Positions 1 to 53,584 of a stretch of 53,584 nucleotides of DNA are shown one piece after another (position 1 is the first letter of the stretch; each line of letters begins with the position of its first letter). The notes beneath the pieces are model-generated. The model was not told the origin of the DNA. It saw only the letters and a program-made list of their open reading frames with translations, and ran no database searches. Origin of the DNA: Clostridia bacterium (GTDB lineage: Bacteria > Bacillota > Clostridia > Christensenellales > Aristaeellaceae); contig JAFUGS010000097.1 in the NCBI GenBank assembly GCA_017469265.1, positions 1 to 53,584 of the forward strand, given 5' to 3'. A program made the translations under genes and the position numbers.

Positions 1-31
1 CATGTAGCTCATCCAATCTGTCACCTTTCAT
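1..31 (-). CDS. possible start of a minus-strand gene running off the window
   Basis: On the minus strand an ATG at 31-29 opens a frame (MKGDRLDELH) that stays open to the window edge. It follows GAGGAGG, but with only 2 nt of spacing. A second in-phase choice is not obvious, and an out-of-frame ATG at 12-10 has a GGTGA 8 nt upstream. A TATACT box at 52-47 (minus) could serve as the -10. Too little is visible to name a product, and the call is tentative. Confidence 0.2.
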   Translation of the reverse strand, partial: MKGDRLDELH

Positions 32-99
32 TACCTCCTCGGGTACAGTATATCCAAGGAGAAGATTAAGGGAAGATTTCCGCCGCATTTTAGGGAAAA

Positions 100-546
100 T
101 TGTTTGCCGCGGATTCAGGAATTTATTTTACCACTTACACCTTTGCGAATGGCTACAACTGCACGCTGGATGGCACCGGTGACGGCAGTCTGAAGAGTAT
201 GAAAAAGAAGATTGAGGAAGCGCAGGCCAATGGGTATTCTGTGGAGGGTGTATATGTGACCTGTCCCACAGAACTGGCGGTTGAGAGAAATGCGAAACGC
301 TCAAAGACGGACGAATATAACCGGCTTGTTGGAGAGGGCGCGGTTCGCAATATCCATGCAGCTGTTAGCAAGATTTTCCCGGAGGTTGCTCCACTGATGG
401 ATCATGTGGTGCTTTATGATACGAATCGCAAAGACTCTGACGGAAAACCTCTGAAGCTTGCCGAATGCCGAAAAGGGCAGAAGATTCAGATCGTTCCTGG
501 TTGCGAGAAGTATTATCAGGAATTCCTCGATAAGGGAAACGAATAA
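100..546 (+). pseudogene. zeta-toxin-like protein, N-terminally truncated remnant
   Basis: The frame encodes the C-terminal two thirds of a zeta-toxin/UDP-GlcNAc-kinase-like P-loop protein of the kind found beside phage head genes. The conserved block NGYNCTLDGTGDGS is present, followed by an adenylate-kinase-like lid segment (CPTELAVERNAKRSKTD). The Walker A region that should lie about 60-80 residues upstream is absent: the frame is closed by a TAG at 91-93, and the only start is a TTG at 100 with no convincing ribosome binding site. The sequence upstream of about 100 does not look like the missing part, so a recombination or deletion joint lies near 95-115. Without the P-loop it should not be an active kinase. 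Neighbours are small accessory genes, consistent with a decayed phage or integrative element. Confidence 0.6.
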
Positions 547-572
547 AATACTTGAGAAAGTATGAAAATGCA

Positions 573-601
573 TTGAAAAACTGAGGGAAACACGGTACAA
601 T
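573..601 (+). promoter_or_regulatory. sigma-A promoter of the small-protein operon
   Basis: TTGAAA (573-578) and TACAAT (596-601) are separated by 17 nt, a near-consensus vegetative promoter. Transcription would begin about 608, shortly before the AAAGGAGGGG of the gene at 626. The operon it drives would contain three genes (626-1587) and end at the hairpin at 1607-1640. Confidence 0.65.
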
Positions 602-625
602 ATATGTGGAAAGGAGGGGACGCCG

Positions 626-844
626 ATGAAGGGACTGAGCGGACGCCGGATGCGGCAGATTTCTCAAACCGTTTTGGCACGGCTGAACGAGGGGCTCAAA
701 GGAGCTCCGGCAAGTTACTCCGAGGAAGAGAAGAAGTATTACGGGGACTTCGAAAAGGAGATCCTGGCGGATCGGGCAGCTGGCCGGATCGTGAACTACG
801 ACTTCCCGAACGACTATGATTGGGACAACGAGGATGATGACTGA
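626..844 (+). CDS. small acidic hypothetical protein (72 aa)
   Basis: This 72-residue protein has a basic N-terminus (MKGLSGRRMRQISQ) and a strongly acidic tail ending in DWDNEDDD. No signal peptide or membrane segment is visible. The start at 626 is chosen because AAAGGAGGGG lies just upstream; the overlapping frame that starts at 604 lacks a site of its own. The central YSEEEKKYYGDFEKEI segment is likely helical. It is the first gene of a three-gene operon with 879 and 1150. I do not recognise a named family; small proteins like this are common next to zeta-toxin-like genes in Firmicute mobile elements, and that context is the only clue to its role. Confidence 0.6.
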   Translation: MKGLSGRRMRQISQTVLARLNEGLKGAPASYSEEEKKYYGDFEKEILADRAAGRIVNYDFPNDYDWDNEDDD

Positions 845-878
845 TTCCTGCTGACATGGGGAAAGGAGAGCAGGAAAG

Positions 879-1148
879 ATGGTGGAACGCGGATATGCGT
901 ACATGATACGGAAAGATGAGCCGCTGCTGGTGCTAATTCGGTTCAAGGGCGGCAAGTGTGAGACTTTCCGGCCAAATGTCCCCGGAGAGTGGGAACGGAC
1001 TCCCGTAAAAGATAGCATTATCGAGGGAAACGGGGACTGGGTTTGGTACGATGATGTGCCAGACGAAGACGTGGAATTCTACATGGACAAGATCAGGGAA
1101 CGGTACCGCAAGGCCGAAGAGCTTAAAAAAGGTGAGGCTGGCAAGTAA
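879..1148 (+). CDS. small hypothetical protein (89 aa)
   Basis: An 89-residue soluble protein preceded by a good AAAGGAG site. The first half is beta-rich with aromatic residues (YAYMIRKDEPLLVLIRF, then GDWVWYDDVPDED), and the last 25 residues form a charged helix (FYMDKIRERYRKAEELKKGE). It ends 1 nt before the start of the HD hydrolase, so the two are probably translationally coupled. I do not recognise a family. Its position in an element-like operon is the only functional hint. Confidence 0.6.
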   Translation: MVERGYAYMIRKDEPLLVLIRFKGGKCETFRPNVPGEWERTPVKDSIIEGNGDWVWYDDVPDEDVEFYMDKIRERYRKAEELKKGEAGK

Positions 1149-1149
1149 G

Positions 1150-1587
1150 ATGGCGTACAGCGAAGATGTTGGCAAGGCGGGAATGATAGCCGCCGCCGCT
1201 CACGTCGGGGCCGTAGACAAGGCCGGAGCGCCTTACATTGAGCACCCGAAGCGGGTGGCGGCACGGGTCAGCGAACCTCGGGAAAAGGTTGTGGCATGGC
1301 TCCACGATGTCGTGGAAGATACCGGCGTTACCCTTGAAGAGATCGAGAAGGAATTCGGCAAAGAGACGGCGGAAGCGGTTAACGCGATTACCCACCGGAA
1401 AGATGAGCCGTGGGCGGATTACCTTTGCCGGGTGAAGGCCAACCCCATTGCCCGGGCTGTAAAGATTGCCGACCTGATCGACAACAGCAACCTGTCGCGG
1501 CTGCCTGAGGTGAAGCCGAAGGACGTAAAGCGGCAGGCGAAATACAACCGGGCCCTGTACTTCCTGATGAACGTGGAAGGAGTATAA
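1150..1587 (+). CDS. HD-domain phosphohydrolase, MESH1/SpoT-hydrolase-like (145 aa)
   Basis: This is a compact metal-dependent HD domain of the (p)ppGpp-hydrolase type. From the start at 1150 the visible ligand pattern is H32 (IEHPKRV), H52-D53 (WLHDVVEDT), E56-D57 and a later Asp in KIADLIDN, which matches the order in the RelA/SpoT hydrolase domain and stand-alone small alarmone hydrolases. There is no synthetase, TGS or ACT domain. The start was chosen at ATG 1150 because the longer frame to 1051 overlaps the previous gene, whereas 1150 follows its stop directly and has an AAAGGTGAGG upstream. Last gene of the small operon; a terminator follows. Its substrate, whether (p)ppGpp or another nucleotide, cannot be decided from sequence. 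Confidence 0.8.
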   Translation: MAYSEDVGKAGMIAAAAHVGAVDKAGAPYIEHPKRVAARVSEPREKVVAWLHDVVEDTGVTLEEIEKEFGKETAEAVNAITHRKDEPWADYLCRVKANPIARAVKIADLIDNSNLSRLPEVKPKDVKRQAKYNRALYFLMNVEGV

Positions 1588-1606
1588 CGGCCCGAGAAAA
1601 GACAGT

Positions 1607-1640
1607 AAGCGTACCGGAAAATGTCCGGCGCGCTTTTCTT
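1607..1640 (+). terminator. rho-independent terminator of the small-protein operon
   Basis: Nested arms AAGCG/CGCTT (1607-1611, 1631-1635) and CCGGA/TCCGG (1614-1618, 1624-1628) form an imperfect hairpin followed by a short T-rich run. Confidence 0.6.
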
Positions 1641-1694
1641 ATGCCCATTTTCTCTGTCAAACTGATTCTGAACCACAAGAAAGAGAGGTGACGC

Positions 1695-1784
1695 ATGGGG
1701 GGACGCAAAAAAACGATGCCGTGGTGGATCACGCGGATTTCTTCTTGTGAGAACGGGACGGAAAAACCGTTCCTGACGGCATGA
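1695..1784 (+). CDS. possible 29-aa small ORF
   Basis: An ATG at 1695 preceded by GAGAGGTG opens a 29-residue frame (MGGRKKTMPWWITRIS... ending CENGTEKPFLTA), closed 5 nt before a terminator-like hairpin. It could be a real small peptide or the leftover start of a gene destroyed during decay of the element. There is no family recognition. Confidence 0.2.
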   Translation: MGGRKKTMPWWITRISSCENGTEKPFLTA

Positions 1785-1789
1785 AATGC

Positions 1790-1812
1790 GCCGGCATAGC
1801 GCTGGCTTTTTT
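1790..1812 (+). terminator. terminator-like hairpin
   Basis: GCCGGC (1790-1795) and GCTGGC (1801-1806) pair with one G-U wobble around a 5-nt loop and are followed by six Ts. It sits between the forward small ORFs and the end of the minus-strand Arc/CopG-like gene. Confidence 0.45.
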
Positions 1813-1842
1813 GTAGGGGAGAAGGGGTTGATGCCTGCTGCA

Positions 1843-2118
1843 TCATGTATCAGTTTCTTCAGGTTCTTCCGCTTCAAGCTCCTGGTCTTCTGGGGCTGGT
1901 TCCGGCGGCTTGAGCCGCTTGGATGTATCGTCCAGCGTTGCCAGCAGGTCTGGATAACTGGCGTTGATCGCGTTTACGATGAAGCGGGATACGCTGACAT
2001 GTTCTGCTTCGGCCGCTTTCTGCAAAACCTCCTTGTCGCCTTTTTTGATCAGGATACAGATTTTGTCATAATGAGCCTGATTCCAGCGGTTCCGAACCGC
2101 AGCGGACGTTTTGCCCAT
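1843..2118 (-). CDS. Arc/CopG-type ribbon-helix-helix DNA-binding protein (91 aa)
   Basis: The N-terminal half shows a ribbon-helix-helix pattern: a short strand (YDKICILIKKG), a helix (KEVLQKAAEAEH), and the typical VSVSRFIVNAIN second helix. The C-terminal 35 residues are proline- and glutamate-rich (PPEPAPEDQELEAEEPEE) and likely disordered. Proteins of this type are usually small repressors or antitoxin-like regulators on mobile elements. The start was placed at 2118 because an AAAGGAG precedes MGKTSAAVR; the longer upstream frame lacks such a site. A well-spaced promoter lies at 2193-2221. No toxin partner is adjacent, so an antitoxin role is not supported. Confidence 0.75.
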   Translation of the reverse strand: MGKTSAAVRNRWNQAHYDKICILIKKGDKEVLQKAAEAEHVSVSRFIVNAINASYPDLLATLDDTSKRLKPPEPAPEDQELEAEEPEETDT

Positions 2119-2192
2119 GTCTCTTTCTCCTTTGCGAACCCTGGGTCTGGATCGGGGTAAGCGTCGTTCCGGCCACGGGTATCGTAAAGCCC

Positions 2193-2221
2193 ATTTTACT
2201 CTCGAAGACATACATTGTAAA
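2193..2221 (-). promoter_or_regulatory. promoter of the Arc/CopG-like gene
   Basis: On the minus strand TTTACA (2221-2216) and TAAAAT (2198-2193) are 17 nt apart. This gives a leader of roughly 65-70 nt before the ATG at 2118. Confidence 0.6.
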
Positions 2222-2402
2222 GTAGTTTCGGCACTTCTGAATCAAATAATAGGGCCTTTTTTTAGACGCTTGGAGGACCGGGCGCATATTTTGCTATTAT
2301 GTGTATTACCTACGAGAGAAAGTTTGACAAAACAGAATTGCCTCCGGGGGTGGCCCTGGGGGCTGCCCCCGGACGGAGCGAGACTGAAAGACAGGAGGGC
2401 CA

Positions 2403-2606
2403 ATGACAATGATTGTGAAGATCGCTGAGATAAAAGAGTTCGAGCGGATGATGGAAGAACTGGCCACGGAGATCGAGACGGCTAAAGGTTCCATCAAGGC
2501 GGAGATGGGCTATAAGGAAGTGCTGGTTTCCAGGTCTTTCAAGGTGACTTGGAAGAGCGTTACTGATATTCCCGCTGATACAGCGTCCCCATGCGGAGAT
2601 GACTGA
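2403..2606 (+). CDS. small element-type protein, probably C-terminally damaged
   Basis: A well-placed CAGGAGGG precedes MTMIVKIAEIKEFERMMEEL. The N-terminal helical part plus SIKAEMGYKEVLVSRSFKVTWKSVT resembles small phage and integrative-element proteins, which normally continue with a basic, RRF-containing C-terminus. Here that ending is replaced by DIPADTASPCGDD and a stop. A second frame begins at 2599 inside its end and runs to 2688 (MTDNELKKLVPWSDEARAFC...). A single indel near 2585-2600 would join the two. I read this as a frameshifted or decayed gene, with low certainty about the intact form. Confidence 0.4.
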   Translation: MTMIVKIAEIKEFERMMEELATEIETAKGSIKAEMGYKEVLVSRSFKVTWKSVTDIPADTASPCGDD

Positions 2607-2791
2607 TAATGAGCTGAAGAAGCTGGTCCCCTGGAGTGATGAGGCCCGAGCATTTTGTGGCTTTGCACAGCAAACTGCTTTCATCTGACAAATGGCTCAA
2701 ACCAACGTTTGCATCATCTGAGCGATGCAATCGTTTTATAATTTAAGTGAAGGCCTTACCCGTGTCTGGACAAAGCGCTTACGAAAATTTC

Positions 2792-2820
2792 TTGACCCGA
2801 TGTGCTTTTTTGGGCATAAT
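2792..2820 (+). promoter_or_regulatory. sufCB promoter
   Basis: TTGACC (2792-2797) and CATAAT (2815-2820) have a 17-nt spacer. The transcript would begin near 2827 with a 7-bp hairpin, AGCGCGG/CCGCGCT (2827-2844). This position rules out starts upstream of 2820 for the first gene. Confidence 0.65.
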
Positions 2821-2889
2821 AGCAGAAGCGCGGTTTGCCGCGCTGTGATTCAGACGCGAAAGGGAGAAGAAAGCGAGGGGTTTCCAGAC

Positions 2890-3645
2890 ATGCTGGAATT
2901 GAAAAATATTACCTTCCGGGTGAATGATGACGGGGTGGAAAGAGGCATCATCCACAATCTGAGCCTGCCCATCCCCAACGGGAAGCTGGTGGTCATTACC
3001 GGGCCGAACGGGGGCGGAAAGTCCACCCTGGCCAGGCTGATCGCCGGGATTGAGAAGCCCGCGGCCGGCCAGATCCTGTGGAACGGCACGGACATCACGG
3101 AGTGGAGCGTGACGGATCGGGCGAAGGCCGGTATCGCCTTCGCCTTCCAGCAGCCGGTGCGCTTTAAGGGGCTGCAGGTTTTTGACCTGCTGCGCCTGGC
3201 CTCCGGAAAGCAGCTGCGTATGGCGGAAGCCTGCGAATACCTGGCCCGGGTGGGGCTCTGCGCCAGGGACTATATTGACCGGGAAGTGAATGCCAGCCTC
3301 TCCGGCGGAGAGCTGAAGCGGATTGAGATTGCCACCGTGCTGGCCCGGAATGCCGAGTTGACCATTTTTGATGAGCCGGAGGCGGGCATCGACCTGTGGA
3401 GCTTCCAGAACCTGATCGAGGTTTTCCGGGAGATGCGGGAAACGGTAAAGGACCGCTCCATCCTGATTATCTCCCACCAGGAGCGGATCCTGAACATCGC
3501 GGACCAGCTGGTGGTGCTGAAGGACGGCCGGCTGTCCGCCAGCGGCGCGAAGGACGAGATTCTGCCGGAGCTGATCGGCACCGCGTCCGCCGTGCCGGAC
3601 TGCAGAAAGAACAGCCAGGGGAAAGGAGGGGACGCGGAATGCTGA
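2890..3645 (+). CDS. sufC: SufC-like ABC ATPase of a minimal SUF (SMS-type) Fe-S system
   Basis: A 251-residue cytoplasmic ABC ATPase. Walker A is GPNGGGKST, the signature is LSGGELKR, Walker B is LTIFDEPEAGID, and the H-loop is IISHQ; the FDEPEAGIDLWSF stretch is typical of SufC. SufC powers the scaffold SufB (and SufD where present) during Fe-S cluster assembly. ATG 2890 is chosen because the promoter lies at 2792-2820 and a GAGGGG precedes it. It overlaps the next gene by 7 nt, so the two are co-translated. Only these two suf genes are present, with no sufS, sufU or sufD next to them, which matches the two-gene SMS (SmsCB) layout described for anaerobes. Confidence 0.85.
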   Translation: MLELKNITFRVNDDGVERGIIHNLSLPIPNGKLVVITGPNGGGKSTLARLIAGIEKPAAGQILWNGTDITEWSVTDRAKAGIAFAFQQPVRFKGLQVFDLLRLASGKQLRMAEACEYLARVGLCARDYIDREVNASLSGGELKRIEIATVLARNAELTIFDEPEAGIDLWSFQNLIEVFREMRETVKDRSILIISHQERILNIADQLVVLKDGRLSASGAKDEILPELIGTASAVPDCRKNSQGKGGDAEC

Positions 3646-4565
3646 AGCTGGACGAGGTGCAGATGCGGCTGCTGCGGGAAGTGGCGGATCTTCACAAGGT
3701 GCCGGAAGGCGCGTACAATATCCGCTCCAACAGCCAGTCCGCCGGGCGAAATTCCACCGCGAACATCGAAATTACCTCCAAGCAGGACGTGAGCGGGCTG
3801 GAAATCCGGATCAAGCCCGGCACGAAGCATGAGAGCGTACATATTCCCGTGGTCATGACGGAAAGCGGCCTGAAGGAAACGGTTTACAACGACTTCTATA
3901 TCGGCGAGGACGCGGATGTGGTTATCGTGGCGGGCTGCGGCATTGACAACTGCGGCAACCAGGACAGCCAGCACGACGGCATTCACCGCTTCTTCGTGGG
4001 GAAGAACGCCCACATCCGGTACGTGGAAAAGCATTACGGTTCCGGCGACGGGAAGGGCAAGCGCATTCTGAATCCGGTGACGGAAGTGTACCAGGAGGAA
4101 AACTCCAGCGTCGAGATGGAAATGGTGCAGATCAAGGGTGTGGACGATACGAACCGGACCACCCTGGCGGAGCTGGCGGCCGGCGCGAAGCTGGTGGTGC
4201 GGGAGCGGCTGATGACCCATGGGAAGCAGAACGCCATCAGCACCTACAGCGTCAAACTGAACGGGGAAGGCGCCAGCGCCGATGTGGTCTCCCGTTCCGT
4301 GGCGCGGGATGATTCCTATCAGAAGTTTGACGCCAAGCTGCTGGGCAACGCGCCCTGCTCCGGGCATACGGAGTGTGACTCCATTATCATGGACCATGGA
4401 AGGATCCTGGCGGTGCCCGGCCTGGAGGCCAACGACGTGGATGCGGCCCTGGTGCACGAGGCCGCCATTGGCAAAATCGCCGGGGATCAGATCATTAAGC
4501 TGATGACCCTGGGCCTGACGGAACAGGAGGCGGAAGAGCAGATTATCAACGGCTTCCTGAAATAA
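3639..4565 (+). CDS. sufB: SufB/SufD-family scaffold (SmsB-like), short form
   Basis: A 308-residue SufBD-family protein, much shorter than classical SufB (about 470 aa). The core beta-helix region is followed by the family's C-terminal signature: GHTECDSIIMD with a Cys in the SufB active-site neighbourhood, then ALVHEAAIGKIAGDQIIKL and a helical LTEQEAEEQIINGFL tail. It should form the scaffold that builds Fe-S clusters with the SufC-like ATPase. The start at 3639 has GAAAGGAGGGG upstream and overlaps the sufC stop. A lone SufBD subunit implies a homodimeric scaffold rather than SufB-SufD. A terminator follows at 4603. Confidence 0.85.
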   Translation: MLKLDEVQMRLLREVADLHKVPEGAYNIRSNSQSAGRNSTANIEITSKQDVSGLEIRIKPGTKHESVHIPVVMTESGLKETVYNDFYIGEDADVVIVAGCGIDNCGNQDSQHDGIHRFFVGKNAHIRYVEKHYGSGDGKGKRILNPVTEVYQEENSSVEMEMVQIKGVDDTNRTTLAELAAGAKLVVRERLMTHGKQNAISTYSVKLNGEGASADVVSRSVARDDSYQKFDAKLLGNAPCSGHTECDSIIMDHGRILAVPGLEANDVDAALVHEAAIGKIAGDQIIKLMTLGLTEQEAEEQIINGFLK

Positions 4566-4602
4566 AATAGACATCGCGGCCCGCCGGAAAACCAACATCT
4601 TT

Positions 4603-4634
4603 CAGAGAGGAAAAGGCATCCCTCTCTGTTTTTT
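4603..4634 (+). terminator. sufCB terminator
   Basis: A perfect 8-bp stem CAGAGAGG/CCTCTCTG (4603-4610, 4621-4628) is followed by six Ts. Confidence 0.85.
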
Positions 4635-4661
4635 CACTGAAATTTTTTCCGGAAAAGCATC

Positions 4662-4690
4662 TTTATTTGCACCGGGTTTCATGCTATAAT
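4662..4690 (+). promoter_or_regulatory. cdaA operon promoter
   Basis: A consensus -10 TATAAT lies at 4685-4690. The best -35 with 17-nt spacing is TTTATT (4662-4667), a weak match. It directs a six-gene transcript. Confidence 0.5.
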
Positions 4691-4723
4691 CCGGAAGAAC
4701 CCAGGCGCGAAGGAGGAACCCTG

Positions 4724-5587
4724 ATGAACGACGTATGGACCACGGTCAACAACATGATCTGGAACCTGACCCATCGGTTGGGCATCGTGGACGTGCTGGA
4801 TATCATCATCATGGCGGCGATCCTCTACGAGTTGCTGATCCTGGTCCGCAGAACCCGCAGCAGCGCCCTGCTGAAGGGACTGATGCTGCTGCTGGTGATC
4901 GTGGCGGTCAGCTCCCTGCTGGGGCTGACGAGCCTGAACTGGTTCCTGACCTCCATCCTGAACAACGGCGCGATGGTGCTGCTGATCCTTTTCCAGCCGG
5001 AGATCCGGAAGGCGCTGGAACGCATGGGCCGCAGTTCCCTGCTGAACAAGGGACACCGGGGCAGTTCCGGGGATGAGGAACGGGAACGGATTATCACCGA
5101 GATTATCCAGACCCTGCAGGACCTGAGCCATCGACGGGTGGGCGCCCTGATCTGCTTTGAGCAGATGACGGGCCTTCAGGATGTGATTGATACCGGCACC
5201 GAGGTGGATGGAACGATTTCTGCCCCGCTGCTGGAGAATATTTTTGAGCCGAATACGCCCCTGCATGACGGCGCCGTCGTCATTCGCGAGGAACGGGTGC
5301 AGGCCGCCGCCTGCATTCTGCCGCTGACGGAGGCCAGCGGCGTATCCCGGGAGCTGGGGACCCGGCACCGGGCGGGGATTGGCCTCAGCGAAGGGACGGA
5401 CGCGGTTGTGCTGATCGTTTCCGAGGAAACGGGCACCATCAGCATGGCCCGGGGAGGCCAGCTGTTCCGCCCGCTGCAGGAGGAAGATCTGCGCCTGATT
5501 CTGGAGGAAATCTACAGCCAGAAGCCCTCCAGACTGGGGGCGTTCCTGCAGAGTCTGAGAAAGGATCGGGGGGCGGCGACCGCATGA
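4724..5587 (+). CDS. cdaA: diadenylate cyclase CdaA (c-di-AMP synthase)
   Basis: Makes c-di-AMP from two ATP molecules at the membrane. The 287-residue protein has three N-terminal membrane helices (about residues 20-40, 48-68 and 75-92), then a DAC domain with the two catalytic motifs visible: DGA in PLHDGAVVI and RHR in GTRHRAGIG. The start at 4724 follows GGAGGAACCCTG; a longer frame to 4667 begins upstream of the -10 box. It overlaps cdaR by 4 nt (ATGA), the usual cdaA-cdaR pairing in Firmicutes. glmM, often third, is missing here; instead four other genes follow. Confidence 0.95.
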   Translation: MNDVWTTVNNMIWNLTHRLGIVDVLDIIIMAAILYELLILVRRTRSSALLKGLMLLLVIVAVSSLLGLTSLNWFLTSILNNGAMVLLILFQPEIRKALERMGRSSLLNKGHRGSSGDEERERIITEIIQTLQDLSHRRVGALICFEQMTGLQDVIDTGTEVDGTISAPLLENIFEPNTPLHDGAVVIREERVQAAACILPLTEASGVSRELGTRHRAGIGLSEGTDAVVLIVSEETGTISMARGGQLFRPLQEEDLRLILEEIYSQKPSRLGAFLQSLRKDRGAATA

Positions 5588-6642
5588 GCATGGAAAAGAA
5601 AAAGGGCAATTCAAAGCAGACGCTTCTGGAGGGGCTGAAGCATCTGCTGCTGCACAACTGGGGCTTCAAGCTGCTGGCCATCCTGATCAGCCTTCTGCTC
5701 TGGGCGGGCCTGATCAGCCAGGATGAAACCATCACCCGGGATAAAACCTTCAACAATGTTACCGTCAATGTGATTGGCAGCGACGCCATGAAACGGAACG
5801 GATATATCGTTGTCAGCGATCTGAGCGAGGCGCTGGCCGACGTCAGCGTGACTGCCGCGGTGCCGCAGATGCAGTACGAGCGGGCGGAAGCCGCCAGCTA
5901 CAATGTGCGGGTGGATCTGAGCCGGATTTCCGACACGGGGGAGCAGGAGCTGCGGCTGCTGAGCACCGCGTCCTCCACCTACGGCCGGGTGACGGGGATC
6001 AATCCCGCCAGCATTCTGGTGGATGTGGAGGATTACGTTGTCCGTTACCGGATTCCTGTATCCGTGTCCATCACGGGGGAAACGCCGGAGGGGTGGTTCA
6101 TGTCCGCTCCGAGCGTGGATCCGCCGCTGGTGGTGGTCAGCGGGCCGAGAAACCTGGTCAATACCATCAGCCGGGCCCGGGTTTTCCTGAATCCGGAAGA
6201 GGTGGAATGGACGGAAGGCGTGACGGTTCTGACGGAGGGCATCACCCTGTACAACCGGAACGGGGAGGAAGTCAAAAGCGATCTGCTGGACATCAGCTAT
6301 GACAATGTGATGCTGGACAGCGTTGTGCTGGAAGCCTATATTCTGCCGACCCGCACCTTCGAAACGGAGGAGCTGATCAGCACCATCAACAAGGTGGCGA
6401 ACGGATACGAGGTGAAGGCGATCCACATCAGCCCGGAAAGCATCACGGTGGCGGCCCGGGGCGAAGTGCTCAGCCAGATGACTGAGCTGGCCCTGAGCGA
6501 GCATTACGTGGATCTGAAAAACCTGAAGGATACCACCAGCTTCCAGATCAAGGTTTCCAAGCCCAGTGAGGACTCGGTGCTGAGCAATGACACCATCACG
6601 GTGACCGTGAATGTGGAACCGGTGGAACAGACAGGAAATTAA
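5584..6642 (+). CDS. cdaR: YbbR-domain regulator of CdaA (CdaR)
   Basis: A 352-residue protein with one N-terminal membrane helix (about residues 25-46, WGFKLLAILISLLLWAGLI) and an extracellular part made of repeated YbbR domains; PVSVSITGETPEGW and later segments mark successive repeats. CdaR binds CdaA in the membrane and modulates c-di-AMP synthesis. The start overlaps the cdaA stop as ATGA, so translation is coupled. Length and topology are normal for the family. Confidence 0.9.
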   Translation: MSMEKKKGNSKQTLLEGLKHLLLHNWGFKLLAILISLLLWAGLISQDETITRDKTFNNVTVNVIGSDAMKRNGYIVVSDLSEALADVSVTAAVPQMQYERAEAASYNVRVDLSRISDTGEQELRLLSTASSTYGRVTGINPASILVDVEDYVVRYRIPVSVSITGETPEGWFMSAPSVDPPLVVVSGPRNLVNTISRARVFLNPEEVEWTEGVTVLTEGITLYNRNGEEVKSDLLDISYDNVMLDSVVLEAYILPTRTFETEELISTINKVANGYEVKAIHISPESITVAARGEVLSQMTELALSEHYVDLKNLKDTTSFQIKVSKPSEDSVLSNDTITVTVNVEPVEQTGN

Positions 6643-6654
6643 AGGAGCGGAGCG

Positions 6655-7365
6655 ATGGGGACCCTGGCGAACTCGCTGTTTCAGGGGCTGATGGGCTGGA
6701 TTCGAACGCTCAGCTCGGAAATCTGGAACACCATCATCTCGCCGGAACAGGCAACGCTGCTGACGTGGATCGGCGCCCATTGGAAGATCCTGGCGGCCGT
6801 GCTCTGCGTCCTGGGCGTGGTGATTGACGGAGTCGTTTATCTTTTCCGATGGCAGCCCTACCGCGTCTGGCGGAGCAAAGCCCGCCGCGGGGATGAGGAA
6901 CCCGACGCGGCGGAAGCGGCGCCCGCGTATGAAGTGGCGCAGCCGCAGGAAGCATACAGCCCGGTTCTGGCCGCCGGCCCGGCGCGGATGCCCGCGCCGG
7001 CGGAAAACGCTTCCGACCTGACGGAAGAGACGGAAATTCCCCCCGTGCAGCGGGAGACGGAAGAAGATCCCTACCGCGCGTACCGCCGGCCCACGGCCCG
7101 GTATGTGGAAAGCGCGTACGAGGATGAGGAAATGGCTTCTGACCTGCCGTACGGATCCGGAACGGAGGAAGCCGGTGAAAGAACCGAAGACATTACCGCG
7201 AAATTTGAGCAGGCCATACGCCCCAGACGGCGGCGCCGGGTTTCAGCGCTGCTGTCGGATCAGCAGGAAGGGGAGTACATCAAGCCGGATCAGCTGATCG
7301 ACCAGGCGGAAGCCTATCACCAGCCGGTCTATCCCAGCAGCTGGCGGACGGAGGATTCGCAGTGA
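6655..7365 (+). CDS. single-pass membrane protein with long acidic/disordered cytoplasmic tail
   Basis: 236 residues with an amphipathic N-terminus and one strong membrane helix (about residues 43-64, WKILAAVLCVLGVVIDGVVY), followed by a short basic stretch (RWQPYRVWRSKARR). The remaining 160 residues are rich in Ala, Pro and Glu and look disordered. The end (YIKPDQLIDQAEAYHQPVYP) may be a short interaction motif. AAAGGAG precedes the start. It sits 12 nt after cdaR and overlaps the next gene by 4 nt, so it is a cotranscribed member of the cda operon. I do not recognise a family; a link to c-di-AMP or envelope control is inference from position only. Confidence 0.75.
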   Translation: MGTLANSLFQGLMGWIRTLSSEIWNTIISPEQATLLTWIGAHWKILAAVLCVLGVVIDGVVYLFRWQPYRVWRSKARRGDEEPDAAEAAPAYEVAQPQEAYSPVLAAGPARMPAPAENASDLTEETEIPPVQRETEEDPYRAYRRPTARYVESAYEDEEMASDLPYGSGTEEAGERTEDITAKFEQAIRPRRRRRVSALLSDQQEGEYIKPDQLIDQAEAYHQPVYPSSWRTEDSQ

Positions 7366-8045
7366 AAAACCAATTTCCCCGGTTCACGGTGCTGACAGGC
7401 AAATATGGCAGCGGAAAGACGGAACTGGCGCTGAACCTGGCGCTCCGTTTTGCCGGGCAGGGGGAGAAGACAACCCTTGTGGATCTGGATATCGTCAATC
7501 CCTATTTCCGCAGCGGCGAAAAGGCGGCGGAGATGGAGGCCGCGGGCATCCGGATGCTGATGCCCACCTTCGCGCTGACCACCGTGGACATTCCGGCCCT
7601 GCCGGCGGAAATCCAGAGCGTTTTTGAAACGCCGGGGGACCGGGTGCTGTTCGACGTGGGCGGGGATGATACCGGCGCCGCGGCCCTGGGCCGATACGCG
7701 CCCTCCTTCGCCCGTTTCCGGGAGGACACGGTCTCCATCCTGGTGGTCAACTGCATGCGGCCCCTGACGGAGAATGTGGCGGATATCCTTGATCTGGCCG
7801 CCCGCATCGGCCAGCGCGGCCGGCTGGGCATTGACTGGATCATCAACAATACGAATCTGGCGGACCGGACGGAGCCGGCCATGGTGGAAGCCGGGGAAAA
7901 AATCGCCCTGGCCTGCGCGGAAAAGCTTGGCGCCCGCCGGGTGCTGACGGCGGGACTTCCGGAGATCCTGGCCCAATGCCATCTGGTTACGCCAATTCTG
8001 GAAATGAAACGGTATATGGTTCCGGAATGGATGGTGGAAGCATGA
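7362..8045 (+). CDS. P-loop ATPase of the MinD/ParA/CobQ-like superfamily
   Basis: 227 residues with a GTG start overlapping the previous stop (GTGA). A P-loop near the N-terminus, TGKYGSGKTEL, is followed by a switch-like LVDLDIVNPYFRS and a hydrophobic strand ending RVLFDVGGDDTG, which is the SIMIBI-class Walker B region. Later INNTNLADRT could be a base-recognition loop. Proteins of this class act as membrane or partner-switched ATPases, but I cannot name the partner. Its place between an acidic membrane protein and an rRNA methyltransferase in the cda operon does not settle its job. Confidence 0.75.
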   Translation: MKNQFPRFTVLTGKYGSGKTELALNLALRFAGQGEKTTLVDLDIVNPYFRSGEKAAEMEAAGIRMLMPTFALTTVDIPALPAEIQSVFETPGDRVLFDVGGDDTGAAALGRYAPSFARFREDTVSILVVNCMRPLTENVADILDLAARIGQRGRLGIDWIINNTNLADRTEPAMVEAGEKIALACAEKLGARRVLTAGLPEILAQCHLVTPILEMKRYMVPEWMVEA

Positions 8046-9349
8046 GCCTGCCGCTGCCGGAAGCTTTTGTCAAAAGAGTGGGAGAGCAGCTGGGGCCGGA
8101 GCTGCCCTCTTTTTTGCAGGCCATGGAAAGCCCCTCCATCCGTGGCCTGCGGATGAACCCGCTCCGGCCCGGGGCGGAGCGGCCTTTCCGGGACGCGGAA
8201 CGGCCAATCCCCTGGTGCGAAGGCGCCTGGGAGCTGGAGAAGGAGTCTCCGGCGGGGATCACCATCGCCCATGAGGCGGGACGGTTTTACCTGCAGGAGC
8301 CCGGCGCCATGATTCCCGCGGCGGTGCTGGACGTCCGCCCGGGGGAAAAGGTACTGGATCTCTGCGCCGCGCCGGGAGGAAAGTCCACCCAGATGGGCGG
8401 CGCCATGCGGGGGGAGGGGTTGCTGGTCTGCAATGAGCCGGTTCCCAAAAGAGCGGCTGTGCTGAGCCGGAACATTGAACGGATTGGAATCGCGAACGCC
8501 GTCGTGACCTGCGCCTGGCCGGAACAGCTGGCGGACAGATGGCCGGAGGGTTTTGACGCAGTGATGGTGGACGCGCCGTGCAGCGGGGAAGGCATGTTCC
8601 GCCGGGAGCCGGAGAGCCGGGCGGAATGGAGCCCGGAGCGGGCCCTGGGCTGCGTGCCCCGGCAAAGGCAGATCCTGGAGGCGGCCGCGGGCCTGGTGCG
8701 TCCGGGAGGACGCATGGTCTACGCCACCTGCACCTTCCATCCGGCGGAAAACGAGGAGCAGGTCAGGGGCTTCCTGAAACGGCATCCGGAATTCGTCCTG
8801 GAAGGGTTCCGGCTGCCGGGGATCGACGGAAGCGGGGGCATGTTTACCTGCTGGCCCCACCGGGCCCGGGGCGAAGGCCAGTTCGCGGCGCTGCTGCGAA
8901 AGCGGGGGGACGGCGAAGCGAAACTCCCTTCCGGCCGGAACGGTTTCCGGCTGAACCGGGAGATGGAAAAGACCTGGCGGGCTGCCGGATGGGGCCTGCC
9001 GGATCCGGACGCGTGCCTGGGAGCCACCCTGGTCCACGCGCCGATGATCCCGGATCTGACCGGTATCCGCGTACTGCGGCTGGGGCTGCATCTGGCGGAA
9101 ATCCGCGGAAACCATCTGTTTCCCGATCACGCGTCCGCGATGGCGGCAGGGGCTGAGACCATGCCGCCGCTGAATCTGGACGATGGGGAAGCGCTGCGGT
9201 TCCTGGCGGGGGAGGCGATGGACGGAACCGCCGAAGGATGGGTCCGGATGGTGTGGAAAGAATGGACGCTGGGCTGGGGAAAGGGCAGCGGCGGACAGAT
9301 CAAAAACCACTACCCCAAAGGTCTTCGGAACGGAAGACTCATCCCCTGA
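8042..9349 (+). CDS. RsmF/NOL1-NOP2-Sun family RNA m5C methyltransferase
   Basis: A SAM-dependent RNA cytosine-5 methyltransferase of 435 residues. The SAM loop DLCAAPGGKSTQ is followed by the family motifs VDAPCSGEGMFRR (motif IV Cys) and YATCTFHPAENE (motif VI catalytic Cys). The C-terminal third (about residues 300-435) resembles the RsmF-type RNA-binding extension, including an SGGQIKNHYPKGLR tail. ATG 8042 overlaps the upstream stop as ATGA. The likely substrate is 16S rRNA; the exact position cannot be read from sequence. Confidence 0.88.
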   Translation: MSLPLPEAFVKRVGEQLGPELPSFLQAMESPSIRGLRMNPLRPGAERPFRDAERPIPWCEGAWELEKESPAGITIAHEAGRFYLQEPGAMIPAAVLDVRPGEKVLDLCAAPGGKSTQMGGAMRGEGLLVCNEPVPKRAAVLSRNIERIGIANAVVTCAWPEQLADRWPEGFDAVMVDAPCSGEGMFRREPESRAEWSPERALGCVPRQRQILEAAAGLVRPGGRMVYATCTFHPAENEEQVRGFLKRHPEFVLEGFRLPGIDGSGGMFTCWPHRARGEGQFAALLRKRGDGEAKLPSGRNGFRLNREMEKTWRAAGWGLPDPDACLGATLVHAPMIPDLTGIRVLRLGLHLAEIRGNHLFPDHASAMAAGAETMPPLNLDDGEALRFLAGEAMDGTAEGWVRMVWKEWTLGWGKGSGGQIKNHYPKGLRNGRLIP

Positions 9350-9392
9350 GCCCGCGCGTCGGGGCGGAGGACATGGAAAGGAAGGGAACCAG

Positions 9393-10004
9393 ATGATTCG
9401 GAATATTGTTTTTGACATGGGCAATGTGCTGGTGAAATTCGATCCGGAAATGTTCATGACCCGGGAGGGCATCCTGGATCCCACGGACCGGCAGATCGTC
9501 TCACGGGAACTGTTCAAAAGCGTGGAATGGGTCCAGATGGACATGGGCGTGCTGACGGAGGATCAGCTGGAGCCCATGGTACTGGCCAGGGTTCCCGAAA
9601 GGCTGAGAAGCCACGTCTGCCATCTGCTGCATCACTGGTCCGAACCCCGGGAGATGGTGCCGGGCATGGAAGACCAGGTGCGCCGGCTGAAGGATGCCGG
9701 ATACGGGATCTACCTGCTCAGCAACGCCAGCGTCAGCCAGCCCCGTTACTGGGATCCCATGCCCATCAGCCGGTACTTTGACGGCACGATGATCTCCGCC
9801 TTTGTCCGGATCGTGAAGCCCAATCCGGCCATCTACCGGCTGTTTACCGAGGAATTCCGGCTGGAGGAGGCGGAATGCGTTTTCATCGATGATTTTCCGC
9901 TGAACGTGGCCGGCGCGGTTTCCTGCGGCTGGCGGGGAATCGTCTTCCACGGGGATGTGGCCGAACTGGAGAAGAAGCTGAAGGAGCTTGGGGTCAGGTA
10001 CTGA
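9393..10004 (+). CDS. HAD-superfamily hydrolase (phosphatase-like)
   Basis: 203 residues with the four HAD motifs in order: FDMGNVLVKF (the nucleophile Asp; the second motif-I Asp is replaced by Asn, as often seen in the YihX/epoxide-hydrolase-N-like branch), LLSNAS, VKPNPAIY with the Lys, and FIDDFPLN. The cap is the small helical type between motifs I and II. ATG 9393 has an AGGAAGGG site. It follows the methyltransferase by 43 nt and ends the cda transcript. Substrate unknown; sugar phosphates or FMN-like compounds are typical for the branch. Confidence 0.85.
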   Translation: MIRNIVFDMGNVLVKFDPEMFMTREGILDPTDRQIVSRELFKSVEWVQMDMGVLTEDQLEPMVLARVPERLRSHVCHLLHHWSEPREMVPGMEDQVRRLKDAGYGIYLLSNASVSQPRYWDPMPISRYFDGTMISAFVRIVKPNPAIYRLFTEEFRLEEAECVFIDDFPLNVAGAVSCGWRGIVFHGDVAELEKKLKELGVRY

Positions 10005-10020
10005 AATCGACAAAAAAAGA

Positions 10021-10042
10021 ACCGGCGGCTGCCGGTTTTTTT
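10021..10042 (+). terminator. terminator of the cda operon
   Basis: The stem ACCGGC/GCCGGT (10021-10026, 10031-10036) has a 4-nt loop and is followed by a T run. An A-rich stretch precedes it, so it could also act on the opposite strand. The 90 nt from here to the cysteine desulfurase stop hold no gene that I can see. Confidence 0.8.
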
Positions 10043-10134
10043 GAAGGGATTTCAGACCGCCTTCCGGGAAAAGGCTTCGGACGGCGGCGCGCCGGAACGC
10101 AGGCGGAACCGGAGGGCGCGTCCCCGGGGCCGGA

Positions 10135-11250
10135 TTACCGGTGCGCCAGGCCGCGGGCTTCCCGCAGGCCTTCCACCAGGGCCAGGACGTCCTCCTCCGT
10201 GCTGAAACGGCTGAAGCCGACACGCAGCGCGCCGTCTATCAGTTCGGGCCGCATGCCCAGGGCCTCCAGCACGTGGCTGCGCTTCCCCTGCTTGCAGGCG
10301 GAGGATTTGGAAACATAGACCTCCCGCGCTTCCAGAAAGTTCATCAGGACCTCGCTGCGCCAGCCGGGCATGGAAAGACTGAGAATATGCGGCGCGTCGG
10401 TCTCCAGAAAACGGATTTCCGGCACGGCGTCGGACAGGCGGGCCAGGGCCAGCGCCTTCAGGGATCGCATGTGATCCGCGGCGGGCTCCAGCCCGCAGGC
10501 CGCGGCGAAGGCGGCGATCTGGGGCAGGGGCTCCGTCCCCGCCCGGCGGCCCGCTTCCTGGGCGCCGCCCAGGATCAGGGAGGGCAGGCGAAGCCCTTCC
10601 CGGATGTACAGCGCGCCGATTCCTTTCGGCGCGTGAATTTTATGCCCGCTGACGGAAATCAGATCCGCTCCAAGAGAACGGGCCTGAAAAGGAATCTTCC
10701 TGAAGGCCTGCACCGCGTCCGTATGCAGCAGCGCCTGGGAACCGGCCCGTTTCAGTGCGTCCGCGACGGCGCGGATGTCCGTCACCGCCCCGGTCTCATT
10801 GTTGACCATCATCAGGGAGACCAGGATCGTATCCTCCCGCAGGGCGTCCCGCACCGCTTCCGGGTCGACGCGGCCTGTGGCGTCGGGCTTCAGGCGGGTG
10901 ACCTCAAAGCCGCGGCTTTCCAGCAGATCCAGGTTTCGGCGGATGGCGTCATGCTCCACGAGGGAGGAGATGATATGCCGTCCTTTCCGCTTCATGCTTT
11001 CCGCTCCGGCGCACAGGGCCCAGGTATCGCTTTCCGATCCGCAGGAGGTAAACACCACCTCGCCGGCGTTCCGCGCGCCCAGCGCGGCCGCCACCTGCTC
11101 CCGGCAGGCGTCCAGCAGCTTTCGGGCATCCCGCCCCTTTCGGTGGGTGGAAGAGGGATTGCCATAGGTATCCCGCATGGCCCGCAGCGCGGCCTCGGCC
11201 GCCTCCGGACAGACCTGGGTTGTAGCGGCGTTATCCAGATAATGCTCCAA
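10135..11250 (-). CDS. nifS: cysteine desulfurase (NifS/IscS family)
   Basis: A PLP enzyme that takes sulfur from cysteine for Fe-S clusters, thiouridine and other uses. 371 residues. Motifs: N-terminal YLDNAATT, PLP-lysine in SVSGHKIHAPKGIGALY, and the persulfide-forming Cys in the loop SSACKQGKRSHVL; the RAGTEPLPQ stretch is family-typical. I chose the TTG at 11250 because AAAGGAGG lies 8 nt upstream and EHYLDNAATT begins right after it; the frame stays open further upstream, into rplM territory, which is implausible. It is the only sulfur donor gene in the window and may serve the SufCB scaffold, though it is transcribed separately. Confidence 0.9.
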   Translation of the reverse strand: MEHYLDNAATTQVCPEAAEAALRAMRDTYGNPSSTHRKGRDARKLLDACREQVAAALGARNAGEVVFTSCGSESDTWALCAGAESMKRKGRHIISSLVEHDAIRRNLDLLESRGFEVTRLKPDATGRVDPEAVRDALREDTILVSLMMVNNETGAVTDIRAVADALKRAGSQALLHTDAVQAFRKIPFQARSLGADLISVSGHKIHAPKGIGALYIREGLRLPSLILGGAQEAGRRAGTEPLPQIAAFAAACGLEPAADHMRSLKALALARLSDAVPEIRFLETDAPHILSLSMPGWRSEVLMNFLEAREVYVSKSSACKQGKRSHVLEALGMRPELIDGALRVGFSRFSTEEDVLALVEGLREARGLAHR

Positions 11251-11279
11251 AACAGAAACCTCCTTTGCATCCGTCCGGC

Positions 11280-11308
11280 ATTTTATCACAGAACAGGGCC
11301 AGAGAAAA
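11280..11308 (-). promoter_or_regulatory. weak promoter for the cysteine desulfurase
   Basis: On the minus strand TAAAAT (11285-11280) has a poor -35, TTTTCT (11308-11303), 17 nt upstream. The position is right for the TTG start at 11250. Confidence 0.35.
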
Positions 11309-11320
11309 GAGAAAAAAAGC

Positions 11321-11349
11321 TTGACTTGCATGCCGTATTGCGATAGAAT
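11321..11349 (+). promoter_or_regulatory. rplM-rpsI promoter
   Basis: TTGACT (11321-11326) and TAGAAT (11344-11349) are separated by 17 nt. The promoter is divergent from the cysteine desulfurase. Confidence 0.75.
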
Positions 11350-11355
11350 AGCCGT

Positions 11356-11458
11356 TGGTATCAATAGCTCCGCTAGCCCCGGTAGCTTTTGTACAGGCCT
11401 GGACGTGCGACCATCACGGCCGGGAAACATGATGAAACCATTTTGAGGAGGGAAACCC
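11356..11458 (+). promoter_or_regulatory. 5' leader of rplM, possible r-protein autoregulatory RNA
   Basis: A leader of about 100 nt separates the transcription start from the TTG of rplM. It contains short inverted segments (AGCT at 11367 and 11390; GGCC at 11398 and 11418). Firmicute rplM transcripts often carry an L13-binding leader; I infer one here from position and length and could not match the motif by eye. Confidence 0.3.
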
Positions 11459-11890
11459 TTGAAGACGTTTGTGCCGAAGACCGCGGACATCGACCGGAAA
11501 TGGTACGTTGTGGACGCGGAGGGGATGGTGCTGGGTCGTCTGGCCAGCCAGGTGGCGAATATCCTGCGCGGCAAGAATAAGCCGATCTACACCCCCAATG
11601 TTGATACCGGTGATTTTGTCATCATCATCAATGCCGACAAAGTTGTGCTGACCGGGAAAAAGCTGGATCAGAAGATCTTCTACCATCACAGCGGATACGC
11701 CGGCGGCCTGAAGGAAACCAAGTATCGCAAGCTGATGGCCGAGAAGCCTGAAGTCGCTGTTCGCCACGCAGTGGTGGGCATGCTGCCCAAGGGCCCCCTG
11801 GGCCGCCAGATGGCGAAGAAGCTGAAAATCTATGCCGGTGACCAGCATGAGCACGCGGCGCAGAAGCCTGAAGTGCTGAAGCTTCAGTGA
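11459..11890 (+). CDS. rplM: 50S ribosomal protein L13
   Basis: 143 residues of standard L13 length. Family blocks visible are [17 protein letters not shown], the [18 protein letters not shown] strand pair, and the [18 protein letters not shown] rRNA-binding segment. It assembles early into the 50S subunit. The start is TTG 11459, supported by GAGGAGGG upstream and by the conserved N-terminus MKTFVPK. Cotranscribed with rpsI, as in nearly all bacteria. Confidence 0.97.
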
Positions 11891-11912
11891 CGCGGAAAGG
11901 AGTTAGAAAAAC

Positions 11913-12302
11913 ATGGCTAAGGTAGAATACAGCGCTGTTGGTCGCCGTAAGAAGGCCGTTGCCCGCGTCCGCCTGGTGGCCGGCGAGGGAAAAATCACCA
12001 TCAACAAGCGCGATATTGATCATTATTTCGGACTGGAGACGCTGAAAATGACCGTGCGTCAGCCCCTGGTGCTGACCAATCAGAGCGCCTTCGATGTTCA
12101 GGTCAACGTGAACGGCGGCGGCCTGTCCGGACAGGCCGGCGCCATCCGGCACGGTATCAGCCGGGCGCTGTGCAAGGTCGATCCCGACCTGCGCGCCACC
12201 CTGAAGAAAGCTGGCTTCCTGACCCGCGATCCTCGTATGAAGGAGCGGAAGAAGTACGGCCTGAAGGCTGCCCGCCGCGCGCCCCAGTTCTCCAAGCGTT
12301 AA
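11913..12302 (+). CDS. rpsI: 30S ribosomal protein S9
   Basis: 129 residues. The N-terminal [13 protein letters not shown] and the C-terminal tail ending RRAPQFSKR, whose last Arg reaches the P site, are diagnostic. AAAGGAG precedes ATG 11913. It lies 22 nt after rplM, and a strong terminator follows directly. Confidence 0.97.
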
Positions 12303-12315
12303 TCACGCCCTACCG

Positions 12316-12347
12316 ACCCAGGAAATCCGATTTCCTGGGTTTTTTTT
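12316..12347 (+). terminator. rplM-rpsI terminator
   Basis: A perfect 10-bp stem ACCCAGGAAA/TTTCCTGGGT (12316-12325, 12331-12340) is followed by seven more Ts. Confidence 0.9.
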
Positions 12348-12375
12348 GCCCTTTGGGATTATCGGGCCTTCATGA

Positions 12376-12404
12376 TGGACATTTGCGCGAATGTGAAGTA
12401 TAAT
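12376..12404 (+). promoter_or_regulatory. promoter of the MATE-GHKL gene
   Basis: TGGACA (12376-12381) and TATAAT (12399-12404) lie 17 nt apart. The -10 lies downstream of the in-frame ATG at 12372, so translation must start later, at 12438 or 12459. Confidence 0.7.
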
Positions 12405-12458
12405 ACGGCGAAATTCCGGCTGGCAAACAGTGCTTTCATGAAGAAGGACGGAAGACAG

Positions 12459-14219
12459 ATGATACGCAGACTGATCAAACAAATGCTGGCGGCCCAGACG
12501 CTCTCCGCCCTGACGGTGTCCCTGTGCCTGCTGATCGACAACATTATGATCTGCCGGTTCCTGGGGGAGGAGGCCATCGCGGCCTACGGCCTGGCCAACC
12601 CGATTCTGCTGATTATCGGCGCCATTGGCAGCATGCTGGCCGCCGGGGTACAGGTGGCGTGCAGCAAATCCCTGGGCAGCGGATCCAAGGAGGAAACGGA
12701 CAGAGGATATTCCTCCGCCGTGACGCTGATGCTGGGCATCTCGGTGCCGTTCGCCGCGCTGGTGCTCATTTTCCGCGGGCCGCTGGCCACCCTGATGGGC
12801 GCCGGGGCGGAGGGGGAACTGTATACCATGACCCGGGACTATCTGACCGGGTTCATCATTGGCGCCCCCGGATCCATGGGTGCCCTGGTGCTGGTGCCTT
12901 TTTTACAGATGGCCGGGCAGAGCGGTCTGCTGATCGTGGCCGTGCTGGGCATGACGGTGGCGGACGTGGCGCTGGATCTGCTGAACGTGATGGTGTTCCA
13001 CGGCGGCATGTTCGGCATGGGGCTGGCTTCTTCCCTGAGCTATTACGCGGCGATGGTCATCGCCATGATCTACTTCCTGTCCGGAAGATGCGTATTCACT
13101 TTCTCCCTGAAGCTGGTTACCTGGAAAAAGATCCGAGAGCTGTTCGTGGGGGGCATTCCCACCGTTTTTACCATGGCGTCCTCGGTGATTCTGGTGTTTG
13201 TTCTGAACAAGATTCTGCTTCCCGTGGGAGGGAGCGCCGCGGTGGCGGCTTTCTCCGTCATGATGACCATCGGCAACGCCAGCAACTGCATTTCCACGGG
13301 CGTGGGCGGTGTTTCCCTGACGCTGTCCGGCATTCTGTACAATGAGGAAGACCGGACGGGCCTGCGGGAGCTGCTGAAGCTGCTGGTCCGGTATGGGATT
13401 GTGCTCGGCGCGGTGGTAGGCGCGCTGCTGGCGGCCTTCGCGCCTGTGCTGGTTCGCGTTTTTATCCAGAATGCCGGAGCGGCCCAGCGGATGACCATCA
13501 TGGGGGTGCGTCTGTTTGCCCTGGGCCTGATTCCCTGCTGCGTCAACAACGCGCTGAAAAGCCTGTACCAGGGGACGGAACGCGTCCAGCTGACGGAGAT
13601 CCTGTCCGTGCTGGAGGGCGCCCTGCTTCCCATCCTGGCCGCGCTGGTATGCAGCCGTTTTCTGGGCGTGACAGGCGTATGGCTGTACTTCGCTGTCGGA
13701 GAATGCCTGGCCCTGCTCTGCGTCGTGGTGTTCACCTGGCGGAAGTGCGGCAGCCTGACCGCGCTGTCCCAGCAGTTTCTGCTGCTGAAAAATGATTTTG
13801 GGATTCAGCCGGAAAACCTGATGGAAAAGGATATCCTTTCCCTTCAGGATGTGACCGCGACGGCGGAAGCGGCGGGCAGGTTCTGCCGGGAACACGGGCA
13901 GAGCGAGAAAACGGCCAACCATATTTCCCTGTGCGTGGAGGAGATGGCCAGCAACACCGTGACCCATGGCTTTACGGAGGGTGGAAAAAACCATCTGTCC
14001 GTCCGGATCCAGCACAAAGGAGACCGATGGGTGCTGCGCTTCCGGGATGACTGCCGGGCCTTCGATCCGGTGCAATATGTGCCCACGGATGGGAAGGACG
14101 CGCTGGGGATCCGGCTGGTCATGGCGATGGCGGAGGACATCCGGTACACCTATTCCCTGAACCTGAACAACCTGACCATCAAGCTGCGCGGAACAGCGGA
14201 TCATCCGTCCATGCAATGA
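12459..14219 (+). CDS. MATE-family transporter fused to a C-terminal GHKL (RsbW-like) ATPase domain
   Basis: 586 residues. Residues 1 to about 445 are a 12-helix MATE (MatE/NorM-type) drug/Na+ antiporter with two homologous halves. After about residue 455 comes a soluble domain of the HATPase_c_2 anti-sigma-kinase type: the N-box CVEEMASNTVTHGF has the E-x3-N pattern, then FRDDCRAFDP (a G1-like box in which the usual Gly is missing) and ALGIRLVMAMAEDI (G2-like). So a transporter carries on its cytoplasmic end a domain that in SpoIIAB/RsbW binds ATP, phosphorylates a STAS protein and is released from its target. The start at 12459 follows AAGGACGG and lies past the promoter. The next gene encodes exactly such a STAS protein. 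Confidence 0.85.
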   Translation: MIRRLIKQMLAAQTLSALTVSLCLLIDNIMICRFLGEEAIAAYGLANPILLIIGAIGSMLAAGVQVACSKSLGSGSKEETDRGYSSAVTLMLGISVPFAALVLIFRGPLATLMGAGAEGELYTMTRDYLTGFIIGAPGSMGALVLVPFLQMAGQSGLLIVAVLGMTVADVALDLLNVMVFHGGMFGMGLASSLSYYAAMVIAMIYFLSGRCVFTFSLKLVTWKKIRELFVGGIPTVFTMASSVILVFVLNKILLPVGGSAAVAAFSVMMTIGNASNCISTGVGGVSLTLSGILYNEEDRTGLRELLKLLVRYGIVLGAVVGALLAAFAPVLVRVFIQNAGAAQRMTIMGVRLFALGLIPCCVNNALKSLYQGTERVQLTEILSVLEGALLPILAALVCSRFLGVTGVWLYFAVGECLALLCVVVFTWRKCGSLTALSQQFLLLKNDFGIQPENLMEKDILSLQDVTATAEAAGRFCREHGQSEKTANHISLCVEEMASNTVTHGFTEGGKNHLSVRIQHKGDRWVLRFRDDCRAFDPVQYVPTDGKDALGIRLVMAMAEDIRYTYSLNLNNLTIKLRGTADHPSMQ

Positions 14220-14220
14220 A

Positions 14221-14252
14221 AAACATTCCGGAAAAGAAAAAACATTCCGGAA
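14221..14252 (+). repeat. tandem TTCCGGAA palindromes upstream of the STAS promoter
   Basis: Two copies of AAACATTCCGGAAAA start 19 nt apart (14221 and 14240), each centred on the palindrome TTCCGGAA (14226-14233 and 14245-14252). The second ends 6 nt before the -35 box, the usual place for an activator or repressor. They lie just after the stop of the MATE-GHKL gene. The binding protein is unknown. Confidence 0.55.
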
Positions 14253-14258
14253 AAAGAA

Positions 14259-14287
14259 TTGACTTTGACGGGAAGCATTGATAATAT
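14259..14287 (+). promoter_or_regulatory. promoter of the STAS gene pair
   Basis: TTGACT (14259-14264) and TAATAT (14282-14287) have a 17-nt spacer. Thus the STAS gene and its partner have their own transcript, starting near 14294, in addition to possible readthrough from 12376. Confidence 0.7.
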
Positions 14288-14293
14288 AAGCCA

Positions 14294-14466
14294 AGGTCAC
14301 GGCTTTCGTGCGGGAGGCGCCGGGCTGGCGCGGACACGAAAGGAGACGGCCGTAAAGGACCCATGGACCGGTACCGGCAGAGCCTCGCCGATGCAGCGCG
14401 GTTCGTTCGGCAACGCGCGGGGATCAGGGAATCCCTGCCAGAAAAACAATGAAGGAGGAAACGAAA
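14294..14466 (+). promoter_or_regulatory. structured 5' leader of the STAS operon
   Basis: The 170-nt leader begins with a stacked hairpin: ACGGC/GCCGT (14299-14303, 14349-14353), TTTCGTG/CACGAAA (14304-14310, 14335-14341) and an inner GCGCC/GGCGC (14317-14321, 14327-14331). An asymmetric GGAGAC-containing bulge lies on the 3' side. It does not match a riboswitch consensus that I know. The rest of the leader holds a small ORF (14363-14452) that ends at the ribosome binding site of the STAS gene. Confidence 0.45.
14363..14452 (+). CDS. possible 29-aa leader ORF before the STAS gene
   Basis: ATG 14363, preceded by AAAGGAC, opens MDRYRQSLADAARFVRQRAG... and stops at 14452, right at the AAGGAGGA that serves the STAS gene at 14467. 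The N-terminal helix weakly resembles the start of purine-nucleoside phosphorylase, so it could be a gene relic as well as a leader peptide. Translation through it would bring ribosomes to the STAS start. Confidence 0.3.
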   Translation: MDRYRQSLADAARFVRQRAGIRESLPEKQ

Positions 14467-14763
14467 ATGACGATCAACAAAGAACAGCAGGGCAGTACCC
14501 TGACGATTGCGCTGGCGGGCCGCCTGGACACGACCACGTCCCCGGAGCTGGAGAAGGAACTGAAGGCTTCTCTGGACGGTGTGGACAGCCTGGTCCTGGA
14601 TTTCTCCAAACTGGATTACATCTCCTCCGCCGGGCTGCGGGTGCTTCTGGCCGCCCATAAGCAGATGAGCGCCAAGGGCGGCATGACGGTCAAAAACGTG
14701 AATGAAATCGTGAGCGAAGTGTTCGAAGTGACGGGGTTTGCCGATATCCTGAATATTGCGTGA
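14467..14763 (+). CDS. STAS-domain anti-sigma-factor-antagonist-like protein (SpoIIAA/RsbV type)
   Basis: 98 residues, a single STAS domain. The phosphoacceptor region DYISSAGLRVLLAAHK has the conserved Ser-x-Gly pattern of SpoIIAA/RsbV, and the first strands (GSTLTIALAGRLDTTTSPEL) are typical. In partner switching such a protein is phosphorylated by a GHKL kinase and, when unphosphorylated, binds it. The candidate kinase is the C-terminal domain of the upstream MATE fusion, 250 nt away. ATG 14467 is chosen because AAGGAGGA lies just ahead; the in-frame ATG at 14449 overlaps that site. No sigma factor gene is nearby. Confidence 0.9.
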   Translation: MTINKEQQGSTLTIALAGRLDTTTSPELEKELKASLDGVDSLVLDFSKLDYISSAGLRVLLAAHKQMSAKGGMTVKNVNEIVSEVFEVTGFADILNIA

Positions 14764-14772
14764 GGTATCAAG

Positions 14773-15378
14773 ATGAGAACGGATGTAATCACGGTTTCGA
14801 GCCGGGGCAGCCAGATGGAAACGGCGCTGTCCCAGGTGGATAAAGTGGCCGCGTACAAGGGCCTGAGCGGGAAAAGCGCCCTCCATCTGCGCCTGCTTAC
14901 GGAAGAAATGATGAGCATGATGCGGTCCATCACCGGGGAAACAGAAGGGCAGTTCTGGATTGAGGACGAGGAAAACGTGTATCAGCTTCATCTGCGGGTG
15001 GAGACGGCGATGGACAGCGAAAAGCGGGGCAAGCTGCTTTCCGCGGCCAGCACGGGCCGGAACGAGTCTGCCCGGGGCCTCATGGGCCGGCTGCGGGACT
15101 TCTTTGACCGCGGCGCGGACGAGGATGTGGCCGCGTTTTCCAGCCCCCTGATGTACGCCGGGATGTACGATCATTCCACCTCCCCGACGCTGGACTGGGA
15201 ATGGTCCATGACCCAGTACGAAAGCGCCCTGTCCTACCGTGTGAAGCAGAACGATACAGCCGCCAGGGACGCCTGGGACGAGCTGGAAAAATCCGTGGTG
15301 GCCAGGGTGGCTGACGAAGTGAAGGTGGCCATCCGGGGCCGTACCGTGGAAATGACGATCATCAAGAAACTGGCGTAA
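14773..15378 (+). CDS. degenerate GHKL-like partner protein (201 aa), function unknown
   Basis: The first 80 residues follow the layout of an RsbW-type ATPase: a strand-helix start (VITVSSRGSQMETALSQVDKV), then LHLRLLTEEMMSMMRSITGE, where the N-box Glu is present but the Mg-binding Asn is replaced. No G1 or G2 glycine motifs are visible afterwards, so ATP binding is doubtful. Residues about 90-150 form an insert of helices and a Met/Tyr/Trp-rich stretch, and the end (DEVKVAIRGRTVEMTIIKKL) returns to beta strands. It starts 9 nt after the STAS gene and shares its transcript and terminator. It could be a decoy or regulator for the STAS protein; this is inference. Confidence 0.65.
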   Translation: MRTDVITVSSRGSQMETALSQVDKVAAYKGLSGKSALHLRLLTEEMMSMMRSITGETEGQFWIEDEENVYQLHLRVETAMDSEKRGKLLSAASTGRNESARGLMGRLRDFFDRGADEDVAAFSSPLMYAGMYDHSTSPTLDWEWSMTQYESALSYRVKQNDTAARDAWDELEKSVVARVADEVKVAIRGRTVEMTIIKKLA

Positions 15379-15387
15379 AGGCAAATG

Positions 15388-15420
15388 AAAAAGAGCTGTC
15401 ATGACGGCAGCTCTTTTTTC
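15388..15420. terminator. bidirectional terminator between the STAS and ZorAB-like operons
   Basis: The stem AAAGAGCTG/CAGCTCTTT (15390-15398, 15408-15416) has A-rich and T-rich flanks and can stop transcripts from both converging operons. Confidence 0.85.
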
Positions 15421-15431
15421 GTGCTTCCGGG

Positions 15432-15914
15432 TCAGGGGCTGTAGGTGACCCGGGAGGAGAAGGGAAGACCCCAGAGGTAATACGTCAGGGTTAGCTCCCG
15501 CACATTGTGCATGTCCTTCCGGGTCAGAATCGTGGCGGTGAACTGGCCTTCCGAACGGGGCGCCAGATCGTGGGCTTCCAGATCGCTGATCTGGAGGACG
15601 TCCCCGTTCATGGGGGTCACCTGAATCTCGATGACCTCGGCCCGGAGAAAGGTGCTGTTTTTCAGGCGCAGGGCGTACTCATAGAACTGATAGTCCCCGG
15701 CGTCTCCCAGAGCTGCGGTGTCGAAGGGGGTGCCGGTAAAGGCTTCCGCGGCCAGCTGATCCTTCAGCGCCTGAAAGGCCACGGCCTGATCCTGGGCGTC
15801 GTAGGCGGTGCAGCGCACCTCCGTGACTTCCAGGTTCGCGGTGAGATACAGGTATCCCGTGCCGGCCAGGGCGGCCAGGCAGAGTACCATCAGCAGGATG
15901 GCGACAGGTCTCAT
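15432..15914 (-). CDS. small membrane-anchored extracytoplasmic protein of the ZorAB-like operon
   Basis: 160 residues. One N-terminal helix (residues about 4-24, VAILLMVLCLAALAGTGYLY) acts as an anchor or uncleaved signal, followed by a beta-rich extracytoplasmic domain of about 130 residues. No lipobox Cys and no recognised family. Its start overlaps the stop of the MotB/OmpA-like gene (ATGA), so the three genes form one operon and this protein probably works beside the channel on the outer face. It has no similarity to ZorC, ZorD or ZorE that I can see. Confidence 0.7.
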   Translation of the reverse strand: MRPVAILLMVLCLAALAGTGYLYLTANLEVTEVRCTAYDAQDQAVAFQALKDQLAAEAFTGTPFDTAALGDAGDYQFYEYALRLKNSTFLRAEVIEIQVTPMNGDVLQISDLEAHDLAPRSEGQFTATILTRKDMHNVRELTLTYYLWGLPFSSRVTYSP

Positions 15915-16930
15915 GGCTGCGTATCCCCCAAATCATTTTCCTGCAGAATCCGCTGCATTTCCTCAATCATGTCGGAATCCCGGAGAGAGAATTTGAATTC
16001 AACCCGGCGGGAGGCTTCCGGATCCTCCTGCCCGTTCTGATCATATTTCAGATCCGCCCAGGAACGGCCCGTGGCGGTCAGAATCTGCTGCAGCAGGGCG
16101 ACCTGCTGCCGGGAGAGGCCGGGCATGTTCAGCACATACAGGGCGACCTGGAGGGCCCGCTGCTGGCTGAGCTTCAGGTTGTTGTCATAGGTGCCGGTGG
16201 AATCGGTATGACCCTCGATGATGATCTCCCCGAGATAATCCGCGTACTGATCGCTGAGCAGCACGTTCAGGTACACCGGGATGAAGCGGTCCAGCAGCCG
16301 CTTGCCTTCCTCCTTGATGTCCGATTTGCCGGTTTCAAAGAAGACCGCGCTGTCCAGGACGATGGAACCGTTGTTGGGATCCACGGTAGCCTTCAGATCC
16401 GCGGCGGAAAGGGAGGAGGACAGATCCCGGATGATGTTGGTGCGCACGCCGACCAGGTCATCGATACGGGCGGCCTGCAGGGCCAGGGCCTGCTGCTGCT
16501 CCTCCAGTTTGACCGTGGCGGAGGCCAGGGCCTGCTGCTGCTCCTCCAGTTTGACCGTGGCGGAGGCCAGGGCCGCTTCCTTTTCCTTCAGCTGGGCCTG
16601 CAGCGCGGCCAGAAGCTGCTCCCGGGTGAGCAGGGCGGCGTTGGCTTCGTCCAGCTCCGTCTGCTTCGCGGAAAGGGAAAGCTGCAGATCCTTCAGCTCC
16701 GTTTCCCGGTCATCCAGCAGGGTCTGCTGAGCCAGCAAGAGGGCCTGCTGTTCCTCCAGTTCCGCGGTTTTTGTTTCCAGCATGGTGAAATACTGGTACA
16801 GGCTGTAGGTCAGGATCAGCACAAAAATCAGCAGCAGGGCCGCCATCATGTCGGAATAGCTGATCCAGGACGCGCCGCCGCCGGTGGCCCCCCGGCCAGC
16901 CCGGCGGTTATGGATGGATTGACGTGCCAT
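15911..16930 (-). CDS. MotB/ZorB-like channel subunit with OmpA peptidoglycan-binding domain
   Basis: 339 residues. A single N-terminal membrane helix begins SWISYSDMMAALLLIFVLILT; the Asp in YSDMM sits where MotB and ZorB carry the ion-binding Asp. A coiled coil follows (about residues 50-155), containing two exact copies of ALASATVKLEEQQQ. The C-terminal half is an OmpA/MotB domain with IIIEGHTDSTGTYDNNLKLSQQRA. The protein thus spans from membrane to cell wall. GAGGAGG precedes the ATG, 4 nt after the MotA-like stop. It is probably the stator-like partner of that protein. Confidence 0.85.
   Translation of the reverse strand: MARQSIHNRRAGRGATGGGASWISYSDMMAALLLIFVLILTYSLYQYFTMLETKTAELEEQQALLLAQQTLLDDRETELKDLQLSLSAKQTELDEANAALLTREQLLAALQAQLKEKEAALASATVKLEEQQQALASATVKLEEQQQALALQAARIDDLVGVRTNIIRDLSSSLSAADLKATVDPNNGSIVLDSAVFFETGKSDIKEEGKRLLDRFIPVYLNVLLSDQYADYLGEIIIEGHTDSTGTYDNNLKLSQQRALQVALYVLNMPGLSRQQVALLQQILTATGRSWADLKYDQNGQEDPEASRRVEFKFSLRDSDMIEEMQRILQENDLGDTQP
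16481..16574 (-). repeat. exact 42-bp tandem repeat in the coiled-coil region
   Basis: Two identical 42-bp units (16481-16522, 16523-16564) plus 10 bp of a third. They encode the 14-residue repeat in the coiled coil of the MotB/OmpA-like protein. Perfect identity at the DNA level indicates a recent duplication, or length variation in the population. Confidence 0.85.
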
Positions 16931-16934
16931 GCGT

Positions 16935-18230
16935 TCAGACCTCCTCGGACAGGGCGGTCAGGGTTTCGGAAATACCGCGGACGCTTTCGTTCAGGGAAGC
17001 CGTGACCTCCCGGATGCCGGCCAGGGTGTCCTCCGTCCGCTCCCGGGCCCGCAGATCCGGAATGGCTTCCACCCGGGCGGACAGGGTGTCCATCAGGGCG
17101 GCCAGGGACTGATGCTGTTTTTCCATCCGGGCGAGCAGCTCCGCGGAACGCTTCTCGAAGGATTCATCCCGCTGCCGGGTGGACTGGAGAACCGACACAT
17201 AGCTGTCGAAGCGGGAAAGCAGCTGGTCTGTCTGCTGCTGGAGAGACTGGGCGTCCCGCACGATGCCGCCCGCGGCACGCAGGGTGTCCGCCGTTTCCTG
17301 TACGGCCTGACGCTGCTGGGCGGTCATCTGATCCAGGGCGGTGCCGAGGGCGCTGAAGTTTCCGCCCAGAGAGGTGTTCATTTCCTCCAGAAAACGACCC
17401 ACAATACGGTTGACTCCCTCGATCTGATTCCGGGTGGCGCCGACGATGAAGCGGTCCATGGAGGCGGAAACCGGATTCATGGCGCTGGTGATGGCCAGGC
17501 CCACATTTTCGGCCAGCCGGTCCGCCAGGGTCTCGTTGATGCCCTGGAGCATATGATTCCGGTCCTGATTCTGGCAGATCAGCTGGACGTCGTTATCCAG
17601 GGGCCGGGACATGGCCAGCTGGGTGAAGGACGAAACAAAATTGTCGATGGCCCGGTAGCTGGAACCCTGGGAGATCCGGTTCAGCATATTGAAAACCAGG
17701 GAGCAGGAGATGCCGGCCACCGAGGTGCCAAAGGCGAAACGCATGCCGGAAAGCAGATTCGGGATGCCGGAAATCAGCTGGGAGGCATCGGCGAAATTCA
17801 GGCTGGAAAGTCCCCGGGACAGGCCCATGAAGGTCCCCAGGATGCCCAGGGAGGTCAGCAGATTCGGGATCAGCTCCGCCAGGGTGGCGTTGCCGTGGGA
17901 ATGGGTGACCGTATCATCGTTGATGTAATCCTCCACGTTGGTGGGAAGGCCCCGCCGGTCCAGCTGCTCCGCGTTCTGGAGAAAGCGCAGCCAGGAACCC
18001 CGCATCCGGCGGCCCAGAAAGCTGGCTTCCTGCCAGACGGGCTTGCCGGATTCCCCGGCGTGATCCTGCAGGCGGCGGATGGCCCGGCGCAGGGCGGACG
18101 AGGTCTGCCAGAGGGGAAAGAGACACTTAAACACGCCAATCAGCGTGACGATGGCAATTACGGCATATACGATATAATCAGCCAGATCCGGCAGGATCGC
18201 GGTAACCTTGGACAGGTCGGGCAGCGACAT
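16935..18230 (-). CDS. MotA/TolQ/ExbB-family channel protein, ZorA-like with coiled-coil tail
   Basis: 431 residues with three membrane segments: about residues 20-44, then after a 90-residue cytoplasmic stretch LAELIPNLLTSLGILGTFMG and MRFAFGTSVAGISCSLVFNM, the paired helices that form the ion path in MotA/ExbB/ZorA proteins. The last 220 residues are a long helical, coiled-coil cytoplasmic tail (QQRQAVQETADTLR..., ESFEKRSAELLARMEKQHQS), the hallmark of ZorA rather than MotA, though shorter than in known Zorya systems. ATG 18230 is chosen over the upstream TTG at 18248 because AAGGAGGAC lies between them. First gene of a three-gene operon. Confidence 0.85.
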   Translation of the reverse strand: MSLPDLSKVTAILPDLADYIVYAVIAIVTLIGVFKCLFPLWQTSSALRRAIRRLQDHAGESGKPVWQEASFLGRRMRGSWLRFLQNAEQLDRRGLPTNVEDYINDDTVTHSHGNATLAELIPNLLTSLGILGTFMGLSRGLSSLNFADASQLISGIPNLLSGMRFAFGTSVAGISCSLVFNMLNRISQGSSYRAIDNFVSSFTQLAMSRPLDNDVQLICQNQDRNHMLQGINETLADRLAENVGLAITSAMNPVSASMDRFIVGATRNQIEGVNRIVGRFLEEMNTSLGGNFSALGTALDQMTAQQRQAVQETADTLRAAGGIVRDAQSLQQQTDQLLSRFDSYVSVLQSTRQRDESFEKRSAELLARMEKQHQSLAALMDTLSARVEAIPDLRARERTEDTLAGIREVTASLNESVRGISETLTALSEEV

Positions 18231-18262
18231 CGGACAGTCCTCCTTCAAACATGGGATGCTTC

Positions 18263-18291
18263 ATTATATCATCCTGAAATCGAAATGTAAA
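18263..18291 (-). promoter_or_regulatory. promoter of the ZorAB-like operon
   Basis: On the minus strand TTTACA (18291-18286) and a consensus TATAAT (18268-18263) are 17 nt apart, giving a leader of about 25 nt. Divergent from the DUF951 promoter at 18332. Confidence 0.75.
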
Positions 18292-18331
18292 TGAAACATA
18301 TCGTTAACAATTAGCCCGACGCGATGGGGCG

Positions 18332-18360
18332 TTGCCAATTCGGGGGTTTTGAGCTATACT
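18332..18360 (+). promoter_or_regulatory. promoter of the DUF951-murI operon
   Basis: TTGCCA (18332-18337) and TATACT (18355-18360) have a 17-nt spacer. The ATG at 18365 lies inside the predicted start region, so the first gene begins at 18395. Confidence 0.65.
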
Positions 18361-18394
18361 CCCCATGAGTGAAGAAGGAAAGGGAGCGCGCGGT

Positions 18395-18619
18395 ATGATT
18401 GAGACCATTGATCCCGGGGATGTGATCCTGACCCGGAAACCGCATGCCTGCGGAGGAAGCGAGTGGACCGTGACCCGGACGGGGGCGGACATCAAAATGC
18501 GCTGCAACACCTGCGGGCATGTGGTCATGCTGGATCGGGAACGCTTTCTGCGGCGCCGCAAGGCGGTCATCCGGCGCGGCCCGGCTTCCCAAATAGGACA
18601 GACGGAGGAACATCCATGA
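18395..18619 (+). CDS. DUF951 family protein (small zinc-ribbon-like)
   Basis: 74 residues. The family pattern is clear: GDVILTRKPHACGGSEWTV, then GADIKMRCNTCGHVVML. Three Cys and nearby His residues could bind zinc. DUF951 is widespread and small in Firmicutes, with no settled function. The start at 18395 (MIETIDPGD) fits family length and has AAGGGAG upstream. Its stop overlaps the start of the membrane protein (ATGA). Confidence 0.85.
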   Translation: MIETIDPGDVILTRKPHACGGSEWTVTRTGADIKMRCNTCGHVVMLDRERFLRRRKAVIRRGPASQIGQTEEHP

Positions 18620-20334
18620 ACAAGACCATGATCCGACCCGCGGTGAAGCGCGCGCTCTGCGTGCTGCTGCTGCTTTTTTCCCTGATTCTGACCTTCCGGA
18701 CGGCGTGGATTGTTTCCACGACGCTGATGGACAGCGATACCTCCTCGGAGCTGATTCTGGGGGAGAAGCTGGCCCGGGAGGGCGGCATCATGTCCACCAG
18801 CTGGGTCTATTCCACCGAGCTGCAGGTCATTGACTGTCAGATTATCTACAGCCTGCTGTTCCGCGTTTGCTCCGACTGGTCTCTGGTCCGGTTCTGGGGG
18901 TCGGTGCTGATGGATCTGATGATGCTGGGGACTTTCGCGTACCTGGCGAGGCAGGCAAGGATTCCCTTCAACCGCTTCTGCCTGGGCGGGGCGGCGCTGA
19001 TGCTGCCCTTCAGCATTCCTTACGGCCGGATCATCCTGTTCCATAACTATTACAGCTTCCAGGTCAGCTTCTCCTTCCTGATTGTCGGGCTGTACCTGGG
19101 CGCGGTCCGCCGCGCCGGGAACGGCGGGTGGAAGCGCTGGCCCTTCTGGACCGTATCCGCCTGCCTGGCGCTGACGGCCTTTGCCACGGGCCTGGGCGGC
19201 ATCCGGCATCTGATGATCTGCGTCGTGCCGCTGGTGGTGACCGCCGCGCTGCACGCGGTGTTCAGCGAGAAAAAGGAAGAAAACCGCCTGACGGCGGAGC
19301 TGCCCGGGCTGCTGCTGGCGCTGGTGCCGCTGGTTTTCGCCGGCGCGGGATATCTGATCAACCTGCACGTGCTGGCCAACCAGTACGCCTATACGGACTT
19401 CAGCGTGCAGACCATCTCCATGGGCACCTTCGCGGACCTGCGGACCGTGCTGTACAGCACCTTTGTGGATCTGGGCTTCCAGGATTATCAGACCCTGTTC
19501 TCCATGCCGGGGCTGCTGGGCATCTGCGGCGTCGCGGCCTGGATCGTTTCCCTGTTTCTGGCGGTCCACACCATCCGCCACGGGGCGGAGCCCATGGCCC
19601 GATTCCTGCAGCTGTTCTGGCTCATGGTCCAGCTGATCATGACCTGCGTGTTCATCTTCCTTTCCGGCGCGGAGCTGCTGCATCTGCTGTATCTGCTGCC
19701 CATCGTGGTGTGGATTATTCCCGCCCTGGCCAGCGCGGACGCGCGGCCGGCATACGGCGTGGCGCCCGCGGCGGAGAAACCGTTCCGCCGCGAAAAGAAA
19801 AAAGGCGCGCCGGGCCGCCTGCTTTCCGGGGACGCGCCGCTGTCCGCCCATGGACTGCTGGGCATCCTGGCCTCGCTGCTGCTGGTGGCCAACGGCCTTT
19901 TCTATACCGGCTTTTTCCAGAACCCGAAAAGCCTGCCCGTGGAATACACCGGTCTGCAGTACAATGACACGGCGACGGTGCAGGGGCTGCAGCCGGTGGC
20001 GGATTACCTGAGGGAAAACGGCTTTACGCTGATGTACGGCTCCTACTGGGACGCGGCGGTGGTGACGGAGCTGTCCGACGGCGCCGTGAAGTCCGTGCCC
20101 GTGGAAACCGGCACCCATAAGCATCCCATCAAATACATGAAATGGCTGTCGGACATGAACCTGCGGGATCCGGCCTACGCCGCGCAGCAGAAGGTGGCGC
20201 TGCTGGCCAACATGGAGCTGGGCTACGCCATCGAGGGCTTCGACGAGCTGGGCGCGGTGGAGGTTACATCCATCGGCGGATATACCATCTTCGAGCTGAC
20301 CAATCCCGGCGCCCTGGCGGAGGATCTGGCATGA
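18616..20334 (+). CDS. polytopic membrane protein, possible GT-C-type glycosyltransferase
   Basis: 572 residues with about ten to twelve membrane helices. After the first helix comes an acidic loop (TTLMDSDTSSELILGEKLAREG, then WVYSTELQVIDCQ), the place where GT-C glycosyltransferases carry catalytic Asp/Glu residues. A 120-residue soluble C-terminal domain follows the last helix. Similar uncharacterised proteins are common in Clostridia. It is coupled at both ends (ATGA overlaps with DUF951 and murI). The glycosyltransferase reading is inference from topology and the acidic loop. Confidence 0.7.
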   Translation: MNKTMIRPAVKRALCVLLLLFSLILTFRTAWIVSTTLMDSDTSSELILGEKLAREGGIMSTSWVYSTELQVIDCQIIYSLLFRVCSDWSLVRFWGSVLMDLMMLGTFAYLARQARIPFNRFCLGGAALMLPFSIPYGRIILFHNYYSFQVSFSFLIVGLYLGAVRRAGNGGWKRWPFWTVSACLALTAFATGLGGIRHLMICVVPLVVTAALHAVFSEKKEENRLTAELPGLLLALVPLVFAGAGYLINLHVLANQYAYTDFSVQTISMGTFADLRTVLYSTFVDLGFQDYQTLFSMPGLLGICGVAAWIVSLFLAVHTIRHGAEPMARFLQLFWLMVQLIMTCVFIFLSGAELLHLLYLLPIVVWIIPALASADARPAYGVAPAAEKPFRREKKKGAPGRLLSGDAPLSAHGLLGILASLLLVANGLFYTGFFQNPKSLPVEYTGLQYNDTATVQGLQPVADYLRENGFTLMYGSYWDAAVVTELSDGAVKSVPVETGTHKHPIKYMKWLSDMNLRDPAYAAQQKVALLANMELGYAIEGFDELGAVEVTSIGGYTIFELTNPGALAEDLA

Positions 20335-21107
20335 GCCGGCCGCTTGGCCCCATCGGGGTTTTTGACAGCGGCGTCGGGGGCATCAGCACCCTGGCGGCCC
20401 TGACCAGGGAGCTGCCCGGAGAGAACTTTCTGTACTACGGGGACACCCGGAACGCGCCTTACGGCACCAAAACCACCGGGGAGGTGCTGGCCTGCGTCCG
20501 CCGGGTGGTGGACCGGCTGATGGCGGAAGACATCAAGGCGCTGGTGATCGCCTGCAACACGGCCACCGGCGCGGCCGCGGCGGCGCTCCGGCGGGAGCTG
20601 ACCCTGCCGGTCATCGGGATGGAGCCGGCGCTGAAGCCGGCCGAGGAAGCCTGGCAGGGCGGACACATCCTGGTGATGGCCACGCCCCTGACCCTTCGGC
20701 AGGAAAAGTTTCTGGACCTGATGGACCGATTCGGGGCCCACGCGGTGCCCCTGCCCTGCCCGGGGCTCATGGAGCTGGTGGAAAAAGAGGATGACGCCGG
20801 CGCGCGGGCGTATCTGTCCGAGATATTCAGCGCCTGGGACCTGGACCGGGTGGACGCGGTGGTGCTGGGCTGTACCCATTATGTCTTCCTGAAGCCCATG
20901 ATCCGGCGGATGCTTCCCGCCAGGATCCTGCTGACGGACGGCAACGCCGGCACAGCCCGCCAGCTGCGCCGGGTGCTGCGGGAGCGAAACCTCCTTTTGC
21001 CGGACTCCGGCCAGGGAACGCTCCGCATGGAAACCAGCGGGGACGCGGAGGCTCTGCTCCCGGTCATGCGGCGGCTTTATCAAAGGGCGCAACTGATTGA
21101 AACGTAA
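20331..21107 (+). CDS. murI: glutamate racemase
   Basis: Makes D-glutamate for peptidoglycan. 258 residues, normal length. The two catalytic Cys motifs are visible: VIACNTATGAAAAAL and VLGCTHYVFLKPM. The N-terminal IGVFDSGVGGISTL binding motif is intact. The start at 20331 overlaps the upstream stop. Probably transcribed from the promoter at 18332, which links it with an envelope membrane protein. Confidence 0.93.
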   Translation: MSRPLGPIGVFDSGVGGISTLAALTRELPGENFLYYGDTRNAPYGTKTTGEVLACVRRVVDRLMAEDIKALVIACNTATGAAAAALRRELTLPVIGMEPALKPAEEAWQGGHILVMATPLTLRQEKFLDLMDRFGAHAVPLPCPGLMELVEKEDDAGARAYLSEIFSAWDLDRVDAVVLGCTHYVFLKPMIRRMLPARILLTDGNAGTARQLRRVLRERNLLLPDSGQGTLRMETSGDAEALLPVMRRLYQRAQLIET

Positions 21108-21233
21108 ATTTTAAGCTTTTCTTTTTACCGGAATTATGATATCATCCCCCTTGCATGAGTATTTGAAATTCCGACAGCTCCCGGTTCCGGGCGCGGGGAA
21201 TGAGAAGGAAATTGAATATAGGAGGAGAAAACC

Positions 21234-23321
21234 ATGGCTGAATTCGTAACCAGTAACATCCGGAATATTGCCCTCATGGGGCATGGCAGCGAGGGCAAGA
21301 CCACGCTGATGGAGTCAATGCTCTTCGCTGCCGGCATCACGGATCGTCAGGGAAAGGTGGAGGACGGCACCACCGTCTCCGACTTTGACCCGGAAGAGAA
21401 AAAGCGCGGTTTTTCCATCAGCGCGACCTACGCGCCCATCCCCTGGGAGGGCAAGGTAATCAATACCATCGACTGCCCCGGCTACTTTGACTTTGTGGGC
21501 GAGATGATGGGTCCCCTGCGGGTGGCGGAGACCGCGGTCATCGTCATCGGCGGCGTCAACGGCCTGAGCGTCGGCGCGGAAAAGGCGTGGGATTACGCCG
21601 GGGAGCATCACCTGGGCCGGATGTTTGTCGTGAACCAGATGGACCGGGAGCACGCGAATTTTGAGAAGATCGTCGCCCAGCTGCGGGACAAGTACGGCGC
21701 CAGCGTGGTGCCGATCCTGCTGCCCCTGGGTGAAGGCGCGAATTTCCGCGGCGTGGTGAACCTGCTGGAGCGGAAGGCCTATGAGGGCGCCTATAAGAAG
21801 AGCAAGGAAGTGCCGGTTCCCGCCGAGCTGGAAGCGGAGATCAACGAGTCCTTTGAGTTCCTGACCGAGCAGGCCGCCTCCGCGGATGACGACCTGATGA
21901 TGAAATACCTGGAAGGCGAGGAGCTGACTCATGAGGAGATCATGGACGGCTTCCGCAAGGGCATGAAGGACGGCTCCATCGTTCCCGTGGTGGCCTGCAG
22001 CGCCCTGACCGGCGTCGGCATCGCCCGGACCATGGACCTGATGGCCAAGTATCTGCCGTCTCCCGCCCATGAGGGCCTGCAGCAGACCGGCACGAACCCG
22101 AAGACCGGGGAAGAAGTGACCCGCGTCTGCAAGGACGAGGAACCCTTCTCCGCGCTGGTGTTCAAGACCATCGCCGACCCCTTCGTGGGCAAGCTGAGCC
22201 TCTTCCGCATCTTCAGCGGCATGCTGACCGGCGCCACCACCCTGTACAACGCCAACAAGGAAAAGAACGAGAAGGCCGGCGGACTCTTCTCCCTGCGCGG
22301 CAACAAGCAGACCAACGTGGACAAGCTCCACGCGGGTGACCTGGGCGCGCTGGCGAAGCTGCAGTTCACCTCCACGGGCGACACGCTGTGCGACCCGAAC
22401 AACCCCATTGTCTATCCGCCCATCACCTTCCCGGAGCCCTGCATCGCCAAGGCCGTTTTCGCCGCCAAGCAGGGTGAGGAAGACAAGGTCTTCAGCGGCC
22501 TGAACAGGCTGGCGGAGGAAGATCCTTCCATCCGCATCGTCAAGAATATGGAAACCACCGAGACCGAGCTCAGCGGCCAGGGCGAGATGCATCTGGACGT
22601 GGTGAAGAACAAGCTGGCTTCCAAGTTTGGCGCCAACGCCGTGCTGCAGGATCCCAAGATCCCGTACCGTGAAACCATCCGGAAGACGGTCAAGGTTCAG
22701 GGCCGGCACAAGAAGCAGACCGGCGGCCACGGCCAGTTTGGCGACGTGTGGATCGAATTCAGCCCCATCACGGACAGCGATACCGATTTCGAGTTCGTGG
22801 ATGCCGTCGTGGGCGGCGTGGTTCCGCGGAACTTCATCCCCAGCGTTGAAAAAGGCCTGCGGGAGAACCTGGTGAAGGGCGTGCTGGCCGGCTATCCCAT
22901 GGTGCACATCCGGGCCAAGCTGTATGACGGCTCCTACCACCCGGTAGACTCTTCCGAAATGGCCTTCAAGACCGCGGCCCGCATCGCGTACAAGAAGGGC
23001 TGTATGGATGCCAGCCCCGTGCTGCTGGAGCCCATCATGCATGTGGAAGTACGGGTTCCCAACGAGTACATGGGCGACATCATGGGCGACATGAACAAGC
23101 GCCGCGGCCGGATTATCGGCATGAACCAGCAGGGCAGCATGCAGCTGCTGGAGGCGGAAGCGCCTCAGGCCGAGATGTTCAAGTACGCCACGGATCTGCG
23201 GAGCATGACCCAGGCGAGGGGCTCCTTCTCCATGCGCTTCGAGCGCTATGAAGAGGTGCCCGCCAACGAGGCGCAGAAGATCATCGCCAACGCGAAGATC
23301 GAGGACGACGATGAGGAGTAA
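21234..23321 (+). CDS. elongation factor G paralogue (EF-G-like GTPase)
   Basis: 695 residues with the full EF-G domain layout (GTPase, domain II, III, IV and V). Three GTPase motifs differ from canonical EF-G. The P-loop is GHGSEGKT (residues 16-23) instead of AHIDAGKT. Switch II is DCPGYFDF (80-87), with Tyr where EF-G has the catalytic His. G4 is NQMD (134-137) instead of NKMD. These place it in the divergent EF-G-like group rather than the housekeeping factor, whose gene is normally in the str operon with rpsL and rpsG, absent here. Possible roles are ribosome recycling, or translocation under special conditions. GGAGGAG precedes the start; only a weak promoter (TTTTCT/TATCAT, 21117-21145) is visible. 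A terminator follows. Confidence 0.88.
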   Translation: MAEFVTSNIRNIALMGHGSEGKTTLMESMLFAAGITDRQGKVEDGTTVSDFDPEEKKRGFSISATYAPIPWEGKVINTIDCPGYFDFVGEMMGPLRVAETAVIVIGGVNGLSVGAEKAWDYAGEHHLGRMFVVNQMDREHANFEKIVAQLRDKYGASVVPILLPLGEGANFRGVVNLLERKAYEGAYKKSKEVPVPAELEAEINESFEFLTEQAASADDDLMMKYLEGEELTHEEIMDGFRKGMKDGSIVPVVACSALTGVGIARTMDLMAKYLPSPAHEGLQQTGTNPKTGEEVTRVCKDEEPFSALVFKTIADPFVGKLSLFRIFSGMLTGATTLYNANKEKNEKAGGLFSLRGNKQTNVDKLHAGDLGALAKLQFTSTGDTLCDPNNPIVYPPITFPEPCIAKAVFAAKQGEEDKVFSGLNRLAEEDPSIRIVKNMETTETELSGQGEMHLDVVKNKLASKFGANAVLQDPKIPYRETIRKTVKVQGRHKKQTGGHGQFGDVWIEFSPITDSDTDFEFVDAVVGGVVPRNFIPSVEKGLRENLVKGVLAGYPMVHIRAKLYDGSYHPVDSSEMAFKTAARIAYKKGCMDASPVLLEPIMHVEVRVPNEYMGDIMGDMNKRRGRIIGMNQQGSMQLLEAEAPQAEMFKYATDLRSMTQARGSFSMRFERYEEVPANEAQKIIANAKIEDDDEE

Positions 23322-23348
23322 TCCATTCCTCCGGTCATTTCTGTTTCC

Positions 23349-23376
23349 AGGCGCGGCTGAGGCCGCGCCTTTTTTC
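23349..23376 (+). terminator. terminator of the EF-G paralogue
   Basis: An 8-bp GC stem GGCGCGGC/GCCGCGCC (23350-23357, 23362-23369) with loop TGAG and a T run. Confidence 0.88.
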
Positions 23377-23389
23377 GCGGAAGTGGGAA

Positions 23390-23418
23390 TTGACAGACGG
23401 GCCCGAGTATGTCAAAAT
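23390..23418 (+). promoter_or_regulatory. promoter of the GGDEF gene
   Basis: A consensus -35 TTGACA (23390-23395) with CAAAAT (23413-23418), 17 nt apart. It excludes the upstream ATG at 23390 as the start of the gene. Confidence 0.5.
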
Positions 23419-23518
23419 AACGGGAAAGGAAAAACGACGGAAGGCGCTTCTGGTTTTCACCTGCCGCGGCGGATTGGTGAAAACAGCAGAGGACGGATCG
23501 GAGAAGGAGGAAGAAGGG

Positions 23519-25051
23519 ATGAATATCCTTTTGATCCTGCGGGAGGAACTGGTGTGTCTGATCATCCTGCTTTTTCTCCTGCGGGTTTCCCGGGCATACC
23601 GGAAGGGGCAGGACGGCCGGATGTTCAACCGGCTGCTTTGTCTGGCGATCGTCCATGCCACGCTGGACGCGGCCACCGTCTGGACGGTAAACCATACGGA
23701 CACGGTGTCCCATGCCGTCAACTGCGCCGTCCACGCGGTGTTTTATCTGTCGGCCATCCTTTACGCGGAGCAGTTCCTGGTTTACGTCATTCATCTGCTG
23801 GCGCCGGAAAAGGAGCGGCTGTGGAACCGGGGGCTGCTGATCCTGGCGGGCTGCTACGCGGCGGCGCTGCCGCTGATGTCCATTGATTTTGAGCCCTTTC
23901 GGGGGACCTGGTCCAGCGCCGGCTCCGCCTCCGCGGTGGGGTATGGGATGGGATTTGTCTGCCTTCTGCTGGCGCTGTTCATGATCCTGCGAAACTGGGG
24001 GAAAATCAGCGGCCATATGAAATACGCCCTGCTGTCGATCGTGATCATCCTCATGGCGGCGGAAATCGCGCAGGTGCTGGTGCCTGAATTCCTGTTCACC
24101 GGCGGGGCGGCGACGCTGGCCACGGCCGGCTGCTTCTTCACCCTGGAAAACCCGGCGGTCAACCTGGAGCGGAAGGCCATGGTGGATGCCATGACCGGCG
24201 TGCAGAACCGGAACTGCTATGAGCGGGATATCCAGACCTATGAGGCCAGCTACCTGTCCAATCCGGCCCAGCGGTTCATCTTCCTCTTCGCGGACATGAA
24301 CAACCTGAAATCCGTCAACGGCCTGTACGGCCATGACGCGGGGGACGAATACATCACCCTGATCGCCATGACGCTGCGCAGCAACCTGAAAAACGCGGAG
24401 CATATTTACCGCATGGGCGGCGATGAGTTTCTGGCGATCTATCGGGATGTGGATGAGGATGTGGTTATCCGGGAAATCGAGAAGATCCGCGAGGCGTGCG
24501 AGGAGGAAGCGGGCCGGAAGCAGTACAGGCCGCTGCTGGCCATGGGATACGCGGTCTCCGGCCCCCAGTACAGGAGCCTGCACGATGTGCTGCGGGTCGC
24601 GGACTATATGATGTATCAGAATAAGGCGAACCTGAAGCGGGAAATCGCCCTGGAGACCAGCCAGCAGGGGACGAAGCTGAACCTGACCGGGCTGATGGAC
24701 CGGGTTTTTGAGGCGCTGAGCGGCTCCAGCGAACGGATCTATCCTTTTATGCAGAATATGGAAACCCAGGTGACGCGGGTGGCGCCGGGGCTGGCGGAAA
24801 GGTTTGGCCTTGGGCAGGAGTTTTTCGCGGATTTTGCCGGCGTCTGGCTGGAGCGGGTGCACCCGGAGGACCGGGCCGCCTTCAGGGCGGAGATGACCTC
24901 CGCCGCCCAGGGAAAGCAGCCCTTCCGGGAGATGACCTGCCGGGTGATGGACCGGAAGGGGGAATACATTCCGGTTTCCTTCCATGCCGGCCTGTATCAC
25001 GGGCGGGACGGTGAGCCGGATGTTTTTGCCGGCTATGTGGTTCCCCTCTGA
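23519..25051 (+). CDS. membrane GGDEF protein with C-terminal PAS-like domain
   Basis: 510 residues. The N-terminal 210 residues hold about seven membrane helices forming a sensor region. A GGDEF domain follows (about 220-375), starting DAMTGVQNRNCYERDI, with metal-site FADMNNLK and an intact active-site MGGDEFLAIY. No RxxD inhibitory site is seen five residues upstream. After it comes a PAS-like domain with VWLERVHPEDRAAF and a C-terminal GEYIPVSFHAGLY. PAS after GGDEF is the reverse of the usual order. It should be an active diguanylate cyclase. ATG 23519 follows GGAGGAAG. Confidence 0.85.
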   Translation: MNILLILREELVCLIILLFLLRVSRAYRKGQDGRMFNRLLCLAIVHATLDAATVWTVNHTDTVSHAVNCAVHAVFYLSAILYAEQFLVYVIHLLAPEKERLWNRGLLILAGCYAAALPLMSIDFEPFRGTWSSAGSASAVGYGMGFVCLLLALFMILRNWGKISGHMKYALLSIVIILMAAEIAQVLVPEFLFTGGAATLATAGCFFTLENPAVNLERKAMVDAMTGVQNRNCYERDIQTYEASYLSNPAQRFIFLFADMNNLKSVNGLYGHDAGDEYITLIAMTLRSNLKNAEHIYRMGGDEFLAIYRDVDEDVVIREIEKIREACEEEAGRKQYRPLLAMGYAVSGPQYRSLHDVLRVADYMMYQNKANLKREIALETSQQGTKLNLTGLMDRVFEALSGSSERIYPFMQNMETQVTRVAPGLAERFGLGQEFFADFAGVWLERVHPEDRAAFRAEMTSAAQGKQPFREMTCRVMDRKGEYIPVSFHAGLYHGRDGEPDVFAGYVVPL

Positions 25052-25107
25052 CGGAGGCGCGCCAGCCGCCGTCGGGCGGGGAAGCCGGGAAAACGGACAG
25101 GCCCGGT

Positions 25108-25136
25108 TTGCCTTTTATGCGTTTCTTTGGTATAAT
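25108..25136 (+). promoter_or_regulatory. promoter of the secreted protein gene
   Basis: TTGCCT (25108-25113) and a consensus TATAAT (25131-25136) have a 17-nt spacer. Confidence 0.7.
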
Positions 25137-25171
25137 CATCCATTGAATTTCACGGAAAGGGTCGGTGACCT

Positions 25172-26722
25172 TTGGTGCGGAAACGCTTATGCTGGATTCT
25201 GAGCCTGGTGCTGGCGCTGACGCTTGGCGCGGGGGCCGCGCTGGCCGCGGTGAGCACGACGGAATACTCCCTGGGGAGCGTATACGCCAAGCTTTCCCTG
25301 GCGGACAGCTACATCGTGCTGCGGGAGGAAAACCTGGACAGCCACCCGGAAATTTTTTCCGCCCGGAACACTACCGCCGAGGCGGCACGGCAGGACTGGC
25401 AGGACCGGGGCGTGCTGCTGCAGGCCTGGGTGCCGGACCTGGACGCCTGCCTGGAGGTTCGGGCCGTGCGGGATGAGGACGCGGGCACGTATTTTGACAT
25501 TGACGCCCAGCCCACCGCCACCCGGACGCTGTACCGTTCCTCCCACCTGCGGGCGGAAAAGTACATCAGCCTTGGATATGACATCAAGAGCGCGGAATGG
25601 AAAAAGAGCGAAAAGGCCGGCCGCTTTCTGCAGATCAAGTACAAGCGGAACGTGAACGGCCTGATCACCTGGGGATACGCGGAAAAAACGGTCCGGAACG
25701 GCTGGACCATTGTGCTGGACTACCAGGTGTACGGCCGGGGGCTGAAGGACAAGGATCTGAACAGCCTGCGGAAGGTGCTGAAGACGGTGGAATTTACGCA
25801 GGTGCTCGAGCTTCCCGCCGCCACCTCGGGGGTGCTGACCTTTGAGGAGACGCCGCCGCTGGAAACCAATACGGATTCCTTTACCGTGGAAGGAACCACC
25901 AATCCCGGCGCGCATCTGATCGGCGTCATCATGAAATACGCGAACCCGACGCCCACGCGCATCGAGACGGATGCCAGCGCGAAAACGGGCAGGTTCAAGC
26001 TGAACGTCAAGCTGCCGGATGAAGGCATCTGGCTTATGACGCTGACGGTGGAGCTGAGCGGCCAGACCATCGCCGAGCATGTGTTTGAGACCACCACCTA
26101 TCAGAAAACCCTGCTGCCAATCAGCCTGAACGCGGAGGTGCCAGAGCAGTTTGACAGCGACGAATTCGTGCTGTCCGGCAAGACCACCAAAGGGGTCACG
26201 CTCCAGTGCATCGTTACCGGCGGCGCCAAAGAATTTGACAAAACGGTCCGGACCAACAATACGGGAAAGTTCTCCTTTAAGATTCCCACGGACAATCAGA
26301 GCCAGTACACCGTGACCCTGATCCTGCAGAAGAAGCATTATGACACCCGGCGGTTCACCTGGACCGCGAACCGGACGCTGACGGAAAAGGATGTGCAGAA
26401 CCAGTACAAGTCGGAGGCCGTGAAGCCCGCCTACTCCACCCTGAACCGCAAGCTGGAGGCCTACACCGGCCGCGTCATGGGCTATAAGGTGTACATCACG
26501 GACATTCAGCAGGTGGGCGAGGAGTACGTGATCTTTGCCGCCATGACGAAGACGAAAAAAGGGGCGCTGAAGGATATCATCGTCATTACGGCCACGGAGG
26601 CGCCGAATTTCGTCGTGGGCAGCGAGCAGACCTTTTACGGCCGGCTGACGGGGACCTACGAGGTGCAGAGCGAAGAGGACACGGAAAAGTATCCCAGCTT
26701 CGAGCTGCTGTTCTGGAATTAG
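25172..26722 (+). CDS. secreted protein with Ig-like/beta-sandwich domains, function unknown
   Basis: 516 residues with a classical signal peptide (RKRLCWILSLVLALTLGAG, cleavage likely after ALA near residue 26). The N-terminal half (about 30-210) is an alpha/beta domain. Two beta-sandwich repeats follow, each introduced by a PPLETNTDSFTVEGTTNPGA- or PEQFDSDEFVLSGKTTKGV-like stretch, the pattern of bacterial Ig-like domains. The last 110 residues form another domain (TGRVMGYKVYITDIQ...). The start may be TTG 25172 or GTG 25175; neither has an ideal spacing to GAAAGGG. There is no sortase motif. Probably cell-surface or released, with no known family. Confidence 0.7.
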   Translation: MVRKRLCWILSLVLALTLGAGAALAAVSTTEYSLGSVYAKLSLADSYIVLREENLDSHPEIFSARNTTAEAARQDWQDRGVLLQAWVPDLDACLEVRAVRDEDAGTYFDIDAQPTATRTLYRSSHLRAEKYISLGYDIKSAEWKKSEKAGRFLQIKYKRNVNGLITWGYAEKTVRNGWTIVLDYQVYGRGLKDKDLNSLRKVLKTVEFTQVLELPAATSGVLTFEETPPLETNTDSFTVEGTTNPGAHLIGVIMKYANPTPTRIETDASAKTGRFKLNVKLPDEGIWLMTLTVELSGQTIAEHVFETTTYQKTLLPISLNAEVPEQFDSDEFVLSGKTTKGVTLQCIVTGGAKEFDKTVRTNNTGKFSFKIPTDNQSQYTVTLILQKKHYDTRRFTWTANRTLTEKDVQNQYKSEAVKPAYSTLNRKLEAYTGRVMGYKVYITDIQQVGEEYVIFAAMTKTKKGALKDIIVITATEAPNFVVGSEQTFYGRLTGTYEVQSEEDTEKYPSFELLFWN

Positions 26723-26799
26723 GACGATGTATCTGTCCGGTCGCTTCGGTTTCAGGACTGAATCGTTTCAAGACAATAAAGAAAGAAGGTAAGCCCAGA

Positions 26800-27900
26800 A
26801 TGGAAAAATTACGGGCCGGTATTATTGGCGCCACGGGCATGGTAGGCCAGCGCTTTATCTCCCTGCTGAAGGATCATCCCTGGTTCCGGGTCAGCTGCGT
26901 GGCGGCTTCCACCCGCAGCGCGGGAAAGCCCTACCGGGAAGCGGTGGCGGGCCGGTGGGCCTTTGACTGGGACATCCCCGCGGAGACCGCGGACCTGATT
27001 GTCCTGGACGCGGCGGATATCGACGCGGTCAGCAGGCAGGTGGATTTTGTCTTCTGCGCGGTGGACATGAAGAAGGACGAGATCCGCGCCCTGGAGGAAG
27101 CCTACGCGAAGCATGAGATTCCCGTGGTCAGCAACAACAGCGCCTGCCGCGGCATCCCGGATGTGCCCATGGTGGTGCCGGAAATCAACGCCGCGCACCT
27201 GGACGTGATTCCCACCCAGCGGAAGCGGCTGGGCACGGAGCGGGGCTTCATCGCGGTGAAACCCAACTGCTCCATCCAGAGCTATGTGCCCGCCCTGACG
27301 CCTCTGCTGGACTTCCGGCCCACGGAGGTCAGCGTCTGCACCTATCAGGCCATCAGCGGGGCCGGGAAGACCTTCAAAACCTGGCCGGAGATGGTGGACA
27401 ACGTGATCCCCTATATCGGCGGGGAGGACGAGAAGAGCGAGCAGGAGCCCCTGAAGCTCTGGGGCCAGGTGAAGGATCTGGGCGACGGCCCGGTCATTGT
27501 CAACGCGGAAGCGCCTGTGATCAGCGCCCAGTGCCTGCGGGTGGCGGCCAGCGACGGCCATATGGCGGCGGTTTCCGTCCGCTTCGCGGAGAAGGTAACC
27601 CGGGAGCAGATTTTGGAGCGCTGGGCGAATTATGAGACGGAGGCGCAGCGCCTGGAGCTGCCCAGCGCGCCGAAGCCCTTCCTGCAGGTGTTTGAGGATC
27701 CCAGCCGACCCCAGACCCGGCTGGACAGGGATTTCCAGGGCGGTTTCGGGGTCAGCATCGGCCGGCTCCGGGAGGACCGGATTTTTGACTGGCGGTTTGT
27801 GTGTCTGAGCCATAACACCATCCGCGGCGCCGCCGGCGGCGGCATCCTGACCGCGGAGCTGCTGACCCGGAAGGGCTATATTCAGCCCCGGAATGTGTAA
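26800..27900 (+). CDS. asd: aspartate-semialdehyde dehydrogenase (archaeal/fungal-type branch)
   Basis: Reduces aspartyl phosphate to aspartate semialdehyde for lysine, threonine, methionine and diaminopimelate. 366 residues. The NADP-binding GIIGATGMVGQRF, the catalytic Cys in VKPNCSIQSYVPALTP, and the catalytic His in VRVAASDGHMAAVSV (read as CLRVAASDGHM) are visible. Its length and the KPNCSIQ form fit the longer branch found in archaea, fungi and some Clostridia. AAGAAGG precedes ATG 26800. There is no clear promoter in the 77-nt gap and no lysine riboswitch; a strong terminator follows. Confidence 0.92.
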   Translation: MEKLRAGIIGATGMVGQRFISLLKDHPWFRVSCVAASTRSAGKPYREAVAGRWAFDWDIPAETADLIVLDAADIDAVSRQVDFVFCAVDMKKDEIRALEEAYAKHEIPVVSNNSACRGIPDVPMVVPEINAAHLDVIPTQRKRLGTERGFIAVKPNCSIQSYVPALTPLLDFRPTEVSVCTYQAISGAGKTFKTWPEMVDNVIPYIGGEDEKSEQEPLKLWGQVKDLGDGPVIVNAEAPVISAQCLRVAASDGHMAAVSVRFAEKVTREQILERWANYETEAQRLELPSAPKPFLQVFEDPSRPQTRLDRDFQGGFGVSIGRLREDRIFDWRFVCLSHNTIRGAAGGGILTAELLTRKGYIQPRNV

Positions 27901-27932
27901 AGAACCATCCCCGGAGAATCCGGATTGGACGG

Positions 27933-27965
27933 AACCTTCCCCGTGAAGACGCGGGGAAGGTTTTT
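27933..27965 (+). terminator. asd terminator
   Basis: An 11-bp stem AACCTTCCCCG/CGGGGAAGGTT (27933-27943, 27952-27962) followed by Ts. Confidence 0.88.
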
Positions 27966-28046
27966 AAAAAAGCGGGGCGATCCCCCGCGGGAAAAGCGCC
28001 GGAGCCGGCGGGCGGCCGCGGGGCAAAACGAAGGAGGAACGGATTC

Positions 28047-28691
28047 ATGACCGAGAAGGAACGGAAGCGAAAGATTCTGGAGGGGCTGGAGGCGGCCTGG
28101 CCCGAGGCCCGGGCGGAGCTGCACTTTACCAATCCCTACGAAACCCTGGTGGCCACCATCCTGTCGGCCCAGTGTACGGATCAGCAGGTGAACAGGGTCA
28201 CCCCCGCGGTCTTTGCCCGGTATCCGGACGTGCGGACCATGGCGGCGGCCCGGGAGGAAGACCTCTATCCCATGGTCAAGAGCTGCGGCTTCAAAAGCAA
28301 GGCGGGGAACATCATCGCCGCCTGCCGGAAGATGACGGAGGAATACGGCGGGGAAGTGCCCAATACCCTGGAAAAACTGACCAGCCTGCCAGGGGTGGGG
28401 CGGAAAACGGCGAACGTGGTGCTGAGCAACGCCTTCGACATTCCCGCCTTCGCGGTGGACACCCATGTCTTCCGGGTCAGCAACCGGCTGGGCCTGTGCA
28501 AAGCGGACACGGTGGAGGAGACCGAGCGGCAGATGACCCGGCTGATTCCCCGGGAAAAATGGGGCAGGGCCCATCACTGGCTGATCTGGCACGGGCGGCG
28601 CGTCTGCAAGGCCCAGCGCCCCCTGTGCGCGGAATGCTCTCTGCGGGAATGGTGCGCGGAATACCGGCGGAAATCGCGGGAGAAAAAGTAA
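28047..28691 (+). CDS. nth: endonuclease III (DNA glycosylase/AP lyase)
   Basis: Removes oxidised pyrimidines in base excision repair. 214 residues, typical length. The helix-hairpin-helix LPGVGRKTANVVLSNAF holds the catalytic Lys region; AVDTHVFRVSNRLGL carries the catalytic Asp. The four Cys of the 4Fe-4S cluster are in order near the C-terminus (VCKAQRPLCAECSLREWC, spacing C-x6-C-x2-C-x5-C). GAAGGAGG precedes the start. No promoter is evident in the short GC-rich gap after the asd terminator. Confidence 0.95.
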   Translation: MTEKERKRKILEGLEAAWPEARAELHFTNPYETLVATILSAQCTDQQVNRVTPAVFARYPDVRTMAAAREEDLYPMVKSCGFKSKAGNIIAACRKMTEEYGGEVPNTLEKLTSLPGVGRKTANVVLSNAFDIPAFAVDTHVFRVSNRLGLCKADTVEETERQMTRLIPREKWGRAHHWLIWHGRRVCKAQRPLCAECSLREWCAEYRRKSREKK

Positions 28692-28850
28692 AAGGAAATC
28701 GCGGCGCGTTCGGACCGGGGTCTGTTTTCCGGTACCGGAGGAGCCTGCTTTCCGCGGCGCGGCGCCGGGCCGGCGGCAAAGGAAGGAGGGGCCGGAAGGG
28801 CCGGGCCGCTTCGCGGTATGTGAAAATTGGATGAAGAGTTGGAAAGCGCA

Positions 28851-28880
28851 TTGAAAAACCGGGCGGCTTTGTGGTAGGAT
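28851..28880 (+). promoter_or_regulatory. promoter of the ABC exporter genes
   Basis: TTGAAA (28851-28856) and TAGGAT (28875-28880) with an 18-nt spacer; a moderate match. The rest of the 242-nt gap after nth holds no gene I can support. Confidence 0.45.
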
Positions 28881-28933
28881 AAAATGCGTTTTTGTTTGAT
28901 TTTGCTTAAGGGACGGGACGGAAAGGATTACGG

Positions 28934-30682
28934 ATGATCAAAAAACTGTTGGCCAGCGTTCGGCAGTACAAGAAGCAGGCCATCGCGACCCCGCTTTTCA
29001 TGGTGGGCGAGGTGGCGATGGAGACGATGATTCCCCTGGTGATGAGCTACCTGATTGACCGGGGCGTGGAACGGGGCGATATGGGGCAGATCTGGCTGTA
29101 CGGCCTGCTGCTGCTGGGCGCCGCTTTTATTTCCCTGTTTTCCGGCTCCATGAGCGCGCGGATGGCGGCGGTCTCCTCGGCGGGATTTGCCCGGAATCTG
29201 CGGCATGACATGTATTACCGGATTCAGCAGTACTCTTTTTCCAATATTGACCACTTCAGCACCTCCTCCATCATCACGCGGCTGACCACGGACGTGACCA
29301 ACGTCCAGAACGCCTTCCAGATGATCCTGCGGATGGCGGTGCGCGCGCCCATGACCCTGGTCTTTTCCATGGTCATGGCCCTGACCATCAACGCCCGGAT
29401 CAGCATGGTGTTCCTCTTCACCCTGCCGGTGCTGGGTTTCGGCATCTATTTCATCATGACCCGTACCCACCCGATTTTCCGGCGAGTGTTCAAGACCTAT
29501 GACAAACTGAACAACGTGGTGCAGGAAAACCTGCACGGGGTGCGGGTGGTGAAGAACTTCGTCCGGGAGGATCACGAGGTCGAAAAATTCAACGCCATTT
29601 CCACCTCCATCTATCAGGACTTCACCAAGGCGGAGAAGCAGCTGGCCTTCATGAGCCCGCTGATGATGGTCTGCATCTATACCTGCACGCTGCTGATCTC
29701 CTGGCTGGGCGCCAGGGCCATCGTGGCCTCCGGCAACAATCCCGACCTGGGGATGACCACCGGGCAGCTGATGAGCCTGATCACCTATGTGATCCAGATC
29801 CTGTCCAGCCTGATGATGGTGTCCTTCGTCTTCATGATGATCACCATGAGCCGGGCTTCCGCCCAGCGGATCGTGGAGGTTCTGGACGAGGAAAGCGACA
29901 TTCACAGTCCGGCGCAGCCGGTCACGGCCGTGGCGGACGGCTCCGTGGACTTCGACCATGTCTCCTTCAGCTACGCCAGCCGCAGTGAAAGGGATACCCT
30001 CAGCGAAATCGAGCTGCACATCCCCTCCGGCGCGGTGGTGGGCGTGCTGGGCGGCACCGGCTCGGGCAAATCCACCCTGGTGCAGATGATTCCCCGGCTG
30101 TATGACGCCACCACGGGCACCGTCCGGGTGGGCGGCCGGGACGTGCGGGACTATGACCTGAAGGCCCTGCGGGACGGCGTGGCCATGGTGCTGCAGAAGA
30201 ACGAGCTTTTCAGCGGGACCATCCGGGACAACCTGCGCTGGGGCAATGAGCAGGCCACGGACGCGGAAATCGAGGAGGCCTGCCGCCTGGCCCAGGCGGA
30301 TCCCTTCATTCAGGAGATGCCGGACAGGTACGAAACCTGGATCGAGCAGGGCGGCACCAATGTTTCCGGCGGCCAGAAGCAGCGGCTGTGCATTGCCCGG
30401 GCGCTGCTGAAGAAGCCGAAGATTCTGATCCTGGACGACAGCACCAGCGCCGTGGACACGAAGACGGATGCCCTGATCCGGGCGGGCTTCCGCAGCTTTA
30501 TCCCCGAAACCACCAAGATCATTATCGCCCAGCGGGTGTCCTCCGTGAAGGACGCGGATCTGATCGTTGTGCTGGACAACGGGCGGATTGTGGACCAGGG
30601 CACCCATGAGGAGCTGCTGGCCCGGTGCGAAATCTACCGCGAGGTGCATGATTCCCAGACGAAAGGGGGCGACAAGGCGTGA
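28934..30682 (+). CDS. heterodimeric ABC exporter, subunit with degenerate catalytic site
   Basis: 582 residues: six membrane helices (about 1-320), then an ABC ATPase. Walker A is GGTGSGKST (about 374), the signature NVSGGQKQR is good, but Walker B is LILDDSTSAVD, with Asp in place of the catalytic Glu, and the H-loop is IIAQRVSSV, with Gln in place of His. This is the non-hydrolysing half in exporters of the TM287/288, LmrCD and BmrCD type. The second half is encoded directly downstream with a 4-nt overlap. A multidrug or lipid/peptide substrate is likely; no regulator gene is adjacent. Confidence 0.9.
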   Translation: MIKKLLASVRQYKKQAIATPLFMVGEVAMETMIPLVMSYLIDRGVERGDMGQIWLYGLLLLGAAFISLFSGSMSARMAAVSSAGFARNLRHDMYYRIQQYSFSNIDHFSTSSIITRLTTDVTNVQNAFQMILRMAVRAPMTLVFSMVMALTINARISMVFLFTLPVLGFGIYFIMTRTHPIFRRVFKTYDKLNNVVQENLHGVRVVKNFVREDHEVEKFNAISTSIYQDFTKAEKQLAFMSPLMMVCIYTCTLLISWLGARAIVASGNNPDLGMTTGQLMSLITYVIQILSSLMMVSFVFMMITMSRASAQRIVEVLDEESDIHSPAQPVTAVADGSVDFDHVSFSYASRSERDTLSEIELHIPSGAVVGVLGGTGSGKSTLVQMIPRLYDATTGTVRVGGRDVRDYDLKALRDGVAMVLQKNELFSGTIRDNLRWGNEQATDAEIEEACRLAQADPFIQEMPDRYETWIEQGGTNVSGGQKQRLCIARALLKKPKILILDDSTSAVDTKTDALIRAGFRSFIPETTKIIIAQRVSSVKDADLIVVLDNGRIVDQGTHEELLARCEIYREVHDSQTKGGDKA

Positions 30683-32643
30683 GCGAAGCGAGAAAGCAGA
30701 GCAATCCCCGCCCGGCGGGCGTGCAGCGCGGCCCCGGCGGCCCCCGGGCCATGGGTCCCCGGCAGCCGATCCACAAGGAGACGGTGGTCCGGCTGATGAA
30801 ATACGTGGCGCCCTTCTGGCCCCGGCTGCTGCTGGTGCTGGGGTGCATCATCGTCAACGCCATCGCCACAGCCTCGGCGGCCACCTTCCTGGGGCGTATC
30901 ATTGACGGATATATCGCGCCGCTGCTGCTGGAGGCGAATCCGGATTTCAGCGGGCTGCTGACCGCCATCCTGCAGATGGCCGCCCTGTATGTCCTGGCGA
31001 TCCTGGCCGTGTTTGTGCAGGCCCGGATCATGGCGGTGGTGTCCCACAGCGTGCTGCGAACCATCCGGGATCAGATGTTCGCGCATATGCAGACCCTGCC
31101 CATCAAGTACTTTGACACCCACACCCACGGCGAGGTCATGAGCTTCTACACCAACGACACGGACACCCTGCGTCAGATGGTGAGCCAGACCCTGCCCCAG
31201 ACCATTTCCTCCGCCATCACCCTGCTGGTGGTGTTCATTTCCATGCTGAACTGCAGCGTGTGGCTGACGCTGATCATGATCCTGGGCAGCTTTGTCATGC
31301 TGAGCGTGACCATGAAGCTGGGCGGACGCAGCGCCGGCTTCTTCGTCAGCCAGCAGAAGTCCCTGGCCAGCCTGAACGGCTATATCGAGGAGATGATCAA
31401 CGGCCAGAAGGTGGTTAAGGTCTTTAACCGGGAAGAGAAAGCCAAGGAAGAATTTGACCGCCGGAATGACGAGCTGTGCGCCAACATGACGGAGGCGAAC
31501 AAGACCGCCAACCTGCTGGGCCCGGTGAGCAACAACATGGGCCATATCCTTTACGTGGTGCTGGCCATCATCGGCGGCGCGCTGGCCATCGGCGGCGTGA
31601 CAAACCTGTCCCTGCACGGCACGGGCACCCTGACCCTGGGCGCCATCGCGGCCTTCCTGACCCTGAGCCGGAACTTCATGCAGCCCATCAACCAGGTGGC
31701 GCAGCAAATCAACTTCATTGCCATGGCCATGGCCGGCGCGGAGCGGATCTTCAGCCTGCTGGATGAGCAGCCGGAGGCGGACGATGGCTATGTGACCCTG
31801 GTCAACGCGCGGGAGGAAAACGGTCAGCTGGTGGAGACGGCGGAGCGGACCGGCATGTGGGCCTGGAAGCATCCCCACAGCGCGGACGGCTCCGTGACCT
31901 ATACCCGGCTGCAGGGCGACGTGGTCATGGAGGAGGTGGACTTCGGGTACGTGCCGGAGAAAACGGTGCTGCACGATATCTCCCTGTACGCCCGGCCCGG
32001 CCAGAAGGTGGCCTTCGTGGGCGCCACGGGCGCGGGCAAGACCACCATTACCAACCTGATTAACCGCTTTTACGACATCGCGGACGGAAAAATCCGCTAT
32101 GACGGGATCAACATCAACAAAATCCGGAAACCGGACCTGCGCCATTCCCTGGGCGTGGTGCTGCAGGAGGTCAACCTGTTCACCGGCACGGTGATGGATA
32201 ACATCCGCTACGGCAAGCTGGACGCCACGGACGAGGAGTGCATCGCCGCGGCGAAGCTGGCCAACGCGGACGACTTTATCACCCGCCTGCCGGACGGCTA
32301 CAACACGGTGCTCTCCGGCGACGGCAGCGGGCTGAGCCAGGGCCAGCGGCAGCTGATTTCCATCGCCCGGGCCGCGGTGGCGGATCCGCCGGTGATGATT
32401 CTGGACGAGGCGACCTCCTCCATCGATACCCGTACGGAGGCTCTGGTGCAGCGGGGCATGGACCGGCTGATGCAGGGACGGACGGTGTTCGTGATTGCCC
32501 ACCGGCTGTCCACCGTGCAGAACAGCGACGTGATCATGGTGCTGGATCACGGCCGGATCATCGAGCGGGGCAGCCACGACCAGCTGATCGCCCAGAAGGG
32601 GCAGTATTATCAGCTGTACACAGGGGCTTTCGAGCTGGAATAA
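30679..32643 (+). CDS. heterodimeric ABC exporter, subunit with intact Walker B
   Basis: 654 residues with a GTG start overlapping the previous stop. Residues 1-30 are a basic, Pro/Gly-rich extension, followed by six membrane helices. A 45-residue insert lies between membrane and ATPase parts (about 370-415). Walker A is GATGAGKTT (about 448), Walker B ILDEATSSID and H-loop IAHRLSTV are intact, but the signature is LSQGQ instead of LSGGQ. So its catalytic site pairs with the good signature of the partner, and its poor signature faces the partner's degenerate site. A clean terminator follows. Confidence 0.92.
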   Translation: MSEARKQSNPRPAGVQRGPGGPRAMGPRQPIHKETVVRLMKYVAPFWPRLLLVLGCIIVNAIATASAATFLGRIIDGYIAPLLLEANPDFSGLLTAILQMAALYVLAILAVFVQARIMAVVSHSVLRTIRDQMFAHMQTLPIKYFDTHTHGEVMSFYTNDTDTLRQMVSQTLPQTISSAITLLVVFISMLNCSVWLTLIMILGSFVMLSVTMKLGGRSAGFFVSQQKSLASLNGYIEEMINGQKVVKVFNREEKAKEEFDRRNDELCANMTEANKTANLLGPVSNNMGHILYVVLAIIGGALAIGGVTNLSLHGTGTLTLGAIAAFLTLSRNFMQPINQVAQQINFIAMAMAGAERIFSLLDEQPEADDGYVTLVNAREENGQLVETAERTGMWAWKHPHSADGSVTYTRLQGDVVMEEVDFGYVPEKTVLHDISLYARPGQKVAFVGATGAGKTTITNLINRFYDIADGKIRYDGININKIRKPDLRHSLGVVLQEVNLFTGTVMDNIRYGKLDATDEECIAAAKLANADDFITRLPDGYNTVLSGDGSGLSQGQRQLISIARAAVADPPVMILDEATSSIDTRTEALVQRGMDRLMQGRTVFVIAHRLSTVQNSDVIMVLDHGRIIERGSHDQLIAQKGQYYQLYTGAFELE

Positions 32644-32659
32644 GCGAGCTGCGCCTTTA

Positions 32660-32690
32660 AACGGGGCTTCCGGAAGGAAGCCCCGTTTTT
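32660..32690 (+). terminator. ABC exporter terminator
   Basis: A 12-bp stem AACGGGGCTTCC/GGAAGCCCCGTT (32660-32671, 32676-32687) with loop GGAA and following Ts. Confidence 0.9.
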
Positions 32691-32727
32691 ATGTCCGTTT
32701 TTTCCAAAAATGCGGAGAAAAACATCA

Positions 32728-32756
32728 TTGATTTTGGCCTGAAAATTCAGTATAAT
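32728..32756 (+). promoter_or_regulatory. mgtE promoter
   Basis: TTGATT (32728-32733) and a consensus TATAAT (32751-32756) are 17 nt apart. The transcript would start near 32763, leaving a leader of about 268 nt. Confidence 0.75.
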
Positions 32757-33030
32757 AAGAAATGGTCTTGCAAACACGCCCGGGGGGCGTGAAAACAGGA
32801 AAAACACAAAGAAAGAAGGAGGGAATGTCATGGACGCTGGGAGTAGCAGCGGCGTGCCGGTTGGGCGAAGACAGCGGGGCGTGAACGCCATGGCGTTTCC
32901 GTTCCTGTCCGTATAATTTTCCCAGCCCGTATGCCTACTCCCCACAACGCCAGGAAGCCGTTCATCATGGCGAAGGGGTTCCCTGAAAAGCAGGGGGATT
33001 CCTCATCACGTAAAACGAGGAGGAAGAAGC
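32757..33030 (+). promoter_or_regulatory. long structured mgtE leader, possible metal-responsive element
   Basis: The segment 32836-32846 can pair in two exclusive ways: GCTGGGA with TCCCAGC (32836-32842 with 32920-32926), or GGGAGTAG with CTACTCCC (32839-32846 with 32935-32942). Between them lies a perfect AACGCC-AT-GGCGTT palindrome (32884-32897). Near the gene, CCCTG/CAGGG (32981-32985, 32991-32995) forms a small hairpin. A small ORF (32830-32916) with a strong ribosome binding site spans the switchable arm. It does not match the M-box consensus as far as I can see. Confidence 0.5.
32830..32916 (+). CDS. possible 28-aa leader peptide upstream of mgtE
   Basis: ATG 32830 lies 6 nt after AAGGAGGG and encodes MDAGSSSGVPVGRRQRGVNA... 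ending MAFPFLSV. Its stop at 32914-32916 falls just before the alternative 3' pairing arms at 32920 and 32935, so ribosome position on the ORF could choose between the two folds. An overlapping ATG at 32825 is too close to the site. Confidence 0.4.
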   Translation: MDAGSSSGVPVGRRQRGVNAMAFPFLSV

Positions 33031-34413
33031 ATGACGGAGCATAATGTGACAGTCGAAACAACTTTACAGGCCCTTCTGAAGGAAAAAAAGTACACCACCA
33101 TCCGGGACATCCTGATCACGATGAACCCCGCGGATATCGCCGCGGTTTTTTCCGGATGCGAAGCGGAGCAGCTGCCGCTGCTTTTCCGCCTGCTGCCCAA
33201 GGAGCTGGCGGCGGAAAGCTTCGTGGAAATGGAAAGCGATGAGCAGGAAGCCCTGATCCGGGGCATCAGCGACAGCGAGCTGAAGCAGGTCATGGACGAG
33301 CTGTACGTGGACGACGCGGTGGACATCGTGGAGGAGATGCCCGCCAACGTGGTGCAGCGGATTCTGGCTCAGAGCGACCCGCAGATGCGGAAGGAGATCA
33401 ACGAAATCCTCCAGTATCCCGAAAACTCCGCCGGCTCCGTCATGACGACGGAGTATGTCAGCCTGAATCCCAACATGACGGTGGGGGACGCGATTCTCCG
33501 CATCCGCCAGACCGGCGTGGATAAGGAAACCATCTACACCTGCTACGTGCTGAAGAACCGGCTGCTCATCGGTACCGTGTCGGTGAAGAGCCTGCTGCTG
33601 GCCCCCAGCGACATGCAGACCATCGACAGCGTCATGGAAACCGGCAGCAACCTCATCACCGTTTCCACCCATACGGATCAGGAAGAAGTGGCCAAGACGA
33701 TGAGCAAGTACAACCTGCTGGCCGTTCCCGTGGTGGACGGGGACAACCGGATGGTTGGCATCGTCACCTTCGACGACGCCATGGACGTCATGGAGGATGA
33801 GACGACCGAGGATATGGAGATCATGGCCGGTATGACGCCGAGCGACAAGACCTATCTCCGTTCCTCGCCCCTGGATCTGTTTAAGCACCGGATTCCCTGG
33901 CTGGCGCTGCTGATGGTTTCCGCCACCTTCACGGGGCTGATTATTACCAGCTTCGAGGAAGCCCTGGCCGCCCAGGTGGCCCTGACGGCCTTCATCCCCA
34001 TGCTGATGGACACCGGCGGCAACTCCGGGTCCCAGAGCTCCGTGACGGTCATCCGTGCCCTGAGCCTGAACGAACTGGAATTCAGGGATCTGCCGAAGGT
34101 CATCTGGAAGGAAATCCGGACCGCGGTCATGTGCGGCCTGGCCCTGGCGGTGCTCTGCTTCGGCAAGATCATGCTGGTGGACCGGCTGATCATGGGCAAC
34201 CCCGATGTGACCCTGCTGGTGGCGGCGGTGGTGTGCCTGACCATGGCCATCACCATCCTCTGCGCGAAGATCGTGGGCTGCACCCTGCCCATGGTGGCCA
34301 AAAAGCTGGGCTTTGACCCGGCGGTCATGGCCAGCCCGTTTATCACCACCATCGTGGACGCCCTGAGCCTGCTGGTGTACTTCGGAATCGCCAAGGCCCT
34401 GCTGTCCCTGTAA
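33031..34413 (+). CDS. mgtE: MgtE magnesium transporter/channel
   Basis: 460 residues. The N-terminal superhelical domain (about 1-130) is followed by two CBS domains (about 135-255) that sense cytoplasmic Mg2+, a plug-helix region, then five membrane helices (about 285-460). The family block IPMLMDTGGNSGSQSSVTVIRAL in the pore region is conserved. Imports Mg2+, and in some relatives other divalent ions. GAGGAGG precedes ATG 33031. Expression is probably controlled by the unusual 268-nt leader. Confidence 0.93.
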   Translation: MTEHNVTVETTLQALLKEKKYTTIRDILITMNPADIAAVFSGCEAEQLPLLFRLLPKELAAESFVEMESDEQEALIRGISDSELKQVMDELYVDDAVDIVEEMPANVVQRILAQSDPQMRKEINEILQYPENSAGSVMTTEYVSLNPNMTVGDAILRIRQTGVDKETIYTCYVLKNRLLIGTVSVKSLLLAPSDMQTIDSVMETGSNLITVSTHTDQEEVAKTMSKYNLLAVPVVDGDNRMVGIVTFDDAMDVMEDETTEDMEIMAGMTPSDKTYLRSSPLDLFKHRIPWLALLMVSATFTGLIITSFEEALAAQVALTAFIPMLMDTGGNSGSQSSVTVIRALSLNELEFRDLPKVIWKEIRTAVMCGLALAVLCFGKIMLVDRLIMGNPDVTLLVAAVVCLTMAITILCAKIVGCTLPMVAKKLGFDPAVMASPFITTIVDALSLLVYFGIAKALLSL

Positions 34414-34429
34414 ACTTCAGCCTGTATAC

Positions 34430-34476
34430 GGCATGCCCGCTGCCCGGGTCCTCCCGATCAGCGGGCTGCCTTTTTT
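34430..34476 (+). terminator. mgtE terminator
   Basis: GCCCGCTG/CAGCGGGC arms (34434-34441, 34458-34465), extended by GGC/GCC across a bulge, followed by six Ts. Confidence 0.75.
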
Positions 34477-34517
34477 GCCCCGGCCGTGGCATACCCATCC
34501 AAAGGGAGGAAAGAAGC

Positions 34518-35999
34518 ATGGCATCCAGCACGAGAAAAAACGCGATGTACAATGTGGCGTACCGCCTGTTTTCCGTGCTGCTGCCCCTGGTGACCGCGCC
34601 GTATCTTTCCCGTACCGTGGGCACGGAGGGGGTGGGCCTTTACTCCCACGCCTGGAGCGTCAGCTACATCTTCTGCCTGATCGGGATGCTGGGGCTGAAC
34701 GATTATGGGGTCCGGGCCATTGCCCGGGTGCGGGATGACCGGGAAAAGCTGGACCGGACCTTCTCCGCCATCTGGCAGATGCAGCTGCTGGTGGCCGGCG
34801 TCACGCTGCTGCTCTGGTTCGGGTACGTTTTTCTCGTGGCCGGCGAGGAGCGGACCATCGCCTTCCATCTGACCATGATGAGCGTCAGCTGCCTGTGCAG
34901 CTTTGACTGGTGCCTCATGGGGCTGGACATCTTCCGGCCCATCGCCCTGCGGAACACCTTCGTCAAATCCGCGGCGGCGGTATGCGTGTTCCTCTTCGTC
35001 CGGGAGAAGGGCGACCTGTGGATCTACGCCTTCGTCTGGAGCCTGGCCACCCTGGCGGGCAACCTGAGCTGCGTGCCGGGGCTGCGGGGCAAGGTCCGGT
35101 ACCGGCGGGTCCCCATGGGAGAGAGCCTGAAGCATCTGGGCCCCTGCGCGGTGCTGTTCATCTCTGTCATGGCGGTGAACATCTACCGCACCATGGACAA
35201 GGTCATGGTCAGCCGCCTGGCGGGCTACGCCCAGAACGGCCTTTACGAAAACGCGGAAAAGATCATTTACTGCCTCAGCGGTTTTATCTCCGCCATCGGC
35301 ACCGTCATGATGCCGAAGATCAGCCATATGCAGCAGAAAGGGGAGACGGAGGCCATCCGGGCGCACATCGACCGAAGCATGGAGCTGATCCTGTGCATGG
35401 TCAGCGGCATGGCCTTCGGCGTGGCCGCGGTGGCGGACCGGTTCTCCGTCCTGTTCTACGGGGAGGCCTTCGCCGCATCCGGCGCCCTGATGGCCCCCCT
35501 GGCTTTCACCCTGATCCTGATCGGCTTCGCCAACGTGATCCGGACCCAGTGGGTGCTGCCCCAGGGAAGGGACAGCATCTTTGTGAAGAGCGTCTGCTCC
35601 GGCGCGGTGGTGAACCTGGCGGTCAACGCCCTGCTGATTCCCCGGATGCAGGCCATGGGCGCCGTGGTGGGCACCCTGATGGCGGAGGGAACCGTGCCCC
35701 TGGTGCAGTGGCTGATCCTGCGCAGGGAACTGCCTTACGGAAGATTCCTGGGCTATGCCGGCACCTATGCGGCGGCGGGCGCGGTCATGCTGCTGGCGGT
35801 GCGCCTGACCGGACGCCTGCTTCCCTGGACCGGCTGGCCGGGGCTGGCGGCGCAGGTGGCCGTCGGCATCCTGGTCTACGGCGCCGTGACCCTGCTGGTC
35901 TGGAAGCTGGAGGGAAGAACGTATCTCCGGGGCCTGGGGCGGAAAAAGACGAAAAGCGGCGCAGCGGAAGCGCCGGCGGACGAAAAGCCGGAAAGCTGA
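34518..35999 (+). CDS. oligosaccharide flippase (Wzx/MOP superfamily)
   Basis: 493 residues with about 12-14 membrane helices. The start NVAYRLFSVLLPLVTAPYLSRTVG is typical of RfbX/Wzx polysaccharide flippases, and TMDKVMVSRLAGYAQNGLYENAEKI is a family-typical middle segment. It moves lipid-linked oligosaccharide across the membrane. The tail (RKKTKSGAAEAPADEKPES) is charged. It stands alone without polysaccharide synthesis genes, after a terminator and with no clear promoter in the 41-nt gap, so expression may rely on readthrough from mgtE. AAAGGGAGG precedes ATG 34518. Confidence 0.88.
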   Translation: MASSTRKNAMYNVAYRLFSVLLPLVTAPYLSRTVGTEGVGLYSHAWSVSYIFCLIGMLGLNDYGVRAIARVRDDREKLDRTFSAIWQMQLLVAGVTLLLWFGYVFLVAGEERTIAFHLTMMSVSCLCSFDWCLMGLDIFRPIALRNTFVKSAAAVCVFLFVREKGDLWIYAFVWSLATLAGNLSCVPGLRGKVRYRRVPMGESLKHLGPCAVLFISVMAVNIYRTMDKVMVSRLAGYAQNGLYENAEKIIYCLSGFISAIGTVMMPKISHMQQKGETEAIRAHIDRSMELILCMVSGMAFGVAAVADRFSVLFYGEAFAASGALMAPLAFTLILIGFANVIRTQWVLPQGRDSIFVKSVCSGAVVNLAVNALLIPRMQAMGAVVGTLMAEGTVPLVQWLILRRELPYGRFLGYAGTYAAAGAVMLLAVRLTGRLLPWTGWPGLAAQVAVGILVYGAVTLLVWKLEGRTYLRGLGRKKTKSGAAEAPADEKPES

Positions 36000-36044
36000 A
36001 AGCGGAAAACCCGCAAAATGGAAGCGGAAAAGCTGAAAAATCTG

Positions 36045-36073
36045 TTTACAAATCGGCAAATGTCTGATAAGAT
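36045..36073 (+). promoter_or_regulatory. rpsO promoter and leader
   Basis: TTTACA (36045-36050) and TAAGAT (36068-36073) are 17 nt apart. About 95 nt of leader follow, with short inverted segments (GTCTGCGCAGGC near 36098). S15 often represses its own mRNA through such a leader; here this is only inferred. Confidence 0.65.
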
Positions 36074-36176
36074 AATCGCTGGGTTTGAATGAACCGTCTG
36101 CGCAGGCGACCGACGCTCCAACGGCGATCCGGGCTGACGGCGATTAGGCCCTAATGAAAAAACGGAGGAATGACCC

Positions 36177-36431
36177 ATGACCAAATCGGAAATCATTGCC
36201 GCCTATGCCCAGCATGAAGGCGACACCGGCTCCCCTGAAGTTCAGATCGCGCTGCTGACCGACCGCATCAACCATCTGAACGAGCACCTGAAGGCGAACA
36301 AGAATGACCATCATTCCAACCGCGGCCTGCTGCTGATGGTCGGCCGCCGCCGGAATATGCTGGAATACCTGAAGAAGACGGACATTGAACGGTATCGTTC
36401 TCTGATCGCCCGGCTGAACCTGCGGAAGTAA
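36177..36431 (+). CDS. rpsO: 30S ribosomal protein S15
   Basis: 84 residues, slightly shorter than the usual 88-89. The conserved rRNA-binding core is visible: [20 protein letters not shown], then [32 protein letters not shown] precedes the start. It lies upstream of pnp, the classical rpsO-pnp order, with a terminator and leader region between them. Confidence 0.96.
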
Positions 36432-36465
36432 GCTTCAGGGTTCCGGACGCTTGAAGGCAGAACCG

Positions 36466-36556
36466 CCGCCCTTCAGGGCGGATGGACAGCGGGCCGTTTC
36501 GCGGCTCCGCTGAGCAAAGCCGCCGGAGGAGGTTTCTTCCGGCGGCTGCGGTTTTT
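36466..36556 (+). terminator. rpsO terminator region
   Basis: Two hairpins: CCGCCC-TTCA-GGGCGG (36466-36481), and a 10-bp AGCCGCCGGA/TCCGGCGGCT (36518-36527, 36538-36547) followed after GCGG by five Ts. The second is the likely terminator. The rest of the 347-nt gap to pnp shows no gene. Confidence 0.7.
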
Positions 36557-36693
36557 CCTGTGTACGGTTTCAAAGCGCCATTCCCGCGATTCCCGTCCGG
36601 CAGAGCCGGACGGCGGACCGGTACCGCCGGGGAGCGTAAGGCGGGCCCGCGGGCGCGGTGCTTTTCCCTCCGGAGATTCCGTATGTTATCCCC

Positions 36694-36722
36694 TTGAAAA
36701 TCCCCCGGGAGCGGGGTTTTCA
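36694..36722 (+). promoter_or_regulatory. pnp leader hairpin
   Basis: TTGAAAA(T)CCCC pairs with GGGGTTTTCAA around a GC-rich loop, 57 nt before the pnp start. It may be a residual terminator or an RNase III-type processing hairpin used in pnp autoregulation. No clear promoter is visible between it and the start. Confidence 0.45.
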
Positions 36723-36778
36723 ATAGATAGCATACGGCACTCCGATGAAGACAGACAGAAAAGGAGTGAACAACGAAA

Positions 36779-38929
36779 ATGGAATCCAAATGCTATTCCA
36801 TGGACCTGGCCGGGCGGAAGCTGACGCTGGAATTCGGCCGGTACTGTGAGCAGGCCAACGGTTCCGTCTGGGTGCACCTGGGCGACACCGTGGTCATGGT
36901 CAACGCCACCATGGCGCCCACCCCCCGGGAGGGCGTGGACTTCTTCCCTCTGGCCGTGGATGTGGAAGAGAAGCAGTACTCCGTCGGCAAAATCCCCGGC
37001 GGGTTCATCAAGCGGGAAGGCCGCCCCACGGACAAGGCGACCCTGACCTGCCGGCTGATCGACCGCCCCCTGCGCCCCCTGTTCAACAAGGGGATGCGCA
37101 ATGACGTGCAGGTGGTGGTCACCATCCTGAGCGTGGAGCAGGACGTGCCGCCGGAAATCCCGGCCATGATCGGCTCCTCCATCGCCCTGGCGGTGTCCGA
37201 TATCCCGTGGAACGGCCCCACCGGCGCGGTGCTCGTGGGCCGGGTGAACGGGCAGTACGTCATCTGCCCCGATGAGGCGCAGCGCGCCGCAAGTGATCTG
37301 AGCCTGTACGTGGCCGGCACGGAGGAAGCCATCATGATGGTGGAAGCCGGGGCCAATGAGCTGAGCGAGGATACCATGCTGGACGCGATTCTCTTCGGCC
37401 ACGAGGAGATCAAGAAGCTGGTTGCCTTCCAGAAGCAGATCGTCGCCGAAATCGGCAAGGAAAAGAAGGTCGTTCCGCTGATCACCACTGGCGACGACGT
37501 CAAGGCCGCCGTGCGCGAATTCGCGCTGGACAAGTGCAAGTGGGTTTACGAGACCTTTGAGCGCAAGGAGCGCCAGAACCGTGAGACGCAGGTGAAGGAA
37601 GAAACCCTGGCCGCGCTGAGCGAGCGCTTCCCGGAGCGGGAAAGCGAAATCGAGGACGCGCTGTATTACCTGAACAAGGAGGTCATGCGCGCGAAGATCC
37701 TGAATGAGGGCATCCGTCCGGACGGCCGGAAGGTCACCGAGATCCGCCCCATCTGGTGTGACGTGGGCGTGCTGCCCCGGACGCACGGCTCCGCCATCTT
37801 CACCCGCGGCCAGACTCAGGCCCTGACGGTGACCACCCTGGGCACGGTATCCGAAGGCCAGACCCTGGACGGGCTGAGCACCAGCGAAACCTTCAAGCGC
37901 TATATTCACCAGTACAACATGCCCCCGTACGCCACCGGCGAGGCGGGCCGCATGAAGAGCCCGGGCCGCCGCGAGATCGGCCACGGCGCGCTGGCGGAGC
38001 GGGCCCTGCTGCCCGTGATCCCCTCCGAGGAGGAATTCCCCTACGCCATGCGGCTGGTCAGCGAGATTCTGAGCTCCAACGGCTCCTCCTCCATGGCCTC
38101 CGTCTGCGGCAGCACCCTGAGCCTGATGGACGCGGGCGTGCCGATTTCCGCCCCTGTGGCCGGCGTGGCCATGGGCCTGATCACGGATCAGGAGAGCGGC
38201 AAGCTGGCGGTGCTGACGGACATTCAGGGCCTGGAGGACTTCCTGGGCGATATGGACTTCAAGGTTGCCGGCAGCATGAACGGCATCACCGCCCTGCAGA
38301 TGGACATCAAGATCGCGGGCATTAACCGCGCCATCCTACAGCAGGCGCTGGCCCAGGCGCTGCAGGGCCGCCTGCATATCCTGAAGATCATGCTGGAGAC
38401 CCTGGGGCAGCCCAGAGAAGAGCTGAGCCCCTACGCGCCGAAGATCATCAACTTCACCATCAACCCCGACAAGATCCGCGAGGTTATTGGCCCCGGCGGA
38501 AAGATGATCAACAAGATCATCGCGGAGACCGGCGTGAAGATTGACATCGAGGACGACGGCCGCGTCTTCATCTCCACGCCCGACAGCGCGGCGGCGGAGA
38601 AGGCGAAGAAGATCATCGAGGGCATCGCCAAGGACATCGAGGTCGGGGACGTGTTCACCGGCAAGGTGGTCCGCATCATGAACTTCGGCGCCTTTGTGGA
38701 ACTGGCGCCCGGCAAGGACGGCATGATCCACATCTCCAAGCTGGACAACCACCGGGTGGAGAAGGTGGAGGATGTGGTCAACATCGGTGACGAGCTGGAA
38801 GTGAAGGTCAACGAGATTGACGCTCAGGGCCGGATTAACCTGATCCGGAATGACATCGTCTACGAGAACACCGCGCCGGCCCGCCGGGAAGGCGGCAGCC
38901 GCCGTCCGCCCCGCAGGGACAGCCATTAA
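36779..38929 (+). CDS. pnp: polyribonucleotide nucleotidyltransferase (PNPase)
   Basis: Phosphorolytic 3'-5' exoribonuclease, 716 residues, full length. Two RNase PH domains flank an alpha-helical linker. The active-site block [12 protein letters not shown] and [13 protein letters not shown] lies in the second domain. The C-terminus has a KH domain ([20 protein letters not shown]) and an S1 domain ([20 protein letters not shown]). AAAAGGAGTG precedes ATG 36779. Confidence 0.97.
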
Positions 38930-38938
38930 GACTTATTT

Positions 38939-38964
38939 TCAGGGAGGCTGAAAAGCCTCCCTGA
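38939..38964 (+). other. 10-bp hairpin abutting the ruvX start region
   Basis: A perfect CAGGGAGGCT/AGCCTCCCTG stem (38940-38949, 38954-38963) with a GAAA tetraloop. No T run follows, so it is a poor terminator. An in-frame ATG at 38964 sits directly at its base. It may protect the pnp 3' end or limit ruvX translation. Confidence 0.6.
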
Positions 38965-38984
38965 TGTACTTTGATGAAGCGATG

Positions 38985-39428
38985 ATGGGAAAGAGAATCC
39001 TTTGCCTGGACGTGGGGGACGCGCGAATCGGCGTTGCCGTGTCCGACCCGGCGCGAATCATCGCCACCCCGGTGGAGGTGATCCAACGGGTGGGATGGGG
39101 TCCGGACTGCCGGCGGATCAAGGCCCTCTGCGACCAGTATGAAACGGATGAGGTGCTCAGCGGCCTGCCCCTGAACATGGATGGCACGGAGGGCTTCCAG
39201 GCCCAAAAGGTGCGGGAATTCTGCGCCCAGGTGGAGAAACAGGGCCTGCGGGTGTTTTTCCAGGACGAGCGGCTCACCACCGTGACGGCGGAGGAAGCCC
39301 TGCTGGAAGGCGGGGTCAGCCGCCAGGAACGCAAAGGAACCGTGGATAAGATTGCCGCCGCGGTGATTCTGTCGCAGTGGCTGAATGAACAAAAGAAGGA
39401 GGAACAGAGCAATGTCGGAAACCTTTAA
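38985..39428 (+). CDS. ruvX: YqgF/RuvX family putative Holliday junction resolvase / rRNA maturation nuclease
   Basis: 147 residues with an RNase H-like fold. The N-terminal ILCLDVGDARIGVAVSDP has the first catalytic Asp; VFFQDERLTTVTAEEALLEGG and TVDKIAAAVILSQWL carry the rest of the family pattern. Family members have been linked to 16S rRNA 3'-end processing. The start is uncertain: ATG 38985 and 38982 fit family length, while 38964 lies at the hairpin base; none has a strong Shine-Dalgarno sequence. It overlaps the next gene by 17 nt. Confidence 0.88.
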   Translation: MGKRILCLDVGDARIGVAVSDPARIIATPVEVIQRVGWGPDCRRIKALCDQYETDEVLSGLPLNMDGTEGFQAQKVREFCAQVEKQGLRVFFQDERLTTVTAEEALLEGGVSRQERKGTVDKIAAAVILSQWLNEQKKEEQSNVGNL

Positions 39429-39717
39429 CCCCATGGATCCGGAAGATGAGCTGATCGAGCTCGTGGACGAGGACGGCGAAACCCAGACCTATGAGTGGCT
39501 GGCCACCTTCACCATGAATGACGCGCAGTACATCGCCGTGGCCGACGCCACCGAGGAGGAGGATCCCGAGTCCATCGAGGTGCTCTTCCTGCGGATCGAA
39601 CAGGATGAGGACGGCAACGATGTCTACGTCTCCGTGAACGACGAGAAGGAAGCGGACGACGCTTTCGCCGCCTTCATGGAGCTGGTGGATGAGGAGGAAG
39701 CGGAGGACGGGGAATAA
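39412..39717 (+). CDS. DUF1292 family acidic protein
   Basis: 101 residues, very acidic. The DUF1292 core is clear (ELVDEDGETQTYEWLATFTM, then FLRIEQDEDGNDVYVSV), ending with a Glu-rich tail. These small proteins accompany ruvX in most Firmicutes (yrrK-yrzB order) but have no settled role. AAGGAGGAA precedes ATG 39412. Confidence 0.9.
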   Translation: MSETFNPMDPEDELIELVDEDGETQTYEWLATFTMNDAQYIAVADATEEEDPESIEVLFLRIEQDEDGNDVYVSVNDEKEADDAFAAFMELVDEEEAEDGE

Positions 39718-39735
39718 GCCCGTCTTCCCGCAGGG

Positions 39736-39761
39736 CGCCCCGCGGCATGGCGGGGCGTTTT
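39736..39761 (+). terminator. terminator after the DUF1292 gene
   Basis: CGCCCCGC/GCGGGGCG (39736-39743, 39750-39757) followed by four Ts. Confidence 0.75.
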
Positions 39762-39861
39762 CCGTGCCGCGGGATGCCCGCTCCGCCGGACCGGCTCCGG
39801 AACCGGGGCGCGGAGATCGATATTGTCTGAAATCTGACAGGCTGAAAAACCCTTTCTTCCA

Positions 39862-39890
39862 TTGACGGAAGGACAAAGAAGGACTACAAT
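39862..39890 (+). promoter_or_regulatory. hppA promoter
   Basis: TTGACG (39862-39867) and TACAAT (39885-39890) are 17 nt apart. Confidence 0.7.
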
Positions 39891-39970
39891 ACCTGTGTTC
39901 GCCGCTCCACGAGAAGGGAGCAAAGCGGAATTACCCCGGTCCGGGGAAAAGGATAGGAGGTCTTTTTTCT

Positions 39971-42094
39971 ATGTCTGCGTGGTATATCCTTACGCTGTGC
40001 GTGATTGCCGCGACCATCGCCTATGTCATCTGGAACTACCTGCGCATCAAAAAGATGCCCGAGGGAACCAAGGACATGGTGGAGATGGCCGCCATCATCC
40101 GCAGCGGCGCCAACACCTTCATGAAGACGGAGTATCGGACCATCGCCATCGTGGTGGCTGTGCTGGCCGTCGTCTTTTCGCTCTTTGTGGAAAAAACCAG
40201 CGGAATTACCTTCCTGATGGGCGCCTGCATGAGCAGTGTGGTGTGCGTGCTGGGCATGCGCAGCGCCACCTATGCCAACGTCCGTACGGCCAATAAGGCC
40301 CGGGAGAGCATGTCCATCGGCGAGACCGTCAAGGTCGCCCTCTGCGGCGGCTCCATCTCCGGCCTCAGCGTGCAGGCTTTTGGCCTGCTGGGCCTCGTGC
40401 TGGTGCTGATCATCTTCGGCAACGTAAAGCCCAACGCGCAGGGCGGCGGCCTGCTGACCACCCTGCAGGGCATCAACCCCACCATCATGCATGTGTCCAC
40501 CTACAGCCTGGGCTGCTCCCTGGTGGCCATGTTCAACCGCGTGGCGGGCGGCAACTACACCAAGGCGGCGGACATTTCCGCGGACATCCTGGCCAAGGTC
40601 CGGAATGACCTGCCCGAGGACGACAGCCGGGTGCCCAACGTCATCGCGGACTTCATCGGCGACAACGTGAACGACATCGCCGGCAACTGCTCCGACCTGC
40701 TGGAGAGCTTCGTGGCCACCGTGGCCGCGGCCCTGATGATCTCCGTGGTGCTGTTCAATCAGCACGCGGAAGCCCTGGGCGACGCCGCTTTCCAGGCCCT
40801 GACCAAGTATCCCGTCGCCCTGGCGTGCCTCGGCCTGGTGGGCTGTCTGCTGGGCCTGATTTACGCCGCAGTGAAGAAAATGGGCAACAACCCTTCCCGG
40901 GAGCTGAACCTGGCGACCTGGATTTCCGCCGGGCTGACGGTGGTGCTGGGCTTCTTCGGCGCCATGAAGATCTTCAGCGGCATGGACGCCGCTGTCCTGG
41001 AGACCCTGGGCTGGAAGGCCGGCTGGGTCAGCCCCTGGATCTGCGCGGTGCTGGGTATTGCCAGCGGCGTGGCCATCGGCTCCATTACGGAATACTACAC
41101 CTCTACGGATTACAAGCCCACCCGGCAGCTGGCGGAGATGGCGCCGGAAGGGGAAGCCTTCGTCGTGACCAAGGGTGACGCGGTCGGCTCCCGCAGCGTG
41201 CTGCTGCCGGTGCTGGTCATCGGTCTGGCCCTGTTCGTCTCCGGCACCCTGGCCGGCATCTACGGGGTGGCCCTGGCGGCCCTGGGCATGCTGGCCTTTG
41301 TGGGCGCCACGGTTTCCATCGACGCATTCGGTCCCATCGCGGATAACGCCGGCGGTCTGGCGGAAAGCTGCCACCTGCCCCACGAGGTCCGCACCATCAC
41401 CGACAAGCTGGACGCCGTCGGCAACACCACCGCCGCGGTGGGCAAGGGCTTTGCCATCGGTTCCGCCGCCTTCGCCACGGTGAGCCTGATCGTCAGTTAC
41501 GTGGGCAGCTACTCCAACGGCATGCCGGACCTGAATATTGCCAGCTTCGTGGTGGTGGCCGGCGCCATCATCGGCGGCGGTCTGGTGGAATACTTCGCCG
41601 CCATGCTGACGGACAACACCATCGATTCCGCCAAGCTGATGGCGGATGAGGGCGACAAGCAGCTGACCCCCGAAGTGCTGGCGGGAAAGAAGACCCCGGA
41701 CTACAACCGGATGATTCAGCTGGCCGCGAAGGAAGCCCTGCGCAAGATGCTGGTGCCCTCCGTGCTGGCCATGGTGATTCCTGTGGTCGGCGGATTCGTC
41801 TTCGGCGCGGAATTTGTGGGCGGTATCCTGATCGGTGCCACCATCGTGGCGATTCCGCGGGCTATCTTCATGGGCAACAGCGGCGGCGCCTTCGACAACG
41901 CGAAGAAGTATATTGAATCCGGCGCCCTGACCGGCTACGGCAAGGGCACCGCGGCCCATAAGGCGGCCGTGACCGGCGACACCGTGGGCGACACCCGGAA
42001 GGACGTCGTGGGCGTGGCCCTGGACATCTTCATCAAGACCATGTCCACCGTCGGCAACACGCTGGTCAGCCTGTTCCGCGTGACGCTGCATTAA
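39971..42094 (+). CDS. hppA: membrane pyrophosphatase (K+-dependent type, H+ or Na+ pump), divergent
   Basis: 707 residues and about 16 membrane helices. It couples PPi hydrolysis to ion pumping. The substrate motif GGNYTKAADISADILAKVRN and the following DDSRVPNVIADFIGDNVNDIAG are clear, but differ at several places from the usual [20 protein letters not shown] and GDNVGDCAG forms. GNTTAAVGKGFAIGSAAF has Ala at the position that marks K+-dependent enzymes. The C-terminal motif reads GDTVGDTRKDVVGVALDIFI instead of the usual GDPFKDTSGPSLNILI type. So it is a divergent member; the pumped ion (Na+ or H+) is not decided here. GATAGGAGG precedes the start. Confidence 0.9.
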   Translation: MSAWYILTLCVIAATIAYVIWNYLRIKKMPEGTKDMVEMAAIIRSGANTFMKTEYRTIAIVVAVLAVVFSLFVEKTSGITFLMGACMSSVVCVLGMRSATYANVRTANKARESMSIGETVKVALCGGSISGLSVQAFGLLGLVLVLIIFGNVKPNAQGGGLLTTLQGINPTIMHVSTYSLGCSLVAMFNRVAGGNYTKAADISADILAKVRNDLPEDDSRVPNVIADFIGDNVNDIAGNCSDLLESFVATVAAALMISVVLFNQHAEALGDAAFQALTKYPVALACLGLVGCLLGLIYAAVKKMGNNPSRELNLATWISAGLTVVLGFFGAMKIFSGMDAAVLETLGWKAGWVSPWICAVLGIASGVAIGSITEYYTSTDYKPTRQLAEMAPEGEAFVVTKGDAVGSRSVLLPVLVIGLALFVSGTLAGIYGVALAALGMLAFVGATVSIDAFGPIADNAGGLAESCHLPHEVRTITDKLDAVGNTTAAVGKGFAIGSAAFATVSLIVSYVGSYSNGMPDLNIASFVVVAGAIIGGGLVEYFAAMLTDNTIDSAKLMADEGDKQLTPEVLAGKKTPDYNRMIQLAAKEALRKMLVPSVLAMVIPVVGGFVFGAEFVGGILIGATIVAIPRAIFMGNSGGAFDNAKKYIESGALTGYGKGTAAHKAAVTGDTVGDTRKDVVGVALDIFIKTMSTVGNTLVSLFRVTLH

Positions 42095-42135
42095 GCGGCT
42101 CACCGCGCGGCGAAAGCGCATCCAGATTCATATCA

Positions 42136-42172
42136 AAAGAGGAGACCGGACGAAATGACCGGCCTCCTTTTT
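42136..42172. terminator. bidirectional terminator between hppA and nnr
   Basis: AGGAGACCGG and CCGGCCTCCT arms (one mismatch) flanked by A and T runs; it can serve both converging genes. Confidence 0.8.
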
Positions 42173-42230
42173 GTATATGGACGTCCTTCCCGGCGCCGCG
42201 GAGGGATTTGTCCGCTGTCCGCTGCGCGAT

Positions 42231-43733
42231 TCAGCGCGTCAGCGCGGAAATGACCCCGGGAATGGCCTGTACCGTGTCGCCGGCGATCATGCTGACCGGG
42301 TTGGAGGCCGACTGGGCCGCTTCCCCCGCCTTGCCATTGATATAGGCGGCGGCCACCGCCGCCATGCGGGGATCCTCCATCCATCCGGCCAGGGCGGCAA
42401 GAACGCCGGAGAGCACATCCCCGCTGCCGGCGGTAGCCATGCCGGGACAGCCGGCGTCGATGAGCCAGACCTGACCGCCGCCGGTCACGAGGGTGGTGGG
42501 CCCCTTCAACAGCAGGATGGCGCCGGTTTTTTCGGCGTAGTCCCGCGCCAGGGGAATGGGATCCGCCTGGATTTCCGCCGCGGGTTTTCCCGTCAGGCGG
42601 GAGAATTCCAGCAGATGGGGCGTCAGAATCACCCGAAGCCCTCTTTCTCCAGCCTGGCGCAGCAACGCTTCGTGCTCCGGCATACGGGACAGCATGGTCA
42701 GCCCGTCCGCGTCGATCAGCAGCCTTCCGGTATATTCCGCCAGCAGCCAGGACAGGCACTGCGCGGCCGCATCGGAAACGCCGACGCCCATGCCAAAGGC
42801 GGCGGCGCGGGTATGGTCTGTCAGCTCCCGCAGCGCCGCCGGGTCAAAAAGCAGACTGCCATCCCGGTCAGGCAGGGGGAAGGCGGTGGCTTCCAGCAGC
42901 GCAGGAGCGATCACCGGATAAAGCGAGGCGGGGAAGGCGGCCTTCACCACGCCCGCGCCGCTCCGCATGGCGGCCGCGGCCTGGCTGGCCAGACGCATGG
43001 CGCCGGTGTAGCGAAGCGATCCGCCAATCAGCGCCAGGTAGCCATAGCTGCCCTTATGGGAAAAATGCGGCCGGGGAGGGAACAGGGGACGCAGATCCGC
43101 TTCCTCCACCAGGGCGAAGGGCGGATCCACCGGCGCAATGCCGATGGGACAGTTGATCTTCCGCTTCATGACATCCCTGGCCATGCCCAGAAAATGCCCG
43201 GGCTGGAAGCTGCCGACGGAGATGGTCAGGTCGGAACGCACGCAGCATTCCGCCATGCCGCTGTCTCCATCCAGTCCGCTGTTTATATCCACGGACACCA
43301 CATACGCGCCGCACTGGTTGATGGCCAGAACCGCCTCCCGGGCGGCGCCCCGCACGGGGCCACGGAAGCCGGTGCCAAAGAGGCAGTCCACCACGGTAGC
43401 CGCGCCGGCCAGGCTTCCTGCCCCGGCCCAGGGGCGGACGGGAATCCCGGCTTCGGCGCAGCGGTCAAAATAGAAACCGCCGTCCGCGGAGCGCTTTTCA
43501 CTCAGCGGGATCAGACAGCAGGGAATCCCTGCCTTCCGGAGCAGCAGGGCCAGGACATACCCGTCCCCGGCGTTGTTTCCGCTGCCGCAGACGATGGCCA
43601 CGGGGCCCCGCCAGGAGACGGCATGAAAAATGGCTTCCCCCGCCCGGCGCATCAGTTCCCGCCCGCTGGTTCCGCCGGCGATGGCGGCCGCGTCGCTTTT
43701 ACGCATGTTTTCCACGGAAAGAATCTCAATCAT
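42231..43733 (-). CDS. nnr: bifunctional NAD(P)HX epimerase / ADP-dependent dehydratase
   Basis: Repairs hydrated NAD(P)H. 500 residues: an N-terminal YjeF epimerase domain (about 1-210, with CGSGNNAGDGYVLALLL and the VDINSGLDGDSG loop), then a ribokinase-like dehydratase domain with GSYGYLALIGGS and the catalytic GSGDVLSGVLAALAG. ATG 43733 follows GGGAGG and overlaps the end of the LacI-type gene by 8 nt, so the two are cotranscribed. The pairing of a metabolite repair enzyme with a sugar regulator is probably accidental. Confidence 0.93.
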   Translation of the reverse strand: MIEILSVENMRKSDAAAIAGGTSGRELMRRAGEAIFHAVSWRGPVAIVCGSGNNAGDGYVLALLLRKAGIPCCLIPLSEKRSADGGFYFDRCAEAGIPVRPWAGAGSLAGAATVVDCLFGTGFRGPVRGAAREAVLAINQCGAYVVSVDINSGLDGDSGMAECCVRSDLTISVGSFQPGHFLGMARDVMKRKINCPIGIAPVDPPFALVEEADLRPLFPPRPHFSHKGSYGYLALIGGSLRYTGAMRLASQAAAAMRSGAGVVKAAFPASLYPVIAPALLEATAFPLPDRDGSLLFDPAALRELTDHTRAAAFGMGVGVSDAAAQCLSWLLAEYTGRLLIDADGLTMLSRMPEHEALLRQAGERGLRVILTPHLLEFSRLTGKPAAEIQADPIPLARDYAEKTGAILLLKGPTTLVTGGGQVWLIDAGCPGMATAGSGDVLSGVLAALAGWMEDPRMAAVAAAYINGKAGEAAQSASNPVSMIAGDTVQAIPGVISALTR

Positions 43734-44808
43734 CGGCAGCGGCCTCCCTGTTTTCATGACGCGGCGCCCTTCCGCGCATTCCCAGGTGCGCGCCGCAGCT
43801 TTCCCGGATGATCAGGGTCGCGGCCCGGACGATGGTGGCGGCGTGATTCTCCGAGGCGGAGAGCAGCTCCCGGATGGCGCTGCGGGCATGCTCCTCGGCC
43901 TGCATGTCGATGGAGGTCAGGGGCGGCGCGGTATAGGGACAGAAGAACTGGTTGTCGCACCCGATGATGGCCACATCCTCCGGAATCCGCAGCCCCATCT
44001 GGCGCAGCTGATGCATGGCTCCCAGGGCCACCAGGTCATTATAGGCCAGCAGCGCGGTGGGCCGCTCCGCCGGGGGCAGGACGGTCATCATCCGGTGGAT
44101 TTCCCGCATGCCGTCCTCCATGGTGCCGCCGCCCAGATGGCCGTATTCCGGCGGCGGGGGCAGCCCCAGGGCCTCCAGCTCGGAGAGAAACGCCACCGCC
44201 CGGGCGCCGGATTCGATCACATTCCTCGCGCCGCCGATCATGGCGATGCGCTCGTTGCCCAGCAGGAAAAGATGGCGGGCGGCCTGGCGGGCGGCGCCGC
44301 TCAGATCGTTGTACATGCAGATGAAGCCCAGATCCGGACGGGGAGGGCAGATGGCCACGATGGGCATGTATTTTCCGAGCCGGTCCAGCAGTTCCCGCAG
44401 ATCGGGCCGGTCCACGTCGCTGAAGCCGCCGATGAAGAAGGCGCCGCTGAGCCGCCGGGCGATCAGGTTCTCAATCAACTGGGCGGAGAGCTCTCCCTCC
44501 CGGGGCAGCTGATACAGCCAGATGGAATACCCGCTGCGCCGGGCCTCATCATCCGCCGCGGAAACCAGGGCGGCGTAATAGGGGTTGCGGATGCTGGGGA
44601 GAATGATGCCCAGGGTTTTCGTGTTCCCGCTGCCCAGGTCCTGGGCCACGGAGCTGGGGGCATAGCCATGGGCGTCAATCACCTGCTGCACCCGGGCGCG
44701 GGTCACCTCGCGCACGCTGGGGGAACCGTTCAGCACCCGGGTCACCGTCGCGGCGGACACGCCAGCTTCCTTGGCGATGTCATAGATGGTGGTACGCTTC
44801 TGAGACAG
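43726..44808 (-). CDS. LacI-family transcriptional regulator with apparent CTG start
   Basis: 360 residues. The N-terminal helix-turn-helix TIYDIAKEAGVSAATVTRVL and hinge helix (SSVAQDLGSGNTKTLGIILP) are followed by a periplasmic-binding-protein-like effector domain. It almost certainly controls the divergent sugar operon. No ATG, GTG or TTG lies between the in-frame TAA at about 44832 and the helix-turn-helix; the first GTG (44760) would delete half the DNA-binding domain. A CTG at 44808-44806 sits 8 nt after AAAGGAGG, so I take it as the start. A sequencing error is the alternative. Confidence 0.88.
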   Translation of the reverse strand: MSQKRTTIYDIAKEAGVSAATVTRVLNGSPSVREVTRARVQQVIDAHGYAPSSVAQDLGSGNTKTLGIILPSIRNPYYAALVSAADDEARRSGYSIWLYQLPREGELSAQLIENLIARRLSGAFFIGGFSDVDRPDLRELLDRLGKYMPIVAICPPRPDLGFICMYNDLSGAARQAARHLFLLGNERIAMIGGARNVIESGARAVAFLSELEALGLPPPPEYGHLGGGTMEDGMREIHRMMTVLPPAERPTALLAYNDLVALGAMHQLRQMGLRIPEDVAIIGCDNQFFCPYTAPPLTSIDMQAEEHARSAIRELLSASENHAATIVRAATLIIRESCGAHLGMRGRAPRHENREAAADD

Positions 44809-44840
44809 GCGGATCCCCTCCTTTTTTTGTGCTTATGCCT

Positions 44841-44869
44841 ATCATAGCACGAAACAGACGGAAAAACAA
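44841..44869 (-). promoter_or_regulatory. promoter of the LacI-family gene
   Basis: On the minus strand TTGTTT (44869-44864) and TATGAT (44846-44841) have a 17-nt spacer. Confidence 0.55.
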
Positions 44870-44872
44870 GAA

Positions 44873-44888
44873 ATGTTTTGGGAAACAT
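44873..44888 (-). promoter_or_regulatory. possible operator near the lacI-type promoter
   Basis: ATGTTT-TGGG-AAACAT, an inverted repeat directly upstream of the -35 box; its ATGTT/AACAT half-sites match those of the operator at 45029-45052. Suggests autoregulation. Confidence 0.45.
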
Positions 44889-44955
44889 ATCCCAGAAAAG
44901 ACAAATCCTAATCAACGAGCCATCGAAAAAAGTATAAAAACCGCCTTTTACCCCC

Positions 44956-44985
44956 TTGACAGGGGGGAGAAAAGGGGCGTATAAT
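44956..44985 (+). promoter_or_regulatory. promoter of the uronate/glycosaminoglycan operon
   Basis: Consensus TTGACA (44956-44961) and TATAAT (44980-44985) with an 18-nt spacer, a strong promoter that would need repression. Confidence 0.85.
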
Positions 44986-45028
44986 CCGGAACAGAAGAGA
45001 TCGGGAAGGAAAATGTTCGGTTTTTTAC

Positions 45029-45052
45029 AAAAATGTTACCGATAACATTTTT
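45029..45052 (+). promoter_or_regulatory. LacI-family operator downstream of the promoter
   Basis: AAAAATGTTA-CCGA-TAACATTTTT, a near-perfect 24-bp palindrome with the central CG typical of LacI/GntR-type sites, lying about 45 nt after the -10 where it would block elongation. Two flanking imperfect half-sites (ATGTTCGG near 45013, CCGAAACAT near 45053) form an outer inverted repeat. Confidence 0.75.
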
Positions 45053-45088
45053 CCGAAACATCCGATCCAAAAAGAAGGAGGATACCCC

Positions 45089-46342
45089 ATGAAAAAGCTG
45101 TTGGCTCTGGTTCTTTCCGCGATCATGGCGCTGTCGATGGTCAGCTTCGCCGCCGCGGAAGAAAACGTCGTCCTGAAGGTTGTGGCCTGGGACGTGAACA
45201 CAACGACCTATTACGCCGCCCAGAAGGAAGCCTTTGAGGCCTCCCATCCCGGAATCACCATCGAGTACATCGATGTGGCCTCCCAGGATTACGGCACGAA
45301 GGCCAGCACCATGCTGGCCGGCGGCGACACCTCCGACATCTTCATGGTGAAGGCTGTTCCGGACATCCTGAACTGGTACAACGCCGGTTACGCCGAGCCC
45401 CTGAACGCCTACATGGAGAAGGACAACTACGATGTGTCCGGCTTCGTGGGCATGGAGACCGGCTACCGCTATGATGACCAGCAGGCCGCGCTGCCCTTCC
45501 GCTCCGACTTCTGGGTGCTGTTCTACAACAAGACCCTGTTCGACAACGCGGGCGTGCCTTATCCCACCAACGACATGACCTGGGAAGAGTACAAGGACCT
45601 GGCCATCAAGATGACCGATCCGGCCAACAACATCTATGGCTGCCACTATCACACCTGGCTGAGCGCCGTGGTGAACTGGGCCGTGGATGACGGCGTGAAC
45701 ACCCTGGTGGACGGCGACTATGAAGATCTGAAGTACTTCTATGACCTGTATTTCGCGCTGGAAGACGCGGGCGCCTGCATGCCCTATCCGGAAGTTTCCG
45801 CGGCCGGCCTGCATTACAGCGGCGCCTTCGGCAACGGCAACATCGCCATGCTGCCCATGGGCTACTGGTATGTTTCTACCCTGATCAACAACATCAAGGA
45901 CGGCACCTACAACGTGACCGACTGGGGCATCACCGCCGTGCCGCACAAGGAAGATGTGCCCGCGGGTTCCTCCTTCGGCAACCTGACCGGCGCCATGGTG
46001 AACAAGGCTTCCGCCAACAAGGACGCCGCCTGGACCTATGTGGCCTGGCTGTGCGGACCGGAAGGCGCTGCCGCGACGGCCAGCACCGGCAACCGTCCCG
46101 CGTGGGTGTCTGAGGACGTGGCCGCGGTCATGTCTTCCGTGGAAGGCTTCCCGACGGATGAAAACTCCAAGCAGGCCCTGCTGCCCACCATGGTTTCCAT
46201 CGAGCTGCCCGGCCATCCCAAGGCCTCCGAGATCAGCACGATCCTGAACGAAGAGCACAGCGCCATTATCACCCGCGAAATCTCCGTTGAGGACGGCATC
46301 ATGAATATGAATGACCGCGTCGCCGAGGTGCTGGGACAATAA
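45089..46342 (+). CDS. ABC sugar-binding protein (family 1 extracellular solute-binding)
   Basis: 417 residues. The signal peptide MKKLLALVLSAIMALSMVSF is followed by an AAA-EE cleavage site and no lipobox Cys, unlike most Gram-positive binding proteins. The mature protein has the family 1 fold: VVAWDVNTTTYYAAQKEAFEA start, the MLAGGDTSDIFMVKA block and the tail ending EDGIMNMNDRVAEVL. It should capture uronate-containing oligosaccharides for the permeases downstream; the specificity is inferred from the operon. GAAGGAGG precedes ATG 45089. A hairpin terminator after the gene would let it be made in excess over the permeases. Confidence 0.9.
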   Translation: MKKLLALVLSAIMALSMVSFAAAEENVVLKVVAWDVNTTTYYAAQKEAFEASHPGITIEYIDVASQDYGTKASTMLAGGDTSDIFMVKAVPDILNWYNAGYAEPLNAYMEKDNYDVSGFVGMETGYRYDDQQAALPFRSDFWVLFYNKTLFDNAGVPYPTNDMTWEEYKDLAIKMTDPANNIYGCHYHTWLSAVVNWAVDDGVNTLVDGDYEDLKYFYDLYFALEDAGACMPYPEVSAAGLHYSGAFGNGNIAMLPMGYWYVSTLINNIKDGTYNVTDWGITAVPHKEDVPAGSSFGNLTGAMVNKASANKDAAWTYVAWLCGPEGAAATASTGNRPAWVSEDVAAVMSSVEGFPTDENSKQALLPTMVSIELPGHPKASEISTILNEEHSAIITREISVEDGIMNMNDRVAEVLGQ

Positions 46343-46369
46343 TCCTTCAACCCTGAAATCAACATGATC

Positions 46370-46409
46370 GGGAGGGGCGAGCTGCTTCGCCCCTCCCCTT
46401 GGTTTTTTT
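46370..46409 (+). terminator. partial terminator between binding-protein and permease genes
   Basis: A perfect 11-bp stem GGGAGGGGCGA/TCGCCCCTCCC (46370-46380, 46387-46397) with a T run at 46403-46409, offset by CTTGG, which should lower termination efficiency. Confidence 0.75.
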
Positions 46410-46478
46410 CCGGAGTATACACCCCGGGCCGCAGAATCCGACGAAGAAGACGGAAAATCCCTGAAAGGAGTTTTTCCC

Positions 46479-47465
46479 ATGTCACAGTATACGCTGTCCA
46501 GAGAAGCGAAACGCAGGAAGGGAAGCCTGGAGCGGAAGAAGACCCTGGTGGCCTTGAGCTTCATCGCGCCGAACTTTATCGGCTTCGCGCTGTTTACCCT
46601 GATTCCCGTGGTGATCGCGGTGTTCATGTCCATGACGGAGTGGAACGGCGGGAAGCTGAGCGACATGCACTGGGTGGGCCTGTCGAACTATGAGGCGCTG
46701 TTCGCCGTGCCGCAGCGGTATATCGACCGGCTGGACAACCCCAATTTTTTCTCCATCCTGGGGCTGTTCTTTGACAAGGTGGATCTGGGCATCGCGCTGA
46801 AGAACACCGTGACCTATACCCTCATCACCGTCCCGCTGACGCTGGTCTGCTCCATTGCCCTGGCGCTGGTGCTGAACAAGGCGGTCAAAGGCGCGGTGGC
46901 TTTCCGGGCCATTCTGTTCTTCCCCTATGTTTCCTCCACGGTGGCCATCTGCGTCTGCTGGAATTTCATGATGATGAAGAACGGCCCCATCAATCAGCTG
47001 CTGATGCTCTTTGGGTCCACCTTCAACAAGACCTGGACGGCGGATTCCAATATGGCCATCTGGGCGATCATCATCGTCAGCGTCTGGAAAAGTATGGGCT
47101 ATTACATGGTCATCTATCTGGCGGCCCTGCAGGGGATTCCCCGGGAGCTGTATGAGGCGGCCACGGTGGACGGCGCCAACAAATGGCAGCAGTTCACCCA
47201 CATCACCCTGCCCCAGCTGAGCCCCACCACCTTCTTCGTCTCCGTCATGCTGGTGATCGGCTGCTTCAAGGTGTACGACACGGTCGCGCTGATGACCGCC
47301 GGCGGACCGGGGCGGGCTACCAAGATGCTGGTAACCTACATCATCGACGTGTTCAACGCCTTCAACTACGGCTCCGCCTGCGCCATCGCCATGGTGCTGC
47401 TGGTGCTGGTGCTGTCGGTGACGCTGATCCAGTTCCGGATGGAAAAGAAATTCTCCGCGGATTAA
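46479..47465 (+). CDS. ABC sugar permease, MalF-type
   Basis: 328 residues with six membrane helices after a basic N-terminus (SREAKRRKGSLERKKT). The EAA loop that docks the ATPase reads YEAATVDGANKWQQFTHITL. It forms a heterodimeric channel with the next gene's product. No ATPase gene is present in the operon, so a shared MsmX-type ATPase encoded elsewhere must energise it. GAAAGGAG precedes ATG 46479. Confidence 0.92.
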   Translation: MSQYTLSREAKRRKGSLERKKTLVALSFIAPNFIGFALFTLIPVVIAVFMSMTEWNGGKLSDMHWVGLSNYEALFAVPQRYIDRLDNPNFFSILGLFFDKVDLGIALKNTVTYTLITVPLTLVCSIALALVLNKAVKGAVAFRAILFFPYVSSTVAICVCWNFMMMKNGPINQLLMLFGSTFNKTWTADSNMAIWAIIIVSVWKSMGYYMVIYLAALQGIPRELYEAATVDGANKWQQFTHITLPQLSPTTFFVSVMLVIGCFKVYDTVALMTAGGPGRATKMLVTYIIDVFNAFNYGSACAIAMVLLVLVLSVTLIQFRMEKKFSAD

Positions 47466-47484
47466 AGAAAGGAGGTCTTCCGAT

Positions 47485-48357
47485 ATGACGACATCAATCA
47501 TGAACGCCGGAAAAGCCATCCGGCCTGAAAATCATACCGCGCAGCGAATCGGCAAGGTCCTCCTGTATGTGGCGCTGATCCTGCTGTCCGTGGTTACGCT
47601 GATCCCCTTTGTGTGGATGCTTTCCTCCTCCCTGAAGCTGGACCGGGAAGTATTCGAGTTTCCCATCCGATGGATCCCCCAGGTCTTCCACTGGGAGAAC
47701 TACTCCCTGATCTGGACCAAGGCGCCCATGCTCATGTATTTCAAGAATACCGCCATCGTGGCCCTGAGCGTGACCTTCATCCAGACCATGACCTCCTCCT
47801 TCGCGGCCTATGCCTTCGCGAAGCTGGAGTTCAAGGGAAGGGACACCCTCTTCATGTGCTATATCGCCACCATCGCGGTGCCGTGGCAGGCGTATATGAT
47901 TCCCCAGTTTATCGAGTTCCGGGCCATCGGCCTGTATGACAAACTGACGGCCATCATGGTACTGCAGGCCTTCTCCGCATTCGGCGTGTTCCTGATGCGT
48001 CAGTTTTACCGGGGCATCCCCACGGAGCTTTGTGAGGCGGCCCGGATTGACGGGCTGAGCGAATACGGTATCTGGGCGCGGATCATGCTGCCGCTCTCCA
48101 AGGCCGCCATCGCGACCCTGGTGATCTTCACCTTTATCGGCACCTGGAATGATTACATGGGCCCGATGATTTATCTGACCACGGAAAGCGTGAAGACGGT
48201 TCAGGTCGGCCTGCGCAGGTTTATCCAGGAAAACTCCAGCGACTATCACCTGATCATGGCGGCTTCCATGGTCTCCCTGATCCCGGTATCCGTCGTGTTC
48301 CTGTGCCTGCAGCGGTACTTTATCGAAGGCATTGCCACCAGCGGCCTGAAAGGCTGA
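47485..48357 (+). CDS. ABC sugar permease, MalG-type
   Basis: 290 residues with six membrane helices. The EAA loop is CEAARIDGLSEYGIWARIML, followed by FIGTWNDYMGPMIYL, typical of MalG-like permeases. Starts 19 nt after the MalF-type gene with AAAGGAGG upstream. Pairs with it for import of an oligosaccharide bound by the protein at 45089. Confidence 0.92.
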   Translation: MTTSIMNAGKAIRPENHTAQRIGKVLLYVALILLSVVTLIPFVWMLSSSLKLDREVFEFPIRWIPQVFHWENYSLIWTKAPMLMYFKNTAIVALSVTFIQTMTSSFAAYAFAKLEFKGRDTLFMCYIATIAVPWQAYMIPQFIEFRAIGLYDKLTAIMVLQAFSAFGVFLMRQFYRGIPTELCEAARIDGLSEYGIWARIMLPLSKAAIATLVIFTFIGTWNDYMGPMIYLTTESVKTVQVGLRRFIQENSSDYHLIMAASMVSLIPVSVVFLCLQRYFIEGIATSGLKG

Positions 48358-48391
48358 GAACGCGGCCGCGCGAGAACGGAAAGAAGAGAAG

Positions 48392-49498
48392 ATGAACAGA
48401 TATGAGGATGCCCTGGAGCGGGCACAGGTAAAATTCAAAGGGAGCATCCGGCCGGCCGCGGACGCGGGGATCATTCCCTACAAGAGCGAGAACGGAAAAT
48501 GGCTGGAGTCCCCCTATGACGGAAACTCCTGGTGGACCGGGGGCTTCTGGCCGGGGATCATGTGGCTCCTGTATGCCCGCGGCGGCGGCGAGGCCTTCCG
48601 GCAGGAAGCCAGGCGGGTAGGGAAGCTGCTGACGGATGAGTTCCGGGTGTTCACGAAGCTGAATCACGACGTGGGTTTCATGTATCTCCTGTCCTGCGGC
48701 GCGGACGCGAAGCTGACCGGAGATCCCCAGGCGGCGGTGGATACCCTGCACGCGGCCAGCCTGCTGATGGGCCGCTTTAATCCGAAAGGATATGTCCGCG
48801 CCTGGAACCATCCGGATCAGGCGGGATATGCCATTATCGACTGCATGATGAATCTGTCCCTGCTGTTCCGGGCCAGCCGGGAGACGGGGGATCCCCGCTT
48901 CGCCCATGTGGCCCGGATACACGCGGATACCACCCTGCGGGAATTCCTGCGGGAGAACGGCTCCGTCAGCCACATCATCGAGTTTGATCCGGAAACCGGA
49001 AAACGGGTGCGGGAGCATCCGGGACAGGGCTATGCCCTGGGCAGCAGCTGGAGCCGGGGTCAGGCGTGGGGCCTTTACGGGTTCACCCTGGCGTACCTGA
49101 ACACGAAGGATGAAAAGTACCTGGCGGCCGCCCGGCGCATCGCCGAGTATTTCACTGCCCATATCCGTCCGGACGGGCTGACGGATTCCGATTTCTGCCA
49201 GCCGGCCGGGGAGGAGCGGATCGACAACCTGGCGGGCGCCATCGCGGCCTGCGGCCTGATGGAGCTGGCCTCCGCCACCGGGGAGACCGCCTGGCAGCGG
49301 GCCGGGGAGCGGCTGGTGGACGGGCTGCTGGATCATTGCTGCGACTGGACGGCGGACCGCTGCGGCCTGCTGACGCGCTGCACCGCCAGCTATCATGACG
49401 ATGGCGCCGGCCGGCATACCAACATTACCTATGGGGACTATTTCCTGACGGAAGCGCTGATGAAGCTGACCGGAAAGGATCCCATGCTCTGGATCTGA
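48392..49498 (+). CDS. GH88 unsaturated glucuronyl hydrolase
   Basis: 368 residues, no signal peptide, so cytoplasmic. It hydrates the vinyl ether of the 4,5-unsaturated uronic acid left at oligosaccharide ends by polysaccharide lyases. Visible active-site features: WWTGGFWPGI, the catalytic Asp in LNHDVGFMYLLS, the second Asp in YAIIDCMMNLSLLF, and GSSWSRGQAWGLYGF. GH88 enzymes act on products of hyaluronan, chondroitin, heparin, gellan and similar polymers. It follows the MalG-type gene by 34 nt. Confidence 0.92.
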   Translation: MNRYEDALERAQVKFKGSIRPAADAGIIPYKSENGKWLESPYDGNSWWTGGFWPGIMWLLYARGGGEAFRQEARRVGKLLTDEFRVFTKLNHDVGFMYLLSCGADAKLTGDPQAAVDTLHAASLLMGRFNPKGYVRAWNHPDQAGYAIIDCMMNLSLLFRASRETGDPRFAHVARIHADTTLREFLRENGSVSHIIEFDPETGKRVREHPGQGYALGSSWSRGQAWGLYGFTLAYLNTKDEKYLAAARRIAEYFTAHIRPDGLTDSDFCQPAGEERIDNLAGAIAACGLMELASATGETAWQRAGERLVDGLLDHCCDWTADRCGLLTRCTASYHDDGAGRHTNITYGDYFLTEALMKLTGKDPMLWI

Positions 49499-49505
49499 AA
49501 AAGAC

Positions 49506-49528
49506 CCCCTGCCGGATTCCGGCAGGGG
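49506..49528 (+). other. intra-operon hairpin
   Basis: CCCCTGCCGG/CCGGCAGGGG, a 10-bp stem with loop ATT and no T run; a likely mRNA stabiliser or processing point between GH88 and the lyase gene. Confidence 0.6.
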
Positions 49529-49559
49529 AGTTTGCGGTGAAGCTGGAAGGATCAAAGCC

Positions 49560-51356
49560 ATGCGAAAACTGGAAATGGAAATCAGGGCCTTTACCGGTGA
49601 TCTGAAACCCTGGCAGGGGGCCTTTCCCTGGGACCGGGTCAGGGAAACGGACCGGCGGGAAGTGTTCCGTCGGGCGGAGGAATACGCTTCGCAGCCGTAT
49701 CCCATGCGGCTGGCGACGGGTTTCCTGGCCTTTTCCCGGGACGGAAGCCGCCAGGCGGATGAGGCGCCTTATTTTTTCCGCCGGAAGAAACTGGGATGGC
49801 AGGCGACGGCCTGCTGCCTGGGGCGGGACGCGTATCTGGACGCGGTGGCTGACGGCATCTGGTGCGTCTGCGAGGAAAGCAGCTGGGTCATCAGCGCGCA
49901 TAACGTGAACGCGATTCCCGGCGCACCGGCCCCCGCGGAGTATCCGCTGCCGGATGTAACCAGGCCCTATGTGGACCTGTTCTCCGCCCAGACAGGCATG
50001 ATCCTGACCCTGATCCGGAATGCCCTGGGCCGGGAACTGGATGGCATCACCCCCCTCCTGCAGGCGCGGATCACCCGGGAGATCCGGACCCGGATTCTGG
50101 ACCCATTCCTGACCCGGGATGACTTCTGGTGGATGGGCAATATCCGGAAGGATCTTTGCAACTGGACGCCCTGGATTCTGTCCAATGTGATGCTCTGCGC
50201 CATGGGCGAACCCATGGCGGCCTGGGAGCGCCGGGAAGTGATGATCCGGGCCTGTGCCATGCTGGACCGCTGGCTGGATGTGGTGCCGGAGGACGGGGGC
50301 TGCGACGAGGGCACAGGATACTGGAACATGGCCGGCGGGGCTCTGCTGGACTGCCTGGAAATCCTGGAGCGGGCGACGGACGGCCGGGTTTCCCTCTGGA
50401 AGGAGGACAAGATCCGGAACATTCTGGCGTTCCCCGCCCGGGCGGAGATCGGACGGGGATATTTCCTGAATTTCGCGGACTGTGATGCCCGCCCCATGCT
50501 TTCCGGGGAACGGGTTCAGACCGCGGGGGAACGGACGGGCCTGCCGGAGATGGTCTCCCTGGGCCGCGGCCTGCGCCGGGATGTTTCCGTGGAAATGGAC
50601 GATGTGCCCCACCTGATCCGGCTGTGGAAGGCGCTCTTCCATCCCCCGGCGGCAGAGCCCGCCGGCGGGGAGAATCCGGAGAAGGACGTCTGGCTGCCGG
50701 ATCTGCAGGTCCGGGTGCTGCGCCGGGGCGGATGGACGCTGGGGGCGAAGGGCGGCCATAACGGAGAAAGCCATAATCATAACGATGTGGGCAGCTTCCT
50801 GCTGTACCTGGACGGGGAACCGGCCATCGTGGACGCGGGAAACATGACTTATACGGCCAAAACGTTCTCCTCCAGGCGGTATGAGCTGTGGAACACCCGC
50901 AGCGCGTATCATAATGTCCCGCTGATCGGAGGCCGCGAACAGCTGGCCGGGGCGGAGTACAGGGCGGGCGATGTGGAATGCCTGCCGGACGGCCTGAGAA
51001 CGGATCTGGCGGGGGCCTATGCCCCACAGGCGCGGGTCCGCCATTGTGTCCGAAGCATGACGCTGACCCCGGAGGGGCTGGACATAGAGGATCAGATCGA
51101 GACGGAAAACCTGGAGGAAGCCACCTGGATATTCCTTTTCCGGAACCAACCGGCGAAAACAGCAGAGGGCCTGGCTGCGGCTGACATGAAGATGCTGTAT
51201 CCCGTCTCCTGGCGGACGGAAGTGGAGGAAATCCCGGTGACGGATGCCCGAATGGCCCGGAACTGGCCCGGCAGCCTCTGGCGGGTCCGGATTACGGACG
51301 CCGCGGCCCGGGAACATCATGCTCAATGGCGCTTCAGAAGGAGGAATGACCCATGA
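49560..51356 (+). CDS. heparinase II/III-family polysaccharide lyase-like protein
   Basis: 598 residues, no signal peptide. The N-terminal (alpha/alpha) toroid includes a NIRKDLCNWTPWILSNVM segment, with the Asn-Trp pair often seen in these enzymes. The C-terminal beta-sandwich holds the family hallmark GESHNHNDVGSFLLYLDGE and VDAGNMTYTAKTF, whose His and Tyr residues serve catalysis or metal binding in characterised relatives. A cytoplasmic lyase would cut imported oligosaccharides and hand unsaturated ends to GH88. The exact PL family and substrate cannot be read by eye. It overlaps the next gene by 4 nt. Confidence 0.85.
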   Translation: MRKLEMEIRAFTGDLKPWQGAFPWDRVRETDRREVFRRAEEYASQPYPMRLATGFLAFSRDGSRQADEAPYFFRRKKLGWQATACCLGRDAYLDAVADGIWCVCEESSWVISAHNVNAIPGAPAPAEYPLPDVTRPYVDLFSAQTGMILTLIRNALGRELDGITPLLQARITREIRTRILDPFLTRDDFWWMGNIRKDLCNWTPWILSNVMLCAMGEPMAAWERREVMIRACAMLDRWLDVVPEDGGCDEGTGYWNMAGGALLDCLEILERATDGRVSLWKEDKIRNILAFPARAEIGRGYFLNFADCDARPMLSGERVQTAGERTGLPEMVSLGRGLRRDVSVEMDDVPHLIRLWKALFHPPAAEPAGGENPEKDVWLPDLQVRVLRRGGWTLGAKGGHNGESHNHNDVGSFLLYLDGEPAIVDAGNMTYTAKTFSSRRYELWNTRSAYHNVPLIGGREQLAGAEYRAGDVECLPDGLRTDLAGAYAPQARVRHCVRSMTLTPEGLDIEDQIETENLEEATWIFLFRNQPAKTAEGLAAADMKMLYPVSWRTEVEEIPVTDARMARNWPGSLWRVRITDAAAREHHAQWRFRRRNDP

Positions 51357-53179
51357 ATCCGGTAAAGAATAATCCCCTGCGGACCCGGGAGGACCTGATC
51401 CGGGCTGCTGTACAGATGATGACCCCCCTGCGGGAATGCCTGACGCCGGGAAAGGCCCGGATGATCGTAGGGGAGGGCTCCGCCCATTATCCGGAGGATG
51501 TGGCCGGCATGGAGGGATGGAGCCGCGTGCTGTGGGCGCTGGTGCCCATGCTGGTGGGAAAGTGTCCGGAGGCGGAACCCTTCTGGGCCCTGTGGAAGGA
51601 GGGTCTGATCCATGGCACCGATCCGGCCCACGCGGAGTACTGGGGTGATATCCATGACAGCGATCAGCGCATGGTGGAGATGGCGGTCCTGGGCGTCGGG
51701 CTCTGCTTCGCGCCGGAGCGCTTCTGGCAGGAACTGACCCCGCCGCAGCGGGAAAACCTGTACGCCTGGCTGAATCAGATCAACCGCTATGACATGCCCA
51801 AGAACAACTGGCGTTTCTTCCGCATCCTGGTGAACATCGGCTTCCGAAAGGTGGGCTGCCCGGTCAGCGCGGAGCGGCTGAAAGAAGACCTGGATATGAT
51901 GGAAAGCCATTATGTGGGCGACGGATGGTATTTCGATTATCCTACCAAGCGGGATTATTATACCATCTGGGGATTCCATTTTTACAGCCTGGTCTATACG
52001 GCGGCCATGGGCGGGGAGGATCCGGAGCGCTGCGAAAGAATGCGCCAGCGTGCCCGGATCATCGCGCCCCGGTTTGCCTGCTGGTTTGACCGGGAGGGCC
52101 GGGCCCTGCCCTACGGCCGGAGCCTGACCTACCGATTCTGCCAGAGCAGCTTCTGGGCGGCCATGGCCTTCGCCGGTGTGGAGAGCCCGGATATCTCCTG
52201 GGGCCAGATGAAGCATTTGCTGCTGGGAAACCTGCGGTGGTGGCTCGGCATGCCCATCTTTGACCGGGGCGGCGCCCTGACAGTGGGCTACGGCTACCCG
52301 AATCTTTGCGCGGCGGAGGGCTATAATGCCCCCGGCTCGCCCTACTGGGCCATGAAGACTTTTTTTGCCCTGGCTGTGCCGGCGGATCACCCCTTCTGGC
52401 AGGCGGAGGAGGAACCCTGCGCGCCGACGGCCCGGTTCCTGGATGAGCAGGTGCGCCTGCTCCTGACCAGGGATCCGGAGAACCGGCAGGTGGTGGCTTA
52501 CACCGCGGGAAACCACGCCTGGGAGCATATGCATGAAGATGAAAAATATGAGAAATTCGCCTATTCCACCCATTTTGCTTTCTCCGTGACCAAGGAAGCC
52601 ACCACCCTGAACAAGGGCGCCTTCGATTCCATGCTGGCAGTGAAACGGCAGGGAAGGGATCTCTGGCATGTGCGCAGCGGATGCGAAAGTTTTACCCTGT
52701 CGGAGGATCGGATTGCCTGCACCTGGTCTCCCCTGGAGGGGGCCTTGGTGGACACGGAGATCATCCCCATTGGCATGTGGCACGTGCGGAAACACCGGAT
52801 CCGCAGCAGTTTTCCCCTGGAGCTGGCGGAGGGCGCCTTCTCCGTCCGGAAGGACTGGGCCGGAGATCGGCCCTGCGACAGGGTTTCCTCTGCACTGATC
52901 CAGGAATCGGATCGGGCCGCCGTCCACGGCGCCTTCGGAACCAGCGCCATCTACGCCATTCAGGGTTATTCCGGCGGGGAAGTCATCCATACGGAGCCTA
53001 ACACCAACTTGATCTGGCCCCGCTGCGTCCTTCCCATGCTGCGGGCGGAGGCGGCTCCGGGCGAGACGATCCTGATCTGCGCCGTCTTCACGGATACGGA
53101 AGACCGCATGCCGGATCAGATCCCGGAGGAAGTTCGGAAAATCTGCCAGGGCTTATCAGCGTCCGTGCGCGGCAGCTGA
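51353..53179 (+). CDS. DUF2264 family protein, putative uronate-polysaccharide enzyme
   Basis: 608 residues, no signal peptide. The DUF2264 pattern is plain: PLRTREDLIRAAVQMMTPLR, EGWSRVLWALVPML, GTDPAHAEYWGDIHDSDQRM and PKNNWRFFRILVNIGF, forming an (alpha/alpha) barrel, then a C-terminal beta-rich part. The function of most members is unknown, but they keep company with lyases and GH88/GH105 enzymes, as here. The start overlaps the lyase stop (ATGA), so it is part of the same pathway, perhaps a second lyase or hydrolase. Last gene of the operon; no terminator hairpin is obvious after it. Confidence 0.85.
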   Translation: MNPVKNNPLRTREDLIRAAVQMMTPLRECLTPGKARMIVGEGSAHYPEDVAGMEGWSRVLWALVPMLVGKCPEAEPFWALWKEGLIHGTDPAHAEYWGDIHDSDQRMVEMAVLGVGLCFAPERFWQELTPPQRENLYAWLNQINRYDMPKNNWRFFRILVNIGFRKVGCPVSAERLKEDLDMMESHYVGDGWYFDYPTKRDYYTIWGFHFYSLVYTAAMGGEDPERCERMRQRARIIAPRFACWFDREGRALPYGRSLTYRFCQSSFWAAMAFAGVESPDISWGQMKHLLLGNLRWWLGMPIFDRGGALTVGYGYPNLCAAEGYNAPGSPYWAMKTFFALAVPADHPFWQAEEEPCAPTARFLDEQVRLLLTRDPENRQVVAYTAGNHAWEHMHEDEKYEKFAYSTHFAFSVTKEATTLNKGAFDSMLAVKRQGRDLWHVRSGCESFTLSEDRIACTWSPLEGALVDTEIIPIGMWHVRKHRIRSSFPLELAEGAFSVRKDWAGDRPCDRVSSALIQESDRAAVHGAFGTSAIYAIQGYSGGEVIHTEPNTNLIWPRCVLPMLRAEAAPGETILICAVFTDTEDRMPDQIPEEVRKICQGLSASVRGS

Positions 53180-53199
53180 ACAGAATTTTGAAAAAAAGC

Positions 53200-53228
53200 T
53201 TGACCTGCCTGCTGAGATGTGCTATAAT
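53200..53228 (+). promoter_or_regulatory. strong promoter before the tRNA-like region
   Basis: TTGACC (53200-53205) and a consensus TATAAT (53223-53228), 17 nt apart. The transcript leader contains TGTTCCTG/CAGGAACA arms (53236-53273 region) and GAAGGAATTCCTTC, both palindromic, ahead of the tRNA-like sequences. Confidence 0.75.
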
Positions 53229-53298
53229 CGCTTCTGTTCCTGATCAATGGATGTCTCCAAAGACACAGGAACAAGAGGAAGGAATTCCTTCCCGAGAT

Positions 53299-53357
53299 GG
53301 TCGCATGGCTCAGTTGGTAGGGCGAAGCAATCGTACTTTCCCACCAAAGAGCGAGAC
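53299..53357 (+). pseudogene. tRNA-like fragment, first copy
   Basis: The first 22 nt (53299-53320) are identical to the 5' part of the tRNA-Val-like sequence at 53455: acceptor GGTCGCA, then TGGCTCAGTTGGTAG. After that the sequence departs from tRNA form; no proper anticodon or T arm follows, although GACC at 53354-53357 could pair with the 5' GGTC. It is either a decayed tRNA or an assembly artefact. Confidence 0.5.
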
Positions 53358-53454
53358 CAAAGTTCCCCGAAACCCCTTGAATCGCTTACCCGACGCGATG
53401 AGCGTCCGCGAATGTGACACGGACAAGCAAGCTCAAAAGTCGGTTGACATATAA

Positions 53455-53495
53455 GGTCGCATGGCTCAGTTGGTAGAGCACATCGTTCACATCGA
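53455..53495 (+). pseudogene. 5' half of a tRNA-Val (CAC), second copy
   Basis: Acceptor GGTCGCA, D arm GCTC-AGTTGGTA-GAGC, anticodon stem CATCG and loop TTCACAT with anticodon CAC are all well formed. The 3' side of the anticodon stem breaks after CGA, and no variable, T or acceptor 3' arm follows. A complete tRNA is therefore not present in the window. Confidence 0.6.
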
Positions 53496-53500
53496 GTCGG

Positions 53501-53577
53501 TGTGAACGGTAGCCCCGCGTCCATGTGAACGGCTTGCCCGCATCGGGTAGCTTTGTTGCTGGAATCCATGTGAACGG
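53501..53577 (+). repeat. three copies of TGTGAACGG after the tRNA half
   Basis: TGTGAACGG occurs at 53501, 53524 and 53569, twice within GTGAACGGTAGCCC. Its first 8 nt are the reverse complement of the tRNA anticodon arm CGTTCACA (53484-53491). The window ends inside this repeat. Confidence 0.7.
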
Positions 53578-53584
53578 TAGCCCG

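Follow-up and report, generated by a model that had tools for sequence, protein, structure and literature searches.

A MATE transporter fused to a GHKL domain, a stand-alone STAS protein and a protein named P3 are encoded in succession in the window examined here (the whole stretch of DNA analysed, 53,584 nucleotides from an uncultured Clostridia-type bacterium), and their membership in one signalling module is well supported by comparison with related genomes. As to function, we hold with roughly even confidence that the three genes form the membrane-output part of a partner-switching module that works free of a sigma factor, with the MATE transporter as its client. A more specific version is put forward tentatively, in which a phospho-switch on STAS gates the MATE antiporter via the fused GHKL domain, and P3, a family of dead GHKL-like proteins, serves as a third, competing reader of STAS.

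Genes and sites in the region

All three genes are real, intact and conserved, with open reading frames (Table 1), and the start assigned to the fusion coincides with that of the gene in relatives (e.g., the ATG at 3292 of locus L002). Three promoter-like sites were found in the region, compared to a mean of 0.6 in shuffled sequences. A structured RNA leader before the STAS gene was considered and dismissed, given a fold z score of 0.76 and the lack of Rfam matches at gathering scores in the window. A role of the set in defence was likewise dismissed, since neither the fusion nor P3 has a PADLOC match at E 0.001.

Table 1. Features of the three-gene region, in window coordinates
Feature	Position	Strand	Remarks
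Sigma-70-like promoter before MATE·GHKL	12376..12404	+	TGGACA-17-TATAAT, 11/12; consensus match only
MATE·GHKL fusion	12459..14219	+	586 aa; Pfam match, ORF, relatives
MATE transporter half of fusion	12459..13784	+	Pfam, alignment
C-terminal GHKL/HATPase_c_2 half of fusion	13785..14216	+	Pfam, alignments
Sigma-70-like promoter in 247-base gap before STAS	14259..14287	+	TTGACT-17-TAATAT, 9/12; consensus match only
STAS protein, single-domain	14467..14763	+	98 aa; alternative start 14449; Pfam, NCBIfam
Ser54 codon of STAS	14626..14628	+	Predicted phosphorylation site; role inferred from SpoIIAA/RsbV
P3, uncharacterised family	14773..15378	+	201 aa; possible degenerate GHKL fold without ATP motifs
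Terminator-like hairpin and T run after P3	15395..15419	+	

The MATE·GHKL fusion

The union of a MATE transporter and an RsbW/SpoIIAB-like GHKL domain in one protein of 586 residues, as claimed by the sequence-only reading, was borne out by Pfam, in which both domains exceed their cut-offs: MatE in two stretches (3e-27; 95.7 bits against 24.9) and HATPase_c_2 (3.8e-11; 43.5 bits against 27.4). The MATE half also resembles TIGR00797 (3.3e-35), but its 121.8 bits lie under the cut-off of 147.4. Working MATE pumps keep an Asp in the first helix. The Asp of LIDNIMI (residue 27, in the MATE half) is the commonest residue at its position, with a share of at least 90% among 59 aligned genes.

The fused GHKL domain combines invariant with altered motifs. 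The Glu-Glu and Asn of the N-box, the Asp of G1 and the last Gly of G2 are each invariant among 38 relatives, suggesting that nucleotide chemistry has been kept. Among the same 38 sequences, the Gly of G1 is replaced by Cys in 37 and the GG pair preceding the last G2 Gly occurs in none; the alignments also show a lid shorter than in RsbW. DxG and GGxG are present in all 12 members of a comparison set of RsbW-like sequences. These departures from RsbW suggest that the fused domain may bind ATP poorly. A sequence search of the PDB with this domain returned just two Ig-like entries (E 0.02), each with poor stretches, a plasmid search with the fusion gave no match, and among the papers listed in literature searches none describes a MATE-GHKL fusion, as judged by title and start of abstract.

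The STAS protein

The second gene encodes a stand-alone STAS protein by the measures of Pfam (5.2e-17) and of the anti-anti-sigma model TIGR00377 of NCBIfam (74.8 bits, over the cut-off of 53.45). Within its motif YISSAGLRVLL, Ser54 aligns with the Ser of the MDSSGL motif in SpoIIAA, which we take to be the phosphorylated Ser58, and the SpoIIAA-type Ser first noticed in the sequence is upheld. All 44 aligned STAS proteins, the present one among them, have Ser at this position, and by analogy Ser54 is predicted to be the phosphorylation site. This is the one STAS gene detected in the host genome.

The P3 family

Neither Pfam nor NCBIfam contains a match to P3 over the cut-off, and searches of PHROGs at E 0.1 and of PDB sequences up to E 10 gave no match either. 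When aligned to the fused GHKL domain by hhalign, it gives a probability of 29% and an E of 5.8e-4, a score that none of 100 column-shuffled controls reaches. Elsewhere the signal fades: profile alignment to the single RsbW-like sequence of contig C36 gives a probability of 0.1%, the two weak scores against the RsbW set are reached by 4/100 and 1/100 shuffles (the former alignment being out of register), and one of 32 family members touches HATPase_c_2 in Pfam (E 0.13). These comparisons weakly suggest homology of P3 to the GHKL superfamily. A Cas1 assignment was set aside, as the Pfam match is below the cut-off (E 0.029) and is seen in two of 32 members.

In all 43 sequences from the host family, Met or Leu stands where the N-box would have Asn, and Asn is absent from all 32 P3 sequences of a wider, mixed-class set. 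Its absence from P3 is thus a trait of the family and not decay. Inspected by eye, the P3 alignments contain no G1 or GGxG motif. As far as its sequence tells, P3 is a conserved, probably inactive GHKL look-alike. The earlier description of a GHKL layout with a broken N-box stands in this modified form, the support for the layout being weak but non-random. Its further suggestion of a decoy was corrected in that P3 is no one-off: conservation across those 43 and 32 sequences, and a STAS gene adjoining P3 in 27 of the 30 best places in the family (the present one included), speak against a decoy or a gene in decay confined to the host genome. Counting the host, P3 occurs in 141 of the 300 family-sample genomes and in 30 of the 391 that make up the class sample. 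Nine STAS-P3 loci (L105-L113), whose selection rested in part on the lack of a listed fusion on the contig, have no fusion in the stretch, and four of them carry ABC-2 gene clusters (c3 and c6).

Linkage in related genomes

A gene for STAS, PP2C phosphatase, RsbW-like kinase or P3 was counted as a partner-switching gene, and as linked when located within 7 kb. Among 77 mapped MATE·GHKL genes, which are best hits and hand picks instead of a random sample and include two second copies of the same contigs, 40 are linked to such a gene and 37 are not; in 22 of the 77 the partner is encoded in the same direction at a distance of up to 300 bases. P3 and/or STAS was found in the fetched stretch of 19 of the 40 best family loci, for which a rough estimate based on copy number puts chance linkage at about 1-4% (binomial 1e-27 to 1.6e-16). 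Outside the host family, 14 of 21 fusion genes are linked, and linked genes occur in 10 of the 12 families; when three loci fetched for holding P3 are left out, the counts become 11 of 18 genes and 7 of 10 families. The gene orders vary (MATE-STAS-P3, STAS-P3-MATE, PP2C-MATE and convergent), so the association does not stem from a single fixed gene block. Two of the 77 genes overlap a partner-switching gene by four bases: in L002, which has STAS and P3 upstream and, by eye, a terminator-like hairpin between P3 and PP2C, the PP2C stop overlaps the MATE·GHKL start (ATGA), and in L056 the overlap is between P3 and MATE·GHKL.

Co-occurrence points the same way. With phylogeny ignored, P3 is present in 83 of 88 fusion-bearing genomes of the family, the host excluded (Fisher's test, 4e-29), and in the class sample it is present in 11 of 23 genomes with a GHKL match versus 18 of 367 others (4e-8, or 2e-8 without G566, whose GHKL match is not a MATE fusion). 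As many as seven matches to the fused GHKL domain occur in a single genome. The sequence-only reading, which had tied partner switching to a transporter, gains from these relatives, in which MATE·GHKL is repeatedly linked to STAS, PP2C, RsbW and P3. It had also named most fusions standing without an adjacent STAS gene as a finding that would speak against it. This is half the case: a STAS gene lies within 7 kb in 28 of the 77 and is missing there in 49, yet the linked 40 and the 83 genomes with P3 remain.

Phosphatase, kinase and sigma factors in the host genome

Contig C36, distinct from that of the window, carries a gene for a dCache-HAMP-PP2C sensor phosphatase of the SpoIIE family, directly followed by an open reading frame for a stand-alone RsbW-like kinase whose motifs are all intact. 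PP2C, GHKL kinase and STAS are hence all present in the genome, and the fused GHKL domain is not the sole candidate kinase. The three-gene set first described is part of a larger module that includes these two C36 genes. A second SpoIIE match on C36 and a HATPase_c_2 match on C98 were rejected as partners, each adjoining open reading frames that by eye look like iron-sulphur, hydrogenase-type proteins. The claim that no sigma factor is nearby can be widened to the assembled genome (91.75% complete), in which no match of the SigB/F/G type exceeds the cut-off; the best SigBFG match has 135.7 bits versus 234.35, and four weaker ones accompany it. Since PP2C and RsbW lie on a separate contig of an assembly of this completeness, another STAS or a sigma factor could be missing.

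A possible mechanism and its alternatives

Under the proposed mechanism, the sensor PP2C and the stand-alone kinase of C36 would set the phosphorylation of Ser54, and unphosphorylated STAS would dock on partners of the GHKL fold, i.e., the fused domain and P3. The fused domain, with its N-box and G1 Asp kept, may also re-phosphorylate STAS; P3, as an ATP-dead second reader, would be unable to do so. The MATE half would stand in the sigma factor's place as client, and we infer that transport would be gated in cis as STAS binds or leaves. Counting against this reading are the 37 unlinked fusion genes and the 49 lacking a nearby STAS gene, the departures of the fused domain from RsbW, the hairpin in L002 and the weak homology of P3 to GHKL proteins. 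If true, partner switching would extend from transcription and c-di-GMP enzymes to the direct control of membrane transport, and roles would be gained for the unnamed P3 family and for efflux-type transporters whose extra domain drew no attention in the literature searched.

MATE·GHKL could instead be the input, the MATE half sensing a ligand or ion and controlling the STAS kinase, and STAS acting on P3 or another target such as the ABC-2 transporter whose genes come after certain STAS-P3 pairs. We regard this as doubtful. The invariant N-box Glu and Asn, G1 Asp and last G2 Gly speak for it, as do the nine STAS-P3 loci lacking a fusion in the stretch (four with ABC-2 clusters) and the up to seven fused-domain matches in one genome, but the PP2C with its own dCache-HAMP sensor already supplies an input, a stand-alone RsbW-like kinase is at hand, and the first-helix Asp is kept.

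It is improbable that the transporter carries GHKL as a tail that senses ATP or regulates the transporter itself, with coincidental neighbours and no link to STAS. Linkage to STAS, PP2C, RsbW or P3 well over the rough chance estimate, across 10 of 12 other families and several gene orders, argues against it, as do the overlapping reading frames of L002 and L056; in its favour are the 37 of 77 fusions that are not linked to a partner-switching gene and the differences of the fused domain from RsbW. Quite improbable, too, is a conventional anti-sigma switch that has its sigma factor encoded elsewhere and the fusion as a side component. The STAS protein is a good member of TIGR00377, the assembly reaches 91.75% and four weaker SigBFG matches exist besides the best, but the genome as assembled contains no match of the SigB/F/G type over the cut-off.

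Relation to known systems

The SpoIIAA/SpoIIAB/SpoIIE and RsbV/RsbW/RsbU systems of Bacillus subtilis share with the present set a STAS protein with the same Ser, a GHKL kinase and a PP2C phosphatase, according to the available part of PMC11418112. Here, STAS matches solved STAS proteins in sequence and PP2C matches the SpoIIE family. The present set differs from the SpoIIA and Rsb systems in that no sigma client was found, GHKL is fused to MATE, P3 is extra, and the genes are dispersed and reshuffled. SiaABCD of Pseudomonas aeruginosa is a switch of PP2C, kinase and antagonist whose output, in the available parts of PMC7647112 and PMC8457831, is the diguanylate cyclase SiaD and not a sigma factor. 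Its client is a separate cyclase; the candidate client here is a transporter fused to GHKL, with P3 in addition. In Vibrio fischeri, the STAS protein SypA is active when unphosphorylated, and the available part of PMC4517449 shows no anti-sigma role, gives the SypA target as unknown and, in contrast to the present set, describes no transporter fusion; SypE is a multi-domain response regulator in the part available of PMC3610818. The MATE half matches stand-alone MATE pumps (TIGR00797 and relatives), from which it differs by scoring below the TIGR00797 cut-off and by its GHKL tail. SulP/SLC26 transporters resemble the present set in having a STAS domain tied to a transporter (PMC8256260); in those transporters the domain in cis is STAS, whereas in the present set it is GHKL, with STAS supplied in trans.

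Gene content and organization of the putative module

The MATE transporter fused to a C-terminal GHKL (HATPase_c_2) domain, the STAS protein and P3, a protein without a family name, very probably belong to one module, and this membership is regarded as firm; the direction of the signal through the module is not firm. The module is taken as a case of sigma-free partner switching. The three genes are bordered by a ribosomal-protein-like ORF on the upstream side and by a terminator-like hairpin on the downstream side. Between the fusion and STAS lies a gap of 247 bases containing a promoter-like site, thus the set may form two transcription units. STAS and P3 are spaced by 9 bases. The fusion shares 58-77% identity with five relatives, all from MAGs (uncultured Clostridia or Clostridiales bacterium). 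A set convergent with P3 consists of a ZorA-like MotA/ExbB protein (437 aa; PADLOC ZorA1, 1.3e-25), a ZorB-like OmpA/MotB protein (339 aa; PADLOC, 4e-67) and an uncharacterized 160-aa protein.

Table. Positions of the three-gene set, its neighbors and related proteins (L-numbers, stretches fetched around relatives' genes)
Feature	Position	Strand	Remark
Ribosomal-protein-like ORF	11913-12302		named by eye
MATE·GHKL fusion	12459-14219	+	586 aa
STAS protein	14467-14763	+	98 aa
P3	14773-15378	+	201 aa
ZorA-like, ZorB-like and 160-aa proteins	15432-18248	-	convergent with P3
STAS-APH-HATPase_c_2 triple fusion	L165:9937-11538
STAS-APH-HATPase_c_2 triple fusion	L202:9705-11333
STAS-APH-HATPase_c_2 triple fusion	L198:7142-8716
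Protein with P3-like part	L229:6368-7567		399 aa; annotated hypothetical

Sequence constraint on the three proteins

The fused GHKL domain matches HATPase_c_2 above the cut-off, and its profile aligns with the stand-alone RsbW-like protein of the same genome at an alignment probability of 95.7%. All 38 of the fusions aligned have the N-box Glu and Asn as well as the G1 Asp. Cys takes the place of the G1 Gly in 37 of them, no fusion has the GG pair that precedes the last G2 Gly, and the lid is shortened; the corresponding glycines are retained in 12/12 RsbW-like sequences. With the N-box residues and the G1 Asp retained and the G1 Gly, GG pair and lid altered, nucleotide binding is plausible from the sequence, and the domain may or may not act as a kinase. 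The STAS serine aligns with the phosphoserine position of SpoIIAA, and this position is Ser in 44/44 aligned STAS proteins.

P3 has no relative above the cut-offs of Pfam and NCBIfam, and PHROGs likewise gave no match. At the N-box position of P3, every sequence (43/43 and 32/32) carries two Glu, and the N-box Asn is present in 0/43 and 0/32. When P3 was compared with the fused GHKL domain by profile, the N-box Glu positions were matched (E 5.8e-4 for the family profile, 0.0042 for the wider one), and 0/100 column-shuffled controls reached the score with either P3 profile. Matches to the RsbW set were weaker, with 4/100 (alignment out of register) and 1/100 shuffles reaching the score, and the signal was absent against the single RsbW-like sequence of contig C36; the P3 C-terminal helix-strand aligned with RsbW in register at a poor score. 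P3 is therefore regarded as a probable, though unproven, GHKL relative.

Other candidate switch components in the genome

The genome (2.57 Mb, 91.75% complete) has one Pfam STAS match, that inside the window. A dCache-HAMP-SpoIIE phosphatase of 727 aa is encoded on contig C36, along with an RsbW-like ORF with complete motifs; taking the ATG at 5012 as its start codon, this ORF begins two bases past the phosphatase stop. No SigB/F/G factor (TIGR02980) was above cut-off in this incomplete genome; the best match, on contig C98 (135.7 bits against a cut-off of 234.35), is probably the housekeeping factor, and four others are weaker.

Distribution and neighborhoods

P3 is present in 141/300 family and 30/391 class genomes, own genome included. 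The fused GHKL domain was matched in 141/300 family genomes (E 1e-3, a threshold that may let in other GHKL proteins among the weakest matches), in 24/391 class genomes (1e-12), and, counting the GHKL half alone, in 6/299 genomes of a phylum sample, own included. Of the 30 class GHKL places listed, 28 have an open frame of 570-673 aa. Among family genomes other than our own, P3 occurs in 83 of the 88 with a fusion match at 1e-37 versus 57/211 others, a co-occurrence whose tests ignore shared descent. The P3-like part in L229 belongs to a protein of the Butyrivibrio fibrisolvens plasmid pNP243, and relatives in family f31 have two P3 domains in one ~400-aa frame.

Neighborhoods were taken from 60 family stretches (the 40 best fusion places after own, 11 hand-picked weaker fusion places and 9 P3 places) and from class stretches (20 around P3 places; 19 around GHKL matches plus one further P3 place), leaving out 7/30 listed class GHKL places. 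Small profiles built for this analysis mapped 77 fusion genes, 75 of them distinct. Within 7 kb, a STAS, P3, PP2C phosphatase or RsbW gene was found for 40/77 (STAS for 28, PP2C for 22), and in 22/77 a partner-switching gene shares the strand of the fusion and lies no more than 300 bases away. Linked fusions account for 26/56 rows inside the family and 14/21 outside it, spanning 10/12 families; without L162, L165 and L176, which were fetched as P3 places, the outside figures are 11/18 and 7/10 families. Gene order around fusions is variable. In L002, STAS-P3 is followed by a terminator-like hairpin and then PP2C, whose stop overlaps the fusion start. Other Clostridia families have the STAS-APH-HATPase_c_2 triple fusions in the vicinity of MATE·GHKL genes and PP2C-HATPase_c_2 fusions in the vicinity of P3. 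STAS-APH proteins in L096, L204 and L168 are without the GHKL part.

For the sequence-only reading, homologous fusions lacking an adjacent STAS gene in most genomes would count as a refutation. No STAS gene lies within 7 kb of 49/77 fusions, which, taken to the letter, speaks against the idea. The missing adjacency is softened by the genome-level pairing with P3 and by the PP2C and RsbW links, because partner switches can act in trans, and the split of the switch between the window's contig and C36 would require such action.

Mechanism and precedents

In the likeliest arrangement, unphosphorylated STAS would bind the fused GHKL domain and thereby gate the MATE half, and P3 would be an ATP-dead reader, unable to reset STAS. 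Its main rival is the opposite flow, with MATE as the sensor that would act on a STAS kinase, given that the fused domain keeps the ATP residues of its N-box and G1. Partner switching and sigma-free outputs are already known: SiaABCD (PMC7647112) is a precedent with a non-sigma output, as is SypA (PMC4517449), whose target is unknown. Neither a MATE·GHKL fusion in a partner-switching module nor the P3 family was found in the literature covered (titles and abstract starts; few subscription papers, no bioRxiv).

In 27 of the 30 top-ranking family places, a set that includes the own one, and in 12/29 class places, a STAS gene lies within 120 bases of P3 on the same strand; at several of the remaining class places, STAS, PP2C and an RsbW domain are a few kilobases off. 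Nine STAS-P3 places have no fusion in the fetched stretch, and in 4 of these a cluster of ABC-2 ATPase and permease genes comes next. In L067, L075, L093 and L110-L113, the genes directly following STAS-P3 encode an ABC-2 permease and an ABC ATPase that bears membrane segments at its N terminus (gene clusters c3 and c6, named from cluster representatives). The representative of a further gene cluster, recurring near STAS-P3 in L107, L109 and L111-L113, is a GGDEF protein in L112, reminiscent of the SiaABCD cyclase output.
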